The translations under genes were made by a program, and so were the position numbers. A DNA stretch of 64,000 bases from Pseudomonas sp. B21-040 (GTDB lineage Bacteria > Pseudomonadota > Gammaproteobacteria > Pseudomonadales > Pseudomonadaceae): the NCBI RefSeq assembly GCF_024748695.1, contig NZ_CP087176.1, positions 4,085,501-4,149,500 on the forward strand, in the 5' to 3' direction. The notes under the pieces were generated by a model, which was not told the DNA's origin, ran no database searches, and saw only the letters and a program-made list of their open reading frames with translations. Below are positions 1-64,000 of this stretch, piece after piece. Positions within the stretch are counted from its first letter, which is position 1, and the number at the start of each line of letters is the position of its first letter.

Positions 1-3000
1 AGGCCGGACTTTCCACGACACCAAACTGGAGCTTCAAGCCGTCGGACTGAATGATCAGGAAGCCCGATTGCTGGCGACGGTCGAGGACATGGATCTCAGG
101 CAAACGAGCATGGAGCGCCTCGCGATGAAACAAAGTTTTCATCGAGGCGGTCCGACACAGCTTGCAAGCACCACTTACATCAATACCGAGTGGAATTTTG
201 CCGACGCGCTGAATCAACTGACCACCTCGACGACCCAACGTTTTAATAGCGACTTCGAGGCTGCGCGAAACAAAGCCCAGTTGGCCAGCCACATCAATGT
301 CTTGATGCAATTGATCACATTGGGCGCAGGTCTATTGGCATTTCTGGTGGTCCTGCGTCGCCAGTTGATGATCCCGTTGTTGCGTCTTTCCGAGCGCATG
401 CGCCGCCTGCACGCCGGCGAAGCCCTTGGTGAGCCGGCGCAGCGCCAGGGGCTTGCTGAAGTCGTGGCGCTGGCCGAGGCATTCGATGCCTATGTCGACG
501 TCAATGAAGAGCTGCACCGACAGCACTGGGTCAAGGGGCACCTCGGCGAGCTGGTCCAAGCGTTGCAGTTGTGCACCAGTCGGGAGGCATTCGCCGCAAC
601 GTTGCAGCAAAAGCTGGGCGAGTGCCTGGGTTGCAAGGCGATTTTGCTATTCGATGCTGAGTCCTTCGACATGCCGGCAGGCCACTTGCACTACAGTTTG
701 CCACTGCAGCAGGACGGGCAGCAGCTGGCGAGCCTTGAACTCGATTTTGCCCATCGCCCGGATTGCGCTCAGCTCCAGTTGCTCGACACCCTGCCCAACC
801 GACTCGCCACGCTCCTGAATTTGCTGGATCAGAGCACGCACAATCAGCGATTGCTGCACCAGGCCCACCTGCAGGCCCGGCTGCTGGAGCGCCAGGCGCT
901 GATTCTGCAACAACGCCAACAGTCGCTGGAAGCCACTGAGGGCTGGTATCGCAGCATCGTCGAGTTTGCCCCCAAAGCACTGCTGGTGTTCGACGAGGGC
1001 GGCGTGATCCTCGCCAACCAGGAAAGCGAAGCAACCTTTGGTTATGCCCCCGGCACCTTGCTTGGCCAGAGTTACCGCGCGCTGGTGCCGGACAGCCAGC
1101 TCGAGACCGTTGATCGCATGCTTGAGCGAGTGCACCTGAACAAGGTGCTCGACACCGCCGAAGTGATTGCGCGGCGAGCCGATGGCAGTGAGTTTCCCGC
1201 TGAGTTGCGCCTGTGCCTGCTGCCCGTGCGCGAGGATCGTGGGCAATGCCTGTGCATTGCGATACGCGATCTCAGCCAGCGTAAAGCCGAAGAGCGCTGC
1301 CTGCGTGAAGCGCATGAGCAGCAGCAGGCCATTGTCGGCTCGGCGCCCTATGGCATTGCACTCGTACAGGGTGGATTGATCGCACAGGCCAATTCGCGTC
1401 TGGACGAATTGCTGGGTTACGCACCCGGTGAGCAACTGCAGCGGTCCCCGCTGATCTGGCTGGATCAGGTCATTTCGGCGCAAACAGTGCAGACACTGGA
1501 AGCACAGATTCGCGAGGCGCTGGACCGTGGCGAAATCTATCAGCAGCAGCTGCAACTGCGTCGCAAGGACGCCCGATGCTTCTGGGCCAGCGTCAGTGCG
1601 CGAGCCATCACGTCCGCAAACAACTCCCGAGGCTCGATCTGGATCATCGAAGACATTTCCGCCCAGCACGCCGCGGCGAACGAGATGCAGCAGGCGCGGC
1701 AACTGGCCGAAGACAGTGCGCGTATCAAGGCTGAGTTCCTGGCCAACATGAGTCACGAGATTCGCACGCCGATGAACGCCATCATTGGCATGACACACCT
1801 GACCTTGAGGACGGAGCTGAACGAATCTCAGCGCGACTACTTGAACAAGGTACAGAGCTCCAGCCGCCATTTGCTGGGCGTGCTTGACGATATTCTGGAT
1901 TTTTCCAAGATCGAGGCCGGCAAGCTTCAACTGGAGGTCCGCGACTTCAGCCTGACCCAACTGCTGGAGGAAGCCCTTGACCAGGTACGTGCGCGTATTG
2001 CCGATAAAGGCCTGGATGTGCGGCTCAACATGGGGGCGGACGTACCCGATCGCGTGTGTGGCGATCCGCTGCGACTGCGGCAGATATTACTCAACTACCT
2101 GAGTAATGCGGTGAAATTCACCGAACGTGGGCAGATCCGTATTGAAGTAAGTCTGCGCCAGGCCGCCGCCGATGACGCCTTGCTTTGCTTCAGCGTGAGC
2201 GATACCGGCATCGGCCTGTCGTCCGAGCAGTTGAAACACATGTTCCAGAGCTTCCAGCAGGCCGATGCCTCCACCACACGACGCTTTGGTGGCACGGGCC
2301 TGGGGCTGGCCATCGCCAAACAGCTGTCCGAGTTGATGGGCGGTCAGGTGGGTGTTCAGAGCGTGCTGGGGGAAGGCAGTCATTTCTGGTTTGAGGTGCG
2401 CCTGTTGTTGGCCCGCAACACGGTCATTGAAGGCCTGTGCGCAGCGGAGCATCACAGCGACTGGCAGGCGACCGAAGGGACCCGCGTTTTACTGGTGGAA
2501 GACAACGAGTTAAACCAGCAAGTGGCCACCGAATTTCTGCGGGCGGCCGGTTGTCGGGTCGAAATCGCGACGGATGGCCGCCAGGCGCTGGATCGATTGG
2601 CCGAGGAGCGCTACGACCTGGTGTTCATGGACATGCAGATGCCGGTGCTCGATGGTCTGACGGCCACCCGCCTGCTGCGTCGGTTGCCCGGCATGGACAC
2701 ACTGCCCGTCATTGCCATTACCGCCAATGCGAGCCAGCGTGATCAAGACGCTTGTCTGGCAGCCGGCATGAATGACTTTGTCAGCAAACCCTTCGAACCG
2801 CAGACGCTCTACGCGGTGTTGCGTCGCTGGCAGCCTGAGACATCGGTCCAGCCTGCGTGCGACGCGGCGCTGGCGCCGTTGGCAACGCAGAGTTGCGCCG
2901 AGGCGAGCTTCAAACTCGACGGCGTGGACACGGTTGCGGGCCTGCGACGGGTACTGGGCCGGCACACTCTGTATGCGAATTTGCTGCGCAGTTACCAGAC

Positions 3001-3499
3001 CCACCAGAGCCACTTGCTCAAGCAGTTACGCACGGCGTTGATGCAGGGTGACCTGGCTAAAGCCGAACTGTTGGCCCATAGCTGCAAAGGCGTGTCAGCG
3101 ACCATCGGTGCCGACATCGTCGCGCAGGCGGCAAACGAGTTGGAGCAAGCACTTCGCACAAAGCGCCCCAATGAAGCGCTGCAAATCGCTCTTCAGGCAT
3201 TGTCTGAACCCTTGGAAGCCCTGCTGAGGCAAATGCGGGAGCGGTTGCCCGGTGAAATCGAGACGGCACCGACAGCGGTCGACTACGTCGAGTTACGACG
3301 GATCTGCCGACATCTCGAAACCCTGCTGAGTGATTTTGATGCGCAGGCAGTGCCCTATTTGTCCTCAAATGCGGGTGTATTGCGAGGCGCGTTCGCGCAA
3401 CGCTTCCAGCCACTGGACGACGCGGTGAAACGTTTCGATTTTGAGCGGGCGCAGGTCTGTCTGAAGGAGGCGATGCAGGCGGTGGAACCCGCGCAATGA
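1..3499 (+). CDS. Hybrid sensor histidine kinase (HAMP-GAF-PAS-PAS-HisKA-HATPase-REC-Hpt), 5' end outside window
   Basis: The reading frame is open to the left edge, so the true start and probably the first membrane segment and sensor lie outside. A membrane helix near nt 295-365 is followed by a HAMP-like linker. A GAF-like region (about 530-830) and two PAS domains (about 945-1270 and 1320-1660) come next. The HisKA H-box HEIRTP has its His at nt 1754. The ATPase shows the N-box YLSNAVKFT, DTGIGLS and GGTGLGLAI. The receiver carries phospho-Asp in FMDMQMP (nt 2630). A C-terminal Hpt has LAHSCKG with His at nt 3077. The predicted relay is therefore His-Asp-His, ending on a separate response regulator. 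The next gene, a REC/HD-GYP protein, is the obvious partner. Family and architecture are clear; the signal sensed is unknown. Confidence 0.93.
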   Translation, partial: GRTFHDTKLELQAVGLNDQEARLLATVEDMDLRQTSMERLAMKQSFHRGGPTQLASTTYINTEWNFADALNQLTTSTTQRFNSDFEAARNKAQLASHINVLMQLITLGAGLLAFLVVLRRQLMIPLLRLSERMRRLHAGEALGEPAQRQGLAEVVALAEAFDAYVDVNEELHRQHWVKGHLGELVQALQLCTSREAFAATLQQKLGECLGCKAILLFDAESFDMPAGHLHYSLPLQQDGQQLASLELDFAHRPDCAQLQLLDTLPNRLATLLNLLDQSTHNQRLLHQAHLQARLLERQALILQQRQQSLEATEGWYRSIVEFAPKALLVFDEGGVILANQESEATFGYAPGTLLGQSYRALVPDSQLETVDRMLERVHLNKVLDTAEVIARRADGSEFPAELRLCLLPVREDRGQCLCIAIRDLSQRKAEERCLREAHEQQQAIVGSAPYGIALVQGGLIAQANSRLDELLGYAPGEQLQRSPLIWLDQVISAQTVQTLEAQIREALDRGEIYQQQLQLRRKDARCFWASVSARAITSANNSRGSIWIIEDISAQHAAANEMQQARQLAEDSARIKAEFLANMSHEIRTPMNAIIGMTHLTLRTELNESQRDYLNKVQSSSRHLLGVLDDILDFSKIEAGKLQLEVRDFSLTQLLEEALDQVRARIADKGLDVRLNMGADVPDRVCGDPLRLRQILLNYLSNAVKFTERGQIRIEVSLRQAAADDALLCFSVSDTGIGLSSEQLKHMFQSFQQADASTTRRFGGTGLGLAIAKQLSELMGGQVGVQSVLGEGSHFWFEVRLLLARNTVIEGLCAAEHHSDWQATEGTRVLLVEDNELNQQVATEFLRAAGCRVEIATDGRQALDRLAEERYDLVFMDMQMPVLDGLTATRLLRRLPGMDTLPVIAITANASQRDQDACLAAGMNDFVSKPFEPQTLYAVLRRWQPETSVQPACDAALAPLATQSCAEASFKLDGVDTVAGLRRVLGRHTLYANLLRSYQTHQSHLLKQLRTALMQGDLAKAELLAHSCKGVSATIGADIVAQAANELEQALRTKRPNEALQIALQALSEPLEALLRQMRERLPGEIETAPTAVDYVELRRICRHLETLLSDFDAQAVPYLSSNAGVLRGAFAQRFQPLDDAVKRFDFERAQVCLKEAMQAVEPAQ

Positions 3500-3683
3500 A
3501 CGAATAGAAACGTTGAGGCAATACACACTTCATGACCTCAAAAGCAGGCTGTTCAGAAGTTTTCAGCGTTTTTCAGCACCCGGCGGAAAAGGCTCAGTCC
3601 ATTTCAGAGCAGAGGTGCAAGTGGCATGCGTTACTGAAAGTACTTTATCGACACATCCGTGACAGCCGTCACAAGGAAACCCC

Positions 3684-4808
3684 GTGAACAGCTCAACCCA
3701 AAGACCCATCGTGCTGGTGGTCGACGATGTGCCGGCCAATCTGCAGCTGATCAGTGAGCTGTTGCGTGAGCTTTATCACGTACGAATTGCTACCAGCGGT
3801 GCCCAGGCCTTGAAGATCGTCGATCGGACAATACCCGACCTGATTCTGCTGGATGTGATGATGCCCGAAATGGATGGCTATGAGGTTTGTCGTCGTCTCC
3901 AGCAAAATCCGCAGACACGTGATGTGCCGGTGATGTTTCTGAGCGCCAGGATTCAGCATGAGGATGAGTGCCAGGGTTTCGCACTGGGAGCTGCCGACTA
4001 TCTGTTCAAGCCGATCAATCCGGCCATTCTGCTCGCACGGGTGCAGACACAGTTGCGCCTCAAGGCGACGACGGACCTGTTGCGTTCGCACAATGCCTAC
4101 CTCGACCAGGAAGTCCTGGCGCGAACCCGTGAGCTGCAGGCCACCCATGACGTGACCATCCTGGCCCTTGCCTCGCTGGCCGAGACTCGCGACAACGAGA
4201 CAGGCAACCACCTGCGGCGCACACAGCACTATGTTCGGCTACTGGCAGAAAAATTAAGCGATCACCCGCGATTCAGCGTGCATCTAGATGATCAAAGCAT
4301 TGAGCTGATGTTCAAGTCGGCGCCGCTGCACGATATCGGCAAGGTCGGTATTGCAGACCATATCCTGCTCAAACCGGGGCGCTTTGAACCTGCCGAGTTC
4401 GAAATCATGAAGACCCACGCCCAGCTGGGTTACCAGGCCCTGGTACATGCCGAGGAACTGTTGGGCGCGCAAGTGCCGTTCCTGCGTATCGCCAAGGAAA
4501 TTGCCCTGTGCCACCACGAAAAATGGGATGGCAGCGGTTATCCCAATGGCCTGGCCGGTGACGCCATTCCTGTCAGCGCCCGCTTGATGGCGGTTGCCGA
4601 TGTCTACGACGCGGTCATCAGCCGACGGGTATACAAGTCGCAGATGTGCCACGAGAAGGCATTCGCGATCATCTGCGAGGGTGCCGGACGGCATTTTGAT
4701 CCGGATGTGGTGGCCGCCTTCATCGACCTGGAAAAAGAGTTTGAGCGGATCGCCGAGCGCTATGCCGACGCCCCTGCCGAGGATGCCCTTGAGGCCTTGG
4801 CCGGGTAG
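3684..4808 (+). CDS. Response regulator with HD-GYP cyclic-di-GMP phosphodiesterase domain
   Basis: 374 residues, GTG start with AAGGAA five bases upstream. An N-terminal receiver has its phosphorylation Asp at residue 57 (LILLDVMMP). A short coiled linker leads to an HD-GYP domain with HDIGK (His216-Asp217) and HHEKWDGSGYP (Gly285-Tyr286-Pro287). All recognisable metal-binding and signature residues are present, so hydrolysis of cyclic-di-GMP is expected. RpfG-type proteins share this order. It lies 184 bases downstream of the hybrid kinase on the same strand, and the kinase's terminal Hpt would be a natural phosphodonor. Likely role: signal-controlled lowering of cyclic-di-GMP, affecting motility or biofilm. 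The pairing is inference; the domains are seen. Confidence 0.93.
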   Translation: MNSSTQRPIVLVVDDVPANLQLISELLRELYHVRIATSGAQALKIVDRTIPDLILLDVMMPEMDGYEVCRRLQQNPQTRDVPVMFLSARIQHEDECQGFALGAADYLFKPINPAILLARVQTQLRLKATTDLLRSHNAYLDQEVLARTRELQATHDVTILALASLAETRDNETGNHLRRTQHYVRLLAEKLSDHPRFSVHLDDQSIELMFKSAPLHDIGKVGIADHILLKPGRFEPAEFEIMKTHAQLGYQALVHAEELLGAQVPFLRIAKEIALCHHEKWDGSGYPNGLAGDAIPVSARLMAVADVYDAVISRRVYKSQMCHEKAFAIICEGAGRHFDPDVVAAFIDLEKEFERIAERYADAPAEDALEALAG

Positions 4809-4941
4809 ACCACTGGCAAACAACGACTGAGCTCGCCACCTATTCAGCGCAGAGGTTGGCCAAAGCAAGGAATGGCCGCTTAACTCTAGAAGCCAACGAC
4901 ACGAATCCGACTTGTCTTCTTGCCACGCACGGAAGCTCGCC

Positions 4942-5826
4942 ATGGGCCAACTGCTGATTGATGAACACTTGGTGTTCGACGAGAACAACTTCCTGTTGTT
5001 TCGTGTCGACGCCGCCAATGAGGAGCCTTTGCGCCTGGGTGCAATCGCCAGCCGATGCCTGGCCATGCTGCTCAGGTCCGGGGGGGCTGTGGTGCGCAAG
5101 CGCGAACTGATGGCCGGGGCATGGGGACAATACGGGCTGGAAGTGACCGACAACAGCCTGGCCCAGGTGGTCCGCCAATTGCGGCTGGCGCTGGAAAAAC
5201 TGCAGCCTGATCGAGAATTCATCCAGACCTTGCCACGCATCGGCTACAAGCTTGCCGACGGGGTGACAGTCGAAGAACTGACTGCGCACCCGAAACCGGC
5301 GCTGCCATCATGCACGATGGTCACTGGCAACGAAGCCCCCCTGCCCCTTGAGCCTACCGTATCGGCCATCGCTGATGCAGAGGGAGAAGCTGGCGAACCG
5401 CCTTCGATCAAGCCAATCCCTGCCTCAACGGAACCCGCTCCCGGGCCGATACCTACGTCTGCGATTGCAACCCCAAGGCGTTGGCACTTGTGGCTCGCAT
5501 TGCCCGTGTGGGGAGCCTGTGCATTTGTGCTGGGAAGAATCTGGCTGGCACCGCCGCTTGAGGTGGAACCGCCAGCGTTCGCCGCTCCCGTAACGATGGA
5601 TGATGTGCTCGTGCACTTGCCCACTCAGGACGTACAGCCGCCAGTGGCGCCCCACTTGCAATTGATGGTCGAGAACAGTCGAAAACTGGCGGGGATTCTA
5701 GGTCTTTCGACGCAAAACATGCACCTGTACTTGTTACCGTCGCGTCGGGGGGCCGATCAGATTCTCTGCGATGGCGCGCTGGAAACGGCGAGCAGTCGCT
5801 GCATCGGTGTACAACAACATGACTAG
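4942..5826 (+). CDS. Membrane-anchored winged-helix regulator, ToxR/CadC-like
   Basis: About 294 residues from the ATG at 4942, preferred over an in-frame TTG 30 bases upstream because GGA sits at suitable spacing. Residues about 10-100 form an OmpR-type winged helix (REL-x6-WG, SLAQVVRQLRLALEK, IQTLPRIGYKL). A Pro/Glu-rich linker leads to one membrane helix near residues 181-203 (WLALPVWGACAFVLGRIWL), leaving about 90 periplasmic residues. This is the ToxR/CadC plan: transcription factor and periplasmic sensor in one chain, with no phosphorylation. The next gene overlaps by 8 bases and encodes a small single-span protein, as toxS follows toxR. The regulated genes are unknown. Confidence 0.85.
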   Translation: MGQLLIDEHLVFDENNFLLFRVDAANEEPLRLGAIASRCLAMLLRSGGAVVRKRELMAGAWGQYGLEVTDNSLAQVVRQLRLALEKLQPDREFIQTLPRIGYKLADGVTVEELTAHPKPALPSCTMVTGNEAPLPLEPTVSAIADAEGEAGEPPSIKPIPASTEPAPGPIPTSAIATPRRWHLWLALPVWGACAFVLGRIWLAPPLEVEPPAFAAPVTMDDVLVHLPTQDVQPPVAPHLQLMVENSRKLAGILGLSTQNMHLYLLPSRRGADQILCDGALETASSRCIGVQQHD

Positions 5827-6319
5827 ACGCGCCGCCACCTCAGCTTGGTGCCTGGCCTTCGTCGTCGTGGGGCTGTTGGGTGTTGCACTGGGACGCCTGA
5901 CCGGCGAGCACAAGGCCAACCTGGACTTCTGGTGCACCGGGGAGAGCGCGCATCAAGTGCCCTCGGCATTGCCTGCTGCGTGGCTGACGACGCGCTTCAG
6001 ACTGGACTTGAGGCCCAGCGGGCTCAGTCACATGCGCATGGTGGCCCAACTGATCGATACCGGCTCCGGTGCTGAAATTGACACCCTGCGCCGCAACAGT
6101 GCCTTTAGGGTGCAACAACAGGGACACCGCTTGCAGGTCACTGTCGTACGGAGCGCCAAGGGCGAAGCGGACAGCGCAACGCCTGAGCTGGCGGGGACAC
6201 TCGGCCTGTTTATCTTCCGCTCGGACACCAGCGTGAGTTACTGGATGCGCTCGCTCTCACAGACGCGTTACCTGTTCGATGATGGCAACGACATGTTCAT
6301 TCTGTGCAGCAAACGATGA
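5819..6319 (+). CDS. Small single-span membrane protein, candidate ToxS-like partner of the upstream regulator
   Basis: About 166 residues from the ATG at 5819; an in-frame ATG at 5771 is also possible, but the chosen one puts basic residues directly before the membrane helix (residues about 8-26, WCLAFVVVGLLGVALG). The rest is a predicted periplasmic domain of about 135 residues with no recognised catalytic motif. It overlaps the end of the ToxR-like gene by 8 bases, implying translational coupling and a shared complex. Sequence similarity to ToxS is not evident by eye; the assignment rests on gene order, size and topology. Alternatively it is a hypothetical protein of unrelated function. 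Confidence 0.75.
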   Translation: MTRRAATSAWCLAFVVVGLLGVALGRLTGEHKANLDFWCTGESAHQVPSALPAAWLTTRFRLDLRPSGLSHMRMVAQLIDTGSGAEIDTLRRNSAFRVQQQGHRLQVTVVRSAKGEADSATPELAGTLGLFIFRSDTSVSYWMRSLSQTRYLFDDGNDMFILCSKR

Positions 6320-6427
6320 CAGCGATAAACGCCCCATACCCGCTAAACCGATCTAAAGGCAGGCGCGAGAGCGTCTAATCTTTGAAAGGAAGGACACGCC
6401 TTCAGCCTCTTGATCGGGGGAAACGCA

Positions 6428-6724
6428 ATGACCAAAACAGCAGCGCGCCAATGCGGGTCATGGGTTCTCCCCTGCCTGCTCGCCATCAGCCTGGCGCTGA
6501 CGGCGGGATGTTCAGGTAAACACTCCAGGGACCCCTATCAGGTCGCCGGCTCAAATTGCTACGCAAAATCGCTCCCCACAGCTGGCGAGGGCGGCCTGGC
6601 CTGGGGCGCCACCTTGAACATTGCTCAGCAAAAATCCATGAACAACTGCATGCGCTATGCCGGCCGGTCCGGGGGCACGCCCAACACCTGCCAAGTGGTG
6701 GTGTCGGAGTGCAAAAACCAATAG
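6428..6724 (+). CDS. Small lipoprotein of unknown function
   Basis: 98 residues from the ATG at 6428 with GGGG eight bases upstream. The N-terminus is a lipoprotein signal ending in the lipobox LTAGC. The mature part of roughly 70 residues has four further Cys residues (NCYAKSL, NNCMRY, NTCQVVV, SECKNQ), consistent with two disulfides in the periplasm. No family is recognised. It is preceded by a gap of about 100 bases after the ToxS-like gene and is probably an independent unit. Confidence 0.75.
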   Translation: MTKTAARQCGSWVLPCLLAISLALTAGCSGKHSRDPYQVAGSNCYAKSLPTAGEGGLAWGATLNIAQQKSMNNCMRYAGRSGGTPNTCQVVVSECKNQ

Positions 6725-6971
6725 CGTGAACACGGCGCAACACTCCACGTCAGCGCCGTGAACCTGTCATGAAATGAAAAAAAACTGTCGCCGAATGTAC
6801 GGCTGTCCACCCGAAAAAACGCGTAGAACGAATCGCGAGCTGAATCGGTGCCACGCTGAAACGAGTACAAGGGGATGTTGTAGCACAAGCACTGTTCAGT
6901 GCTTGCCGTGCGCCATGGTTCCGATTTACACGCTCAACACCAGAATAATAATCCGCAAAAGGATCGCGTTA

Positions 6972-8537
6972 ATGCGTGTGAATCTGCCCGTCACTGACCA
7001 AGAAAGAGCGTTCCCTGCCAACCAGCGTTTGATCTCCACGACCGACCTTGATAGCCGAATCACTTACTGCAATGACGCATTTGTGGCCATCAGCGGGTTC
7101 ACTGCCGACGAATTGGTCGGCCAGCCTCATAACCTGATTCGACACCCCGATATGCCACCCGGGGTATTCATTCATATGTGGCACACCCTCAAGCAAGGCA
7201 AACCCTGGATGGGGATTGTAAAAAACCGCTCGAAAAATGGCGATTTTTATTGGGTCAATACCTACGTCACGCCCATGTATGAAAACGGGCGAATGAGTGG
7301 TTACGAGTCGGTACGCTCGGTGCCCAGCCGCGACCAGGTCCGTCGGGCATCAGCGCTCTATGCAAGGATGCGCGCCGGCAAGCCGATTGTGGCGCGCAGT
7401 GCCCGGATTCTGCGGCCACTGCGAAACGGTTTTCCATTATTTGCGGCTGGCGTGCTTTCACTGCTGGGTGCTCATTGGCTACCGGACACGGCGGCTCAAT
7501 GTGTCCTGGTGGCGAGCCTGAGTCTTGCCTGGTACCGCATCGAGTCCCGACATCGCAGCTCCATCGAGCGCACCCTCGCCGAGCATCCAAAAGCATTTGC
7601 CGACCCGTTGGTCGCGCTGACCTACAGCGACAACTACGGCCCCCAAGGCCGGCTGGATATGGCCATGCTCAGCGAGGAAGCCCGTTTGCAAACGGCGTTG
7701 AGCCGGCTTGTCGATGCCGGGATCAGCGTAAAGGCCAAGGCAGCCCAGTCATCCGAACTGTCCGGCTCGCAAGCGCAGTCGCTTGATCGCCAGCGCAGTG
7801 AAACGGATCAGTCCGCCGCCGCCATCGCGCAGATGGCGGCAACGAATCAGGAGGTGACTCAAAACGTCATCACGACGGCGCATGCCGCGTCCGAAGCCGA
7901 CCAGTTGACTCAAGAAGGCAGTGAGCTGGCCCGGCAAAGCCTGCACGCCATGGAAGCGATGAATGAGGCCGTCAACGAAATCGGCCTGGCGGTGAACGCA
8001 TTGGCGAGCGAGACGCAATCGATCGGCAGTGTCGTGGATGTCATCACTTCCATTGCCGAACAGACCAACCTGTTGGCGCTCAATGCAGCGATCGAGGCGG
8101 CCCGGGCAGGTGAACAAGGCCGGGGTTTTGCAGTGGTTGCCGACGAGGTGCGCTCCCTGGCACAGCGCACCCGCACCTCCACCGAGCAGATCCATGGCTT
8201 CATCGCGTCGCTGAACAACGGAGCCGATCGCGCCGTCTCCACGGCCGCGCGGGGCGAGCAGATTTCCCGCGACAGCATGCAGCGTGTCGAGGCGGTGCAG
8301 TCGGCGCTGGTCGGCATCAGTCAAGCCGTCAGCCGCATCACCGCCATGAGCCAGCAAATGGCATCGGCATCAGAGCAGCAAAGTCACGTGACGGAAGATA
8401 TCAATCAACAGATCACGCGCATCGCGCAACTGTGTGACCACAGTGCCGGGCAGGCCGAGCAAGGCGCCGCGATCAGCCGCGATCTCGAGGGAATGGCCGA
8501 TTACCTGCACAGCCTGGCCGAACGTTTCAACCGATAG
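6972..8537 (+). CDS. aer: Aer-like PAS chemoreceptor (energy taxis)
   Basis: 521 residues from the ATG at 6972 (AGGA nine bases upstream); longer in-frame openings upstream lack a good ribosome-binding site. The N-terminal PAS domain carries the Aer-type segment NLIRHPDMP, which in Aer proteins surrounds the FAD pocket. A hydrophobic hairpin lies near residues 155-190 ([16 protein letters not shown] and [14 protein letters not shown]). The C-terminal half is a methyl-accepting signalling domain with the conserved hairpin tip [19 protein letters not shown]. There is no periplasmic ligand domain, which fits a redox or energy sensor. Length and layout match Pseudomonas Aer. Some pseudomonads have several Aer paralogues, so the exact orthologue is uncertain. 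Confidence 0.88.
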
Positions 8538-8809
8538 CCAAAAAAGCAACTAATCTCCATGGCTGCCTGCTGCCGGTCTTGACTGGCAGCTATCGGCTAT
8601 CAATGGAACGGGAATATGCAACACACTGGGGTGTAAGCATCAGGCGTTTACTGAGTGATCGGGCAGCGACCTGAACTGGCCAGGCGTGCATTGAGGGCAG
8701 CGGGAAGGCGCTGACCAGACTGCCTGGCTGTATCCCCCGTTCATTGATAAAGGTCTGAACATTGAACGGTGAATCCTGATAATGCTTTTAGATTTTTAGG
8801 CAGGTTGAC

Positions 8810-10024
8810 ATGACTCCCCAGCTCTTTTCGGTTCACGGCCTCGTGAGTTTTACCCTCGCCATCCTCCTGCTGTTCCTCGGCAAAACCCTTGTCCAGCGCA
8901 GCACCTTGCTCCGCCAATACTGTATTCCCGAATCGGTTGTCGGTGGCTTCGTCTGTGCGGCGGTGACGAGCCTGCTGTACTTCGGACTCAAGATCCAGAT
9001 CGAATTCGACCTGCAGGTTCGCGACACCCTGCTGCTCTATTTCTTTGCCGGCATTGGCTTGAAATCGGACATGCGCCAACTGCTCAAGGGTGGACGCCCG
9101 CTACTGGTCCTGCTGTTGCTCGCCGGTGTGTTCATCGTCCTGCAAAACGCGCTGGGCATGGGGGTGGCCGAGGCATTCGGGCTAGATCCCAAGGCAGGAT
9201 TGATGGTGGGCTCCATTTCCCTCACGGGTGGGGCGGGTACCACGCTGGCCTGGGCGCCGCTTTTCATCGAGAAGCTGGGAATCAGTAACGCCCATGAACT
9301 GGGCATGGCCAGCAACACCGTCGGCCTGATTGCCGCGTGCGTGATCGGCGGCCCTATCGCCAATCGACTGATCAGCCGTTATCGCCTGAAGACTTCCGGG
9401 GATGCGACGCTGGAAGTCGGCATTCTCGAGCAACAACCGAGCAAGGGACTGGACTACTACGACGTGCTCTGGGCGTGGATGTGGCTCAACCTGACCCTGA
9501 TGCTCGGCTATGGACTCAACCTGCTGCTGGAAAACGCCGGCATCACCCTGCCCAAATTCGTCAGTTGTCTGTTCGCGGGTATCGTCATTCACCACATCGT
9601 TCTCGCCGTGGTAGGTGATCAACGGCTGAAAACCTGGAGCGGCGCCAGCCTGGGGCTGGCGCTGATCTCCGACATCTGCCTGGGCATGTTCCTGACCATG
9701 GCCCTGATGGGGCTTCAGCTGTGGCAGCTCAGCGGCGCGCTGATGTTCATTTTGTGCGCCTTGACCCTGCAAATTCTGCTGACGGTGCTCTACACGTATT
9801 TTGTGGTGTTCCGCTTTATGGGACGCAATTACGAAGCCAGCGTGATTGCTTCCGGGTTCGGGGGGATTGCCCTTGGCTCCACGGCCACGGCCATCGTCAA
9901 CATGACCACCGTGACGCAAAAATACGGCGCAGCCCACCAAGCCTTCCTGATCGTGCCGCTGGTGTGTGGCTTCTTCATTGACCTGGTCAATGCCGTGATC
10001 ATCGGCCTGTTCAGTGGTATTTAG
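8810..10024 (+). CDS. gltS: Sodium/glutamate symporter GltS
   Basis: 404 residues, very hydrophobic, with around ten membrane helices. It carries the two glycine-rich repeat segments of the ESS family (GSISLTGGAGTTLAWAP and ASGFGGIALGSTATAIVNM), the re-entrant loops that form the substrate site. A ribosome-binding site (AGG) precedes the ATG by seven bases. It should import glutamate with sodium across the inner membrane. It stands alone between the chemoreceptor and a MocR regulator, and a strong stem-loop follows it. Confidence 0.95.
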   Translation: MTPQLFSVHGLVSFTLAILLLFLGKTLVQRSTLLRQYCIPESVVGGFVCAAVTSLLYFGLKIQIEFDLQVRDTLLLYFFAGIGLKSDMRQLLKGGRPLLVLLLLAGVFIVLQNALGMGVAEAFGLDPKAGLMVGSISLTGGAGTTLAWAPLFIEKLGISNAHELGMASNTVGLIAACVIGGPIANRLISRYRLKTSGDATLEVGILEQQPSKGLDYYDVLWAWMWLNLTLMLGYGLNLLLENAGITLPKFVSCLFAGIVIHHIVLAVVGDQRLKTWSGASLGLALISDICLGMFLTMALMGLQLWQLSGALMFILCALTLQILLTVLYTYFVVFRFMGRNYEASVIASGFGGIALGSTATAIVNMTTVTQKYGAAHQAFLIVPLVCGFFIDLVNAVIIGLFSGI

Positions 10025-10051
10025 CGACGGCCCCTTCGATCGATCAAAGCC

Positions 10052-10083
10052 CGGCTCGGCGTCGACCCATGACGCCTGAGCCG
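10052..10083 (+). terminator. Stem-loop after gltS
   Basis: CGGCTCGGCGTC (10052-10063) pairs with GACGCC, a bulged T, and GAGCCG (10071-10083) around a seven-base loop. The stem is strong but no U-run follows, so it may be a Rho-assisted end or an mRNA-stabilising hairpin rather than a classical terminator. Confidence 0.5.
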
Positions 10084-10196
10084 CGAGCGTAAAATGACAA
10101 ACTCCCGGGGTGGATGACTTATCCGGCGTCGCTCGATACCCTTGCACGCCACGTCGCCCGACGGTAAAACCCTCCTCCACCCAGACGAGCCATGTC

Positions 10197-11705
10197 ATGA
10201 AATCCCCCGCAGGTTTGCTGCTGTCGGCTATCGAACTGGACCGTGCCAGCGCCATCCCCTTGTACCGCCAGTTGTACCTGCAGATTCGCAAACAGGTACT
10301 CAGTGGCCGGCTCCAGGGCGGCGTGCGCTTGCCGTCGACCCGGACCCTGAGCAAGGAACTGGCGTTGTCGCGGATCACCATTCTCAATGCGTTCGATCAA
10401 CTGATTGCTGAAGGTTTCCTGGCCTCGCGCACCGGCGCCGGCACCTATGTCGGCAACGAGTGGGAAAATCGCGGTATCACCGACGATGGGCAACAGCGCC
10501 CGCCTCCGCGCCTGTCCGACTTGAGCCAGTCGATGCTGTCGCTGCGTAGCGATCATTTTCGCGGGGTGTCTTATGCCGACTGGGACCCCGCGACCCCGAC
10601 CTCATTCCTGCCCAGCCACAGCACTTACGATGCCTTCCCCCAAGTCATCTGGCGGCGCCTGATGAACCGTCACCTGCTGAAGCCGACCAAGGCCATGCTC
10701 GGCTATGGCGAGCTGCAAGGCTTGCAGGCGTTTCGCACGGCGATTGCCGAATACGTGTTCGACGCCCGTGGCATCGACTGTGATGCCGGGCAAGTGGTGA
10801 TCGTTTCCGGTGCGCAGCAAGCGTTCAACCTGCTGGGCATGTTGCTGCTCAATCCGCAGGACAGCGTCTGGATGGAAGACCCGGGCCACATCGCCGCGCG
10901 CATTGCCTTGCAAGCCCAAGGCGCCCGCGTGGTGCCGTTGCGTATCGATGAACAGGGCATCGATGTCCAGCAAGGCCTGGACGAGTGCCCCGACGCCCGC
11001 CTGGTGTTCACCACCCCTTCTCGCCAGCATCCATTGGGCGTCACCCTGAGCTATGCGCGACGCCAGGCCCTGATTGACTGGGCCGCGCAACATCAGAGCT
11101 GGATCATCGAGGACGATTGCGACAGTGAGTTTCGCTACAGCGGCCGCCTCCTTCCGGCGCTCTACGCCATGGACCAGATGGCCCGGGTGATCTACGTCGG
11201 CACCTTCAGCAAAGTACTGTTCCCGTCGCTGCGCCTGGGTTACGTGATTCTGCCAAAAGCCCTGGTCGAACCCTTTTGCACCCTGCGCGCAGTCATGGAT
11301 CGCAGCCCGCCCACGCTGCTTCAGGCGACGACGGCGGACTTCATGATCGAAGGCCACTTCCTGGGGCATATCCGTCGCATGCGTGCGCTGTATCAGGCTC
11401 GCCAGCAGGCATTGATCGAGCAGCTCGAAAAGCAGCTCGGCAACTTCTTCAAGATCACCCCGGTGGAGGCTGGCATGCACCTGATCGCCTGGCTGCCGAC
11501 CGAGCTCGATGACGACGCCATCGCCAAGGCGTTGGCCCGACACAACATCCACACCTATGCACTGAGCGACTACCGCATCACGCATGTCCTGCCGCCGGCC
11601 CTGTTGATCGGCTTTGCCGGTACGTCGGAAAACCAGGCCCGCGAACGCGTCGAAGCGCTGGCCCGGGCCTTGTCCGCAATCGGGTGCCTGCCGCAAATCA
11701 CTTGA
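10197..11705 (+). CDS. MocR-family regulator (GntR winged helix fused to a PLP aminotransferase fold)
   Basis: 502 residues from the ATG at 10197; the frame is open further upstream, but this start lies just before the GntR domain. Residues about 10-85 are the winged helix (IPLYRQLYLQIRKQVLSG, LPSTRTLSKELALSRITI). The remainder has the fold type I aminotransferase plan with IIEDDCDSEF and the PLP lysine near K339 in GTFSKVLFPSLRLGY. MocR proteins usually sense PLP adducts and regulate an adjacent or divergent gene. Here the genes just downstream on the same strand are a TIM-barrel isomerase-like protein and an MFS carrier, the best candidates for targets. It is a transcription factor, not an enzyme. 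Confidence 0.92.
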   Translation: MKSPAGLLLSAIELDRASAIPLYRQLYLQIRKQVLSGRLQGGVRLPSTRTLSKELALSRITILNAFDQLIAEGFLASRTGAGTYVGNEWENRGITDDGQQRPPPRLSDLSQSMLSLRSDHFRGVSYADWDPATPTSFLPSHSTYDAFPQVIWRRLMNRHLLKPTKAMLGYGELQGLQAFRTAIAEYVFDARGIDCDAGQVVIVSGAQQAFNLLGMLLLNPQDSVWMEDPGHIAARIALQAQGARVVPLRIDEQGIDVQQGLDECPDARLVFTTPSRQHPLGVTLSYARRQALIDWAAQHQSWIIEDDCDSEFRYSGRLLPALYAMDQMARVIYVGTFSKVLFPSLRLGYVILPKALVEPFCTLRAVMDRSPPTLLQATTADFMIEGHFLGHIRRMRALYQARQQALIEQLEKQLGNFFKITPVEAGMHLIAWLPTELDDDAIAKALARHNIHTYALSDYRITHVLPPALLIGFAGTSENQARERVEALARALSAIGCLPQIT

Positions 11706-11817
11706 AGCAAGGCAAGTGGTCTTATGAATTAACTGATAATGGATCTATCGAGAGTTCCTGACTGGCGCGATAAAGGCTGCGCCGGTAGACCCGGTGTCTG
11801 AACCAGGAACGACTCTA

Positions 11818-12891
11818 ATGAACAATAAGATCCAGGAACGATTCAACGCCTTGCTGAGCCACAACGTGGTCGAGGACGGTACAGCCCCGGTACTGACCGA
11901 AGCACTGGCCCGGCAGTTGCTCGAACGTCTGGGGCATATGCGCCTGTTTGCCCACGCCTACCCGCTGCTGACCAACCTCACCCACGGCCGCGTCACCCCC
12001 GCCGACCTGCTGGACTTCGCCTATCGCCACGAGTTGCAGGGGCTGAGCCTGCACCTGCTGGACGGTGAGGAAAACAGCCTGAGCCAAATGTCCCCCGAGC
12101 AACTGCAAGCATTTGCCAACAAGGCCAAGGCGCTGGGGCTGGATGTGCACCTGGAAATCAGCAGCACACTGAAAAAAGATGTCGACCAGGTGATCGCCAT
12201 CGCCAGGGCGTTGGGAGTACGCAACATCCGCGTTTACTCACGTTATGAGGGCGCGCTGTCGCGCGTCATGGACGTGATCGAGACCGACCTGCACTACCTG
12301 GCGCAGCAGGCCGACGAGCACGACCTGTACTTCGATTTCGAGCAGCATGAAGAACTCAAGAGCGGCGAGATCGCGCAATTGCTCAAGCGACTCGACCACC
12401 CTCGCCTGCACGCCTTGTTCGACTTCGGCAACATGATCAATGCCTGCGAGCAGCCTTTACAGGCGCTGCGCAATCTGGCGCCACACATCCGCCAGACCCA
12501 CCTCAAGGGCGTGCGCGTTGTGCCCGAGCAAAACGGTTTTGGCCACTACGGCGTGCTGCAGGGCAGCGACGAAGACGACCTGCCCAGCGCCCGCATGCTG
12601 TTCGAACTGTTGATGCTGGGCAACGCAGCCACTCCTCAGGTGATCGCATTCATTCTTGAGCAGGAAAACCACTATGTGGCCCCGGCCTTCCGTCAGACCG
12701 ACGAGGCGACTGACCCCTTCATTGCCTATCGGGAAATGAGCGACACACCGCTCCCCAATGGCTACTCGCTTGAGCGAATGCTCGCCGATGAACACCGCTG
12801 GGCGAACAACCAGGTGGCCTATGTGCGCAGCCTGCTAGCCGAACTTCGCACCCTGGCCGAACTGACCCTGGCCCACTCCTCCCACGCCTGA
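11818..12891 (+). CDS. TIM-barrel sugar isomerase/epimerase-like protein (AP endonuclease 2 fold)
   Basis: 357 residues from the ATG at 11818 (AGGA nine bases upstream). The sequence shows the xylose-isomerase-like barrel pattern: ELQGLSLHLLDGEEN, LGLDVHLEIS, VRNIRVYSRYEG, LYFDFEQHEEL (metal Glu candidates), LHALFDFGNM (Asp) and IRQTHLKGVRV (His). Enzymes of this fold isomerise or epimerise sugars or sugar acids using a divalent metal. The carrier gene 32 bases downstream is probably co-transcribed and would import the substrate. The substrate itself cannot be assigned. Confidence 0.82.
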   Translation: MNNKIQERFNALLSHNVVEDGTAPVLTEALARQLLERLGHMRLFAHAYPLLTNLTHGRVTPADLLDFAYRHELQGLSLHLLDGEENSLSQMSPEQLQAFANKAKALGLDVHLEISSTLKKDVDQVIAIARALGVRNIRVYSRYEGALSRVMDVIETDLHYLAQQADEHDLYFDFEQHEELKSGEIAQLLKRLDHPRLHALFDFGNMINACEQPLQALRNLAPHIRQTHLKGVRVVPEQNGFGHYGVLQGSDEDDLPSARMLFELLMLGNAATPQVIAFILEQENHYVAPAFRQTDEATDPFIAYREMSDTPLPNGYSLERMLADEHRWANNQVAYVRSLLAELRTLAELTLAHSSHA

Positions 12892-12923
12892 ACCTGACGA
12901 CCCGATACGCCCGGAGAACAATA

Positions 12924-14189
12924 ATGACAATTCAAAACAAGGCCAAATGGTTCAGATTCCTGATCCTCATCCTCGGTGGCGGCACCATCTACAAACTGGC
13001 AAACCTAAAGGACGCCTTCTATGTGCCCATGCAGGAATTCATGGGCCTGACCCACACTGAAATCGGCATGCTGCTGAGTGCCAACGCCATCATTGCCACG
13101 GCGTTGTTCGTCGTCGGCGGGCTGCTCGCCGATCGCTACGATACCCGCAAACTGATCCCCATCGGCCTGATCGGTACGGGTGGTCTGGGGTTGTACCTGG
13201 CGACCTTTCCACCCTTCAGCAACCTGCTGATCGTGTTCAGCCTGCTGGCGGTCTGTGCCGACTGCATCTTCTGGCCTTCGCTGCTCAAGGCGATTCGCAA
13301 CCTGGGTGACGATCAGGAACAAGGCCGGTTGTTCGGCCTGCTGGAAGGCGGACGTGGTGTGATCGATACCCTGGTGGCTTTTTCCGCGCTGGGCGTGTTC
13401 GTCGCCATGGGGTCGGGCGAAGCCGGCCTGAAATCGGCCATCCTGTTTTACTCGGTGATCGACATCCTCGCCGGGACCGTCACCTGGTTCCTGCTCAAGG
13501 GTGGCACCGCGCAGTCGGTGGCCAAACCGAAAAACGGCCTGGCGAACCTGGTCGAGGCGATCAAGGTGCCGGGTATCTGGCTGGTCAGCCTCAACGTGTT
13601 CATGGTCTACATCGTCTACTGCGGCCTGACCTATTTCATTCCCTACCTCAAGGAAATGTACGGGTTGCCCGTGGCACTGGTGGGCGCCTACGGCATCATC
13701 AACCAATACTTCCTCAAGATCCTCGGTGGCCCTGCCGGCGGCTTCATCGCCGACAAACAATTCAAGAGCACCAGCCGCTACCTGAAGTGGGCCTTCCTGG
13801 CGCTGCTGCCCTTGATGGGCGTCATCATGCTGATCCCGAAAAGCCCGAGCTTCATCTACGCGGGCATGGCCGCCACTCTGTCGTTCGCGCTGATCGTTTT
13901 CTCGATGCGCGGTGTGTTCTGGGCGCCCATGGGTGAAGTCGGCATTCCTCAACACATCACCGGCTCGGCCTTCGGCATCGGTTGCCTGATCGGCTACGCA
14001 CCGGGCATGTTCGCCTACGTCATCTATGGCGCCATCCTCGATCACTTCCCCGGTGAACAGGGTTACAACTATGTCTTCAGCCTGATGAGCGTGCTGGCCA
14101 TTATCGGCTTCATGGTGTCCAGCCTGCTGTATCAATCGGTGCGCAAAAAATCCACGGCGACTGGCGGGGTGAGCGCAGCACAAGCCTGA
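12924..14189 (+). CDS. MFS transporter (YihN-like)
   Basis: 421 residues with about twelve membrane segments. The loop after helix 2 has the MFS motif GGLLADRYDTRKLIP. The N-terminus (KWFRFLILILGGGTIYKL) and overall pattern resemble the YihN/OPA-like branch that carries small organic acids or sugar derivatives. GGAG lies eight bases before the ATG. It follows the isomerase-like gene closely, and a 12-bp stem-loop after it probably ends the unit. The substrate is unknown. Confidence 0.88.
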   Translation: MTIQNKAKWFRFLILILGGGTIYKLANLKDAFYVPMQEFMGLTHTEIGMLLSANAIIATALFVVGGLLADRYDTRKLIPIGLIGTGGLGLYLATFPPFSNLLIVFSLLAVCADCIFWPSLLKAIRNLGDDQEQGRLFGLLEGGRGVIDTLVAFSALGVFVAMGSGEAGLKSAILFYSVIDILAGTVTWFLLKGGTAQSVAKPKNGLANLVEAIKVPGIWLVSLNVFMVYIVYCGLTYFIPYLKEMYGLPVALVGAYGIINQYFLKILGGPAGGFIADKQFKSTSRYLKWAFLALLPLMGVIMLIPKSPSFIYAGMAATLSFALIVFSMRGVFWAPMGEVGIPQHITGSAFGIGCLIGYAPGMFAYVIYGAILDHFPGEQGYNYVFSLMSVLAIIGFMVSSLLYQSVRKKSTATGGVSAAQA

Positions 14190-14199
14190 TCAGCTCCGG

Positions 14200-14235
14200 A
14201 GCTGCCGGAAGGGACCCTCTTCTCTTCCGGCAGCT
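14200..14235 (+). terminator. Stem-loop after the MFS gene
   Basis: A perfect 12-bp stem, AGCTGCCGGAAG (14200-14211) with CTTCCGGCAGCT (14224-14235) and a 12-base loop, lies 11 bases after the stop codon. No clear U-run follows, so it is a probable but not classical terminator. Confidence 0.55.
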
Positions 14236-14307
14236 GTTCAAGCGCTGGTTCAAAACGGGTACGCTGCGTGATCTGTTATCCGCTTGAGCGCCAGGTCGAG
14301 GTCAGCA

Positions 14308-15114
14308 ATGCCGTTGTTTGTCAGTGAAGAAACCCGTTGGATCGAGACGCCTCACGGTCGTTTGTTCTCCCAACGCTGGTCGCCTGCCGGCGAGCGTGCC
14401 GAAACGGCCCAGCCACCGATCATTCTGTTTCATGACTCTCTGGGTTGCGTCGCACTGTGGCGGGATTTTCCAGAACAACTGTGCCAGGCCACGGGGCGCA
14501 TAGTTGTCGCCTACGACCGGCTCGGCTTCGGGCAGTCCGATGCCTACCCCGGTGACCTGCCCACTCGGTTTATTCGGGATGAAGCTGAATGCTTCTTTCC
14601 GCTGCTGCGCCAGCAGTGGCAAATCGACCGGTTCGTGGCCTTCGGTCACAGCGTTGGCGGGGCAATGGCGGCGACGTGCGCGGCGCTGTATCCGCACAGT
14701 TGCCAGTCGTTGATCACCGAGTCGGCACAGGCATTTGTTGAAGACCGGACGTTGAACGGCATTCGCATTGCCAAAGCCCAGTTCGAGGAGCCAGGACAAA
14801 TGGAGCGGTTGCACAAGTACCACGGCGACAAGGCCGCCTGGGTGCTGTCTGCCTGGACAGAGACCTGGTTATCAAAGGCCTTCGAGCAATGGACCCTCGA
14901 AAGCAGCGCAGCCTCGATTCAGTGCCCGTTGCTGGCGCTACATGGCGAGAACGACGAGTACGGGTCCGTGTTGCACCCGCAGCGGATTGCCACGCTGGGA
15001 ACGGCGTCGAGCCGAAGCGTGATCCTGAAAAACCGTCATCACGTCCCCCATCGCGAAGCGCCGAACGAAGTGCTGGACGTGGTCAAACAACACCTGGAAT
15101 CGAACGCCGGCTGA
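14308..15114 (+). CDS. Alpha/beta hydrolase
   Basis: 268 residues from the ATG at 14308 with GAGG six bases upstream. The nucleophile elbow FGHSVGG puts the Ser near residue 115. An oxyanion-side motif (ILFHDSLGCVALWRDFP), an acid candidate in LALHGENDEYG and a late His in NRHHVPHRE complete a plausible triad. It is a soluble esterase- or haloperoxidase-like hydrolase of unknown substrate. It sits tail to tail with the cytochrome gene, 20 bases away. Confidence 0.88.
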   Translation: MPLFVSEETRWIETPHGRLFSQRWSPAGERAETAQPPIILFHDSLGCVALWRDFPEQLCQATGRIVVAYDRLGFGQSDAYPGDLPTRFIRDEAECFFPLLRQQWQIDRFVAFGHSVGGAMAATCAALYPHSCQSLITESAQAFVEDRTLNGIRIAKAQFEEPGQMERLHKYHGDKAAWVLSAWTETWLSKAFEQWTLESSAASIQCPLLALHGENDEYGSVLHPQRIATLGTASSRSVILKNRHHVPHREAPNEVLDVVKQHLESNAG

Positions 15115-15134
15115 GTGCCTGATCTTGCAAGACA

Positions 15135-15524
15135 CTACCGCGGTTGAAAGGTTTGCAGGTAGGCCAACAGGTTTTCGATCTTTTCCGGATCGCTGAGCCC
15201 CCAGAAAATCATGCGGGTGCCGGGGACCACCTTTTTCGGGTCTTCGAGGTACGCGGTCAGTGTTTCGCGGGTCCAGATGATGTTCGCGGCTTTCATCGCA
15301 TCGGAATATTGGTAGTCCGTGGTACTGGCGGAGTGTCGTCCAAAGATGCCGTTGAGCTGCGGACCAAATGAACCCCGTGCCGATTCGCCGACCTGATGGC
15401 ATCCTCCGCAGATCCGCTTGAACAGCGTCGCCCCCGCTTCGGCATCGCCGGCCGCGTGTGCCTGAAGGCTGAATACCCCTGCGCCAAGCAGCAAGGACAA
15501 GGTGAGTACGGCGGCTTTGTGCAT
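15135..15524 (-). CDS. Periplasmic monohaem cytochrome c
   Basis: 129 residues from MHKAAVL; a 12-residue N-terminal extension in frame is unlikely because the signal peptide starts at this Met. The signal peptide ends near LQAHA. The haem motif is CGGCH and the probable axial Met lies in GTRMIFWGL. Size and spacing fit class I cytochrome c carriers. It lies between a hydrolase and a GlxA-type regulator transcribed the same way, 37 bases upstream. The electron partner is not encoded nearby. Confidence 0.9.
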   Translation of the reverse strand: MHKAAVLTLSLLLGAGVFSLQAHAAGDAEAGATLFKRICGGCHQVGESARGSFGPQLNGIFGRHSASTTDYQYSDAMKAANIIWTRETLTAYLEDPKKVVPGTRMIFWGLSDPEKIENLLAYLQTFQPR

Positions 15525-15560
15525 GTTCTGTTCCCAATGGTGTAAGGCCAGGCGCGTCAA

Positions 15561-16526
15561 TCAGTGGGCGCCCGGTTGAAACTTCTTCCGGTAAGCCGCG
15601 GGCAGCAAGCCCACTCGCTGGCGGAAAAGTCTACGGAAAGAATTGCCATCTTCGTAGCCCACGGCATACGTGATGCTGTCCTGGGTCATGCGAGTCGTCT
15701 CAAGCAGCTGTTTGGCCTTTTCCAGCCGCAGCGTTTGCAGGTAAGTAATCGGCGTGTACCCCGTCGCGTCCTTGAAACGCCGCTTGAAGTTTCGGATGCC
15801 GAATCCGAACTGCCGGGCGACGTCATCAATCATCACTGAACGGTCAAAGTGCTGCTCCAGCCAGTTTTGAACCTGCAGGATGCCGGCATCACCATGCTGC
15901 TTGGGCAGTGACCACATCACATACACCGACTGCTCGCTGCGTACACTGTCGACCAGCAGGTATTTGCCACATTTCTGCGCCAGTTCCAGCGACGCGAACC
16001 GGCGCACAAGGTGCAGCAACAGGTCCATGGCCGCGCTCGCGCCACCGCTGGTGACCAGACGATTGTCCTCGCAGATGATCTGCGAGTCGTCCAGGAAAAC
16101 GTCGGCATAACGACGACGAAACAGGTCGGCAAACGCCCAGTGCGTGGTGGCTCGAACTCCGTCGAGCAAGCCTGCCTCCGCCAGCATGAACGCCGCGGTA
16201 CACATCGACGCCACCACCGCACCCTGAGCGTGCTGTTCACGCAGCCAGGGTCCATACGCCGAAAAGGCCGGCAAGGCATCCTTGAGGGTGAAGAGAAAAC
16301 CGGGAATCAGCACCAGATCAGTCTGCGCAATCTCGCGGGTGGATTGGTCCACGCGCAGCGTCTGCCCTCCCCACGCGGCAACCTCTTCACCGTCCAGAGA
16401 GGCAATGACCACTTCAAACGGCGAGCTGGCCGTGTCCGCAAACAGGTTGGCGGCACTGAGCACTTCCAGGGCCATCGTGGCGCTGGCGGCAGAACATTGG
16501 TTGGTCAATAAAAGCGTGACGTGCAT
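15561..16526 (-). CDS. GlxA-family regulator (DJ-1/PfpI domain plus AraC helix-turn-helix)
   Basis: 321 residues. The N-terminal half is a class I amidotransferase-like fold with the nucleophile-elbow Cys in ASMCTAAFMLAEAG. The C-terminal 100 residues are a typical AraC/XylS domain (IDDVARQFGFGIRNFKRRFKDATG, DSITYAVGYEDGNSFRRLFRQ). Such regulators respond to amino-acid- or betaine-related metabolites. It is divergent from the thioesterase gene. The target is unknown; the cytochrome gene downstream could be co-transcribed. Confidence 0.92.
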   Translation of the reverse strand: MHVTLLLTNQCSAASATMALEVLSAANLFADTASSPFEVVIASLDGEEVAAWGGQTLRVDQSTREIAQTDLVLIPGFLFTLKDALPAFSAYGPWLREQHAQGAVVASMCTAAFMLAEAGLLDGVRATTHWAFADLFRRRYADVFLDDSQIICEDNRLVTSGGASAAMDLLLHLVRRFASLELAQKCGKYLLVDSVRSEQSVYVMWSLPKQHGDAGILQVQNWLEQHFDRSVMIDDVARQFGFGIRNFKRRFKDATGYTPITYLQTLRLEKAKQLLETTRMTQDSITYAVGYEDGNSFRRLFRQRVGLLPAAYRKKFQPGAH

Positions 16527-16631
16527 AAATGATCCAATTGCGCATATCGCATGTAAAAAGTCATTTGTGCACCTACCTTACCCGATCCCCGCTGCATAAA
16601 GTGCACCGATCATTCAATCATCGGCGTACTT

Positions 16632-17201
16632 ATGAATCTCTGGTTCCGACTGCTCCTCATGCTGTTTCGTCGTCCGTGGCGCAAGCCGGTCGACGCCATG
16701 GCCACCACGGTTATCCGTCTGCGCGTCTGGCCGCTCGACCTCGACCTCAATCGCCACGTCACCAATGGTCGCTATTTCACCCTGGCCGATCTCGGGCGCA
16801 TGGATTACGTGCTTCGCAGCGGCGCATTCCGCGTGGCGCTGCGTAACAAAGCCGTGCCGATCGTCGGGGACACCTGGGGCAAGTTCCGTCGTGAGTTGAA
16901 GCTGTTCGAAGCGTTCGAGATTCACACGCGGATGCTGGGCTGGGACGACAAGTGGAGCTTCATGGAGCACCGTTTTGTCAGCAAAGGGCGTGTGATCGGG
17001 GTGGTGGTGATGCGCGGTGTGTTCCGCGCAGGCAAAGGCACGGTGGCACCCGGCGAGTTTGCCCGTGAGCTGGGATTGGACGAGCAGTCGCCGCCGATGC
17101 CGACGTGGCTGACGGACTGGTCGCAAAGCTGCAACGACATGAGCGCTCAGTTGCGCGAGGAAGAGGGTCAGCCGATTCGGCGTCCGCAGACGGTCGCTTA
17201 A
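16632..17201 (+). CDS. Hot-dog-fold thioesterase-like protein (THEM6-like)
   Basis: 189 residues. The pattern RLRVWPLDLDLNRHVTNGRYFTLADLGRMD is the 4HBT-type start, with a D-x-N-x-H-x-x-N-x-x-Y catalytic-region signature. The N-terminus (MNLWFRLLLMLFRR) is hydrophobic and could tether it to the membrane. Likely an acyl-CoA or acyl-ACP thioesterase of unknown specificity. It is divergent from the GlxA-type regulator, 105 bases away. Confidence 0.82.
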   Translation: MNLWFRLLLMLFRRPWRKPVDAMATTVIRLRVWPLDLDLNRHVTNGRYFTLADLGRMDYVLRSGAFRVALRNKAVPIVGDTWGKFRRELKLFEAFEIHTRMLGWDDKWSFMEHRFVSKGRVIGVVVMRGVFRAGKGTVAPGEFARELGLDEQSPPMPTWLTDWSQSCNDMSAQLREEEGQPIRRPQTVA

Positions 17202-17294
17202 GAAACGGCGGGGTAGCCGCTGACAGCCTCGGGCGCAGACTCTATCCTGTGCCGCGCGCATCGGCGCCTGACCGACCTTTCACTGGAGACACCT

Positions 17295-17591
17295 GTGCCA
17301 CCGCTGACCGCCCGCGAGGTTTACCAGACATTGCGTGACGCCGCACTGGGCATCCGCCCTTTTCTGCGCCTTGATGAACAGCCCGAACCCGCTCAGGTGC
17401 AGGTCGATATCGAAGGCTGGCGCCTGACGCTCGATGTCGATGGCATTCATTTGCGCCGCTGTCAGTATTGCCTCAGCCCCGATGGCCGCGAGGGTGACCT
17501 CGATAGCTGGCAACGTTTTGGCACTGACCCGGTGAGTTTTCTCAGCGCGTGGGAACTGACGCAGATCGAGCGATTGCTGGCCGGAGGCTGA
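17295..17591 (+). CDS. Small conserved hypothetical protein
   Basis: 98 residues with a GTG start and GGAGA about six bases upstream. The protein is soluble and has two Cys in RRCQYCLS, which hints at a small beta-rich domain. I recognise no function. It follows the thioesterase gene by 93 bases and ends just before a bidirectional terminator. Confidence 0.7.
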   Translation: MPPLTAREVYQTLRDAALGIRPFLRLDEQPEPAQVQVDIEGWRLTLDVDGIHLRRCQYCLSPDGREGDLDSWQRFGTDPVSFLSAWELTQIERLLAGG

Positions 17592-17631
17592 GCACCGCGC
17601 CCGGTTTTCAGATCGGCAAACACCGCAGACG

Positions 17632-17658
17632 AAAAAGCCCGGCCAAGCCGGGCTTTTT
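17632..17658. terminator. Bidirectional Rho-independent terminator
   Basis: A-run, GCCCGGC (17637-17643), loop CAA, GCCGGGC (17647-17653), T-run. The A and T runs flank both sides, so it ends the plus-strand gene before it and the minus-strand lipoprotein gene after it. Confidence 0.92.
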
Positions 17659-17697
17659 CATGTCAACGCAGACCCGCCAAACGGCAGGCTCCGGCGC

Positions 17698-18033
17698 TTA
17701 CTGTACGTTTTTCAGCTTGACCACATCACCGGAAATCTTGGTGGTGTAACCGGTCAGGACCCAGGCCCAGAACCAGTTTTCCTGCACCTGGGTGTTGATC
17801 ATCGCGTCACCGCCCTTGGCTTTGATCGCGGCGTCCTGCGCGCGGATAAAACGGTTGTTCTGCTGGATCGGGATGACGCCGAACAGCAGCAGGCCAGTGG
17901 CGGTTGCTTCGCTATGGCCGAGGACCGTGTATTGGCTGCTTTCATAGTGCTGGGTATTCATCGGGGTGCCGGTGCAACCCGCCAGAACCAGGCCAAACAG
18001 AGCGACGGCAACAACTTTGCTGAGGTACTTCAC
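17698..18033 (-). CDS. Small lipoprotein of unknown function
   Basis: 111 residues with a lipoprotein signal ending in LVLAGC. The mature part has ATGLLLFGVIPIQQNNRF and a C-terminal NWFWAWVLTGYTTKISGDVVK, typical of small Pseudomonas outer- or inner-membrane lipoproteins without assigned role. Monocistronic, ending at the shared terminator. Confidence 0.85.
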   Translation of the reverse strand: MKYLSKVVAVALFGLVLAGCTGTPMNTQHYESSQYTVLGHSEATATGLLLFGVIPIQQNNRFIRAQDAAIKAKGGDAMINTQVQENWFWAWVLTGYTTKISGDVVKLKNVQ

Positions 18034-18148
18034 TGAAAAACTCCATAAGAATGTGCCCGGGATCCGTCTCTCGGGCGGCGCACACTCTAACGGAGTTGAT
18101 GGCTAATTGGTATCACCATGAGACACTTGATTTAGCGGCCTCGCGTGT

Positions 18149-18580
18149 TCATTTGGCCGGTTTTCGCCGAGCGGCCATCCGCGAAAGATTGAGCGCCACG
18201 GCGGCGCCAACCAGTGCCTGCAATGCCGTTTCATCCAGCTGTTCACCCTCATGCACATCAATGGCTCGTCGGGTATTGCCTTCAAGACTGGAGTTGAAAA
18301 GACCCGAAGGGTCCTCCAGCGAAGCGCCTTGGGCGAAGGTCATTTTGACGACGCTTTTGTAGGTCTCGCCGGTGCAGATGATGCCGGCGTGAGACCACAC
18401 CGGCACACCGCGCCACTTCCACTCCTCCACCACCTCGGGGTCGGCCTGGCGAATAAGCGCCCGGATTCTGGCGAGTGTTTCGCCCCGCCAATCATTCAGT
18501 TCCTTGATTCTCGCGTCTATCAGCTCAGAGGCCGCCACTTGCCCTTCGCCATCCTTTTCAGCGCTCGCTTCCTTCTTCAT
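18149..18580 (-). CDS. DUF1801 family protein
   Basis: 143 residues from the ATG at 18580, preceded by AAGG; three more in-frame ATG codons up to 18622 lie in a 21-base repeat and cannot be excluded. The conserved core is DWRGETLARIRALIRQADPEVVEEWKWRGVPVW followed by YKSVVKMTFAQGASLEDP, the DUF1801/YdhG fold. The family resembles frataxin-like small-domain proteins and has no firm biochemical role. Confidence 0.85.
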   Translation of the reverse strand: MKKEASAEKDGEGQVAASELIDARIKELNDWRGETLARIRALIRQADPEVVEEWKWRGVPVWSHAGIICTGETYKSVVKMTFAQGASLEDPSGLFNSSLEGNTRRAIDVHEGEQLDETALQALVGAAVALNLSRMAARRKPAK

Positions 18581-18627
18581 GATGGTCGTCACCTTCTTCA
18601 TGATGGTTTTTACCCGCCTCATGATAG
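18578..18627 (-). repeat. 21-base tandem repeat at the 5' end of the DUF1801 gene
   Basis: Two and a half units of a 21-base period, each beginning CATGATGGT or CATGATAGT on the plus strand. If translated they give a heptad-like run (MRRVKTI, MKKVTTI, MKKEAS). Each unit carries an in-frame ATG, so unit number changes the number of possible starts. Confidence 0.6.
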
Positions 18628-18794
18628 TTGCCGGGCGTTTCCCCTGCTCCCGGCTTGATGCCAAAATGCGACGCTCAGGTCACCCGTCCAGCCCTTGTCG
18701 CGTAATGCAGTGCAACGAGAATTGATATGAACACCCATTTTCAGCCAAGTGATGCTCCGAAATCCCACGTCTCCCAGCCGTCGGCGGTGACAGC

Positions 18795-20507
18795 ATGATT
18801 GAGGTAACCGAGGTTTCCATTGCGCAACTGCGCACTGCGCTCGAATCCGGCCAGACCACCGCGGTTGAGTTGGTCAATGCTTATCTCGCCCGGATCGATG
18901 CCTACGACGGTGCGGACACACCCACCGCCCTCAACGCGGTCGTGGTGCGTAACCCCGACGCACTCAAGGAAGCGCAGGCATCCGATGCCCGCCGGGCCAA
19001 AGGCGAAACGCTGGGGCCGCTCGATGGCATCCCCTACACGGCCAAGGACAGTTATCTGGTCAAGGGCCTGACCGCCGCGTCCGGCAGCCCGGCCTTCGCC
19101 AACCTGATCGCTTATCGCGATGCGTTTACCATCGAGCGGCTGCGCGGCGCCGGCGCCATTTGCCTGGGCAAGACCAACATGCCGCCCATGGCCAATGGCG
19201 GCATGCAACGCGGGGTCTATGGCCGCGCCGAAAGCCCGTACAACGCTGACTACCTCACCGCGCCGTTCGCCTCGGGTTCGTCGAACGGTGCCGGCACGGC
19301 CACCGCTGCCAGTTTTGCGGCGTTTGGCCTGGCCGAAGAAACCTGGTCGAGTGGACGCGGTCCCGCTTCCAACAATGGTTTGTGCGCCTACACGCCATCG
19401 CGCGGGGTGATTTCGGTGCGCGGCAACTGGCCGCTGACCCCGACCATGGACGTTGTCGTGCCGTTTGCCAGAACCATGGCCGACCTGCTTGAGGTGCTCG
19501 ACGTGGTCGTGGCCGAAGACCCCGACACCCGCGGCGACCTGTGGCGGATGCAGCCTTGGGTGCCGATTCCGGGCGTCACCTCGGTACGCCCGGCCTCTTA
19601 TCACGAGCTGGCGGCGAAGCCTGACGCACTGGCCGGCAAGCGTTTCGGCGTGCCGCGCATGTACATCAACAAGGACCTGGAAGCAGGCACCAGCGAAGCG
19701 CCGGGCATCGGCGGGCCAACGGGGCAGCGAATCAACACCCGGGCCTCGGTGATCGGACTGTGGGAAGCGGCTCGCCAGGCACTCGAAGCCGCCGGCGCCG
19801 AAGTCATCGAGGTCGATTTCCCGTTGGTATCCAATTGCGAAGGCGACCGTCCGGGCGCGCCGACCGTGTTCAATCGCGGCATTGTCTCTAAAGAGTTCCT
19901 GCACCACGAGTTGTGGGACCTGACGGCCTGGGCGTTCGATGATTTTCTCCAGGCCAACGGCGACCCGACATTGAACCGTCTGGTCGACGTCGACGGACCG
20001 CTGATTTTCCCGCACGACCCCGGCACCCTGCCCAACCGCGAGGGCGACCTTGCCGCCGGCATGGACGAGTATGTGCGGATGGCCGAGCGCGGCATCACCC
20101 CATGGAATGAGATCACCACGGTGCCGGATGGCTTGCGCGGGCTTGAACACACGCGCCGTATCGATCTTGAGGAGTGGATGGATCGCCTGGGGCTCGATGC
20201 GGTGCTGTTCCCGACCGTCGCCGACGTTGGGCCGGCGAATGCCGATGTCGATCCGCAGTCCGCGGACATCGCGTGGAGCAACGGTGTCTGGGTGGCCAAC
20301 GGCAACCTCGCCATCCGCCACTTGGGCGTTCCCACGGTCACGGTGCCGATGGGCGTCATGCCGGACATTGGCATGCCCGTCGGGCTGACCTTCGCCGGCC
20401 GCGCCTATGACGATTCGTCGCTGCTGCGCCTGGCGTCGGCGTTTGAAGCGACCGGGACAAAACGCTTGATCCCGCCGCGTACCCCGGCGCTGTCGGGTCA
20501 GCGCTAA
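18795..20507 (+). CDS. Amidase-signature family hydrolase
   Basis: 570 residues. The Ser-cisSer-Lys triad can be placed: Lys in PYTAKDSY, cis-Ser in SGSSNGAG and nucleophile Ser in TWSSGRGPAS. The usual GTDTGGSIRIPA motif is altered (EETWSSGRGPA), keeping Ser, Arg and Pro-Ala but not TDTGG. The enzyme should hydrolyse a linear or cyclic amide to acid plus ammonia or amine. It converges on ridA and lies next to the deacylase/ABC locus, so it may act on an imported amide. The substrate is unknown. Confidence 0.88.
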   Translation: MIEVTEVSIAQLRTALESGQTTAVELVNAYLARIDAYDGADTPTALNAVVVRNPDALKEAQASDARRAKGETLGPLDGIPYTAKDSYLVKGLTAASGSPAFANLIAYRDAFTIERLRGAGAICLGKTNMPPMANGGMQRGVYGRAESPYNADYLTAPFASGSSNGAGTATAASFAAFGLAEETWSSGRGPASNNGLCAYTPSRGVISVRGNWPLTPTMDVVVPFARTMADLLEVLDVVVAEDPDTRGDLWRMQPWVPIPGVTSVRPASYHELAAKPDALAGKRFGVPRMYINKDLEAGTSEAPGIGGPTGQRINTRASVIGLWEAARQALEAAGAEVIEVDFPLVSNCEGDRPGAPTVFNRGIVSKEFLHHELWDLTAWAFDDFLQANGDPTLNRLVDVDGPLIFPHDPGTLPNREGDLAAGMDEYVRMAERGITPWNEITTVPDGLRGLEHTRRIDLEEWMDRLGLDAVLFPTVADVGPANADVDPQSADIAWSNGVWVANGNLAIRHLGVPTVTVPMGVMPDIGMPVGLTFAGRAYDDSSLLRLASAFEATGTKRLIPPRTPALSGQR

Positions 20508-20550
20508 AAAGAAGGCCGGGATTGGGGCTGTACATGCCCCTCTCCCGGCC
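20504..20550 (-). terminator. Rho-independent terminator of ridA
   Basis: GGCCGGGA and GGGGC (from 20514) pair with GCCCC and TCCCGGCC (to 20550) around TGTACAT. On the minus strand the stem is followed by TTCTTTTT, so it ends leftward transcription from ridA. It overlaps the last bases of the amidase gene. Confidence 0.85.
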
Positions 20551-20573
20551 AACGATTCAGCCGATCTGATGCA

Positions 20574-20954
20574 TCAGGCCTTGGCTGCCATCGCGGTGAC
20601 TTCCACACGCATGCCTTCGACTGCCAGCGCGGCGACGCCCACCGCGGCACGCACCGGCCACGGTTTGGCGAAGAAGCGCTTGTAGACTTCGTTGAAGGCG
20701 GCGCGATCAGCCATGTCGGTGAGGTAGATGGTCAGGTGCAACACCCGGTCCATCGAACTGCCGGCGCGCTCCAGTGCAACCTTGAGTGCTTGCAGCGTGC
20801 ATTCGCTCTGCTCGACGATGCCGCCCAACTCCAGACTGCCGTCGACGCGAGTCGGAATCTGAGTGGAGACCAACAGGCCGCCGAATCCGGCGACGTCGGA
20901 GGAAATGGAGTCCTGGTCAGGATCAGGGGTGAATGTGATGTCTTGGTTTGCCAT
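20574..20954 (-). CDS. ridA: RidA family enamine/imine deaminase
   Basis: 126 residues with the YjgF/YER057c/UK114 pattern: GLLVSTQIP, QSECTLQALKVALERAGSS, VLHLTIYLTDM and the conserved Arg in PWPVRAAVGVAAL. RidA hydrolyses 2-aminoacrylate and other imines from PLP enzymes. It follows the deacylase gene by 131 bases on the same strand. The aminotransferase of the adjacent ABC operon makes a local, pathway-specific role likely; it need not be the housekeeping RidA. Confidence 0.9.
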   Translation of the reverse strand: MANQDITFTPDPDQDSISSDVAGFGGLLVSTQIPTRVDGSLELGGIVEQSECTLQALKVALERAGSSMDRVLHLTIYLTDMADRAAFNEVYKRFFAKPWPVRAAVGVAALAVEGMRVEVTAMAAKA

Positions 20955-21085
20955 GGGGATCTCGTGCTTGAAAGGGTAAAGGGCTGTCGCGTATCAGGCG
21001 GGCAGTTTACAACCCCACGGCGCACCGCTGTTCAAGATCGTGTGGTGAACGTGGGCGGTGTTGCCGCCACACTCGCCAACGAGGC

Positions 21086-22102
21086 CTAGTCAGGGTCGAG
21101 CAACCCGCCGCTCCAGTTGCGCGAGACCCGGTTGCCGGTGAATTTCGCCACCACCATGCCCTGAGGCACCAGCCGATCCCGATAGCGGGTGACCATTCGC
21201 CCTGCTTGCTCGGCGTGCAGCACCACTTCGGAGGACGGATCCCCCGGCCGCCGTAGAATCCGCGCAAAGCGCTGCCCCTCCTCGACGAAATCACCGAGCT
21301 CTTTTTCGAAGATCAGCACCCCGGGCTGTGGCGCCAGAATGGTTTCCATGTGGCCCATTTCCATCGCCTCGACGGGCCAGTCAGCGGGTGTCAGCGCTTC
21401 GTCGATGACCCCGCAACCGCACAGCCACGCATACAACCCCTCGGCATCCTGTTTGGCAACCCGGTCACTGACATCGCCCTGCCCGCGCAGCTCCAGTGTC
21501 GCGGCCATGCGCTGGTCGGTGACGCCGTCACGCAGCCATGGCGCAATGATGGTTTCTTCGAAGGAGCCATCGCCGCCGTCATCCCAAATGATTGCCACGT
21601 CCATCTTCATCGCGGCGGCCAGTTCGCGGCCTCGTGGCCAGAAACGGCGGTGAACGTAGAGGTAGGGCAGCGCCTCGTCATCAGTGTGCAGATCGAGCAC
21701 CACGTGTGCCGGCGCCGCCAGTTGCACCAGTTTTTTTTGCCACGCTTGAACGTTGGTCGACGGTTGGGCCATGGCCGCCGATTGGTCGAACGAGCGGTTG
21801 AAGTTGTGCCCGGTGGCGTCATGAAAGCGACCGAGAAGCCGGCCTTGGCGAAACTGCCCGATGCCCAGCGGATTGGCTTGCGGCACTACCGTCACGCTGC
21901 CTTTGAGCCGACCGTGGGCATCGGCGACCTGAAGCTTTTGCATCAACAGATGCAGCACCAGCATCCCGGCAATTTCATCGGCGTGCACCCCGGCTTGCAG
22001 GTGCACGGTCGGTCCACTGCCATCGCCCTCGAAACGCCAGGCACCGACCTGCACCGCGTCGCCGTTATTGTTGCGAACACTGAACGAAACATCCTGCGCC
22101 AT
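21086..22102 (-). CDS. Zinc-dependent deacylase of the succinylglutamate desuccinylase/aspartoacylase family
   Basis: 338 residues from the ATG at 22102 with GGGAGG eight bases upstream. The Zn site of the family is visible: His and Glu in HLQAGVHADEIAGM and His in VVLDLHTDDE. A late MEMGHMETILAPQPGVLIFEKEL segment is the typical C-terminal beta domain. Relatives remove acetyl or succinyl groups from amino acids (AspA, AstE, DoeB of ectoine breakdown). The context of importer, aminotransferase and RidA suggests an N-acylated amino acid. A regulator operator lies in its promoter. Confidence 0.87.
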   Translation of the reverse strand: MAQDVSFSVRNNNGDAVQVGAWRFEGDGSGPTVHLQAGVHADEIAGMLVLHLLMQKLQVADAHGRLKGSVTVVPQANPLGIGQFRQGRLLGRFHDATGHNFNRSFDQSAAMAQPSTNVQAWQKKLVQLAAPAHVVLDLHTDDEALPYLYVHRRFWPRGRELAAAMKMDVAIIWDDGGDGSFEETIIAPWLRDGVTDQRMAATLELRGQGDVSDRVAKQDAEGLYAWLCGCGVIDEALTPADWPVEAMEMGHMETILAPQPGVLIFEKELGDFVEEGQRFARILRRPGDPSSEVVLHAEQAGRMVTRYRDRLVPQGMVVAKFTGNRVSRNWSGGLLDPD

Positions 22103-22165
22103 CGGTTTGTCCTCCCGCGTCACCCACGTTTAAAAAACCTGCATTGCCGGCGTCGAGACTGGTGA

Positions 22166-22181
22166 TTGAACGCACGTTCAA
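22166..22181. promoter_or_regulatory. Palindromic operator in the deacylase/TetR divergent region
   Basis: TTGAACGCACGTTCAA is an inverted repeat (TGAAC-N4-GTTCA core) between two divergent genes, the place where BetI/TetR regulators usually bind. The same core recurs at 28165-28178 upstream of the aminotransferase-ATPase gene. Confidence 0.72.
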
Positions 22182-22221
22182 CTAAGCTCGCGAACCAGGC
22201 AATACACCCAAGGATTCGCTT

Positions 22222-22857
22222 GTGACCACCCCCGCCCCGAAAAACCGTCGTGCCGAACCTGACGAACGCCGCGAAATGCTGGTTGCCGCGACCCTGCGTT
22301 GCCTGGTGCGCGATGGTCACGCCGGTATTTCCGTGCGTCGCATCGCCACCGAAGCCGGCGTGTCCGTAGGGTTGCTCAATCACCATTTCGGCAGCATCGA
22401 TGCGTTGATCGCCGACACCTACCAAAAGATCGCCAGCGAACTGACCACCGCCCTGCTCCAGGAAATCCAGCAGGCCGGCACCCCTGCCGAAAAGATGGAC
22501 GCCTTCCTCACCGGCTCCTTCTCGCCCCGGGTCATGGACCCGCAACTGCTCGGCGTCTGGGTGGTGTTCTGGAGCCTGATTCGTCACTCCGAACACGTCA
22601 GCCAGTCCCACGAAAAAAGCTATCGCGCCTACCTCGACCTGCTCCGCCAATTGCTCGATGACATGGCAACCAGCGAAGGGTTCGTGATCCACGACACGCG
22701 CCTGGCCGCCATCGGTTTATCGGCGATGCTCGACGGACTCTGGATCGAGTGGTGCCTGAACCCCGAAACCTTCAGCCCCGCCAACGGCCTCCATATCTGT
22801 CGTTGCTGGATAAAGGGGCTGCGTCACGGAGCATTCAGCACCGACGACGTCGTGTGA
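22222..22857 (+). CDS. TetR family regulator, BetI-like
   Basis: 211 residues, GTG start with AAGGAT upstream. The helix-turn-helix is at residues about 30-65 (GHAGISVRRIATEAGVSVGLLNHHFGSIDALIADTY). The BetI-like ligand domain includes LLGVWVVFWSLIRHSEHV and AMLDGLWIEWCL. It is divergent from the deacylase, with a palindrome between them, so autoregulation and control of the deacylase are expected. Its last 141 bases overlap the end of the EamA gene on the other strand. Confidence 0.92.
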   Translation: MTTPAPKNRRAEPDERREMLVAATLRCLVRDGHAGISVRRIATEAGVSVGLLNHHFGSIDALIADTYQKIASELTTALLQEIQQAGTPAEKMDAFLTGSFSPRVMDPQLLGVWVVFWSLIRHSEHVSQSHEKSYRAYLDLLRQLLDDMATSEGFVIHDTRLAAIGLSAMLDGLWIEWCLNPETFSPANGLHICRCWIKGLRHGAFSTDDVV

Positions 22858-23724
22858 GGGATGACGACCGAAGATCATCGCCAGGGTGCCACTGACCGCG
22901 ATCAGCCCGGCACCGATCATCAGCGACACATCCATCAGCGTGCCCCAGATCAGGCTCGACAGCAGGAACGCCCAGATCAGCCCGGTGTACTCGAACGGTG
23001 CCAGCAACGTCGCGGTGGCCCGCTGGAAACTGGCGAACAATAGAAACTGACCAATACCGCCGACCAGCCCGGCCCCGAGCATCCCCAGCCAGGCCGGGGT
23101 CGGCGCCGGGGTGTAGGTCCAGGGCAAGGCCACTGTCATGCAAATGACAAACACCACGTTGGTGATCAGCATCTGCTCCAGCACGGATGTCTGCTCATCC
23201 ACCTGGCGCAATTGAATGTAGGTGAACGCCCAGCACACCGCGGCCAACAGCGTCAGCGCCACCGGCAGCGGGTCGGTCATGTTGCCTGGGCGACAGGCAA
23301 TGAGCACACCGGCAAATCCAATGATCAGGCTGACCCACTGCCAAGCGCTGGCGCGTTCCTTGAGAATCACCGCCGCCAGCACCGTGACCATGATCGGTGC
23401 GGAGAAATACAGGGTGGTCATTTCCGCCAGGCTCAGGTCGCGGGCCGCCGTGTAATACAACACCCAAGCCACAATCGACAGCAGCCCGCGCACCACCAGC
23501 AAGCGTCGGCTCGGTGAGTGCCAGGCGCGCTGGACCAGGCGCAACCGCCCCGCCAGCAGACAGGCCAGCACCACCACGAACGCACGCCAGAACAGAATGC
23601 TGACCACCGAATAATCGGCGACCAGCCATTTGATGGCGGCGTCCTGCAACGCCAGAAACGTATATCCCAACGTGCACAGGCCGATGCCTTGCAACGACCG
23701 GTCGACGATCCGTGTCGTGCTCAT
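22717..23724 (-). CDS. EamA/DMT family transporter
   Basis: 335 residues from the ATG at 23724, which overlaps the stop of the upstream permease gene as TAATG. Ten membrane helices in two EamA repeats are visible (SILFWRAFVVVLACLLAG and the GLIWAFLLSSLIWG region). The natural end of the family lies near IFGRHPSHD; about 45 extra residues follow, encoded antisense to the TetR gene. DMT members often export amino acids, so this may be a relief valve for the locus. Last gene of the ABC operon. Confidence 0.88.
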   Translation of the reverse strand: MSTTRIVDRSLQGIGLCTLGYTFLALQDAAIKWLVADYSVVSILFWRAFVVVLACLLAGRLRLVQRAWHSPSRRLLVVRGLLSIVAWVLYYTAARDLSLAEMTTLYFSAPIMVTVLAAVILKERASAWQWVSLIIGFAGVLIACRPGNMTDPLPVALTLLAAVCWAFTYIQLRQVDEQTSVLEQMLITNVVFVICMTVALPWTYTPAPTPAWLGMLGAGLVGGIGQFLLFASFQRATATLLAPFEYTGLIWAFLLSSLIWGTLMDVSLMIGAGLIAVSGTLAMIFGRHPSHDVVGAECSVTQPLYPATTDMEAVGGAEGFGVQAPLDPESVEHRR

Positions 23725-24422
23725 TACGCCGACCTGCGCACGGGCGTCCCGCGCCGCTCGGCAAAGGCAAACAGCGCCTCGATCAGGAACGTCAGGCAAA
23801 CATACACGCCGGCCACCAGCAACAGCGGCTCATAGACTTGCAGCGTCTGCGCCCGCACCACGTTGGCGGCCCCCAACAGATCGATAATGGCAATGGTCGA
23901 GGCCAGCGCCGTCGACTTGAGGAGCATCACGGTCTCCCCGGCCAGCGTCGGCAACAGCAAGCGCAGGGCCCGAGGCAAGCGCACGCGAAGCAGGGACTGA
24001 CGCGCCGTCATGCCAAAGGCCGACGCCGCTTCCATCTCACCCTTGGGTACCGCCAATAGGCCACCGCGAATCACTTCGCCGACATAGGCCCCCACCGACA
24101 CCACCAGGGCAAACACGATGTACCAGTAACCGTCACGCAGGTACGGCCAGAGGAAGCTGCCGCGAATCAACGGAAACTGCGCAAACAGGCTGCCGAGGCC
24201 GTAGTAGAAAATGTAGATCTGGATCAGCAATGGCGTACCGCGCGTCACGCTGGTGTAGAACAGGCTGACCTTGGCAATCACCCGGTTCTTTGAAATCCGC
24301 GCCAGTGCCACCAACACCGCCAGTGCGTAGCCGAACACGCTGGAGATCAACAGGATGGTGATGGTCGTTTGCAGCCCTCGGCCCAACAGCGCCGCGTATT
24401 CAATTATCCACGCTGGAATCAT
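23724..24422 (-). CDS. Polar amino acid ABC transporter permease (HisM-like)
   Basis: 232 residues, about five membrane helices, with the ABC-contact EAA loop GEMEAASAFGMTARQSLLRVRLPRALRLLLP. It lies five bases after the other permease and overlaps the EamA start by one base. It forms the inner-membrane channel together with its neighbour and the fused ATPase. Confidence 0.92.
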   Translation of the reverse strand: MIPAWIIEYAALLGRGLQTTITILLISSVFGYALAVLVALARISKNRVIAKVSLFYTSVTRGTPLLIQIYIFYYGLGSLFAQFPLIRGSFLWPYLRDGYWYIVFALVVSVGAYVGEVIRGGLLAVPKGEMEAASAFGMTARQSLLRVRLPRALRLLLPTLAGETVMLLKSTALASTIAIIDLLGAANVVRAQTLQVYEPLLLVAGVYVCLTFLIEALFAFAERRGTPVRRSA

Positions 24423-24427
24423 TTCGT

Positions 24428-25141
24428 TTACTCAGCCAAAGGCATCCAGCGACGGATGCGTCGCTCAAGCCGTCCAGACAGGTAGTTGGACACCAGTGTC
24501 ACCGCGTAATACATCGCCGCGGCGGTGAGGTAGAACAACAAGTAATGCCGCGTCGAACCCGCGCCTTGCTTGGCGGTGTAGAGCAGTTCGTTAGTGCCGA
24601 CCACGCTGATCAATGCGCTGTCCTTGATCAGGTTGATCCACAAGTTGGCCATCCCGGCCATTGCGTAAGGCGCCATGATCGGCAGCGTGACTCGCCGGAA
24701 CAGGCCGAAGCCGTTCAAGCCAAACGCCTTGGCCGCCTCGATCTGGCCGAATGGAATGGCCTGGATCGCCGCGCGGAAAATCTCCGACGCGTAAGCCCCT
24801 TGCACCAGGCCCAGCACCACGATCGCCGCCAATGGGCCGCTGACATCCACGGTGCCGTAACCCATCTGCGTCATCAGCGAATTGAGGAGCATGGAGCCGA
24901 CGTAGTACAGCAAGAGAATCAGCAACAACTCCGGAACCGCGCGGAACAAGGTGGTGTAGCTGCGCATCAGTGCCGCGATGGGTTTGGGCGCACTCAGCTT
25001 CAGGCAGGCCACCACCAGCCCGATCAAAAGCCCGAGCACAAACGCCCCGGCCGAAATCTGCAGGGTCATCCAGAGCCCCTTCAGCAGCGCACCGCCCCAT
25101 CCTTGCTCGCTGAAGTTGATCAACTCGAACATTGCTGGCAT
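24428..25141 (-). CDS. Polar amino acid ABC transporter permease (HisQ-like)
   Basis: 237 residues; GGAG six bases before the ATG supports this start over an in-frame ATG nine bases later. The EAA loop GQIEAAKAFGLNGFGLFRRVTLP is conserved. Five or so membrane segments. It is separated from the binding-protein gene by a REPIN, which could dampen downstream expression in this operon. Confidence 0.92.
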   Translation of the reverse strand: MPAMFELINFSEQGWGGALLKGLWMTLQISAGAFVLGLLIGLVVACLKLSAPKPIAALMRSYTTLFRAVPELLLILLLYYVGSMLLNSLMTQMGYGTVDVSGPLAAIVVLGLVQGAYASEIFRAAIQAIPFGQIEAAKAFGLNGFGLFRRVTLPIMAPYAMAGMANLWINLIKDSALISVVGTNELLYTAKQGAGSTRHYLLFYLTAAAMYYAVTLVSNYLSGRLERRIRRWMPLAE

Positions 25142-25181
25142 TTCACTCTCCAGTTAGCGACGTTCACGGCATCACCTACCC

Positions 25182-25259
25182 CTGTAGGAGCATGGCTTGC
25201 CCGCGATGCTTTTGGGCGGCCTCGAGGGCCCCATCGCGGGCAAGCCCGGCTCCTACAGG
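25182..25259. repeat. REPIN (two inverted REP sequences)
   Basis: Arms CTGTAGGAGCATGGCTTGCC (from 25182) and GGCAAGCCCGGCTCCTACAG (to 25259) are complementary, with CGCGAT/ATCGCG extensions and a short centre. This is the common Pseudomonas extragenic REP doublet. It lies inside an operon between binding-protein and permease genes, a usual site for mRNA-stability effects. Confidence 0.88.
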
Positions 25260-25273
25260 GAATAGCGGTTGCG

Positions 25274-26056
25274 TCAGAACGCAGGTTTTACGCTGGTACC
25301 GAAGTAGCTTTGGGAGAGGTCGTCATAGTCCTTGCTCGCCAACAGTTCCTGGATGGCCTTGTCGAGTTTGGCCTTGAGCTCGGTGTCATCCTTGCGCAGG
25401 CCGGCGCCCACACCTTTGCCGAAGATCGGGTCATAAGGCACTGCGCCGAGGTAGGCCAGGTTGCTGGCATCCGGCGTCTGTACGAACGCCGCCATGGCCG
25501 TGCCGTCCGCCATCATCAGGTCGATGCGACCGGCAATCAGGTCAGCGTTGGCCGAGTCCTGGGTGTCGTAATACTTAACGTCGGCGATTTTCTCGTAGTA
25601 GGTCTTCAGGAAACTGGCGCTGACCGTCGAGTTCTGTACGCCGATGGTCTTGCCCTTGAGGTCATCCGGGTACTTTTTAACGGAAGTGCCCTTCGGACCG
25701 ACAATCGCGATCACCGAGTCGTAGTAGGCCTTGCTGAAGGCGATCTGTTTTTCGCGTTCTTCGGTCACCGACATCGAGGAAAAAATCACGTCGATCTTCT
25801 TCGCCAGCAGCGACGGAATGATCCCGTCCCACGCCACTTCCTTGATCTCGCACTCGGCTTTCATTTCGCTGCACAGCTTGTGGATCAGGTCGACCTCAAA
25901 GCCTTTCCATTCACCGTTGGCCTGCTTTTCGGTGTACGGCGGATACGGTTCGGCTGCGACCGCGAACCTGATCGGCTGGGCTTGCGCCGCGCTCATGCCG
26001 GCCAGCAACAAGCAGGCCGCGCCTGTAAACCAGTTTGCCAAACGTCGATTTCCCAT
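25274..26056 (-). CDS. Periplasmic amino-acid-binding protein of the ABC importer
   Basis: 260 residues with a signal peptide (TGAACLLLAGMSAAQAQ). The mature part follows the HisJ/ArgT pattern: IRFAVAAEPYPPYT, GFEVDLIHKLC, EVAWDGIIPSLLAKKIDVIFSSMSVTEEREKQIAFSKAYY. The Asp in GRIDLMMADG and an Arg-lacking pocket region do not allow the ligand to be named. It lies 27 bases downstream of the aminotransferase-ATPase gene. Confidence 0.93.
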   Translation of the reverse strand: MGNRRLANWFTGAACLLLAGMSAAQAQPIRFAVAAEPYPPYTEKQANGEWKGFEVDLIHKLCSEMKAECEIKEVAWDGIIPSLLAKKIDVIFSSMSVTEEREKQIAFSKAYYDSVIAIVGPKGTSVKKYPDDLKGKTIGVQNSTVSASFLKTYYEKIADVKYYDTQDSANADLIAGRIDLMMADGTAMAAFVQTPDASNLAYLGAVPYDPIFGKGVGAGLRKDDTELKAKLDKAIQELLASKDYDDLSQSYFGTSVKPAF

Positions 26057-26083
26057 GATTTTTCCCCGTCTTTTTATGATGTA

Positions 26084-28087
26084 TTAGCGAGTCTGATGCG
26101 CGTTGACGAATTGTCGGCAACGTTCACTGCGTGGGTGTACGAACACTTCATCCGGCGAACCGGTTTCCTCGATCAGCCCTTGGTGCAAATAGGCAACTTT
26201 GGAAGAGACATCGCGGGCAAAAGCCATCTCATGGGTCACCAGGATCATGGTCCGGCCTTCTTCCGCGAGGGAGCGGATCACCCGCAGCACTTCGCCGACC
26301 AGTTCCGGGTCGAGTGCCGAGGTGGGTTCATCGAACAGCATGACCTTGGGCCGCATGGCCAGGGCCCGGGCGATGGCCACCCGTTGTTGCTGTCCCCCGG
26401 AGAGAAACGCCGGGTACTCGTTGCGCTTGGCCGCCAGCCCGACGCGTTCCAGCAACGCTTCGGCCCGTTCGGTGGCCTCGGCACGGCTTTCACGCAGGAC
26501 CTGGGTCGGCGCTTCGATGAGGTTTTCCAGCACCGTGCGATGGGGCCAGAGATTGAAATTCTGAAACACCATGCCCAGGCTCGAACGGATCCGCACCAAC
26601 TGTTTGGCGTCAGACACCAGCGGCGCGCCGGGACGGTCGTGGTTGAGCTTGATGCTTTCGCCGTCCACCAGAATCCGCCCCTGATCCGGCACTTCGAGCA
26701 TGTTGATGCAGCGCAGCAAGGTACTTTTGCCCGAGCCGCTGGCGCCGATCAGGGAGATCACATCGCCTTCGCGAGCCGTCAGGGATACGCCTTTGAGCAC
26801 TTCGATATTGCCGAAGCGTTTGTGCAGGCCATCGACTTCGATCATGGTCTTGGCCGCAACCGGTGCAACGGTTGCCTCACAAGTAACGCGGCTGATTACG
26901 GGCCGTGGAGCCTCACCTTTCAACACCAGGACGAAATCGCGAATACGCTGGCAAGCCTGGGCCAGTCGCTCTTCACCCAGGGTGAACGAGAGCCGTACAA
27001 AACCTTGCGCGGGTTCGCCAAACGCTGCCGCATCGAGGACCGACACGCGCGCCTCGCGCAGCAGGCGCCAGGCGAACTCAAGCGAGGCCAGCCCGGTGTC
27101 GCGCACGTCCACCAGCACGAACATGCCGGCATCGGGATTGAGCACTGAAATGCCCGGGCAATCCGCCAGGCTCGCGACCACCAGATCACGACGACGGCGA
27201 TAGATCTCGCGCATGCCGTGGGTCACGTCGTCGTGGGCCTGCACCGCTTTGAGCGCCGCCTCCATGACAAACCCCGGCAAGCCATACAGCATGCTCAGCA
27301 CCAGGGTTTCGGCATGTTCGATCAGGGCGGGGGCGGCGACGATCCAGCCGATGCGCCAACCGGTCATGGCATGAGACTTCGACAGACTGCCAATGACCAC
27401 GCAGCGTTCGGCCATGCCCGGCAACGCCGCGAGACTGAGGTGTTCGCGTTCGAACGCGAGGCTTTCGTAGACCTCATCGACCACGACCCACAGGTCATGC
27501 TCGATGGCGAGATCGGCGATGGCTTGCAGCTCTTCGCGATTGAGCACCACGCCGGTGGGGTTGTTCGGGTTGGAGAAGAAAATTGCCCGGGTGCGCGGGG
27601 TAATGGCCTTGGCCAACACAGCGGCATCGAGCCTGAAACCGGAATCCGCCGAGCACGGCACCCGCACCAGCGTCGCACCGGACGCCTTGAGTGTGGCCTC
27701 GTACGTCACGTACATCGGGTCCAGGGCAATCACTTCATCGCCGGTGTTGAGCAGGCACATCGACGTGATGAACAGCGCGTTCTGCGCCCCGGCCGCGACG
27801 ATTACGTTGGGCGCTGACACCTCACGGTCGAACAGTGGGCTGTAACGAGCGGCGATGGCTTCGCGCAAGGCCTGGCGCCCGGCGATTTCGGTGTAGTGAG
27901 TGTCGCCTTCGCGCAGCGCTTCGATGGCGGCATCGGTGATGAAATCGGGTGTGGGGAAATCCGGATCACCGACACTGAGAATGATCACATCCTCACCACG
28001 GCGCTGGGCTTCAAAGGCTGCATTGTGAATATCCCAGGCGGCGACACCGTCGCCTGAAATCCGCTCAACAAAGGGTGAAAACCGCAT
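26084..28087 (-). CDS. Fusion of PLP aminotransferase and amino acid ABC transporter ATPase
   Basis: 667 residues from the ATG at 28087, with GAGG seven bases upstream; the frame continues further but without support. Residues 1 to about 390 are a class I aminotransferase (VGDPDFPTPDFI, SNPNNPTGV, PLP Lys237 in GSLSKSHAMTGWRIGW, a late FVRLSF Arg). A linker of about 25 residues leads to a full ABC ATPase from about residue 415: LIGASGSGKST, FQNFNLWPH, LSGGQQQRVAIARAL, VMLFDEPTSALD and the switch HEMAF. There is no frameshift. An internal ATG at 26845 has no good ribosome-binding site. Both halves look active. The product should import an amino acid and could transaminate it at the transporter. 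First gene of the ABC-EamA operon, with a TGAAC-N4-GTTCA operator upstream. Confidence 0.92.
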   Translation of the reverse strand: MRFSPFVERISGDGVAAWDIHNAAFEAQRRGEDVIILSVGDPDFPTPDFITDAAIEALREGDTHYTEIAGRQALREAIAARYSPLFDREVSAPNVIVAAGAQNALFITSMCLLNTGDEVIALDPMYVTYEATLKASGATLVRVPCSADSGFRLDAAVLAKAITPRTRAIFFSNPNNPTGVVLNREELQAIADLAIEHDLWVVVDEVYESLAFEREHLSLAALPGMAERCVVIGSLSKSHAMTGWRIGWIVAAPALIEHAETLVLSMLYGLPGFVMEAALKAVQAHDDVTHGMREIYRRRRDLVVASLADCPGISVLNPDAGMFVLVDVRDTGLASLEFAWRLLREARVSVLDAAAFGEPAQGFVRLSFTLGEERLAQACQRIRDFVLVLKGEAPRPVISRVTCEATVAPVAAKTMIEVDGLHKRFGNIEVLKGVSLTAREGDVISLIGASGSGKSTLLRCINMLEVPDQGRILVDGESIKLNHDRPGAPLVSDAKQLVRIRSSLGMVFQNFNLWPHRTVLENLIEAPTQVLRESRAEATERAEALLERVGLAAKRNEYPAFLSGGQQQRVAIARALAMRPKVMLFDEPTSALDPELVGEVLRVIRSLAEEGRTMILVTHEMAFARDVSSKVAYLHQGLIEETGSPDEVFVHPRSERCRQFVNAHQTR

Positions 28088-28164
28088 GCCAGTGCCTCGT
28101 TCGAAATGAAGAAACGCAAGCCCGCGCAACCAGCCGGGGAGGTGGCCACCAACATAGTCGAAGC

Positions 28165-28178
28165 TGAACAGTCGTTCA
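28165..28178. promoter_or_regulatory. Second copy of the BetI-like operator
   Basis: TGAACAGTCGTTCA has the same TGAAC-N4-GTTCA core as the palindrome at 22166-22181. It lies 78 bases upstream of the aminotransferase-ATPase start, so the TetR regulator between the two operons probably controls both. Confidence 0.6.
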
Positions 28179-28705
28179 ACAGAAAAGTCACGAGGCTTCG
28201 CGTTCGGCGCAAACAGGTCGTTTTTACGACAGTCGAGGCGTTTTTCAGCAAGGAAACACAAAAGGGTCGCGAGTAGAAACCCCGATGACTTTGCGGGTGT
28301 ATTACAACCGTTAATGTTTAAAAAAAACGCAAGCACCCCGTCGAAATTTCAATTAATACAACGGCCCTAAAACAAATAATCCTGCACTTGTAATGCAAGT
28401 AATACACCATAAAAAATTGATACTTGGCGCGCCAGCATGAATATCAAAAGCCCTACCCTACCGACCCCACAGGCAGCGAATAACGTGACCCGCATCCCCA
28501 TAGCAACTATCAAAATTAAAAACAAACCATTCATTCCGAATATTCATAAAAACTTCCGGACGAATTTTGTTTATCTAATATGCTCAACACCACATGCGAA
28601 CAAGTGATTAGTTATTAACGTGCACCACTCTTCCCTCGACCACGACTCCAAGTTCGCCTGCCTAAAAAACGCCAGCAAACTCAACATGACAACAAGGAAA
28701 TGGAA
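28179..28705. other. AT-rich divergent intergenic region
   Basis: No gene is supported here. From about 28300 the sequence is clearly AT-richer than its surroundings and lacks REP elements. It must hold the promoters for the leftward ABC operon and the rightward caspase gene; I cannot place them with certainty. Confidence 0.5.
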
Positions 28706-30460
28706 ATGAAGATTTTGTGCGTGCATGGCATCGGCCACGAGGAAGCGGACGAGACTTTTGAGCAATCCTGGAAGCGAGCCATTACCAACGCGGTACTGAG
28801 CGCGGCGCCGAACGCCGTCATCGAACTGGACTATTTCGAATATGACGCGCGTTTTGCAAACAGCGGCCTCGGCGCGCCGGAAATTGCCGAAGCGACGCTG
28901 CGACTCCTGACCAGTTCCGTGATCCACTCGGTTGGCGACGTGTTCCGGCGCGACCGCGGCATCGGGCAATTTCCCGATCGCCTGCGCTGGACGGCCGGCA
29001 TGGTGGCGCAGTGGACGGCGGACGAGGCGCTGCGGACCACATTGCGTAAAGACCTCGCCAACCGCGTTAACGATTTCCAGCCGGACATCGTCTGCGCCCA
29101 CAGCCTCGGTACGCTGGTCGCCTACGACACGTTCCGGCGAGATTCGTCACTGATGAGCAATCGTGTGTTGATCACCTTCGGCTCGCAGATTGCCAACCCC
29201 GCCGTGCGCGAAACGTTCGGCGGGCGCATTGAAGGCATCGAGACGGCGTACAAGTGGTATCACCTCTACAACGAACACGACCATGTGTTCACCGCACCGC
29301 TGTACTTGCGCGATGCAAACTTCACCCAGGTCATGACGCCGTTCGACAAGCCGGGCGACGCGCTCAATCACGATGCGACGTTCTATCTGGGCCACGTCGA
29401 AACCCGGTCCAATGTATGGGGGCCCCTGTTGCAGGCAGGCCTTGCCAGAGGATTCGACAAACGCCTGCTTGCTGTCGACAAGTCCCTGGGGCTTGCAGTG
29501 CCAAAGGCGCGCACCGCGCGTCGCTCGCGGGACAAGGCCCTGCTGATCGGGATCAACAACTACCCCAACCCTGCGGACCGGCTCGAAGGCTGCGTCAATG
29601 ACGTGTTTCTGATGAGTTCGCTGCTGCAAGAATCGAACTTCTCGCCGGATGACATCCGCGTGGTGCTCGATGACCGCGCCACCACGGCCGGCATTCGCGA
29701 TCGCCTGCACTGGCTGCTCGACGATGCTCAGGCGGGTGATCGCCGGGTGCTCTTCTACTCGGGGCACGGTGCGCAGATCCCCAATACCAATGCCGCAGGC
29801 GAAGCCGATCGCATCGACGAATGCCTGTGCCCATGGGATTTCGACTGGACACCGCAGCACGCCATCGTCGACAACGACTTTCGCGACCTATACATCCAGC
29901 TGCCATACGACACGCAGTTCATTACGATCTTCGATTGCTGCCATTCGGGCGGCATGACGCGCGAAGGCGCACGGCGTGCCCGCGGGTTGACACCGCCGGA
30001 TGACATCCGCCATCGCGCCCTGCGCTGGGAGGCCAAGTTGCAGATGTGGGTCGAGCGCGACTGGGTCAAACAGGCGCGCAAAAGTGCACAGCAGGCCGAA
30101 GCCGCCAATACCGTGAGCAATCGCAACGGCATTCGCCGAGTCGGACAAGCCATCGCGGAGCGTGGGTACGACGACAAGCTCTACAACAAACGTCGTGCTG
30201 TTTATAAGCACAACGGCCCGTTTCTGCCGATCCTGATGTACGCCTGTGGCGAATCCCAATTGTCGTATGAATACCGTCACGGCGTGATTTCGTACGGTGC
30301 ATTCACTTACGCACTCGCCCAAACGCTGCGCTCATCCAAACAACGGCCAACGTTCAATGCCCTGGTTCGTGCGACGGGCAAGCTCCTGGCCGAACTGGGT
30401 TATGACCAGAAACCGGCCATCGTCGGACCCAAGGATTTGCTCGGCAAAGTTGTTCCATAA
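28706..30460 (+). CDS. Alpha/beta-hydrolase fused to a caspase-like (C14) protease
   Basis: 584 residues from the ATG at 28706, with AAGGA seven bases upstream; an ATG six bases earlier is too close to that site. Residues 1 to about 245 look like a lipase-type hydrolase (CVHGIGHEE near the start, AHSLGTLVAYD with Ser133). From about residue 275 a caspase fold follows: ALLIGINNYPNPADRLEGCVND, catalytic His354 in FYSGHGAQ and catalytic Cys412 in FDCCHSGG. Both catalytic dyad residues are present. There is no signal peptide or membrane segment, so it is cytoplasmic. Bacterial caspases of this type are metacaspase-like and usually Arg/Lys-specific. Single gene with its own terminator; the role is unknown. 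Confidence 0.88.
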   Translation: MKILCVHGIGHEEADETFEQSWKRAITNAVLSAAPNAVIELDYFEYDARFANSGLGAPEIAEATLRLLTSSVIHSVGDVFRRDRGIGQFPDRLRWTAGMVAQWTADEALRTTLRKDLANRVNDFQPDIVCAHSLGTLVAYDTFRRDSSLMSNRVLITFGSQIANPAVRETFGGRIEGIETAYKWYHLYNEHDHVFTAPLYLRDANFTQVMTPFDKPGDALNHDATFYLGHVETRSNVWGPLLQAGLARGFDKRLLAVDKSLGLAVPKARTARRSRDKALLIGINNYPNPADRLEGCVNDVFLMSSLLQESNFSPDDIRVVLDDRATTAGIRDRLHWLLDDAQAGDRRVLFYSGHGAQIPNTNAAGEADRIDECLCPWDFDWTPQHAIVDNDFRDLYIQLPYDTQFITIFDCCHSGGMTREGARRARGLTPPDDIRHRALRWEAKLQMWVERDWVKQARKSAQQAEAANTVSNRNGIRRVGQAIAERGYDDKLYNKRRAVYKHNGPFLPILMYACGESQLSYEYRHGVISYGAFTYALAQTLRSSKQRPTFNALVRATGKLLAELGYDQKPAIVGPKDLLGKVVP

Positions 30461-30493
30461 GCCGTTATTCCCCGGCAACGCTGAAAATCCAAC

Positions 30494-30521
30494 CGGGCGT
30501 CTTGAAGGCGCCCGTTTTTTT
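30494..30521 (+). terminator. Rho-independent terminator of the caspase gene
   Basis: CGGGCGTC (30494-30501) and GGCGCCCG (30507-30514) pair around TTGAA and are followed by seven T. It isolates the caspase gene from glcD. Confidence 0.92.
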
Positions 30522-30634
30522 ATGGGTGCGTCAAAATCAAATCTGCTCAAGCGCGCAACTGAGCTAACGTTTGCCAAGGACCTATCACCGGAAACTGACC
30601 TCTAATAAAAATAACTGAGGGTCGCGATCAGGCT

Positions 30635-32134
30635 ATGAACATTCTTTACGATGAACGCGTCGACGGCGCTTTGCCCGAAGTCGACAGAGCCGCCCTGCTC
30701 CAGGCGCTGCGAGCACGGTTGCCGGATCTGGAAATCCTACATCAGCAGGAGGAACTCAGACCGTACGAATGCGACGGGCTCTCCGCTTACCGCACCACGC
30801 CGCTGCTGGTGGTGCTGCCCCGCCACCTCGACGAAGTCCAGGGCATCCTTCGACTCTGCCATGAACGGCACGTCCCGGTGGTTGCCCGTGGCGCCGGTAC
30901 GGGGTTGTCCGGCGGTGCATTGCCGCTGGAAAAAGGCGTATTGCTGGTGATGGCGCGCTTCAACAACATCCTGCATATCGACGCCGCCGCCCGCACTGCG
31001 CGGGTTCAGCCGGGGGTGCGTAATCTGGCGATTTCCCAGGCGGCCGCGCCCTTCGGCCTGTACTACGCGCCGGACCCGTCCTCGCAGATCGCCTGTTCTA
31101 TCGGCGGTAATGTCGCCGAAAATGCCGGTGGCGTGCATTGTCTGAAGTACGGTCTGACCGTGCACAACGTGCTCAAGGTCGACATCCTGACCGTCGATGG
31201 CGAGCACCTGACGCTGGGCAGCGAAGCACTCGATTCACCGGGCTTCGACCTTCTGGCCCTGTTCACCGGCTCTGAAGGCATGCTCGGGGTGATTACCGAA
31301 ATCACCGTCAAACTGCTGCCCAAACCGCAAACGGCAAAGGTACTGCTGGCCGCGTTCGATTCCGTCGAAAAGGCCGGTCGCGCAGTGGGCGACATCATTG
31401 CGGCCGGGATCATCCCCGGTGGTTTGGAGATGATGGACAACCTGGCCATTCGCGCCGCCGAGGACTTTATCCACGCTGGTTATCCCGTCGACGCCGAAGC
31501 CATTTTGCTCTGCGAACTCGATGGCGTTGAGGCCGACGTTTTCGATGACTGCAACCGCGTGCGCCGGGTGCTGGAACAGGCCGGCGCCACCGAAGTCCGC
31601 CAGGCCCGTGACGAAGCGGAGCGCGTGCGCTTCTGGGCCGGGCGCAAGAATGCCTTTCCAGCGGTGGGACGCCTCTCACCCGATTATTACTGCATGGACG
31701 GGACGATCCCGCGCCGCGAACTGCCCGGCGTGTTGCAGGCGATTGCTGCGCTGTCGGTCGAATATGGCCTGCGGGTCGCCAATGTTTTCCACGCGGGCGA
31801 CGGCAACATGCATCCGCTGATTCTGTTCGATGCCAACCAGCCCGGCGAGCTGGATCGCGCCGAAGCCCTGGGCGGCAAAATCCTTGAGTTGTGTGTGAAG
31901 GTCGGCGGCAGCATTACCGGTGAACACGGTGTGGGCCGCGAGAAAATCAATCAGATGTGCGCGCAGTTCAACAGCGATGAGCTGACACTGTTCCATGCGG
32001 TCAAAGCCGCCTTCGATCCGGGCGGCCTGCTCAATCCCGGCAAGAACATCCCCACCCTGCACCGCTGCGCCGAGTTTGGCGCCATGCACGTGCATTCGGG
32101 TCAGATGCCCTTCCCTGATCTGGAGCGTTTCTGA
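30635..32134 (+). CDS. glcD: Glycolate oxidase FAD subunit GlcD
   Basis: 499 residues. The FAD-binding type 4 domain shows RGAGTGLSGGALP and the C-terminal domain shows VFHAGDGNMHPLILFD and TGEHGVGREK, the GlcD/D-lactate dehydrogenase signature. It oxidises glycolate to glyoxylate within the membrane-associated GlcDEF complex. The stop overlaps the glcE start by one base (TGATG). The usual divergent regulator gene glcC is not next to it here. Confidence 0.95.
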   Translation: MNILYDERVDGALPEVDRAALLQALRARLPDLEILHQQEELRPYECDGLSAYRTTPLLVVLPRHLDEVQGILRLCHERHVPVVARGAGTGLSGGALPLEKGVLLVMARFNNILHIDAAARTARVQPGVRNLAISQAAAPFGLYYAPDPSSQIACSIGGNVAENAGGVHCLKYGLTVHNVLKVDILTVDGEHLTLGSEALDSPGFDLLALFTGSEGMLGVITEITVKLLPKPQTAKVLLAAFDSVEKAGRAVGDIIAAGIIPGGLEMMDNLAIRAAEDFIHAGYPVDAEAILLCELDGVEADVFDDCNRVRRVLEQAGATEVRQARDEAERVRFWAGRKNAFPAVGRLSPDYYCMDGTIPRRELPGVLQAIAALSVEYGLRVANVFHAGDGNMHPLILFDANQPGELDRAEALGGKILELCVKVGGSITGEHGVGREKINQMCAQFNSDELTLFHAVKAAFDPGGLLNPGKNIPTLHRCAEFGAMHVHSGQMPFPDLERF

Positions 32135-33198
32135 TGCTTGAACCCTACGATATGGATGATAGCGATGCCCTGCTGGAGCAGGTCAATCAGGCGCTGCAAA
32201 ACGCCACGCCGTTGCGCATTCAGGGCTCCAACAGCAAGGCGTTTCTTGGGCGCATCGTCGCGGGCGAAGTCCTCGACACACGCACTCATCGAGGCATCGT
32301 CAGTTATGACCCGACCGAGCTGGTGATCACCGCCCGTTGCGGTACGCGGTTGTCAGAACTGGCCAACGTCCTGGACGACGCGCAGCAAATGCTGGCGTGC
32401 GAACCGCCCTCCTTCGGTGACGACGCCACCGTCGGCGGCATGATTGCCTGCGGATTGTCGGGGCCACGGCGCCCGTGGTCTGGATCGGTCAGGGATTTTG
32501 TCCTCGGTACGCGGGTGATCACCGGGCTAGGCAAGCATTTGCGCTTCGGTGGCGAAGTCATGAAGAACGTCGCAGGCTACGACCTCTCGCGCTTGATGGC
32601 TGGCAGTTTCGGGGCGCTGGGTGTGGTGACGGAGGTCTCGCTCAAGGTCCTGCCCAAACCACGTCAGTGCCTGAGCATCAGCCTGGAAATGGACAGTGAC
32701 CGTGCTTTGCTGCTTCTGGCGGAATGGGGCCAACAGCCGCTGCCGATCAGCGCGGCGAGCCACGACGGGCAACGCCTGCACCTGCGGCTGGAAGGCGGCG
32801 AAGGCTCGGTGGCGGCGGCCCATGACCGTTTGGGCGGCGAGTTGCTGGACGCGTCGTACTGGGAAGACCTCAATGAACATCGACTGAGTTTTTTCGATGA
32901 GGACCAACCCCTTTGGCGCTTGTCCCTGCCTCACAACACGCCTCGGCTTTCCCTGCCCGGTGTGCAACTGATCGATTGGGGCGGCGCCCAGCGCTGGCTC
33001 AAATCCGAGGCGCAGGCATCGTTCATTCGCAAGATCGTGAGCGAGGTCGGCGGGCATGTGACCTGTTACAGCCACGGCCTGATCGATAGCCCCTTCCAAC
33101 CGTTGCCGGCGGCGCTGATGCTGTACCACCGAAACCTCAAGCAGCAGCTCGATCCACGGGGCATCTTCAATCCCGGTCGCCTGTACGCGGAGTGTTGA
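32134..33198 (+). CDS. glcE: Glycolate oxidase FAD-binding subunit GlcE
   Basis: 354 residues with a single FAD-binding type 4 domain (SFGDDATVGGMIACGLSGPRRPW, FGGEVMKNVAGYDLSRLMAGS). The C-terminus ends in LDPRGIFNPGRLY, as in GlcE. Coupled to glcD by a one-base overlap and three bases before glcF. Second flavoprotein of the glycolate oxidase complex. Confidence 0.95.
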   Translation: MLEPYDMDDSDALLEQVNQALQNATPLRIQGSNSKAFLGRIVAGEVLDTRTHRGIVSYDPTELVITARCGTRLSELANVLDDAQQMLACEPPSFGDDATVGGMIACGLSGPRRPWSGSVRDFVLGTRVITGLGKHLRFGGEVMKNVAGYDLSRLMAGSFGALGVVTEVSLKVLPKPRQCLSISLEMDSDRALLLLAEWGQQPLPISAASHDGQRLHLRLEGGEGSVAAAHDRLGGELLDASYWEDLNEHRLSFFDEDQPLWRLSLPHNTPRLSLPGVQLIDWGGAQRWLKSEAQASFIRKIVSEVGGHVTCYSHGLIDSPFQPLPAALMLYHRNLKQQLDPRGIFNPGRLYAEC

Positions 33199-33201
33199 AC
33201 C

Positions 33202-34419
33202 ATGCAGACCACACTCAGCGAACACGCCCGCCAACTGCCCCGCGCCGAAGAAGCTGAAAGCATTCTGCGCACGTGCGTGCACTGCGGTTTTTGCAACGCC
33301 ACTTGCCCGACGTACCAGTTGCTGGGCGATGAACTGGATGGGCCGAGGGGGCGCATCTACCTGATCAAGCAGGTGCTGGAAGGCCACGAGGTCACCAGCA
33401 AAACCCAACAGCACCTGGACCGCTGCCTGTCGTGCCGCAACTGCGAAACCACCTGCCCCTCCGGCGTCGATTACCACAACTTGCTCGACATCGGTCGCGC
33501 GGTGGTGGATGCAGCCGTACCGCGTTCACTCGAGCAGCGCTTGTTGCGTGAAGGTTTGCGCAGCGTCGTGCCCAATCCCGGACTGTTCAAAGCGCTGGTC
33601 AATAGTGGGCAAGTGTTCCGTGCACTGCTGCCAAACACTTTGCAGGCCAAACTGCCGCGCCGTGTGTACCCGGCGAAACCACGACCGACGGTGCGCCACG
33701 CCAGGCAGGTATTGATCCTGGAAGGCTGCGTTCAGCCGGGTCTGTCACCCAACACCAATGCCGCCACCGCACGCGTGCTGGACCGGTTGGGCATCAGCGT
33801 CATACCGGCCCGCGAGGCCGGTTGCTGCGGCGCCGTCGACTATCACCTCGACGCCCAGGCGGCTGGACTGGACCGCGCCCGTCGCAACATTGATGCGTGG
33901 TGGCCGAGCATCGAGAGCGGTGCCGAAGCCATCGTGCAGACCGCCAGCGGTTGCGGTGCATTTATCAAGGACTACGGCCACTTGCTCCGCGCCGACCCGG
34001 CCTATGCCGACAAGGCGAAAAAGGTCAGCGCACTGGCCAAGGACCTGGTCGAAGTGCTGCGCGATGAACCGCTGGAAACACTCGGCATCCACAGCGATCA
34101 GCGCCTGGCGTTCCACTGCCCCTGCACCTTGCAGCACGCGCAAAAACTCGGTGGCGCGGTGGAGGCTCTGCTGACGAGCCTGGGGTTCAACCTCACGCCC
34201 GTGCCCGACAGCCACCTGTGCTGCGGCTCGGCGGGCACCTATTCGCTGACCCAACCCGAACTGTCCCGACAACTGCGCGATAACAAACTCAATGCGCTGG
34301 AAAGCGGGCACCCCGAAGTCATTGTTACCGCCAATATCGGTTGTCAGACCCATCTCGACGGTGCCGGTCGAACCCCCGTCCGGCACTGGATCGAACTGGT
34401 TGAAGCCGCTCTGCCCTGA
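33202..34419 (+). CDS. glcF: Glycolate oxidase iron-sulfur subunit GlcF
   Basis: 405 residues. Two 4Fe-4S sites are visible, CVHCGFCNATCP and CLSCRNCETTCP. Two cysteine-rich CCG domains follow (EAGCCGAVDYHLD; FHCPCTLQH with DSHLCCGSAGTYS). It passes electrons from the flavin subunits to the respiratory chain. Third gene of glcDEFG. Confidence 0.95.
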   Translation: MQTTLSEHARQLPRAEEAESILRTCVHCGFCNATCPTYQLLGDELDGPRGRIYLIKQVLEGHEVTSKTQQHLDRCLSCRNCETTCPSGVDYHNLLDIGRAVVDAAVPRSLEQRLLREGLRSVVPNPGLFKALVNSGQVFRALLPNTLQAKLPRRVYPAKPRPTVRHARQVLILEGCVQPGLSPNTNAATARVLDRLGISVIPAREAGCCGAVDYHLDAQAAGLDRARRNIDAWWPSIESGAEAIVQTASGCGAFIKDYGHLLRADPAYADKAKKVSALAKDLVEVLRDEPLETLGIHSDQRLAFHCPCTLQHAQKLGGAVEALLTSLGFNLTPVPDSHLCCGSAGTYSLTQPELSRQLRDNKLNALESGHPEVIVTANIGCQTHLDGAGRTPVRHWIELVEAALP

Positions 34420-34439
34420 CCACGCAATGGAGAATCGCC

Positions 34440-34841
34440 ATGAACAGCAAAGCCGTACTGAGCCAGATCGAGGTCAGCCAGATCCTCACCGCCGCCCGCA
34501 CCGAAGCACAGAACAATCAATGGGCCGTGACCATCGTTGTTGTCGATGACGGCGGGCATCCCCTGGCGCTCGAACGCCTCGACGGTTGCGCGGCCATCAG
34601 CGCCTACATTGCCACCGAAAAAGCCCGCACCTCGGCGTTGGGCCGGCGCGAATCCAAGGGTTACGAAGAGATGGTCAACGGTGGGCGCTACGCCTTTTTA
34701 TCAGCGCCGCTACTGACGTCACTTGAAGGGGGCGTGCCAATCATTGTCGGTGGGCAAGTGATTGGCGCGGTCGGCGTGTCCGGCGTCAAGGCCGAGCAGG
34801 ATGCACAAGTGGCCAGGGCCGGCGCGCAATGCCTGAAGTGA
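34440..34841 (+). CDS. glcG: GlcG, HbpS-like protein of the glycolate operon
   Basis: 133 residues with the GlcG/HbpS fold pattern: AVTIVVVDDGGHPLALERLDG, TEKARTSALGRRES and GGVPIIVGGQVIGAVGVSG. Family members bind haem or small ligands in some species, but in glc operons the exact role is not settled. GGAG precedes the ATG. It ends just before a long inverted repeat. Confidence 0.93.
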   Translation: MNSKAVLSQIEVSQILTAARTEAQNNQWAVTIVVVDDGGHPLALERLDGCAAISAYIATEKARTSALGRRESKGYEEMVNGGRYAFLSAPLLTSLEGGVPIIVGGQVIGAVGVSGVKAEQDAQVARAGAQCLK

Positions 34842-34860
34842 CACCTTCAACGAAGCAGTC

Positions 34861-34992
34861 TGTAGCAGCTGGCGAAGCCTGCGTTCGGCTGCGAAGCAGT
34901 CGTGAAATCCTACGATGCTGTGTTTCAGGAACTCCGCGCGTACAGAATTTACGACTGCTACGCAGCCGAACGCAGGCTTCGCCAGCTGCTAC
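34861..34992. repeat. Long imperfect inverted repeat (Pseudomonas extragenic palindrome)
   Basis: Arms of about 46 bases, starting TGTAGCAGCTGGCGAAGCCT at 34861 and ending in the complement at 34992, face each other across a spacer of about 40 bases. The arm sequence is a common Pseudomonas extragenic repeat. It lies between convergent glcG and a small minus-strand gene and may act as a bidirectional transcription stop. Confidence 0.85.
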
Positions 34993-35006
34993 ATGCTCGG
35001 GCGTTG

Positions 35007-35342
35007 TTATTTACGCGCCAACTTAAACCGCACGCATTCTTCATAGAAACTCTGCCGCACAGCAGCAGGCGTGTAGCGCGAAGGGCTGTCGTAGGTTTGC
35101 TCGGTAATGCCCATCGCCATCATGCGCATCCACGATTTGTTGAATTTATAAACCTGAATCTTCTGGCGCGCGGCATACAGCGACACCCCGGACAGCTTGA
35201 GTTCCTGCGCTCTCGCCGCCGTTCCTGCACCCCAGTCGCACATATACCGGTCATTGGGCATCAATTCCCTGGCCTGGACAGCGCCGGCAGTGCTTGCCAG
35301 GGCAAACGAGATCATCGTGACAGCTACGTTGCGCACTTGCAT
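35007..35342 (-). CDS. Small secreted protein of unknown function
   Basis: 111 residues from the Met that opens a signal peptide (ISFALASTAGAVQA); an upstream in-frame extension is not supported. The mature part has two Cys (YMCDWGAGT, YEECVRFK) and the segment YKFNKSWMRMMAMGITEQTYDSP, a pattern seen in small Pseudomonas periplasmic proteins of unknown role. Monocistronic. Confidence 0.75.
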   Translation of the reverse strand: MQVRNVAVTMISFALASTAGAVQARELMPNDRYMCDWGAGTAARAQELKLSGVSLYAARQKIQVYKFNKSWMRMMAMGITEQTYDSPSRYTPAAVRQSFYEECVRFKLARK

Positions 35343-35434
35343 TAGCCCTAACCACCTGAAAATAAAGTGATTTTGGCGATAGTTTTGCGCTTGCGGGGCC
35401 AGCAAATTGCCTTATTTGATCAAACAACAGTAAA

Positions 35435-35460
35435 CGGGCTCAGGATCAGCCCTGAGCCCG
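35435..35460 (-). terminator. Terminator of the LPS-modification operon
   Basis: CGGGCTCAGG (35435-35444) and CCTGAGCCCG (35451-35460) form a 10-bp stem with a six-base loop. On the minus strand it is followed by TTTACTGTTGTTTG. It lies 11 bases past the stop of the GT39 gene. Confidence 0.8.
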
Positions 35461-35471
35461 ATAACGCATCC

Positions 35472-37013
35472 TCAGCGCAGCGCCGCCCTCATCTCATTCA
35501 CCCGCTCGTTCCAGGTGAAGTGATAGACGTTGGCAGGCGGCTCGGGATGACAGGTTCCGTTGTCCGCATCGGCGCCCACAATCGACCACTCCGCGCGCGA
35601 GGTCTCGCCCAGCTCACGGGCGGTCTGGGCATTGAAACACTTGCCCAGCTCCTCGTCGGGGACCAGGGCGAATGCCTTGGGGTGATCGCGCAACCATTGG
35701 GCCGCTTGCTCGACCGAGGAGCCGGCCATGCCGAAATGCACAATCGGTTGCCGGGCGTATAACCAGTGACCCTCACGCCAGTTGACCAACACCAGCTCCG
35801 CGCCACCGGTCATTGTCGCGGCCTGTTCCATGATCGCGTTATGCGGGTTGGCACCGTCCCTGACCGGTTCGATGAACCCTCGGGCGAACCACAGCGCAAA
35901 CCAGATCACAGCCACCGCCTGGAACACCTGCCGACCGCGCGGGCGCTGGCTGAACCAGCGTTTGAGCAACCAGGGAATCAGCGGCGCCGCCACCAGCACC
36001 AGCCCGGGCAGCGCCGGGTAGATGTACAACTTGCGCTTGCCGCTGCTGATGCAGAAAAACAGCACCACCAGCATGACCCAGCCCAGCAGCACCAACACGC
36101 GACCATCATGCTTGCGCAACTGCCGACGCCACGCGGGCACCAGCCACGGCAACGCAAGCACCAGCGGCAGCCAATATTGCGGGATCACATAAACGAAGAA
36201 ATACCAGAACGGTTCGCGATGGTCCCAGGCCGCGGCATATCGCCCTGCGGTCTGACGCAGCAGTATTTCCTTGGCATAGGCGATTTCATCAGCACCACCG
36301 TTGAGCACGATGGACAACGCCAGGGGCAGCAACCAGATCGCCGTGGCACCCAATATCACCGCCAACCCCAGCCACCACTTGCGCGCCTCGCCCGGCATCG
36401 CCACCACGCCGGACCAGTCTTTGCGCACGGCATAGGCATAGGGAATCAACATCAATGCCGGGACGAACCCGACGCCTTTGGTGATCACGCCCACGCCCAT
36501 GGCGGCGCAGCCCAGGTAAAACCAGCGCCAGGCCGGGCCGAGCAACAGGTGCCGCGTCAGGCCGTACAAGCCGACCGAGGTGAACAGCACCAGAAAGCTG
36601 TCGATCTGACCGGTCTGCAGAATGCTGTAAGTCTGATACGTGGCCAGGTACAACAGCGCCGCGATCCGGCCAATACGCTGATTCCACAAACGGCGGCCCA
36701 GATCGTAGACCACCGCGGTAACAGTCACGCCCGACAACAGGCCCGGAATATACAGGGCAATGGCCGGTTTCCCGGTCAACCAACTGAAAAACGCCACGGT
36801 CCACATGAAAATCGGTGGCTTGTCGCCGTAAATCTCTGCCGCCCGGTGCGGAATGAGCCACGAACTGTTGTGCAACATCTCCAGAGCAACGCCCAGGAAT
36901 CGTTCCTCGTCGACATTCTGCGGCTGACGCAGCCCCAATCCGGCGCCGATCAACAGCAGCGCCAGCAACATCAGGCCCAGGCATTCAACACCGGGCGATA
37001 GCGATCTACGCAT
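35472..37013 (-). CDS. GT39/ArnT-like polyprenyl-phosphate-sugar glycosyltransferase
   Basis: 513 residues with a dozen membrane helices in the N-terminal 400 and a C-terminal soluble domain. The acidic catalytic motif after the first helix is NVDEERF, equivalent to the DE motif of ArnT/PMT enzymes. These use an undecaprenyl- or dodecaprenyl-phosphate-linked sugar on the periplasmic side and modify lipid A, core or protein. It is the last gene of an operon with an epimerase, a GT2 enzyme and a small LpxB-N-like protein. A sugar acid donor is inferred from the epimerase. Confidence 0.88.
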   Translation of the reverse strand: MRRSLSPGVECLGLMLLALLLIGAGLGLRQPQNVDEERFLGVALEMLHNSSWLIPHRAAEIYGDKPPIFMWTVAFFSWLTGKPAIALYIPGLLSGVTVTAVVYDLGRRLWNQRIGRIAALLYLATYQTYSILQTGQIDSFLVLFTSVGLYGLTRHLLLGPAWRWFYLGCAAMGVGVITKGVGFVPALMLIPYAYAVRKDWSGVVAMPGEARKWWLGLAVILGATAIWLLPLALSIVLNGGADEIAYAKEILLRQTAGRYAAAWDHREPFWYFFVYVIPQYWLPLVLALPWLVPAWRRQLRKHDGRVLVLLGWVMLVVLFFCISSGKRKLYIYPALPGLVLVAAPLIPWLLKRWFSQRPRGRQVFQAVAVIWFALWFARGFIEPVRDGANPHNAIMEQAATMTGGAELVLVNWREGHWLYARQPIVHFGMAGSSVEQAAQWLRDHPKAFALVPDEELGKCFNAQTARELGETSRAEWSIVGADADNGTCHPEPPANVYHFTWNERVNEMRAALR

Positions 37014-37016
37014 GAC

Positions 37017-37295
37017 TCATTCCTTCACCAGTTTGCTTTTGGCAATCAGCTGCAAATTGCGCAGATAAACAATCGAGCCAAACGCCTGACCGACAATGAA
37101 CACCGGGTCCTGGCGGTAAATGGCGTAGGCCAGCAGCAATGCACTGCCGATGATGCTCAAGTACCAGAACGCCACGGGAATCACGCTGCGCTTCTGGTAC
37201 TCGCTGTACAACCATTGCAAGACAAAACGACCGGTGAAGGCGATCTGGCCAATGAAACCGACCGCCAGCCACAGGGTTTCGCGGGAGAAACTCAT
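37017..37295 (-). CDS. Small membrane protein with LpxB N-terminal-like domain
   Basis: 92 residues from MSFSRETLW, whose ATG overlaps the stop of the GT2 gene by four bases; a longer reading is in frame but unlikely. Three membrane helices; the pattern GFIGQIAFTGRFVLQWLYSEYQKRSVIPVAFWYLSIIGS is the LAB_N domain. Stand-alone copies occur beside GT2 genes for lipid-linked sugar synthesis and are thought to assist the GT2 enzyme or flip its product. Confidence 0.88.
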   Translation of the reverse strand: MSFSRETLWLAVGFIGQIAFTGRFVLQWLYSEYQKRSVIPVAFWYLSIIGSALLLAYAIYRQDPVFIVGQAFGSIVYLRNLQLIAKSKLVKE

Positions 37296-38032
37296 CCTTC
37301 GATCTCCAGTGCCTTGGTATTGAGGCGCGTGCGCTTGATCAGCCACCAGACACCGACCAGATCCAGAATGCCCACCAGCGCGCGGTCAAGGTTGCCGTAC
37401 TTGGACACCCCGGCCGTACGGGGACGATGGTTGACCGGGTGGACGATCATTCGGCCGTTGTGACGCTGGATCAGCGCCGGCAGGAATCGATGCATATGGT
37501 CGAAGTACGGCAAGCGCAAAAACGCTGCGCGCTCGATCAGCTTCAGCCCGCAACCGGTGTCCGGCGTGGCGTCATTGAGCATGCGCCGGCGCAGACCATT
37601 GGCGAAACGCGACGCCCAGCGTTTACTCGCGGTGTCGCGGCGGTTGACCCGGTGACCGGCCACCAGTTGAACGTCGACCGGACCATGACCGCCACGCACC
37701 AGTTGCAACATGCCGGGGATATCCGCCGGGTCGTTTTGACCGTCGCCATCGAGCGTCGCCAGCCACTGCCCGCGAGCCGCGAGCGCGGCATGGTAAAGCG
37801 AGGTGCTTTGGCCCAGCGAACGCTCATGACACAGAATGCGCAGCGTGCTCAGGCCGCCGTTTTTGATCTGTTGCAGTTCGTGCAAGGTGGCGTCGGTACT
37901 GCCATCGTCGACCACAATGATTTCGTACGCTTCATCCGCCAACGCGGCGCGCACTTCCTCAATCAAGGGCTTGAGGTTGTTGGATTCGTTCTTTGCCGGA
38001 ATCAGTACCGATACAAAAATATCTTGGCTCAC
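37292..38032 (-). CDS. GT2 polyprenyl-phosphate glycosyltransferase (DPM1-like)
   Basis: 246 residues. VSVLIPAKNESNN, IIVVDDGSTD and LATLDGDGQNDP are the nucleotide-sugar and metal motifs of dolichyl-phosphate-mannose-synthase-type GT2 enzymes. No C-terminal membrane helices are seen, unlike GtrB. It should load a sugar from its UDP form onto polyprenyl phosphate at the cytoplasmic face. Its neighbours are a UDP-sugar epimerase upstream and the LAB_N protein downstream. Confidence 0.9.
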   Translation of the reverse strand: MSQDIFVSVLIPAKNESNNLKPLIEEVRAALADEAYEIIVVDDGSTDATLHELQQIKNGGLSTLRILCHERSLGQSTSLYHAALAARGQWLATLDGDGQNDPADIPGMLQLVRGGHGPVDVQLVAGHRVNRRDTASKRWASRFANGLRRRMLNDATPDTGCGLKLIERAAFLRLPYFDHMHRFLPALIQRHNGRMIVHPVNHRPRTAGVSKYGNLDRALVGILDLVGVWWLIKRTRLNTKALEIEG

Positions 38033-38075
38033 AGGGTTCGCCCGCCGCTATTGGTTGACATCAAGGGTGAACGCT

Positions 38076-39053
38076 TCATAGCTGATAGAAGTGGCGATAC
38101 CACTTCACAAATTCCGCCACACCGGTTTCAACCGCTACTTGCGGGCGGAAATCGACCCAGTCCGCCAGCACCGACACATCGGCCCAGGTCTTGATCACAT
38201 CGCCCGCCTGTAGCGGTAAGTAATTGCGCCGGGCCTTGATGCCCAGCACGTTTTCCAGACAGTCGACGAACGCCAGCAACGGCACGGGTTCGCCCCGGCC
38301 GATATTGAAGATTCGGTTGGCGGCTTCGCCGTCATTGCCCTGTACCGGCGGTTTTGTCCGCAGGCGCGCAATGCTTTCAACGATGTCATCGACATACGTG
38401 AAATCGCGGGCCATCTCGCCGTAGTTATAGATATCGATCGGCTCGTCATTGAGGATCGCCTTGGTGAACTTGAACAAGGCCATGTCCGGCCGGCCCCACG
38501 GCCCGTAAACGGTGAAAAAGCGCAGGCCGCTGGTACGAATTCCATAGAGATGGCTATAGCTGTGCGCGAGCATCTCATTGGCGCGTTTGCTGGCGGCATA
38601 CAGCGAAACCGGGTGATCGACGGCGTCTTCGACGCTGAACGGCATTTTGCTGTTAGTGCCGTACACCGAACTGCTCGACGCATAGATCAAATGCTCCGGG
38701 CGATGGTGCCGACAGGCTTCCAATACATTCAGAAAACCCACCAGGTTCGATTGCGCATAAATGTCCGGGTTGTCCAGCGAATAGCGAACACCCGCCTGCG
38801 CTGCCAAATGCACGACCTCGGTGAAAGCATGCTCTTTGAACAACGTCATCAAGGCCGGTTTATCGACAATATCGAGTCGCTGGAAACGAAAACCCCGCAA
38901 GGACTCCAACTCTTTGAGCCGTGCCCTTTTGAGCTCTACGCTGTAGTAGTCGTTGAGGTTGTCGATACCGATCACTTCAAGACCTTGCTGACACAAACGC
39001 TTAACAGTGTGATAACCAATAAAACCGGCAGCTCCGGTAACCAGAACAGTCAT
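38076..39053 (-). CDS. NAD-dependent epimerase, probable UDP-glucuronate 4-epimerase
   Basis: 325 residues of the extended SDR family: TGAAGFIG for NAD, DNLNDYYSVELK, a Ser-rich SSSSVYG and the catalytic YAASK. The NDYYSVELKRARL segment and the RFFTVYGPWGRPDMALFKFT segment are typical of UDP-glucuronate 4-epimerases that make UDP-galacturonate. First gene of the four-gene operon, so it probably supplies the donor sugar for the GT2 enzyme. Specificity is inferred from family motifs. Confidence 0.88.
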   Translation of the reverse strand: MTVLVTGAAGFIGYHTVKRLCQQGLEVIGIDNLNDYYSVELKRARLKELESLRGFRFQRLDIVDKPALMTLFKEHAFTEVVHLAAQAGVRYSLDNPDIYAQSNLVGFLNVLEACRHHRPEHLIYASSSSVYGTNSKMPFSVEDAVDHPVSLYAASKRANEMLAHSYSHLYGIRTSGLRFFTVYGPWGRPDMALFKFTKAILNDEPIDIYNYGEMARDFTYVDDIVESIARLRTKPPVQGNDGEAANRIFNIGRGEPVPLLAFVDCLENVLGIKARRNYLPLQAGDVIKTWADVSVLADWVDFRPQVAVETGVAEFVKWYRHFYQL

Positions 39054-39199
39054 AGCACCTCATTATTTTTCGAGACCCGCTTCAACTTCATCCCCTGCAC
39101 CATTGATAAGTCATTGAGGCCCGTGACATCGTTGACACGAAGCCACCGTTACCCTGCCTGTCCAATGGTGAAATCTTGTTACATATTTATTTAAATTGT

Positions 39200-40621
39200 A
39201 TGAAGACGACAAGGGTGCGCAGTCGCGTTTTGACGGTACTGATAAGCCTTGTCATTTGCGGCATGGCCAGTGCCGAACAAAAGCCTGCGAACATGGTGTA
39301 TTTGCGCACCATCGACCCGAGCATAGAACAGGATATGCGTTATGCCGGTGCTCACAACTTCACCGGGCACCGGCTCGACGGTTACGACGCTGCGGAATGC
39401 CTGTTGTCCGTGGACACCGCCAAGGCCCTCGCCCGGGTCCAGGCGGCCTTGCGCCTGCAGGGCTACGGTTTGAAGGTATTCGATTGCTATCGACCCAGCC
39501 GCGCCGTCGCCGACATGGGCCGCTTCGCGACAGAACCGGGCGACCCACGCAAGGCCGAGTTCTATCCACGGGTGGACAAACAGGACTTCTGGCGCCTGGG
39601 CTATGTGGCGCGGGTGTCGGGGCACTCCAGAGGCTCGACCGTGGACCTGACACTGACCGGTCCGAACGCCTTGCCCGCCGTCCAATGGACGCCATTGGCC
39701 GCACCCATCGATTGCACGGCCCCCTATGAACAGCGCTGGCATGACGGCGCACTCGATATGGGCACCGGGTTCGATTGCTTCGATGAACGCGCGCACACCG
39801 CCAACCCTTCGATCAATGCCACCGCAAAAGAAAACCGTCAGCGCCTGAGCAACGCCATGGAGAAAGAAGGGTTTAGCGGGTATTCGAAGGAATGGTGGCA
39901 CTTCACGTTCGGTGGCGAAGGCGCGCCAAAAGACGTGATGGACTTCCCGATTACACCCATCAGCACCCGCGACGCGATCGCTGCCAGTGGCCAGTTGATT
40001 GTGGTTACCAGCAAAAACTGGGATGACATCCAGGGCACCGCACAGCGCTATGAGCGCGACGGCACCTCCTTTCGAAAAGTTGGGGATGCGTTTCCAGTGA
40101 TGGTGGGTAAAAACGGCATGGGTTGGGGCAAGGGACTTGCCAGCGTTGACGCCGGTGAAGGCCCGGTCAAACGCGAAGGCGACGGAAAGGCACCGGCCGG
40201 GGTCTTCAAACTCGGAACGGCATTCGGTTACGACACCACGGCCGACACCCACTTACCGTACCTCTCGCTGACACCGAGCACCGAATGCGTGGATGACGGC
40301 CAGTCCAGACGCTACAACGAACTGGTCGACAGCGCGGAGATTGCCAAGGACTGGAGCAGTTCTGAGCACATGCGCAACGAGCCAGGTTACCGCCAAGGCA
40401 TTTTCATCGAGCACAACACCCCGGCCAATGCGGGCTCGGGCTCGTGCATTTTCTTCCATATCTGGCGCGGCCCGACCTCGCCGACGCTGGGCTGCACGGC
40501 CATGGATCAGGGAGATATTGCCGCGCTGCTCAAATGGCTGGACCCTCGCGAGTCACCGTTGCTGGTGCAAATGCCGCAGGCGCAATACGAGCGGTTTCAA
40601 GAGGGCTGGAATTTGCCGTGA
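39200..40621 (+). CDS. Fusion of VanX-type D-Ala-D-Ala dipeptidase and YkuD-like domain
   Basis: 473 residues; the ATG at 39200 opens a signal peptide (VLISLVICGMASA). Residues about 30-260 are a VanX/DdpX peptidase: the zinc motif SGHSRGSTVDLTL (S-x-H-x6-D) and EWWHF supply the ligands and catalytic Glu. Residues about 275-470 show an L,D-transpeptidase-like fold ending in FHIWRGPTSPTLGCTAM (H...SxGC-like). Both parts would act in the periplasm on peptidoglycan peptides or on D-Ala-D-Ala. No clear ribosome-binding site precedes the start. It is divergent from the epimerase operon. The domain pairing is seen; the joint role is inferred. Confidence 0.83.
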   Translation: MKTTRVRSRVLTVLISLVICGMASAEQKPANMVYLRTIDPSIEQDMRYAGAHNFTGHRLDGYDAAECLLSVDTAKALARVQAALRLQGYGLKVFDCYRPSRAVADMGRFATEPGDPRKAEFYPRVDKQDFWRLGYVARVSGHSRGSTVDLTLTGPNALPAVQWTPLAAPIDCTAPYEQRWHDGALDMGTGFDCFDERAHTANPSINATAKENRQRLSNAMEKEGFSGYSKEWWHFTFGGEGAPKDVMDFPITPISTRDAIAASGQLIVVTSKNWDDIQGTAQRYERDGTSFRKVGDAFPVMVGKNGMGWGKGLASVDAGEGPVKREGDGKAPAGVFKLGTAFGYDTTADTHLPYLSLTPSTECVDDGQSRRYNELVDSAEIAKDWSSSEHMRNEPGYRQGIFIEHNTPANAGSGSCIFFHIWRGPTSPTLGCTAMDQGDIAALLKWLDPRESPLLVQMPQAQYERFQEGWNLP

Positions 40622-40738
40622 CGTTGGTGGCGCTTGGGTTGGATCAACTGGAAAGGTACTGTTACCAAAGCTCGCCAACCGCCAAAACAAAGGAGCTGAA
40701 TAAGCGGAGCGTCGTGTACAGAACAGCCCAATCAAAAG

Positions 40739-41008
40739 TCAGGGATATTCCTGCCGGGCATGCAAAACGGTCACGATCTCAATTCGATCCGTCACTCTAT
40801 AGACCACCAGATAAATGGGGTGCACAACAATTTCCCGTGTACCGGGCACACGGCCAAATCGATAAAGGTAAGGATGTTGAGGAAGTGCTGAGGTAGCAAC
40901 TTCAATAGCTTGGTACAACTCACTAGCCGCTACAAGGTGACGGTCGCCAATATAATCCAGAATTTGCCAGAGTTCAGCCCGAGCCTCGGGCCGCCACTCA
41001 ACCAGCAT
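40739..41008 (-). CDS. parE: ParE/RelE-family toxin
   Basis: 89 residues with the ParE pattern VEWRPEARAELWQILDYIGDRH and a C-terminal REIVVHPIYLVVYRVTDRIEIVTVLHARQEYP. The late HAR-x-x-Y segment is typical of the superfamily. It overlaps the antitoxin gene by 11 bases. Most ParE proteins poison gyrase; RelE-type mRNA cleavage is less likely but not excluded. Confidence 0.9.
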   Translation of the reverse strand: MLVEWRPEARAELWQILDYIGDRHLVAASELYQAIEVATSALPQHPYLYRFGRVPGTREIVVHPIYLVVYRVTDRIEIVTVLHARQEYP

Positions 41009-41189
41009 CGCGCTTGTTGCGCTTGGATTCGATCAAGGCTCGCATATCAGCCATCACCTGATCGTGTGGGACATTCGGGCGTGGATCATCGAGCGAGGCT
41101 TGCACTTTGGCACGAAACCAATGGTCGTAGCTGGCAGCCTGCTCTTCAGTTTCAAACTCTGAAACGATGGGGGAAAGTTCGGCGCTCAT
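40998..41189 (-). CDS. Antitoxin of the ParE-type pair
   Basis: 63 residues, strong GGAGG five bases before the ATG. Sequence SPIVSEFETEEQAASYDHWFRAKVQASLDD resembles the RelB/StbD-like antitoxins that precede ParE toxins. Stronger translation of the first gene fits an antitoxin. It sits directly left of the recombinase island. Confidence 0.87.
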   Translation of the reverse strand: MSAELSPIVSEFETEEQAASYDHWFRAKVQASLDDPRPNVPHDQVMADMRALIESKRNKRDAG

Positions 41190-41677
41190 AGTGACCTCCG
41201 GATTTGATGTTTAGCAGTCTAATCGGTAAGTGGCTTGCTGTCGTCGCTGGCAAGATGAAGGGCGTTCATGCCTGCTACCGACAATCCGCTCACTCCTTCC
41301 TGATTGCAGCGACCACGCTACCCGCCTCGCTTCCGAGCGCCAAGCCTAAAACCCTGTGGGATATTTCTTCGATTATTTGAAAGCAGTCGCACGTCTTACG
41401 GTGCCTGTTTTATGACGCACGGTTGCCGCCCCAGCCACTTTCGTAAGGCCCGGCTCCTTCTCAACCCTGCTTCAAATCAAGGCAATACGTGTAATACCCC
41501 TTAGTTCCCCTTGCGGTGTCGAGTAAACCGACTAGTCTTAGTGTTTCCTGGGCCAGCTTGTAAACCAGCGCCAACCCTTTGATGTGCTGGTCACACATAG
41601 CGCGCGTTAATTGGCCGAATCCTTTAGATAAACGTTGAGGTATTGCCCGCAGCGTTATCAAGACTGAGGTGGTGCTG
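41190..41677. other. Gene-poor stretch left of the recombinase operon
   Basis: No plus-strand gene. A minus-strand open stretch (41461-41751) ends in a natural-looking segment (DQHIKGLALVYKLAQETL) and could be the 3' remnant of a broken gene, but it has no recognised relative and runs into the recombinase gene. The promoter of the recombinase operon and the left end of the island should be here; no attachment repeat could be identified by eye. Confidence 0.4.
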
Positions 41678-43885
41678 GTGACTCGAGTCGAAACGTCTAC
41701 CACCAAAATCCGACAGGTTCGGAGCTCCAGCGGTCCGCCAATCGACTGCACCTACCTAGAACACCCAGCTTTTGATGAACACTCCAACCTTTGCCAGTCA
41801 CTGCACTTGACGTTCATCCATTACGTCCCGCAGAGACTCGATTCGTCGGCATATTTGCTGCGAAAAAGTATCAATCTTTTTTTTGATTTTTTTGCGGCGC
41901 ATACAGCGCTGAATCCTAAACCCCTTCACCTGAAAGCACTGACGGACATTACCGCCCCCGTATTTAAAAGCTTTGCCAGTTATGTATTAAGACGGGGTGA
42001 AAAATCCGAATCGGCGGCTGTCTTGCGCTCTGCCCTCTCCATCGTGGCGCGTGAAACGGAGAACATCCCCTTACTAGATTTACCAGCGATTTCGGCCACC
42101 CAAGCAAACCCCACCCATCCATTAGCCGCAGACGGAACGGCCTCCATACAGGAAAGTTTGAACCGTCAAATCGACCTGATTTACGAAAAACTGCGCTTTC
42201 GCGACGAAATTCATTGCTCGACACCGTACACATTCGAAGAGCTATCGCACTTAATAGAGAAGTCGTTCACCGAACATCAGGTCATGATCTGGGTGAAACA
42301 TCACACCATCCACAACAACAAAATGAGCCGGTACAGGTTAGCGACTCGAACCAAACGCTGCGTGGCGCTTCATGGCGTGATGACCTCACCTTTCGTGGCG
42401 ATGAAACTATTAAAGGAGTATGAAATTAAACAGGGCGATGTACTGATCCCACCTGATTTTGATCCTGAGATGGGGCTCAAAGATAATATTTATAACTGGA
42501 AGCCCGATTGGTTTCGTGTCCTGAAAACCTTTATAGTTCACGATTTTCCGTTTAACTTGACCCGCACGCAACGCCAAACCTATTACTCCAATTACTCACT
42601 GAGCAGCACGAGTAAATGTACTAATGTGGTACAACTCATCATTTTTCGCCTGACCAGATCTTGCGAATACTTCGAAAGAAAATATGAGGACAGCCCGAGA
42701 CTCTCGCAAGTGCTGTATCAGTATTACCCAAGCCAAGTGGACGTCGGCGCCATTGTTTTGATGATGATGTTGCAATCAGGCTGGAACAAAGAAACGGTAA
42801 TGGCCATCAATTCCGACGACTTTGAGCACGCCTTGACCGGCGTGATTGAGTCCAACATTAAAATCATCTTCTCGGAGAAGGTCCGCGGTAGCACCCGCAC
42901 CGGTCCCTATTCACCAAACAAGGCCCCGCAGACACCCAAGCGAATGTATTCTCCGAGCAATGCCGAGGATCCCTATTCGCTCTACAACCTGATTCTGCTC
43001 GCGAAAGACCTGATCAAGCCGCTTTACGACATTCAACAGCCGCCCGACAGTAATGATCAAGTTGATAATGGGAACCCATTATTCAGCTATCTGAACAAGT
43101 ACTACACTTGGAAAAATCAACTGGTTTCCACCCTTGATGGACGGGACTATCGATTATCTCAAGCTGTCGCCGAATTTCTCCAGCTCTACCCCGTGGTGGA
43201 CAACGGGGAACGCCTCATGCGCACCGCCGACCTTACCCGTCGCCTGCGCCCCACCTGGACTGCCCACCGTAAACAGCAATTCTCCCTGGAGCTGGTGTCC
43301 CAAATGCTGGGCCACGAATTCGAGGCGACCACCGATATCTATTACGACTCATCGCCCCAAGCTCACCGTGATCGGCTCACGCGACTCAGAGGAGAGTTGG
43401 AGGAGGTGTTGCATCTGCTGCGCATTCGAAAATTCAAGGGCCTGCTCAGCGCTCATGCAGAAAGCCGTGCAAATGCGGACCTTCACATCTTTCACATTCC
43501 TGGGCATGAGTTGGCCTTATGGGGGTGTACGGACCGTTATACACCCGACTGGTACGGCCATCGATCGCAGGTCAGGGACGGGGAACCGTGCGCCCACCTG
43601 GAGCAATGCTGTTTCTGCAGCCGTGTGCGCATTCTTCAAGACTCGTTGCCCTATCTGATCGAGCGCCGCGCTCACATCGAAGAGCAGCTCAGTGACGCCC
43701 AAGATCTGCCGCAGATGGGGCGACTGGAGGATGAGCTCACGACCCTCCATTTCATCCTGGACAACTGGCAAGACAACGACGCAATCAAACATGCCGTGCG
43801 CTATCGTAACCGGCACAAGCCACTGCTTCCCAGAAATTTATCCGACCTGAATGTGATCTTCAAAACAGGAGAGATGAATGAGTGA
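41678..43885 (+). CDS. ginA: Tyrosine recombinase-like protein GinA
   Basis: About 735 residues from a GTG with GAGG eight bases upstream; an earlier GTG at 41669 is too near that site. The C-terminal region shows LRPTWTAHRKQQF, QMLGHEFEATTDIYYDSS, so the second Arg, the GH and the Tyr are kept. The first Arg site reads SGWNKETVMAI (Asn in place of Arg) and the HxxR His is replaced. A cysteine-bearing tail (GEPCAHLEQCCFCSRVR) may bind zinc. Coupled to ginB by an 8-base overlap. In GInts this protein is needed for excision and integration even if its own cleavage activity may be weak. Confidence 0.82.
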   Translation: MTRVETSTTKIRQVRSSSGPPIDCTYLEHPAFDEHSNLCQSLHLTFIHYVPQRLDSSAYLLRKSINLFFDFFAAHTALNPKPLHLKALTDITAPVFKSFASYVLRRGEKSESAAVLRSALSIVARETENIPLLDLPAISATQANPTHPLAADGTASIQESLNRQIDLIYEKLRFRDEIHCSTPYTFEELSHLIEKSFTEHQVMIWVKHHTIHNNKMSRYRLATRTKRCVALHGVMTSPFVAMKLLKEYEIKQGDVLIPPDFDPEMGLKDNIYNWKPDWFRVLKTFIVHDFPFNLTRTQRQTYYSNYSLSSTSKCTNVVQLIIFRLTRSCEYFERKYEDSPRLSQVLYQYYPSQVDVGAIVLMMMLQSGWNKETVMAINSDDFEHALTGVIESNIKIIFSEKVRGSTRTGPYSPNKAPQTPKRMYSPSNAEDPYSLYNLILLAKDLIKPLYDIQQPPDSNDQVDNGNPLFSYLNKYYTWKNQLVSTLDGRDYRLSQAVAEFLQLYPVVDNGERLMRTADLTRRLRPTWTAHRKQQFSLELVSQMLGHEFEATTDIYYDSSPQAHRDRLTRLRGELEEVLHLLRIRKFKGLLSAHAESRANADLHIFHIPGHELALWGCTDRYTPDWYGHRSQVRDGEPCAHLEQCCFCSRVRILQDSLPYLIERRAHIEEQLSDAQDLPQMGRLEDELTTLHFILDNWQDNDAIKHAVRYRNRHKPLLPRNLSDLNVIFKTGEMNE

Positions 43886-45896
43886 CACTCAGTTCTACGA
43901 CGAATTGATTGATGACTTCGAACGTCAACTCATCGATGGCTCTTTGACCGAGCTGGAAAATTATGTTCAGCGAAGCGCTGACTTGTCGCCGAACAAAGAG
44001 AGTGTTTTGGTGGCGATGCTCAGCGCCGGTGGCGGTGATTTCCCAATCAATGAGCGGTGCCGTTATCAAAGTCAACAATGGGTCTTTGACTCCAAATCCA
44101 TCGGTACAACCCCCCAAGTGCCTTTTAATCACCTGACACCAGGTGCCAATACGTTGAAGCGCGCCCTAAGTTTCTATCGCATTCCGGAATTCTCTTACCA
44201 CAACATCAAGAGCTACCGCACCACGGCGACGCGTTCGCGGGATTTTATCGCCCTGGAAAAATTCCTATTTATAGCGAACCACCTGACCTGCTTGCCTGAG
44301 CACATCCGGCTGATCACCCCTAAAATGATCAACCAAGCCCTGGATATGGCCCGCGACAGCGAGGCGAAATCCAACTATTTCACGCTGTTCACCATCCTTC
44401 GTTTTTGGTCGGCGCTCTCCGTTCAAAAACTGATTCCCGAGCCGTTAAGACTCGACGTCCCCCTCAGTCATTTCAACTATGAGGAGCGCCGCCGGGACGT
44501 CATTGCCGTTCATGAAGGCTCCATACAGTCCTGGGTACCCTTTTCTGAACAAGAATTGCAGAGCCTTATCGAGTACGCGCTATTCTGGCTGGAAAAAGCC
44601 CTGCCTGTCCTGCTCGACTTCAATCAACGACTGTTAGACAGTGGTCTGCTCGAGCGCTACCCAAAAGGTAAGATTGATCGATATTCAAGAGATGCAGCCC
44701 TGGAACGGTTATTCCACATTGAAGTGGAAGGTGAGGTACTCATGGAGATCGCTAGAACAGACAGCTCTCGCCAAGGTCGTCCCGCATACTTGTATACGTG
44801 GAAGACGCGCTACGCCGAGATGCTTGACCACGTTCGCAATGCCATTTTTATCCTAGTCGCGCTATTAACAGGGGCCCGGTCTTCGGAGCTAGCCCCCCTT
44901 CAACGACAGCACCTGCGCAATGAACGTCCCGACCAATCAGGCGATTTTTGGCTTCAAATCACGCGTTGGAAGACCTCAAGCGACCCTAATTACAACGGAC
45001 AAACCGAAGAATTACCCCTTCCGCGCTTTGCTGCCGAAGCGATACTCAGCTTGTATAAACTCAAAGAGCTCGCCGGTTTTGAACAGGCGCGTTTTCTTTT
45101 TCAATCCAACGCCGGACGCAGAGCCAATATTAAAGCCGACCCACAACTTCTGAGATTCGTGGTCAATCAAATTGCGGAGAATACCGGCGTCCAACACATC
45201 CATCCCCACCGGTTCAGAAAAAGCATTGCCGAAATCCTGATCAATCGCGACGAACGCAACATCGACATTATACGCGCCCTCTTCGGACACAAAAGCTACG
45301 ACATGACCCTCAAGTACATCGCTAGAAATCCCGCGATGGTGCGCTGTATCGCAGCCGTGTTGGAGCAAAATTTTACCGCTGACTTTCAAGAAATCGTTTC
45401 GCAAATTCGTTACGGCGTCTACTCGGGTGAAGTGGCGGATAGGATTGCGCAACACATACAAGCACGGCCTCTCGAGTTCACCGGATCTCAACTCAAACTC
45501 ACGCTACACAATTACATCATTCACATCTTAAGATCCGGCAGTCCGCTGCTCATTAAACGCACCGCACTGGGCACCTATTGTGTGACAGCCGAGAAATTCT
45601 CTGACGACAATGCCCCGCCCTGTATCGCCGGGAACGCCGAGCGGCATCACGAGCATCGCCCCAACCCGTCGAACTGCGATTATACGTGCCGCAAGATCGT
45701 CGTGTTCCTGAAAGCCAAACAAGCCCTGGAAGACAACATTCACTTTTATGAAAAGATCCTTGCAGATCAAAATTGCGCGCTGCCGGCACCGGCCAAACGC
45801 CAGATCTTGGATAAGATCAGTGCCTATCGCGCGCACCTGTCCAACCTGAGTGCCCCCCACAATATCGCCGTGGTGGAGTTGAGCCATGAGCAGTGA
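43878..45896 (+). CDS. ginB: Tyrosine recombinase GinB
   Basis: 672 residues, AGGAG five to six bases before the ATG. The catalytic set is complete: Arg in LLTGARSSELAPLQ, His and Arg in IHPHRFRKSIAEI, GH in RALFGHKSYDMTLKYIA and Tyr in the last motif. A long N-terminal region carries the core-binding fold. A C-terminal segment has Cys/His residues (APPCIAGNAERHHEH, NCDYTCRK). Of the three recombinases it is the only one in which all five residues can be read. It overlaps ginC by 11 bases. Confidence 0.85.
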   Translation: MSDTQFYDELIDDFERQLIDGSLTELENYVQRSADLSPNKESVLVAMLSAGGGDFPINERCRYQSQQWVFDSKSIGTTPQVPFNHLTPGANTLKRALSFYRIPEFSYHNIKSYRTTATRSRDFIALEKFLFIANHLTCLPEHIRLITPKMINQALDMARDSEAKSNYFTLFTILRFWSALSVQKLIPEPLRLDVPLSHFNYEERRRDVIAVHEGSIQSWVPFSEQELQSLIEYALFWLEKALPVLLDFNQRLLDSGLLERYPKGKIDRYSRDAALERLFHIEVEGEVLMEIARTDSSRQGRPAYLYTWKTRYAEMLDHVRNAIFILVALLTGARSSELAPLQRQHLRNERPDQSGDFWLQITRWKTSSDPNYNGQTEELPLPRFAAEAILSLYKLKELAGFEQARFLFQSNAGRRANIKADPQLLRFVVNQIAENTGVQHIHPHRFRKSIAEILINRDERNIDIIRALFGHKSYDMTLKYIARNPAMVRCIAAVLEQNFTADFQEIVSQIRYGVYSGEVADRIAQHIQARPLEFTGSQLKLTLHNYIIHILRSGSPLLIKRTALGTYCVTAEKFSDDNAPPCIAGNAERHHEHRPNPSNCDYTCRKIVVFLKAKQALEDNIHFYEKILADQNCALPAPAKRQILDKISAYRAHLSNLSAPHNIAVVELSHEQ

Positions 45897-46854
45897 AACC
45901 CGGCAACGGTTAATGACTATCATCACCGACAGGTTGCTGAGCGGCGCGGCGCGTACCATCAATATAGGCGACCTGGCCACGGCGGCCGGAATCTCCCGAC
46001 AAGCTTTTCATCGTTACTACAGCGACCTCAAGCCCTATGCGAATGGCACCCGGCCCGCGACCGAACTATTGGATCAGGACTTCTTGACCAGCAAAGATCT
46101 CTTGAGCAAAGCCCATCAACGCATTACGGAGCTGACGAACCAACTCAATAACGTAGAGCGTCTCCACGCCACTCAATTACGACGCACAGTGGATCAGCAT
46201 ATTACCAGCTTGATGAACAATGACCTGGCGATCTTCGAAGCCGACAGCATTCGTTCGGCGTCGGAAAAACAATCATTGGTCATCGCCGACTATGTCGCGC
46301 AGATCCAGGCTCTCAAAACCCAACTCACCCAAAACGAGCTGCGCAACCAGACTTCGGTGGAGTACAGCCTGGCGCAGGTACTGTTTTTCCAGCCCAAGCT
46401 AAACAAGGCCTATCAGCAGTTTCAAACTTCCCACGACATCAAAGAGTACGAAGCGCACAAAGATAGTGAAATGCTCAAGATCGCGCATAAAATCAACGCG
46501 CTTCACCCGTCAGCCTTTGAACTGGTCATCTACATCGACAAATACATCAGTCAGTTTTCAAACTTCAAGCATAGATTCCGAGAGCGCCAGGATACAGCGC
46601 TCTGTGTGGTGTGTGCGCCCATTTACGACCTGACCGAACTGCAGGCCACGTTTCTCGATTACGTCACATCACCGTGCCGCATTGCCCTCCATGTCCCGCA
46701 ATGCGAGTCCAACGCCGCAGCTGCGGCGCAACGCGCTTTTTTTGCGCGCAACGTGCCCGCTGAAGTGTTGAATGCAGCCGATCACGCGGATCATTTTTAT
46801 CTTAGAAAAGGCATCGACCAGGTTACCTACTTTTTAGTCAGGAGTGGCGAGTGA
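45886..46854 (+). CDS. ginC: GinC, helix-turn-helix and coiled-coil accessory protein
   Basis: 322 residues. Residues about 20-55 are a TetR-like helix-turn-helix (INIGDLATAAGISRQAFHRYYSDL). Residues about 70-170 are a predicted coiled coil (ELTNQLNNVERLHATQLRRTVDQ). No catalytic residues. TnpC of Tn554-type elements and the small GInt protein have a comparable layout, where such a factor orients the recombinases. Overlaps ginB by 11 and ginD by 4 bases. Confidence 0.78.
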   Translation: MSSETRQRLMTIITDRLLSGAARTINIGDLATAAGISRQAFHRYYSDLKPYANGTRPATELLDQDFLTSKDLLSKAHQRITELTNQLNNVERLHATQLRRTVDQHITSLMNNDLAIFEADSIRSASEKQSLVIADYVAQIQALKTQLTQNELRNQTSVEYSLAQVLFFQPKLNKAYQQFQTSHDIKEYEAHKDSEMLKIAHKINALHPSAFELVIYIDKYISQFSNFKHRFRERQDTALCVVCAPIYDLTELQATFLDYVTSPCRIALHVPQCESNAAAAAQRAFFARNVPAEVLNAADHADHFYLRKGIDQVTYFLVRSGE

Positions 46855-48158
46855 GGAACTTTCGCAAGCGTCTCATTGACTATGAGAGCGTCGACATTGG
46901 CCTCAAGGTTCGACATTACATCGTGACCGCCGAAGAGCAGGGCAAGACCGTCCTGCTGAGTTACCCGAACCTATATCTATACGACAAGTCGCGTTCGTCA
47001 ATCAAAACGTCGGAGCGCTATGCGGCCACGATCGTGATGTTCTATGCCTACCTCAGTGAGCTGTCTCGATTCAAACCGCTTTCGGCATCACAATATCATG
47101 TGATCTGTACCAACCAGGACATTCGCCGCTGGCAAGTCATGCGCCTTATCAGGCGACAAGCCCAAGGCACCTGCCGGCCGTCGTCGGCAACGATTTTTGA
47201 AGATGCCAAAATCGTGCTGAATTTTTTTCTGTGGCTGGACCGCAAAGCCATCCCGCACCTGGTCAAACTCACCTCCACGACTTGGCTGCCAAATTATAAA
47301 AGCGAACGGATGCTCAACTACATTGCGGCAAAAGCCCAGGAGCGGGTGAATACCGACAGCATTCGAGTCTTGGACCAGGAAAACCGGCAACGCCGAATGG
47401 ACGGGCTAATCACTCCCCAGGAAATCGCGGTGTTCATGCACAGCTTCGCCGATCCCGTCTATGTCTGCATGTTCATGCTGTCCCTAGGCACCGCAATGCG
47501 CCCCATGGACGTCTGTCGTTTCCCCTATGTGGGTAATGGCGTCAATAGCCATATTGTCCCGTACACCGAGATGGATCAGCGCTACCTGAGCACGACCGTT
47601 GACTATGTGGTCCACCTCAGTAAGGGACGGAAGACACGGCAAATAGTGATTCATGTCGATGATTTGAAGCGCCTGCAAACCGAGTACACTGATCAATACT
47701 ACGTTCAGCGGGCAGCCAAATATCGCGCTCGACACGGCGTAGCTTGCCCCCCAGATATATTGTTTTTAACCGAGAACGGGCACCCCATTACGCCGAAAAT
47801 GATTGCCGCGCGCAGTTACAGCGCGAAACGACGTGCCATAGTGACGGATCCTGAATTTCGACCTCAGCTCAACTTTTATGCTGCGAGGCATTGGTGGCCG
47901 ACCCAATTTCTAATCCGTTTTTTTGGCGACAAGCTAATCAACAGCGATTCAAGGCTATTCAACCTAGCCGCCGCCCAAATGTTGCAAAATCAGATGGGGC
48001 ACAGTCAACTGTCGACGACCTTCAAGCATTACGTCGACCTGGCGCGGCTGATTTTGTATTTGAATCTCAACAACGTCGAGGAGGTGCTGGCGTGCTCCAG
48101 CCAAAGCACCCTGCGCTTACTTGATTATCTGCGCGAACAGCGACTGAAAACACCATGA
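46851..48158 (+). CDS. ginD: Tyrosine recombinase GinD
   Basis: 435 residues, GTG start overlapping the ginC stop (GTGA) with AGGAG six bases upstream. Motifs: first Arg in LSLGTAMRPMDVCRF, second Arg in FYAARHWWPTQF with the usual His replaced by Tyr or Ala, GH in QNQMGHSQLSTTFKHYVD and Tyr in the same motif. It is the shortest of the three recombinases. Last gene of the operon. Confidence 0.83.
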   Translation: MRNFRKRLIDYESVDIGLKVRHYIVTAEEQGKTVLLSYPNLYLYDKSRSSIKTSERYAATIVMFYAYLSELSRFKPLSASQYHVICTNQDIRRWQVMRLIRRQAQGTCRPSSATIFEDAKIVLNFFLWLDRKAIPHLVKLTSTTWLPNYKSERMLNYIAAKAQERVNTDSIRVLDQENRQRRMDGLITPQEIAVFMHSFADPVYVCMFMLSLGTAMRPMDVCRFPYVGNGVNSHIVPYTEMDQRYLSTTVDYVVHLSKGRKTRQIVIHVDDLKRLQTEYTDQYYVQRAAKYRARHGVACPPDILFLTENGHPITPKMIAARSYSAKRRAIVTDPEFRPQLNFYAARHWWPTQFLIRFFGDKLINSDSRLFNLAAAQMLQNQMGHSQLSTTFKHYVDLARLILYLNLNNVEEVLACSSQSTLRLLDYLREQRLKTP

Positions 48159-48627
48159 TCCGCCCACCTTCGTGCGCCCGGGTAATTACATCAACTTGAC
48201 CAGGACGCGTACTACATCTACTCCAGCGCAGAATCGGCAAGAGAAATGGAAGCCTAACCCGCCAGAAAGAATATCGGCGACATTGTCCGCCAAGTGGATG
48301 GGATGTCAGCAGTAGTGCCCCCCAAGAAGTCCAATAATTAATATAAAATATATAATCGAATGAATTTATTGATTTTTTAAGAGTAATTTTGGCGCGGATA
48401 ACGCCTATCTCCCAAAATTTTCGCATTCACCGCGCCCCGTCCTGCAAATGTCCCCCATCCTAGCGTGCTGAGTTCTCATGCTTCTCTCAAAGAATGCTCA
48501 AAGACAGTCGGGCGTGGGGGAGAGTCGACGGCACTCAGACGTCGGCGATTCAAGGGTTTCAACCCACAGAAATCCTTTAATTTTTTAGTCAGACTAATAC
48601 GGCTTCGTGACGGATAGTACAAACACG
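48159..48627. other. Convergent intergenic region between ginD and the helicase gene
   Basis: No gene is supported. A stretch of about 70 bases near 48325-48395 is very AT-rich (TTAATATAAAATATATAATC and similar). No classical terminator was found for either gene, although a small GGGTT/AACCC palindrome lies near 48550. Confidence 0.45.
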
Positions 48628-50013
48628 TCAGAATACAGCCAGCAACTGCTGACGATAGTTTTTCGAAAAGCTTAAGTGATAAGACGATAAAGACGCCGAA
48701 TCACCGGCCGATAAAAATTTCTGCACAATGGTGGTGCCTAATGAGCTGCATTCTTCCTCCTCGCTATCTTGCATGAAAGTACCCAACTCGCCTTCTGTGG
48801 ATAAAACCTCCCCCCGAGATACACGTACAGCAGACACGACAGCCAAATCATCAGGTAAATCATCAGCAATACGTTGGGAAAATTGCTTCAGCGTCGGCTC
48901 CGCCAATACGAACAACCAAGCTTGATCATCAATTCCACCCATACGTCGAAGAACCCTTCCCAAGACTTGGCGGTAATGCAGTTCTGTGCGAATCCGACTA
49001 AGGTAGCAACATACTTGCAACCGAGGAATATCAGTTCCCTCACTTATCATTCCCACAGCAACAACCCATCGGCAGTCGCTATTTTTAAACCCGTTGATGA
49101 CCTGCTGTGCGTCTGGGGTTCTAGTGGTCACAACTTGGAAACTTTCACCCTTACTCTTGAGCGCCAAAGCGACTTGTTGAGCATGTTCGATATTGGTGGC
49201 AACGACTAACCCGGCGGCGTCCGGCTTGAGTTTTCGCACTTCATCGAGCTTCTTGCTTCCCAGATCGAGTAATTGATTAAGTGCGTCCTCATGACAAATT
49301 AAGTCTTCGTAAGAGACCGGAGATTCACGTAATAGCGTAGCGATGCTTGGAAACTGTTTAACGGTACTATTATTAGAAAAATCCTCTTTGAGCCTCAGCA
49401 TCTGGTTATCTAAGAGAACGATACGAGGTGACCGGCAAACGCCGTCGGAAATTGCTTCTTTAAGGCCATAGCGATAGTCGCAAATCAATCGACCCTCCGG
49501 ATTGGAGTAACGAGCCAGAGCAATGGCTCTATCATCCGAGCGCCATGGTGTGCCCGATAGCGCCAAGGTAAAGGCAGCGCGATCCTGCATTTTTAAAAGA
49601 ATTTGTTGACCCCAAGCGTTGCTCAACAGCGGATCGTATCCTGAGCAGTGATGGATCTCGTCGAATACTGCAAACACGCGGTAGTCATCGAAAAGCCTCC
49701 AGAAAGTTTCATCCTGGTGTTCCATCGCTTGATAGGTACTCGCGGCTCCTACGGCACCGATAAGCCCATCCAGACGCTTCCCAAGTACAGCGGAGAATGT
49801 CGAGCGAAAGCCGTCGACTACTTGGCAAGACGGAGCGAAACACAGCACGAGATCAATCTTGCCTTGCTCCAACAGTTGTCGAGCCAGCTCTGCGGCCATG
49901 CGTGTCTTCCCGGCCCCTGGAGTGGCTTGACAGAAGAAGTGCGGCGTTGTGGTGTAGTGCTCCAGCGCTATGTCAATGCATTGGCTCTGCCATTTTCTCG
50001 GCGATACTTTCAT
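48628..50013 (-). CDS. SF2 DEAD/DEAH-type helicase
   Basis: 461 residues. All main SF2 motifs are visible: Walker A with Lys36 in CQATPGAGKTRMA, DEIHH in place of DEAD/DEAH, SGTPWRSDD (motif III), VVATNIEHAQQVA (IV), GMISEGTDIP (V) and QVLGRVLRR (VI). This is the XPB/UvrB-like type found in restriction and phage-defence helicases. No nuclease domain is attached. Its ATG overlaps the stop of the upstream partner gene by four bases, so the two proteins are probably made in fixed ratio. Likely cargo of the GInt. Confidence 0.9.
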   Translation of the reverse strand: MKVSPRKWQSQCIDIALEHYTTTPHFFCQATPGAGKTRMAAELARQLLEQGKIDLVLCFAPSCQVVDGFRSTFSAVLGKRLDGLIGAVGAASTYQAMEHQDETFWRLFDDYRVFAVFDEIHHCSGYDPLLSNAWGQQILLKMQDRAAFTLALSGTPWRSDDRAIALARYSNPEGRLICDYRYGLKEAISDGVCRSPRIVLLDNQMLRLKEDFSNNSTVKQFPSIATLLRESPVSYEDLICHEDALNQLLDLGSKKLDEVRKLKPDAAGLVVATNIEHAQQVALALKSKGESFQVVTTRTPDAQQVINGFKNSDCRWVVAVGMISEGTDIPRLQVCCYLSRIRTELHYRQVLGRVLRRMGGIDDQAWLFVLAEPTLKQFSQRIADDLPDDLAVVSAVRVSRGEVLSTEGELGTFMQDSEEEECSSLGTTIVQKFLSAGDSASLSSYHLSFSKNYRQQLLAVF

Positions 50014-50591
50014 CGTGCGGTCATGACTGTCTTGAGCGTCTTTTCGACCGCTCGGAGATGTCCTAGAAGACGAGAGCTTCGGTCTCGAGCTTCGAGATAA
50101 TCACCTTCGACTTGGTCTTTCAGATGCGGCATTTCGTCGAGCAGTTGCTTATATCGCTCCGTTTCTCCCATGGAGGAAAGGAAGTCAAGCCGAATCTCTT
50201 TTAGTATGGATTCCAGGTGTTCTACCACATCTGGCCCAGGCTCCTCTGAGTTGATGCCTTGTGAGGGTTGATGCAGCGGCTTATTCACCGACTTGACTCT
50301 GTTCTCGTACCCATTATCGATAAGCTCCACCTGTAGATTCGCTGGAATACCCTGCCAGTGATAGATCTGCCCCCGCTTTTGTCGTTTTTCATCCTGAATA
50401 ACCCATCCGGTACGCAGCATCCGTCTGATCTGCTCATAGACATATCTGCGCAGGTCGCTGCTGTTGAATGTAATACCCTCCAGGTGAGTGGCGTAAGCGT
50501 TACGCAGGTCGTTTGTCGTAAATTGGCGTAGGTGCCCCTGCTGAAGCAGGTCGTAGAGCCGCCTGTCTAAAATGAATGAATCGGGTTTCAT
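50010..50591 (-). CDS. Partner protein of the SF2 helicase, unknown family
   Basis: 193 residues from the ATG at 50591 (AGGTG six bases upstream); a longer in-frame reading is not supported. The first 95 residues look like a winged helix (RLYDLLQQGHLRQFTTNDLRNAY, YVYEQIRRMLRTGWVIQDE). A linker follows, and residues about 120-193 are helical and charged, probably a coiled coil (LESILKEIRLDFLSSMGETERYK). No catalytic motif is visible. Probable DNA recognition or specificity subunit for the helicase. I do not recognise the family. Confidence 0.78.
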   Translation of the reverse strand: MKPDSFILDRRLYDLLQQGHLRQFTTNDLRNAYATHLEGITFNSSDLRRYVYEQIRRMLRTGWVIQDEKRQKRGQIYHWQGIPANLQVELIDNGYENRVKSVNKPLHQPSQGINSEEPGPDVVEHLESILKEIRLDFLSSMGETERYKQLLDEMPHLKDQVEGDYLEARDRSSRLLGHLRAVEKTLKTVMTAR

Positions 50592-50614
50592 GCAGGCACC
50601 TGGAAGGGAAATTC

Positions 50615-50699
50615 GCGGATCGGTCAAAATGCGGATTATAGTCCGTGGCCGATTCATCCGCAAACGCAAGATAGTGCCGCCTCAGTGGAGACGAGGCGG
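50615..50699. promoter_or_regulatory. Operator/5' leader region with GCGGAT repeats and a palindrome over the ribosome-binding site
   Basis: Between the divergent partner gene and XRE gene lie GCGGAT (50615-50620, 50631-50636) and its inverse ATCCGC (50656-50661). CCGCCTC (50677-50683) and GAGGCGG (50693-50699) form a perfect palindrome whose right arm contains the GAGG ribosome-binding site of the XRE gene. It can act as an operator, an RNA hairpin, or both. Confidence 0.62.
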
Positions 50700-50701
50700 A
50701 T

Positions 50702-50956
50702 ATGCATCAGCTTGCAAAGGCATTGGGCGAAAGAATACGGACACAACGCAAGGCCAAAGGGTTTTCCCAAGATGCCTTGGCGCACTCCTGTACTGTCGAT
50801 CGTAGCTATATGGGTCGAATTGAGCGCGGCGAAGTGAATATCACCGTAGAAAAGCTATATCGCATAGCCAACGTTCTGGAATGCGAGCCTCAGTACCTGT
50901 TGCCTGAAACGCTTTCTCTCCACGAGTTGGCTTCTAATCCGGCCGCAAGCGACTGA
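50702..50956 (+). CDS. XRE-family regulator, controller-protein-like
   Basis: 84 residues, nearly all one helix-turn-helix domain (LGERIRTQRKAKGFSQDALAH, CTVDRSYMGRIERGEVNITVEKLYRIANVL). The size and the SQ-x-x-LA...SYMGRIERG pattern are those of C proteins of restriction-modification systems. It is divergent from the helicase pair, with palindromes between. Likely autoregulator that delays expression of the helicase module. Codon use matches the island. Confidence 0.88.
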   Translation: MHQLAKALGERIRTQRKAKGFSQDALAHSCTVDRSYMGRIERGEVNITVEKLYRIANVLECEPQYLLPETLSLHELASNPAASD

Positions 50957-51499
50957 ACCATATTTAGTCGGCGCTCAATGACCGAAACTGACAAGTTAAT
51001 GATCAAAATGCGCAGCACCGCTTGGTAAGCGCCAACAGGTGCCCTACCCTAGCCGCAAACTCCCCCATGAGTTTTCACTACGATTGGAATTTTTTCATTA
51101 AGAATGGAACCAGCCATCCACAGCCAGCGCGTCGCGAAAACCTTGAACGCCAACATGGGCGCCGTTTGTGAAAGTTTTTATGTCGTGAAGTCGGATCGTT
51201 GCTAGAAGAATTTCCGCGGTGCGGCGCTGAACAGCCGCACTCCGAAGCCCCCCTCCTGCTTGGCAATACTCTTAGCTCCCCTGCTAGTATCGCTCAAACA
51301 TCGAGCGACCTCCGCGAGGCTGCCGATTCCGGCGCTGCGCACAACGCATTCGATATAGGTTTCCATAGGCGCCACTATAAACTTGTGGTTTAGACGGCCT
51401 ATTGCATTAACTACCTACCTTCCCTTTAGTGGTCATTAGAAAATAAAATGAAGTCATTAGTTCTTAAAACAGGTAAGCATGTCGGCCCCCCTTTGCGGC
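50957..51499. other. Gene-poor stretch with one possible small gene
   Basis: No convincing gene. A minus-strand reading at 51202-51369 (55 residues, begins METYIECVVRSAGIGSLAEV) looks protein-like but has a weak ribosome-binding site and no known relative. From about 51400 to 51475 the DNA is AT-rich, which could be the AT-rich right end expected of a GInt. Confidence 0.4.
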
Positions 51500-51529
51500 G
51501 GCAGCAATCGGCCCAGAGTGTGAAAAAAC
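51500..51529. repeat. Left copy of a 30-base imperfect inverted repeat
   Basis: The 30 bases starting GGCAGCAATCGGCCCAGAGT match the reverse complement of 53001-53030 at about 26 of 30 positions, including CGGCCCAGAGTGTG without a break. The pair brackets the transposase remnant and the zinc-ribbon gene. Confidence 0.65.
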
Positions 51530-51630
51530 GCTAGATCCCGCTTCGATCTTCAAGGCTGAGCGGCTTCGTAGCCTGATCAAGCCACGACTTCCCTTTCTGA
51601 TGAGCTAAACCGCCCCAGCAACGCGCCAGA

Positions 51631-52529
51631 TCATCGGGTCACGTAAAAACAGGCGGTTTTTAGGCCGTTAGCGCCTTCATCAAGTGATGGGGACCGATGA
51701 TTTTCATGACCCGTTTTCAAGTTGTAGGCGAGCACATTCAAGCTCATCTCCGTACGCACCCCGGCCAGCTTTCGCGTCAGGAAGTGCGTCGCCCCCATCC
51801 ATTGTTTGAGCGTCCCAAAGGGATGCTCAACCGTCCGTTTTCGGACTCGCATCATCTCTGGTGCTTTGCTCAGCCGAAGCTGCATCCCCTCCAATACATC
51901 TTCATGCTCCCAGCGTCGAACTCGTCGTTCCGTGCTCGGTGTGCAGTGCGATTTCAGTGTGCAGTTCTGGCATTTCGAACTCCAGTTGCGGTGCAACTTC
52001 AGGCCTTTTTTAACGCTGGAAAAATGCCAGATCAGCGCATTGCCAGCTGGACAAATGTATTCGTTTTTTTGCCGCGTTATAGATGAGGGCGTCGTTATTG
52101 AAACGCCCGTCAGCCTTGGCTCCAGAGGTCATCGGCTTGGGCACACAACACAACGAACTGGCGACAGACGCCTCGGATGGCTTTGCTGTTGTCTTTTCGG
52201 AAGTTGGCGATCGTCTTGAAGTCCGGCATCAAACGCCCGGTCAACCACATCAGTTCGATGTTGCGTTGGGCTTCTCGCTCCGAACGTCGGCTCGACTGGA
52301 TGCGGTTGAGATAGCCGTAGATGTAGATCTTCAGCAAGATCGCGGGGTGGTAAGCAGGCCGGCCAGTATCGGCTGGAATGGCACCTTCAAAATCCAGAGT
52401 GACCAGGTCGAGTTCGTCGACGAAGACGTCGACTACGCGGACCGGATTGGTATCGCTGACGTAGTCGTCGAGGCTCTCGGGAAGTAAGGTGCCTTGGCCT
52501 CGATGTTCACCTTGGATAAAGCGCTTCAT
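51631..52529 (-). pseudogene. IS1182-family transposase remnant with internal deletion
   Basis: The N-terminal part (139 residues, from 52529; VDVFVDELDLVTLDFEG, TGRPAYHPAILLKIYIYGYLNRIQSSRR) is followed after about 110 bases by the C-terminal part (TVEHPFGTLKQWMGATHFLTRKL, EMSLNVLAYNLK). The catalytic middle, with the DDE Asp residues, is missing: about 200 residues compared with intact IS1182 transposases of some 480. The C-terminal part can be read further upstream, to CPAGNALIWHFSSVKKGLKL, through a seven-A run near 52059 that also marks a frame change. It is not functional. Confidence 0.9.
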
Positions 52530-52588
52530 GGGCGATCCCTGCGATGAAATCCTCAGAAATCATAGCAGGGCTAACGGCGGCGTTATGT

Positions 52589-52861
52589 TCAGACATTAAT
52601 GCCTTTTTCGACCGCCTGTAGTTGCCTTACCGGGTCCCAACCACTCGGTGACGCTTGAGCTTTGCTCCACCAAAGCATTCCTTTAGAGATCCATAATCTC
52701 CGAAGATCAGCATGAGCAGATGTCGCGTCATCGTAGCCAAACTGTGTACCGCAGGACGGGCAGATGCCAAACGAAGAGCAACCAACGTCGTCGTATGGAG
52801 GATCTTCAAGCCCGGCGTATCCACAAACCGGACAAAGATATGAAACGTTGCCTGCAATCAT
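52589..52861 (-). CDS. Small zinc-ribbon protein (CPxCG type)
   Basis: 90 residues with two CPxCG knuckles, LCPVCGYAGL and GICPSCGTQFG, which should hold one zinc. The C-terminal half is Trp-rich (RRLWISKGMLWWSKAQ). Related small CPxC proteins occur in variable regions, sometimes near toxin or immunity genes, but the role is unknown. The start 60 bases before the transposase remnant's strand-mate and the island location suggest acquired DNA. Confidence 0.78.
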   Translation of the reverse strand: MIAGNVSYLCPVCGYAGLEDPPYDDVGCSSFGICPSCGTQFGYDDATSAHADLRRLWISKGMLWWSKAQASPSGWDPVRQLQAVEKGINV

Positions 52862-53000
52862 CCAACCCCAGATTTCTAGCCTCTAGCCCACGCTGTCGGC
52901 GTGCCTGCTGATCGCCGGAATTTTATACTGAATCTGAGCAACTGATGTCTAACCAGGGCTGAGTAGGGCGAAACATTCCGGATGAAAGCGGCTAACAAAG

Positions 53001-53030
53001 GTTTTGACACACTCTGGGCCGGTTTCTGCC
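53001..53030. repeat. Right copy of the 30-base inverted repeat
   Basis: Inverse of 51500-51529. The following 40 bases (to about 53070) contain a further degenerate inverse copy (GGCCGAAATCGACCCAGGCT), so this end is itself a large imperfect palindrome. Typical of the terminal regions of insertion sequences. Confidence 0.6.
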
Positions 53031-53189
53031 TGTTATGACTGGCCGAAATCGACCCAGGCTGCGTGAAACGCTAGCACTGGATTTGAGCTCCGATCCTCTA
53101 AGTAACATCTGCGAGCGTTGGCCCACTGAACGCATCTGGATCTTGCTTGGAGGTAAGATACTTGTTCTGTTTTTTGCAAGGCTCAACTG

Positions 53190-53252
53190 ATCGGCGGGGT
53201 TTTCACGCCGCCGATGCCAAAAGCGGCCGTTCATATCTCATGAGCGAACGGC
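53190..53252 (-). terminator. Two stem-loops after the DUF849 gene
   Basis: GCCGTTC (53226-53232) with GAACGGC (53246-53252), followed on the minus strand by CGCTTTTGG, is a likely terminator of the leftward DUF849 gene. A second perfect 8-bp stem, ATCGGCGG (53190-53197) with CCGCCGAT (53208-53215), lies just beyond. The rest of 52862-53301 holds no supported gene. Confidence 0.6.
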
Positions 53253-53301
53253 ATCTATTCCATCCAGTCCAGCCCCATACTCGTTCCCCTCACAAAATGG
53301 C

Positions 53302-54360
53302 TCAGGCCTTCTTGCGCAAGAATCCCTGCTGGCCACCGTTGCGGTTAGGCGCGAAGCCATTGGCCTCTAGGCTTTCTTCCACAGTGTCGTAGAACACGCC
53401 GATCTTACTGATCTCACGCGCCTGCTGGGCGGTGGCGATCGGGCGACCGAACTCGAGGGAGATGCGCACCAGTTGCTCGATCTGTTCAACGGTGGACATT
53501 TTCCCCGTTTGCGCCTGATTCCAGAGGTTATCCTCGATGCCGCAGCGCACGTGCAGGCCCATCGCAATGCCCATCATGTTGATAGGCAGTACGTTGCGCG
53601 TCGAGCTTTCCACGGTGAGCACTGCGCCATCCGGCACGGCACGCACGATGTTAGCCAGGCTGTAGATGTTAGGCACATCCATCCCGCCGCCGATCGCCAC
53701 CCAGTTCATTACCAACGGGCCCTTGTAGACGCCGCGGCGCATCAGCCGTTCGACCGAGTCGAAACTATTGATATTGTAGCACTGGAAGGCGCTCTGGATG
53801 CCCGCGGCCGTGAGGCGTCGTACGTGCTCTTCCACCCAGCCCGGCTGCGCCGGCACCGTCATTTCCTTGTAGGCGTTGTAGACAGCAGGGTCTTCCATCG
53901 AGGTGCCCTTGATGTCGTTGTTATCCCAGTGCTCGACGACGTTCATCTGCGAGGTGTTCACCGTGACTGTGACTTGGTCGGGCTTTGGATCGAGTTCGGC
54001 CAGCATATGGCGCGTATCGTCGCTCAGCCACTTGGCAGCGGCGCCCTCCGATTCCGGCGCAAAGCTGATCGAGCCGCCCACTTGAATGATCATCTCTGGT
54101 ACAGCTTTACGCACACCGGCTATCAGTTCGTTGAACTTCGACAGGTGCTTAGAGCCCTTGCCGTCCAGTTCACGCACGTGCAAATGCAGCACGGTCGCCC
54201 CAGCGTTGTAACAATCCACGGCCTTCTGCACCTGCTCTTCCATGGTTACTGGAATGTCCTCAGGAAAGTCAGAGGGCTGCCACGACGGTGCATAGGGCGC
54301 TGCAGTGATGATCAGGGGCTGCTGGTTTTCGGTAAAGAGGTGGCCGTCAAGGAAGTTCAT
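53302..54360 (-). CDS. BKACE family beta-keto acid cleavage enzyme (DUF849)
   Basis: 352 residues with the DUF849 pattern: PLIITAAPYAPSW, GATVLHLHVRELDGKGS (zinc His pair and Arg), IIQVGGSISF, VPDGAVLTVESSTRN. These zinc enzymes cleave a beta-keto acid with acetyl-CoA to acetoacetate and a CoA ester (Kce of lysine fermentation, dehydrocarnitine cleavage enzyme). The closest sequence branch was not determined. It lies 576 bases downstream of the SDR gene, separated by a MITE-like element, so it may be a separate unit of the same pathway. Confidence 0.9.
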   Translation of the reverse strand: MNFLDGHLFTENQQPLIITAAPYAPSWQPSDFPEDIPVTMEEQVQKAVDCYNAGATVLHLHVRELDGKGSKHLSKFNELIAGVRKAVPEMIIQVGGSISFAPESEGAAAKWLSDDTRHMLAELDPKPDQVTVTVNTSQMNVVEHWDNNDIKGTSMEDPAVYNAYKEMTVPAQPGWVEEHVRRLTAAGIQSAFQCYNINSFDSVERLMRRGVYKGPLVMNWVAIGGGMDVPNIYSLANIVRAVPDGAVLTVESSTRNVLPINMMGIAMGLHVRCGIEDNLWNQAQTGKMSTVEQIEQLVRISLEFGRPIATAQQAREISKIGVFYDTVEESLEANGFAPNRNGGQQGFLRKKA

Positions 54361-54936
54361 AGGGGTCTCTAAATATTTATTATTGTTGAGCGGAACGCCA
54401 GAAAGGTTTGGTACCTATGATGGTGGCGCGCTCCATTTTGCGATGACAGGGTAGGTATATTTGCTGATTGGACTGTAGGCCGAGGGCCTGATCAGTCGCT
54501 TCTCATTAAACGACAATGGCATTTCATTTCATGACATGTGTTGAGAAGAGTAAATTTTCTAATAATTGCCGCCGGTAGCCAGTTTTTAGCCTTTCGCGAC
54601 AGTCACAAATCGGCTGATTCTGTTGAAAACAGTCGGCCATGGTTTTCGCAGCTAAAAAGTACGCGCGCGAGATTGAAATCTTTGCTTCCGGCAAAGGTTT
54701 CCATAAGTAGATTTCACGCAGCAGCGTGCAAAAAAGGCGTTTTCAACATTCAATGATTAGGCCGTTTGGGATGACCGACTTTTTCAACAGAATCGGCCAC
54801 AAGCGGACTGTCGCTGCTCTCTAGATTCAGCTTGGCCCGTTATTATCGCCCAAGAAAATAGGGGGAACCTACGCCACGTTTGGAGCTCATCCCAAGTCAT
54901 CCCCATAACTCCCATTAGCCGAAAGAGATAGATAGC
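54361..54936. other. AT-rich intergenic region between DUF849 and SDR genes
   Basis: 576 bases without a supported gene. It contains the promoter of the DUF849 gene (AT-rich near 54361-54400) and the inverted-repeat element at 54616-54798. Confidence 0.55.
54616..54798. mobile_element. MITE-like element or solo IS ends
   Basis: GATTCTGTTGAAAACAGTCGG near 54616 and its inverse CCGACTTTTTCAACAGAATC near 54776 form about 22-base terminal repeats, 183 bases apart in total. No transposase is inside. This is the form of a non-autonomous element or an internally deleted IS; the TTTTTCAACAGAATC end resembles those of common Pseudomonas insertion sequences. Confidence 0.65.
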
Positions 54937-55677
54937 TCAAAAGCTCTCGATACCCGCATCCACCGGCAACACCACACCGCTGATTCCACTGGCGGCCGGC
55001 GAACACAGGAAGTAAACGGCTTCAGCTACCTCTTCGACGCTGACCAAACGCTTAAGGGCGTTGCCTTCGGCCATCGCATGCAGAGCATGTTGCGGAGCAG
55101 TTTCGAGCCCATGATTTCGTGCCGCGACGCGACCGAGCAAGGCTTGCGTGGCGACCGGCCCGGGGGCGATAGCATTGACGCGCACACCGTGTGGCCCCAA
55201 ATCGCGGGCCGCAGAGCGCATAATTCCAAGAACCGCGTGTTTGGACGCGCTATAGGCCATTTGTTGGCCGTGGGCAAAGCGGCCGTTGACCGATGACATC
55301 AGAAGCGCCACGCCTCGACTCGCCTTTAGCGCTTCAGCGCTCGCGGCAAGGGTGAACGCCACTCCACGCACATTGATCGCTTGCGCCTGTTCCCACTCGG
55401 CAACATCAAGTTCGCCAGTGCTGCGCCACGGCGGCACCCAGCCGGCATTGGCGATGCACACGTCGAGTCGACCGCTTTGCGCGAGAATATGAGCCACGGT
55501 CCGTTGCAAGTCTTGGTCGCCGGTGACGTCGCAGGCAATAAAATCCAGAGCGTTTTCGCTGGCCGAGCCCGGCAAGTCTGCGCAATACACTCGGGCCCCG
55601 GCTTGGCGGAAACGTTTGGCGAAAGCCAACCCAAAACCGCCCGTGCCGCCGGTGATCAGGACTACTTGTTCAGTCAT
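54937..55677 (-). CDS. SDR family oxidoreductase
   Basis: 246 residues, GGAG eight bases upstream. Classical SDR: TGGTGGFG for NAD(P), NAG, catalytic Ser in LMSSVNG, and Tyr-x3-Lys in AYSASK. The loop DLGPHGVRVNAIAPGPV is typical. It probably oxidises a hydroxyl group of a pathway intermediate, for example a beta-hydroxy acid ahead of the DUF849 enzyme; this is inference. Follows the DadA-like gene by 24 bases. Confidence 0.93.
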   Translation of the reverse strand: MTEQVVLITGGTGGFGLAFAKRFRQAGARVYCADLPGSASENALDFIACDVTGDQDLQRTVAHILAQSGRLDVCIANAGWVPPWRSTGELDVAEWEQAQAINVRGVAFTLAASAEALKASRGVALLMSSVNGRFAHGQQMAYSASKHAVLGIMRSAARDLGPHGVRVNAIAPGPVATQALLGRVAARNHGLETAPQHALHAMAEGNALKRLVSVEEVAEAVYFLCSPAASGISGVVLPVDAGIESF

Positions 55678-55701
55678 AGGTCAGCTCCGCAGGCCCAGCC
55701 A

Positions 55702-56832
55702 CTAGCGGCATAGGAAAGGTCGGTAATCAATATCCAGTGGCACCGGTTTGTCTTGCACCAGGCTGGCGATGATTCGAGCGATGATTGGCCCGGCGGTGAA
55801 TCCCATCCACGGGAAAAAATTCATAAAGAAACCGGGCGCTCCGGGTACTTCACCGAGGATCGGCCGCCAGTCATCGGTGCCGTTGACGACCGCTGCCCAG
55901 GTACGGATCACACGCAACGGGCCGAGTGTCGGAACCGTTTGCAACGCCAGTGCCATATTCTGTGCCAGCGAGTCCGGGTCAGTCACCGGATGCCCACGGC
56001 CGTGCCAGCGCGCCGGCCAACCGCCTCCTATCAGCACCGAACCGATGGCGTTTTGCTTCAGCGTAAGTTTTTCCCCTGCCGAGTACACCAGGTGCGGAAT
56101 CAATGGCCCGGTCTGTTCGGTCACTGCGACTTGAATCGCAAAGCCCTGCACGTCCGTATGGATGCCAAGCATCGCGGCAATTCGCCCGGCGTCCGCACCC
56201 GCTGCGTTGACTACACGACGAGCGATCAGCTCTTCATCGGCCAGCCGCACACGGTAGTTCTGCTGATCACGCTCGAGGCCGACGACCTCGCTGTGGCGGC
56301 GGAATTTAACCCCCAGACGTTTTGCCGCATCGGCATACGCCAGCGTTGTAATCAGTGGGCTGGCCTTGCCCTCGATTGGACAAAAAGCACCGCCGATTAC
56401 CCGATCCGAGAGATACGGCGCGAGCTGGCGGACCGCAATCTGATCGAGCAGATTGACCTCCAGCCCGTGCTCGCGCTCAAGTTCAGCCTTGGCCGCGATT
56501 TCGCGCATTTGCTGCTCGGTTGTGGCTACCAACAGGCCACCCTTGGTTGAGACTTCAAGGTCGACGCCAAGCTCGTTTGGCAGTTCGTGCCACATTGCAA
56601 TGGAACGCGCCATCAACTCGATGCTCGGAGCGAACCGTCGCGCCCACTCGGGGCCCTTGTTGACGAATGGGTCATGGGGAATTTGTGCATGCAGGCTGCC
56701 AGCATTCGAGCCCGACGCCTGAGTGTTGAGCTCTGTGCGCTCAAGCACCAGCACGTCCACCCCATCCTTTGCTAGATAGTAGGCCGTGGCACATCCGGCA
56801 AGACCGCCGCCGATGACAATCACATCGGCCAT
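55702..56832 (-). CDS. FAD-dependent amino/imino acid oxidoreductase (DadA-like, dehydrogenase beta-subunit type)
   Basis: 376 residues. VIVIGGGLAGCATAYYLA is the FAD Rossmann site; the DAO fold follows with GWPARWHGRGHP and a late WMGFTAGPIIARI. Such proteins pair with a ferredoxin/FAD alpha subunit in heteromeric opine, D-hydroxyproline and glycine (HcnC) dehydrogenases. Such an alpha subunit is encoded in this locus (59108-60808). GGAG precedes the ATG by nine bases. It follows the OYE gene by 22 bases. Confidence 0.92.
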   Translation of the reverse strand: MADVIVIGGGLAGCATAYYLAKDGVDVLVLERTELNTQASGSNAGSLHAQIPHDPFVNKGPEWARRFAPSIELMARSIAMWHELPNELGVDLEVSTKGGLLVATTEQQMREIAAKAELEREHGLEVNLLDQIAVRQLAPYLSDRVIGGAFCPIEGKASPLITTLAYADAAKRLGVKFRRHSEVVGLERDQQNYRVRLADEELIARRVVNAAGADAGRIAAMLGIHTDVQGFAIQVAVTEQTGPLIPHLVYSAGEKLTLKQNAIGSVLIGGGWPARWHGRGHPVTDPDSLAQNMALALQTVPTLGPLRVIRTWAAVVNGTDDWRPILGEVPGAPGFFMNFFPWMGFTAGPIIARIIASLVQDKPVPLDIDYRPFLCR

Positions 56833-56854
56833 GGAAACAACTCCGGATCATCAC

Positions 56855-57982
56855 TCATGTGGCTTTCACCTTCGTGCGCGCCTGTCGTCGGGCGAGAAAA
56901 AAACCGTGAGACTGCGGCAGCAGATCATGGGCATCCGGCACTTGCAGTTCCAGCGCTGCGTGATATGCAAAACTTGGATCATCCAGCAATGCCCGACCCA
57001 ACGCCACCAGATCGGCGGCGCCCTCGGCGATCACTTGGTTGGCGTGCTGCGCTTCGGTGATCATCCCGACCGCCATGGTTGCCACCTCGGCCTCGGCACG
57101 AATTCGTGCTGCATAAGGCACTTGGTGCCCCGCAGTGGCGACGGTGGCAGAACGCGCGACCGGTCCCAGGATCCCGCCCGCCGAGCAATCGACCAGGTCA
57201 ACGCCATCAGCAGCCAACAACGCGGCCAGACGCACACTATCGTCGAGGCTGATGCCGCCCTCCCCGTCGTCCACACAAGATGCGCGATACCACACCGGCA
57301 TACTCGAAGGTACCACTGCACGCACGGCTCGCACCACCTCGAGCGCGAGCCGTGCGCGGTTGGCGAAATCGCCGCCATAGGCATCGGTACGCAAATTGGC
57401 GAGCGGCGAAAAAAACTCATGAATCAAATAGCCATGGGCGCCATGGATCTCGACAAAATCCAGCCCCGCCTCTACCGCACGACGAGCGCCCTGCGCGAAC
57501 GCCTGGATGACCTGCTGAATGTCATCGTGACTGGCGGCGGCCGGAGTCGGCCAGTCGACGTTATGGGCCAGTGCCGAGGGCGCCAATGTGGGCCATGCGG
57601 GGCTCGGACTGTCGGTTGTTAATGGCCCGCTGCCCAGCCACGGCACCGCCGAACTGGCCTTGCGCCCGGCATGCGCCAGTTGCACGCCCAGCGGCACACC
57701 TTGCTGATGATAGAGCCCGGCGATGCGCCGAAGGCCGGCGATCTGGTCGTCGTTCCAGATCCCCAGGCAACCGGGGCTGATGCGACCGTCGCGCATCACC
57801 GCGGTGGCTTCAAGCAGCGCGCCGCCGATTCCGCCCAGGGCAAACCGGGCGTGATGGGCATAGTGCCAATCGTTGACCAGGCCTTCAGTAGACTGGTACT
57901 GACACATTGGCGAGACCACCAGTCGATTGCGAAAATGCACGCCGCGAGATTCGAAAGGGGTGAACAACGGTGGACGGCTCAT
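56855..57982 (-). CDS. Old Yellow Enzyme family NADPH:flavin oxidoreductase
   Basis: 375 residues from the ATG at 57982 (AGGA seven bases upstream) rather than a GTG three bases earlier. FMN-binding barrel: NRLVVSPMCQYQS (YqjM-type Cys), GVQLAHAGRK, HGAHGYLIHEFFSPLANLRTDAYGG with the substrate His pair. This thermophilic-like OYE branch reduces activated C=C bonds; some relatives demethylate betaines. It follows the DapA-family gene by 13 bases, so both act in one pathway. Confidence 0.93.
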   Translation of the reverse strand: MSRPPLFTPFESRGVHFRNRLVVSPMCQYQSTEGLVNDWHYAHHARFALGGIGGALLEATAVMRDGRISPGCLGIWNDDQIAGLRRIAGLYHQQGVPLGVQLAHAGRKASSAVPWLGSGPLTTDSPSPAWPTLAPSALAHNVDWPTPAAASHDDIQQVIQAFAQGARRAVEAGLDFVEIHGAHGYLIHEFFSPLANLRTDAYGGDFANRARLALEVVRAVRAVVPSSMPVWYRASCVDDGEGGISLDDSVRLAALLAADGVDLVDCSAGGILGPVARSATVATAGHQVPYAARIRAEAEVATMAVGMITEAQHANQVIAEGAADLVALGRALLDDPSFAYHAALELQVPDAHDLLPQSHGFFLARRQARTKVKAT

Positions 57983-57995
57983 CACTATTCCTCGC

Positions 57996-58931
57996 TCATT
58001 TCGCAGCTTCAGCAGCCACGTAGCTATTGATGTCGTCGAGGATACTAACGATGCGTGTACGGCGCTCCACGCCTTCCTGCCCCAAGTCAGCGAATTGCGT
58101 CAAGGGCGCGCGCACGTCACCGACAGGGTATCCCTGCGATGCTGCCAATGCCTTGGAGTAGCATTGATGACCGTAGGTCGGATGGCCTTCGGCAATGATG
58201 TGATCGAAGCTGCTGATCATTGCTTGAATCTTGCTCGCCTCTTGCAGCTTACCTTCCACCAGCGCTTCCCAGAGTCGCGTCGAGGCTCGTGGAATATAGT
58301 TGGCGTAAGGGTTCACATAACCGACCGCGCCAAGCAAGAAACTCTCGACTGGACGCTCCCCGGCAAACACGTTCATCACACCCTGCGTGCCTTCTACGAT
58401 GTCGTAGATCCGCCCGACGTCCATGCTCGCTTCCTTGATGTAACGCACGTTGTCGAAGGCCTTGGTCATACGAGCGACAAGCGCAGCAGACATATCGACA
58501 TTGGTGGTCACCGGGTTGTTGTAGAGCATGATCGGCAACGAGGTCGACTCAGAAATCGCCCGGTAGTAATTGAAGATCTCGTCCTCGGTCGGGGTGTAAT
58601 AATACGGCGGTGCAATCATGAATCCATCCGCGCCCAGGGCCTCTGCTTCACGGGTATAACGCACGGCGTTAGGGGTATAGGCGTCTGCAGTGCCGACAAG
58701 AACATCGATACGACCGTTGACCAGTTTCACCGTGGTTTCGATGTACTGGGTGCGCTCATCATCCGAGATCGTCAGGAATTCGCCAGTAGTGCCGAGGATG
58801 ATGATGCCCGGTGAGCCCGCCGCGATTTGCCATTCGATAAACGCTGCCAGAGCCTTGTAGTCGATCTGGCTGCCGTCAGCTGTAAAAGGCGTGACCGTGA
58901 CGCCGTAACTGCCGCGAAATTCTTTACTCAT
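57996..58931 (-). CDS. DapA/NanA family lyase or dehydratase
   Basis: 311 residues from MSKEFRG (GGAG seven bases upstream). Family motifs: GSPGIIILGTTGEFLT (pyruvate-site G-x-T-G-E), LPIMLYNNP with the active Tyr, and the Schiff-base Lys in VRYIKEASMD. Members include dihydrodipicolinate synthase, KDG aldolase and the deaminase LhpC of hydroxyproline breakdown. The dehydrogenase genes around it make an LhpC-like reaction possible, but the C-terminus (YVAAEAAK) and residues do not decide it. Two palindromes lie upstream. Confidence 0.92.
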   Translation of the reverse strand: MSKEFRGSYGVTVTPFTADGSQIDYKALAAFIEWQIAAGSPGIIILGTTGEFLTISDDERTQYIETTVKLVNGRIDVLVGTADAYTPNAVRYTREAEALGADGFMIAPPYYYTPTEDEIFNYYRAISESTSLPIMLYNNPVTTNVDMSAALVARMTKAFDNVRYIKEASMDVGRIYDIVEGTQGVMNVFAGERPVESFLLGAVGYVNPYANYIPRASTRLWEALVEGKLQEASKIQAMISSFDHIIAEGHPTYGHQCYSKALAASQGYPVGDVRAPLTQFADLGQEGVERRTRIVSILDDINSYVAAEAAK

Positions 58932-58966
58932 GTTTGACTCCACTTTCCCTTAGATTGTGCGCGGAA

Positions 58967-58981
58967 GCGATACATGTTCGC
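58967..58981. promoter_or_regulatory. Operator-like palindrome 1 (GCGA-ACA type)
   Basis: GCGATACATGTTCGC is an imperfect palindrome (GCGA(T)ACA-TGTTCGC) 36 bases upstream of the DapA-family gene. It matches the second copy at 59081-59096 in both half-sites. Confidence 0.55.
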
Positions 58982-59080
58982 GCATAGATGTCATAAATGA
59001 CGTTTTAACAGCGGACAAGACCCGTAAATGCTTATTCAAAGCGATAAAATCCAACACGCCCGCAAACGAATGTTACCATA

Positions 59081-59096
59081 GCGAACAATTGTTCGC
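59081..59096. promoter_or_regulatory. Operator-like palindrome 2
   Basis: GCGAACAATTGTTCGC is a perfect 16-base palindrome about 150 bases upstream of the DapA-family gene and just after the end of the dehydrogenase gene. It resembles IclR- or GntR-type sites. The half-site GCGAACA also occurs at the promoter of the binding-protein gene. Confidence 0.65.
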
Positions 59097-59107
59097 GATA
59101 AGCGTGT

Positions 59108-60808
59108 TTAACTTTTTCCCAGGGAGCCAGCCAATTCAGCGATGGTCACTGGCTTGACGGGCAAACGTGGCGCGAACCCGGACATCTCGGAACGCTGAAC
59201 GCCAGTAAGGGCGCAGACCTTTTCATCGAGTGTCGCTGCGCAGTAACGACCCTGGCAGCGGCCCATGCCGATTCGTGTGTGACGCTTGATCGCGCCGACG
59301 GTGCTGATGCCGTCATCCAGTGCCTGCTGCAGCGTGGCAAAGCTGACTTCTTCGCAGCGACAAACCAGGCATCCGTCCTTGGTGCCCGAAGTCACTGCGG
59401 GCGGTTTGGCATCAGCCTTATAAAAGGTCCACAGGGCTTTCTGAAAGGCCTGCTGGCGTTTGAGCTCGGCTTCGGCTTCGCGGCCACTTTCGTGCAGTTC
59501 ACCGCTGAGCTTGAAGCCGCAAGCCATTGCCGCTTCAAGGCCCACCATGCGCCCTTCGGCCAACGCGACTTTGGCCCCGCCCAATCCGGTGCAGTCGCCG
59601 AGGGCAAACACACCGTCGATATCAGTCTGGCCACGCGTATCACGGCGAGTCACCAATTGCCGGCGTTCAGCGTCGTAATCGTGACTGCAGCCCAAGGCGC
59701 GCAGCAGCTCATTGGCAGGCTCGAAACCATAGCCGAGACACACACAATCCACTTCGAAAACCTGCTCCAACCTCTGGCCATCGGCGTCGCACAGACTGAC
59801 CCGTAACGCTTCGCCCCGAGCTTCGATGCCAGACACCAACGCCCGGTGAATTATTTGCCCCTTGCCCCGCTGCAAAGCAAGCCGATAGCCCAAGCCATCG
59901 AGGATTAATCGAGGCGCAGTGACAGCCATGCGCAGCACGCTGGACAACGTCGAGAGCCCCGGCGCGGCCGCCGCTTCGACCACCGCCACCACCGTCGCCC
60001 CGCCTGCTCGCAACTCCGCGGCCAATTGCAGGTTCAGCGGACCGTTGCCGGCGATCAGCACCCGGCGCCCAGGCAAACGTCGGGCGGTGCGCCATAACGT
60101 CTGCGCGGCTCCGGTGGTCATCACCCCTGGCAAGGTCCATCCAGGTACCTGCCAGGCGCGCTCATAAGCACCGGTAGCAATCACCGTGCAGCGCGGTTTC
60201 CAGCGCTGGGTATGGCCGTTGATCGCGACGCCATATTCGCCGGGTTCAAACGCGCCCCAAACCAGCGCATCGCCTATCATTTCCACACCGCTGGCTTGCA
60301 CTTGGGCGATCAGTTCGGCGCCGTGCCGATGCTGACGGTCCGGCGGCGCAATGTCCGGTCCCTCGACACTCAACTGCTTGTAATACTGGCCACCGGCAAG
60401 ACTACGCTCGTCGAGGATCACCACGTCGGCCCCAGCCTGACGCGCCGCCAGTGCTGCAGATAAGCCCCCCGGCCCCGCTCCGATAACCAGCACATCAGGG
60501 GCGCGTATTAGCATCGGCTCGATCACCACGCTTTGCGCTACGTCCAGCGGCAGCGGCGCATTGCCAACACTGCGCTTGACGCTGATGGGTGCTACGACTT
60601 TGGTCATGCAGGCCCGTTGATTAGGCCGCCCATCGATCTCTACCAGGCACTCCTGGCAGACACCCATGCCGCAGAAAATTCCTCGACAAGCACCGCTGCG
60701 AGTTTCCCGAAAATGCTTCACACCGCCCGCGATCAACGCTGCGGCCAACGACTCGCCGGGACGCGCGGTTAACTCGGTACCTTCGAAGGTGATGGCAATG
60801 CCTTTCAT
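59108..60808 (-). CDS. Fused ferredoxin-like and FAD/NAD subunit of an amino acid dehydrogenase
   Basis: 566 residues. Residues 1-90 are a 2Fe-2S domain (CRGIFCGMGVCQEC, then RACMT). From about 105 an FAD-binding pyridine-nucleotide fold follows (VLVIGAGPGGLSAALAARQAG, RRVLIAGNGPLNLQLAAEL). The C-terminus has a BFD-like 2Fe-2S site (CLVCRCEEVSFATLQ, GMGRCQGRYC). Separate HcnA/HcnB or OoxA/NoxA-type subunits are here one chain. With the DadA-like beta subunit it should oxidise an amino or imino acid and pass electrons on. Follows the ATPase gene by 29 bases. Confidence 0.92.
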   Translation of the reverse strand: MKGIAITFEGTELTARPGESLAAALIAGGVKHFRETRSGACRGIFCGMGVCQECLVEIDGRPNQRACMTKVVAPISVKRSVGNAPLPLDVAQSVVIEPMLIRAPDVLVIGAGPGGLSAALAARQAGADVVILDERSLAGGQYYKQLSVEGPDIAPPDRQHRHGAELIAQVQASGVEMIGDALVWGAFEPGEYGVAINGHTQRWKPRCTVIATGAYERAWQVPGWTLPGVMTTGAAQTLWRTARRLPGRRVLIAGNGPLNLQLAAELRAGGATVVAVVEAAAAPGLSTLSSVLRMAVTAPRLILDGLGYRLALQRGKGQIIHRALVSGIEARGEALRVSLCDADGQRLEQVFEVDCVCLGYGFEPANELLRALGCSHDYDAERRQLVTRRDTRGQTDIDGVFALGDCTGLGGAKVALAEGRMVGLEAAMACGFKLSGELHESGREAEAELKRQQAFQKALWTFYKADAKPPAVTSGTKDGCLVCRCEEVSFATLQQALDDGISTVGAIKRHTRIGMGRCQGRYCAATLDEKVCALTGVQRSEMSGFAPRLPVKPVTIAELAGSLGKS

Positions 60809-60837
60809 CCAGCGTCTCCATGAAACAATGTCGTGGC

Positions 60838-61575
60838 TCAGTGGCGCAGGATCTTGCCGACGAACTCGCGAGTCCGCGCCTCGACCGGGGCCTCGAAAAT
60901 CTGCTGCGGCGTGCCGATCTCGACCACCTGGCCTTTGTCCATCATCACGATGCGGGTCGAGACTTCCCGCACGAATGACATTTCATGCGAGACAAGCAAC
61001 ATGGTGATGCCTTCCTTGGCCAGCGCCCGTACCGTGTCCAATACTTCGTTGACCAGTTCTGGATCGAGGGCCGCCGTCACTTCGTCCAGCAGCAGGATCT
61101 GTGGACGCAGCGCCAGCGCCCGGGCGATGGCCACTCGCTGTTGCTGACCGCCGGACAACTCATCCGGATAGGCATGGTATTTCTCGCCAAGCCCGACCTT
61201 CTTCAGCAACGCCTTGGCTTCGATTTCGACTTCGGCATGCGGGCGCTTCTTGATTTTGGTGGGTGCAATCGTGACGTTGCGCAACACGTCCATGTTCTGG
61301 AACAGGTTGTACTGCTGAAAGACGATGGCCATTTTATCCCGCGCGGCCCGCAGGCTGCTTTTCGACACATAGTCGAGTGGCTCATCATCGATCAACACGC
61401 GCCCTGCCGTAGGCGGCAACAGGCCCATCAATACTCGCAACAGCGTGCTTTTACCCGAGCCAGATGGCCCGATCAGGCTGATCACTTCACCGCGATCAAC
61501 CGACAAGCTCACGTTTTTCAGGACCGGAATTTGCGCGTACGCGCTCGACAGATTTACGACGTTGAGGTGAGCCAA
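60838..61575 (-). CDS. Amino acid ABC transporter ATPase
   Basis: About 245 residues from the TTG at 61575 with GGAG eight bases upstream; a longer in-frame reading from 61638 is not needed. Walker A SLIGPSGSGKST, FQQYNLFQNM (Q-loop), signature LSGGQQQRVAIARAL, Walker B ILLLDEVTAALD (Glu replaced by Val after Asp-Glu? the DE pair is kept) and HEMSF switch. It overlaps the end of the permease gene by 80 bases. Energises the importer at the cytoplasmic face. Confidence 0.9.
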   Translation of the reverse strand: MAHLNVVNLSSAYAQIPVLKNVSLSVDRGEVISLIGPSGSGKSTLLRVLMGLLPPTAGRVLIDDEPLDYVSKSSLRAARDKMAIVFQQYNLFQNMDVLRNVTIAPTKIKKRPHAEVEIEAKALLKKVGLGEKYHAYPDELSGGQQQRVAIARALALRPQILLLDEVTAALDPELVNEVLDTVRALAKEGITMLLVSHEMSFVREVSTRIVMMDKGQVVEIGTPQQIFEAPVEARTREFVGKILRH

Positions 61576-62242
61576 GACGATTCTCCAAATAAGCGCCAAA
61601 TTTACTGAGCGGGTAAGACAGGGCGAAATAAGCAGCAAGGATGACGCCGTACACCAGGAACGGTGAATAACCCCGGTTCATCAGCACTTTGCCGGTGAAA
61701 GTCAACTCGACGACGCCCATCTGCGACGCCAGCGAGGTGTCTTTGATGAACATCACCATGAAGGCGAAAGCCGGCGGCAGGATGACTTTCCAGGACTGAG
61801 GCAGCAACACCATGAACAGAGTGCGGGCAAAGCCGAAGTTCATCACCTGCGCCGCTTCAAGCTGCTGCCGAGGCACCGACTCAAGCCCCGCACGGATAAT
61901 CTCCGAGAGGAATGCGGTGGCGACCAGGCAGATCGACACGGTGGCAATTGCCGACAACGAAATGTTTGAGCCCAGGCCTTGCGAGGCGTACATCACGATG
62001 AACAGGATCACCAGAAACGGAATGCGCCGGAACACCTCGACGTACACCGTTACCGCCAGCCGGAACAACATCATCCAATTGCTGGTGGTACTGCGGATCA
62101 CCGTGATTGCAAAACCGGCGACAGCCCCCACTGAACAGCCGATCACGGTCATCATCAGGGTCCTGCCCATTGCTTCCAGCACGAAGACAAGGGTGTACCA
62201 GGTGAAGAATCGCGGGGCCTGGGAAATGATCAGATCGAACAT
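61496..62242 (-). CDS. Amino acid ABC transporter permease
   Basis: 248 residues, about five membrane helices, EAA loop RQQLEAAQVMNFGFARTLFMVLLPQS. The C-terminal 35 residues (after AYLENRLGSP) are an unusually long charged tail that overlaps the ATPase gene. It is coupled to the upstream permease by TGATG. Confidence 0.92.
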   Translation of the reverse strand: MFDLIISQAPRFFTWYTLVFVLEAMGRTLMMTVIGCSVGAVAGFAITVIRSTTSNWMMLFRLAVTVYVEVFRRIPFLVILFIVMYASQGLGSNISLSAIATVSICLVATAFLSEIIRAGLESVPRQQLEAAQVMNFGFARTLFMVLLPQSWKVILPPAFAFMVMFIKDTSLASQMGVVELTFTGKVLMNRGYSPFLVYGVILAAYFALSYPLSKFGAYLENRLGSPQRRKSVERVRANSGPEKRELVG

Positions 62243-62916
62243 CAGAACACCTTGATTTTTGCGCGAAACAGGTGACGGCCAACCAGCCCCAAAGCAATCG
62301 ACGCAATAAAGGTCAATGCCACGTAAATCGCCGCCACCACCGAGAAGGTTTCAATGGTTCGCAGGTTGGCGGTCGAAATGTTAATGGCCCGGCCGGTCAG
62401 TTCCTCGACACCGAAAATGGCCCCGAGAGAGCTGCCCAGCACTAGCCACACAAAGAAGTTGCACAGCGGTGCGTAAATGGTCTTGGCAATGTGCGGCAAG
62501 ATCACATAGCGGACCGTTTGCAACCCGGACATGCCGAGGGTCACGGCGGTTTCGATCTCGGCCTTGCGCACTGACTCGACGCCGGAGCGCAAGATATCGG
62601 TCAGGTACGCACCAGAGTTGAGCGTCAGACCTATCAGCACGGCCGTCATCGGCTCCAGCACGATGCCGACATCCGGCAACGCGTAGAACAGAAAGAAAAT
62701 CTGCACCAGCGCCGGCGTGTTAGTGAACAGCGTGATGTAAACGCTGACCAAAGCGCGCAGCAGGCGCCCGCCATGCAGTTTGGCCATGGCACCCGCCAGA
62801 CCGATGGCAGACCCGAGCCAAAAGGAAACAAACGCGATTTCCAGGGTCAGCACCGCCCCTTTCAACAGATAGGGCAGGTTCTGGATTACGTTGGAGAACT
62901 GAAAGGTGTAGTCCAC
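62242..62916 (-). CDS. Amino acid ABC transporter permease
   Basis: 224 residues, membrane protein with EAA loop KAEIETAVTLGMSGLQTVRYVILPH. The stop overlaps the next permease start by one base. Second half of the importer channel. It follows the binding-protein gene by 67 bases. Confidence 0.92.
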   Translation of the reverse strand: MDYTFQFSNVIQNLPYLLKGAVLTLEIAFVSFWLGSAIGLAGAMAKLHGGRLLRALVSVYITLFTNTPALVQIFFLFYALPDVGIVLEPMTAVLIGLTLNSGAYLTDILRSGVESVRKAEIETAVTLGMSGLQTVRYVILPHIAKTIYAPLCNFFVWLVLGSSLGAIFGVEELTGRAINISTANLRTIETFSVVAAIYVALTFIASIALGLVGRHLFRAKIKVF

Positions 62917-62983
62917 GAGGCTATCCGTCTTTTTTCGCCGACCCGCAGGCAGCCAACGGGCTGCCTACGAGTCATTGCAGGAG

Positions 62984-63790
62984 TTAGAAGTACGGGGTTG
63001 CTTCCACAGGCTTGAGCATCGGCGCACCGTATGCTTTCTGCCAAGCGGTATTGATGAAGCCGTTACTGTGCATTTCGAACAGCAGAACGTTCAGGTAGTC
63101 GCGCAGGCCGGCGCTGTTCTTCGCCACGCCGATGCAGTCATAACCCACAGAAATCGGGTCTTTGAGCACGCGCCATTTGACATCGGGGTAGTTCTTGGTG
63201 AAGTTCATGAAGAAATCAATGTTCTCCACGATCGCATCGCCACGACCTTGAGCCACCGCTCGCACCGTATCGGCAATGGTTTCAACCAACAGGACGTTGG
63301 ATTTTGGCAGCTCTTTTTTCAAGTAGTCGACCGACCAGTTCCCGCGCATGTTGACCAATTTGATATCCGGACTGTCGAGCTGTTTCCAGCTATCAACCTT
63401 GAGCTTGTCGGTGGTCAGTACGGCCATCGATTCGGTGTGCAGCGGCACAGTGAAATCGATCAGTTTGCCGCGCTCGGAGTTACGCGTGAGGGCACCAAGG
63501 GAAATGTCGATCCGGTCCGATTGCAGGAATGGTACTCGCTGAGCACTTTCGGTGGGCACGAACTCGACTTTAACGGAGAGATTGCGGGCGATTTCGTTAG
63601 CGGCATCAATATCGAAGCCCACCAATTCGTTTTTATCGTTATAGGAACTCATCGGCGGAAAGTTCGGGTTAACCCCAACGCGCAAGGTACCGCTCTGAAT
63701 GATCGAATCGAGGCTGCGTGCTTGCACCGCGCCAGAGACGGCCACCGCGACAACAGCCAGCGAGAGAATGACAGCTTTCAATTTCAGCAT
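62984..63790 (-). CDS. Periplasmic amino-acid-binding protein
   Basis: 268 residues from MLKLKAVILSLAV, which starts a signal peptide ending in GAVQA; a longer in-frame reading is unlikely. Pattern SGTLRVGVNPNFPPM, LVGFDIDAANEIA, VPFLQSDRIDISLGALTRNSERGKLIDFT is the SBP family 3 type. First gene of the catabolic operon and so the likeliest place to read its substrate. GCGAACA-type sites lie upstream. Confidence 0.93.
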   Translation of the reverse strand: MLKLKAVILSLAVVAVAVSGAVQARSLDSIIQSGTLRVGVNPNFPPMSSYNDKNELVGFDIDAANEIARNLSVKVEFVPTESAQRVPFLQSDRIDISLGALTRNSERGKLIDFTVPLHTESMAVLTTDKLKVDSWKQLDSPDIKLVNMRGNWSVDYLKKELPKSNVLLVETIADTVRAVAQGRGDAIVENIDFFMNFTKNYPDVKWRVLKDPISVGYDCIGVAKNSAGLRDYLNVLLFEMHSNGFINTAWQKAYGAPMLKPVEATPYF

Positions 63791-63884
63791 GTGAAACTCC
63801 TGATTTGGAGGGCAGGCGACGCCAGCGCAGGCTGGAATCTCAATGTCTGACTTCGCCGCATACATGTCAATATCTTTACGCGCA

Positions 63885-63911
63885 ATGCGAACATTTTATG
63901 TCATTGCGCAC
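63885..63911. promoter_or_regulatory. GCGAACA-type sites upstream of the binding-protein gene
   Basis: ATGCGAACAT (about 63885-63894) and ATTGCGCACAT (about 63903) are two spaced half-sites like those of the palindromes near the DapA-family gene. They suggest one regulator for both promoters. Confidence 0.45.
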
Positions 63912-63932
63912 ATTCTGATAGCAATAATTCAC

Positions 63933-64000
63933 TTAACGAACGTAGCTGGCACCATTCACATCCAGAGTTGCACCGCTCAGGTGCCTGGAGCGACCGCTGG
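63933..64000 (-). CDS. SDR family oxidoreductase, C-terminal end only
   Basis: Twenty-two codons run in from the right edge and stop at 63933-63935. They read HLSGATLDVNGASYVR near the end, which is the classical C-terminus of SDR enzymes (LSG-x-x-LDVNGG). The gene lies mostly outside the window. It precedes the binding-protein gene on the same strand and may belong to the operon. Confidence 0.72.
   Translation of the reverse strand, partial: SGRSRHLSGATLDVNGASYVR

Follow-up and report, generated by a model that had tools for sequence, protein, structure and literature searches.

In the window (the whole stretch of 64,000 nucleotides of Pseudomonas sp. B21-040 DNA that was analysed), a single gene on the minus strand runs from an ATG at 28087 to a stop codon at 26084-26086 and encodes 667 amino acids. 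The plus-strand frame of 26084-28087 is interrupted by four stops. The original prediction had placed the gene correctly and left its strand unstated. The following features make up the locus.

26084..28087, minus strand: AT::ABC (aminotransferase-importer ATPase) fusion gene, 667 amino acids
26930..28087, minus strand: aminotransferase part, residues 1-386 (Pfam and motif census)
27377-27379, minus strand: PLP lysine K237 of the aminotransferase part (SLSK motif)
26846..26929, minus strand: linker, residues 387-414 (rich in Ala, Pro and Val; relatives differ in its length, in steps of whole codons)
26087..26845, minus strand: importer ATPase part, residues 415-667 (Pfam); its first codon is an internal ATG
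25274..26056, minus strand: periplasmic binding protein, lysine/arginine/ornithine type (Pfam SBP_bac_3)
24428..25141, minus strand: permease 1, HisQ/ArtQ-like (profile matches)
23724..24422, minus strand: permease 2, HisM/ArtM-like (profile matches)
22717..23724, minus strand: EamA-family transporter (Pfam; the start is taken to be an ATG inside the listed open reading frame)
22222..22857, plus strand: TetR/BetI-like regulator (Pfam; convergent with the EamA gene and overlapping its 3' end)
21086..22123, minus strand: AstE/AspA-family hydrolase, CphZ-like (Pfam AstE_AspA_cat)

Domains and motifs of the fusion

With Pfam, Aminotran_1_2 (PF00155) matches residues 33-382 with 234 bits and ABC_tran matches residues 431-590 with 126 bits. 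Lys237 sits in SLSK, and the ATPase part holds Walker A (GASGSGKST), the Q-loop, LSGGQ, Walker B (VMLFDEP) and VTHE. The claim that one 667-residue frame joins an aminotransferase with Lys237 to a complete ABC ATPase is thus borne out by the Pfam matches, by the motifs and by 62 loci with the same single frame. These loci encode 57 distinct proteins and come from Pseudomonas, sister genera, Psychromonas and an Agrobacterium plasmid. LSGGQQQR, DEVY and SLSKSHAMT(G/S)WR occur in 57/57 distinct proteins, as does Walker A, with G for A in one. The SLSK with the PLP lysine, also in 57/57, places the first half in the class I aminotransferase family. The linker had been put at about 25 residues; it exists and is slightly longer, about 28 residues (387-414).

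The motifs, the linked binding protein and the two permeases identify the second half as an importer ATPase of the polar amino acid (HisP/ArtP) type. The fusion scores below the cut-off for all 25 listed of its 281 NCBIfam matches, which counts against the functional reading proposed below. Against the HisP equivalog NF007908, it reaches 351.7 bits with a cut-off of 466. The best match of the aminotransferase type is the GntC model (312 bits, cut-off 415). We dropped the reading as a GntC cyclodehydratase because an AruH-like gene beside AruI matches that model equally well (312 bits). The window's genome (6.75 Mb, single contig) has one copy of the fusion. Judged by its sequence, AT::ABC is a genuine and probably working fusion of two parts.

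Neighbouring genes

Genes for a binding protein and permeases had been said to follow the fusion. They do so here (26056-25274, then 25141-24428 and 24422-23724), and the binding-protein gene follows in 57/57 loci and the two permease genes in 39/39 and 33/33 where the flank sufficed. Further downstream, and counted over fused loci with enough flank, the EamA gene is present in 11/18 (with a remnant in one more, L038), the TetR/BetI-like gene in 15/16 (a 54-residue remnant lies in L050) and the AstE/AspA hydrolase gene in 11/13 (absent in L055 and L119). L159, a locus outside the 16-locus count, has no TetR/BetI-like gene. No second ATPase gene was found downstream, with 4.6 kb of flank available in 18/57 loci and 7 kb in 13, and the window holds no further ATPase gene between 21 and 28 kb.

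Distribution and continuity of the reading frame

Among 199 genomes of the genus, the window's included, 43 match the fusion at a cut-off of 1e-150: 36 over the full length (1-667) in a single frame free of stops and seven in the aminotransferase only. The family sample gave 15/99 genomes with the full length (1-667) in a single frame, the window's genome counted. In the class sample (369 genomes, 1e-170), the window's own genome was the sole match, and in the phylum sample (398 genomes), four genomes matched over the full length, namely the window's and three more from its family. In a scan of genome contigs, the matches listed include Psychromonas sp. B3M02 (L055), with 59% identity, and P. 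brassicacearum, with 96%. A plasmid collection added Agrobacterium rubi plasmid pW2_73_1 (66%), which is typed as conjugative and carries importer, EamA-type and TetR genes with the fusion. The annotation of this copy gives the aminotransferase name only. Opine catabolism, an idea taken from the A. rubi plasmid, was dropped, as there is no opine gene among 27 annotated neighbours.

No stop or frameshift, of the kind that the original prediction had warned of, separates the two parts, and 57 distinct relatives read through in one frame. A sequencing or annotation artefact is ruled out by these 57 single-frame proteins. Single-frame continuity was the selection rule for the 62 fused loci; over the 174 loci compared, pairs of the fusion's family with the aminotransferase less than 600 bp before the ATPase are in frame in 62/62 cases, and no out-of-frame close pair of this family was found. 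In three further close pairs (L047, L124 and L121), the genes are separate and belong to other families.

Linker and selection

In the 62 fused loci, 26 to 51 residues lie between the positions matching 386 and 416, always as whole codons. Over the 57 distinct proteins, the mean majority residue is 0.83 in the aminotransferase, 0.46 in the linker and 0.92 in the ATPase, and the linker consists of 18% Ala and 13% Pro. Pooled over 18 close relatives, dN/dS is 0.093 for the aminotransferase, 0.32 for the linker and 0.058 for the ATPase. This pattern shows both halves to be under purifying selection, as judged from codon changes.

A weakly conserved linker (46%, with the domains at 83% and 92%) of flexible composition favours a fusion of convenience. 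According to this explanation, both halves work, and the joint provides equal amounts and co-regulation, with no benefit from tethering and no channelling. Against it, the fused state has been kept over relatives of 59% to 97% identity, with 62/62 close pairs in frame. On all the evidence, including that given below, we assign this explanation close to an even chance.

Internal start codon

The original prediction had also pointed to the internal ATG at 26845, from which the ATPase alone might be made. If the ATPase were mostly such a separate product and the long chain a minor one, a start codon at codon 415 would be expected, and the relatives do have ATG in 46/57 and GTG in 5/57 at this position. 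In 6/57, however, the codon is not a start codon. The SD energy at codon 415, where it is a start codon, has a median of -2.2 kcal/mol, compared with -2.0 at arbitrary positions inside the aminotransferase and -5.8 at the true start. Hence, internal-start production of the ATPase is ruled out as a general rule by the six non-start codons and the background-level SD, and we consider it very improbable that the ATPase is mostly made in this way. Other in-frame GTG and TTG codons are present in many linkers, a few of them with a strong SD, which leaves room for a minor product. As codon 415 lacks a start codon in 6/57 and its SD is close to background, the single fused protein is expected to be the main product, an inference from sequence.

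Probable origin from an operon

Twelve related loci carry the two genes unfused, in Burkholderia, Chromobacterium, Craterilacuibacter, several Pseudomonas and further relatives. Eleven of them share the same-strand order ATPase, binding protein, permease, permease, aminotransferase; in the twelfth (L058, Limnohabitans), the aminotransferase faces the other genes. Because of the order in these 11/12 loci, the halves of the fusion were probably once separate genes at the two ends of a single operon.

A tree of the ATPases, built with a quick method and with most near-copies of fused rows omitted, unites all 15 chosen fused rows in one clade (99). This clade lies inside a branch (98) that also holds 11 ATPases of unfused aminotransferase operons; the L058 ATPase forms a long branch placed elsewhere. 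By this topology, the fused ATPase halves are shown to descend from those of an older operon in which both genes were already present. The existence of the parent genes in one operon is a second point for a convenience fusion.

Two sets were used for the aminotransferase trees, a quick one of 96 rows and a careful one of 53 rows with 22 chosen fused rows and without eight unfused rows whose branches are long or distant. The fused rows group with nine Pseudomonas rows that have no ATPase part, with support of 92 in the quick tree, where two unresolved long rows are included, and 86/88 in the careful tree without Psychromonas. Two ATPase-less pairs, L047/L124 and L048/L125, are placed deep among the fused rows of the careful tree (99/98 and 96/98). 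We read this placement as a secondary loss of the ATPase, at least twice; loss is likely, though not forced, in the other five rows. A loss of the ATPase with the aminotransferase kept again fits the convenience fusion. The ATPase-less genes end in or near the old linker, keep SLSK in 9/9 and are under purifying selection, with dN/dS of 0.06-0.12 (four pairs). Since aminotransferase genes of the same clade persist without the ATPase in other Pseudomonas, the aminotransferase can exist alone, and its coupling to the ATPase is not obligatory.

Psychromonas (L055) and Agrobacterium rows have long branches. L055 stands in an unresolved fork of the careful aminotransferase tree, so a single origin of all fused genes depends on the ATPase tree.

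Link of the aminotransferase half to AruI

The nearest stand-alone aminotransferase paralogue in the window's genome (L116) is 56% identical to the aminotransferase part. It adjoins a TPP enzyme that matches the NCBI model of 5-guanidino-2-oxopentanoate decarboxylase with 780.7 bits (cut-off 500), and we read the pair as AruI-AruH. The further gene order at L116 presumably resembles the aru region of P. aeruginosa. A 100/100 branch separates the aminotransferase part from the AruH of L116, of which it is a paralogue and not an ortholog. AruI homologues also accompany 11/12 unfused loci, with none in L141, a contig-end locus; those of L053, L057 and L116 pass the cut-off of the guanidino-oxopentanoate decarboxylase model (742-781 bits vs 500).

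An AruI with 77-85% identity to that of the window's genome lies directly upstream of the fusion in nine fused loci, from 9 of 32 tested genomes, and in four of the nine, an aldehyde dehydrogenase gene stands between the two; at least 2.5 kb of upstream flank was available in 38/57 fused loci. The fusion is genetically linked to AruI at these places, and in the window's genome, AruI lies elsewhere, beside AruH. The test set for AruI and AruH comprised 32 of the 36 fused genomes and four of the seven aminotransferase-only genomes. AruI is present in 32/32 of the former and was found in 0/4 of the latter. Searched at 1e-100, the AruH family has a close member (at least 89%) in 15 of the 32 fused genomes, the window's included, a 72-74% paralogue alone in four and a 49-50% one alone in two. 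In the remaining 11/32, G044, G070 and G095 among them, the fusion is the sole match to this family.

For control, 50 of the 156 genus genomes without a match in the fusion search were analysed. AruI of at least 81% occurs in 8/50, and AruH is found in all eight, adjoining AruI in seven and 1.3 kb off in G057. In four of the 50 (G001, G018, G041 and G063), the only AruI homologue is distant (46-49%) and the AruH family has no match at 1e-100, so an AruI-type decarboxylase does not always imply an AruH-family transaminase. Such remote homologues could represent different enzymes or partner other transaminases. In Fisher tests on close AruI, its pairing with the fusion gave 1.3e-15 and its occurrence without AruH gave 0.013; neither value is a true probability, given the kinship among the genomes.

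Because AruI is present in 32/32 fused genomes, because 11 of these have no other AruH-family match and because AruH accompanies close AruI in 8/8 controls, arginine transaminase is the most likely identity of the aminotransferase half. The separate AruH kept by 15/32 fused genomes, and an identity of only 56% to that of the window's genome, count against it. The plain reading of the gene content is that the fused aminotransferase could replace AruH and supply 2-ketoarginine. The window's genome also has AruH, so the fusion there would add to it. In other hosts, the enzyme may use another substrate, as ATPase-less aminotransferase genes of the same clade are under purifying selection in genomes that lack AruI (4/4). 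A D-lysine pathway, considered as a further reading, was abandoned, since nothing bearing on it appeared in the literature search.

The same genomes bear on the idea of a sensor, in which the aminotransferase would mainly tune the ATPase, as a regulatory domain with bound substrate or PLP. Importer ATPases with regulatory domains are known (MetN, MalK), and an aminotransferase dimer could gate a dimeric ATPase. The catalytic motifs are kept, however, and being the sole AruH-family enzyme beside a kept AruI in 11/32 genomes calls for catalysis. Hence, the sensor appears quite improbable.

Cargo of the importer

The binding protein scores 231.8 bits against TIGR01096 (LAO subfamily), below the cut-off of 256.35, and its closest solved relative is the LAO protein 5owf. 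The hydrolase at 21086..22123 belongs to the AstE/AspA catalytic family, with 80.1 bits against PF24827 (cut-off 25). Its closest solved relative is 8ein, which we take to be the structure of CphZ. At three other places in the window's genome, an AstE-like gene stands directly before an importer ATPase gene, and AotO, an enzyme of this AstE-like kind, is reportedly encoded in the P. aeruginosa aot operon. AotJ binds L-arginine, according to the available part of PMC6829864. Because of the AstE-like hydrolase linkage and the arginine binding of AotJ, our best guess for the cargo is arginine, or beta-Asp-Arg from cyanophycin. The fusion operon is thereby tied to the use of arginine, perhaps of the cyanophycin dipeptide; we found no study of the operon.

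The LAO-type binding protein would also suit an aminotransferase that acts chiefly on another imported basic amino acid, such as ornithine, lysine or a derivative, and not on arginine. In the same direction, the accessible sections of PMC7268258 report that ornithine, agmatine and putrescine are further substrates of S. meliloti AspC and that IlvB1 prefers a 5-amino compound, and 15/32 fused genomes also keep AruH. The co-occurrence with AruI, and its position directly upstream of the fusion in nine loci, speak against such a substrate. We consider it unlikely and retain arginine.

A second domain fused to the same ATPase family

A DUF2817 domain stands N-terminal to an ATPase of the same importer family in Ensifer, Mesorhizobium, Rhizobium, an uncultured Agrobacterium and Paracoccus. 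At least seven such loci are among the matches listed in the contig scan (L080 and L166 are probably one record), and the phylum survey adds four genomes. L087, the only one run against Pfam, matches DUF2817 with 324.6 bits, and the other DUF2817 parts are 63-77% identical to that of L087. Ten distinct DUF2817-fused ATPase rows form their own clade (99), apart from the aminotransferase-fused clade. A separate aminotransferase gene of the Ensifer type lies near the DUF2817 fusion in 9/11 loci (Ensifer counted; one end-cut). Full-length AT::ABC was found in 0/199 genomes from the family in which the DUF2817 fusions occur. Comparison of DUF2817 with the AstE family by hhalign gave a 15-column motif with 5% probability, and kinship is not claimed.

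In the phylum survey, thirteen ATPase rows among the matches listed have an open frame above 450 amino acids: four are aminotransferase fusions, four are DUF2817 fusions and five are chance read-through. The last group (G585, G454, G608, G450 and the second copy of G221) was rejected by codon-position GC. That a second kind of domain was joined at the same place in another lineage is a further point against a fusion of mere convenience.

Proposed mechanism

We regard it as likely, from domain content and gene linkage, that the gene encodes a bifunctional protein, in which an AruH-type arginine (2-oxo acid) transaminase is joined to the C-terminal ATPase of the adjoining basic-amino-acid importer. 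The importer would bring in arginine or the arginine dipeptide beta-Asp-Arg, and the CphZ-like hydrolase would cleave the latter. As this type of importer contains two ATPase subunits and class I aminotransferases form dimers, each importer would carry two aminotransferase chains at its cytoplasmic face, placed there by the two ATPase parts. Arginine would be converted to 2-ketoarginine at the importer exit, followed by decarboxylation by AruI. Tethering would hold importer and enzyme at a fixed ratio and may steer imported arginine into the transaminase pathway ahead of competing routes. Uptake and the first step of arginine breakdown may thus be physically coupled.

A stronger version can be put forward tentatively. 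The motor subunit of the importer would itself be the first catabolic enzyme, with an aminotransferase dimer at the exit to which arginine is handed over, and such an arrangement would have been built twice, with two unrelated domains, an aminotransferase and DUF2817, in the same position on one ATPase family. This version is possible and somewhat doubtful.

To our knowledge, the handover of cargo from a transporter to an enzyme has mostly been argued from loose associations. The fusion is a covalent link between importer and enzyme in cultured pseudomonads, and its unfused and ATPase-less relatives are natural controls. Hence, the effect of enzyme tethering on the fate of the cargo is directly testable.

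Comparison with known systems

The original prediction knew of no described system of this kind, and we found no description of an aminotransferase-importer ATPase fusion in the open-licence full-text literature, outside of which most subscription papers lie; the available parts of PMC4921024 and PMC6222131 are included in this statement. The component families are already known, and what is new is the covalent arrangement.

AruH/AruI: This arginine transaminase pathway of Pseudomonas was reportedly described by Yang and Lu in 2007. The aminotransferase part is of the same family as AruH, and AruI is kept in the 32 fused genomes tested. The known AruH is a stand-alone enzyme, whereas here a paralogue of AruH forms one chain with an importer ATPase. 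In S. meliloti, AspC and IlvB1 are an arginine transaminase and decarboxylase (PMC7268258, in the part available).

aot and LAO/His importers: The binding-protein, permease and ATPase families are the same as in the fusion operon. Their ATPases, in contrast, have about 250-280 amino acids and carry no enzyme part.

CphZ: The hydrolase at 21086..22123 is likened by its sequence to this cyanophycin dipeptide hydrolase (PMC10206079, as far as its text is available) and is predicted to be CphZ-like.

DUF2817::ABC: The enzyme-like N-terminal domain, the ATPase family and the binding-protein and permease genes that come after are shared with AT::ABC. The domain family differs, and the ATPases form a separate clade.

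Mycoplasma penetrans MetRS: As described in the accessible portion of PMC7694997, this protein has an N-terminal aminotransferase on a protein for the same amino acid, and both of its domains are active. Its partner is a tRNA synthetase, unlike the importer ATPase here, and its reaction runs toward the amino acid. On the basis of that portion, the MetRS fusion is the known system closest in kind to AT::ABC.

Relatives of the fusion and its carriage

The operon of the aminotransferase–ATPase fusion (AT::ABC) also occurs in Agrobacterium rubi, on a plasmid that was typed as conjugative. Carriage on such a plasmid is a sign of between-class transfer of the operon.

L119:15001-17004, AT::ABC fusion operon, Agrobacterium rubi plasmid

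DUF2817::ABC: In Rhizobiales and Paracoccus, DUF2817 is N-terminal to an importer ATPase of the same family as that of AT::ABC, in one chain, and binding-protein and permease genes come after it. This is a fusion event independent of AT::ABC.

L087:8863-10971, DUF2817::ABC fusion; also in L074, L076, L080, L081, L088, L111 and L163-L166

Aminotransferase alone: At the Pseudomonas loci L046-L049 and L124-L128, the aminotransferase of the fusion is present and the ATPase part is absent. As purifying selection on this aminotransferase persists and the 2-ketoarginine decarboxylase AruI was absent from all four such genomes tested, it may have a different role there. At L047:9439-13932, a relative of this aminotransferase that lacks the ATPase has downstream of it an importer operon of the sugar type, which includes a LacI-type regulator.

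Neighboring genes

EamA/TetR: At window 22717-22857, the EamA gene shares about 141 bases with the TetR gene that converges on it, the overlap lying at the 3′ ends of both. Further fused loci (L036, L037, L051) have a comparable overlap.

Window 28700-30460, large ORF adjoining the AT::ABC operon
Window 30635-34419, three consecutive ORFs

In the large ORF, the N-terminal stretch contains AHSLGT, a lipase-like motif, and is followed by a caspase-like stretch (motifs YSGHGAQ ... DCCHSGG), which is an unusual pairing. We take the three ORFs to resemble glycolate oxidase glcDEF.

Comparison with an unfused pair

L121:7833-9732, aminotransferase gene and separate importer ATPase gene, Shinella plasmid

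An ornithine cyclodeaminase-type gene adjoins this pair, and its aminotransferase belongs to a family other than that of AT::ABC. The ATPase gene immediately follows the aminotransferase gene, an adjacency like that in AT::ABC, but the two Shinella genes are unfused.
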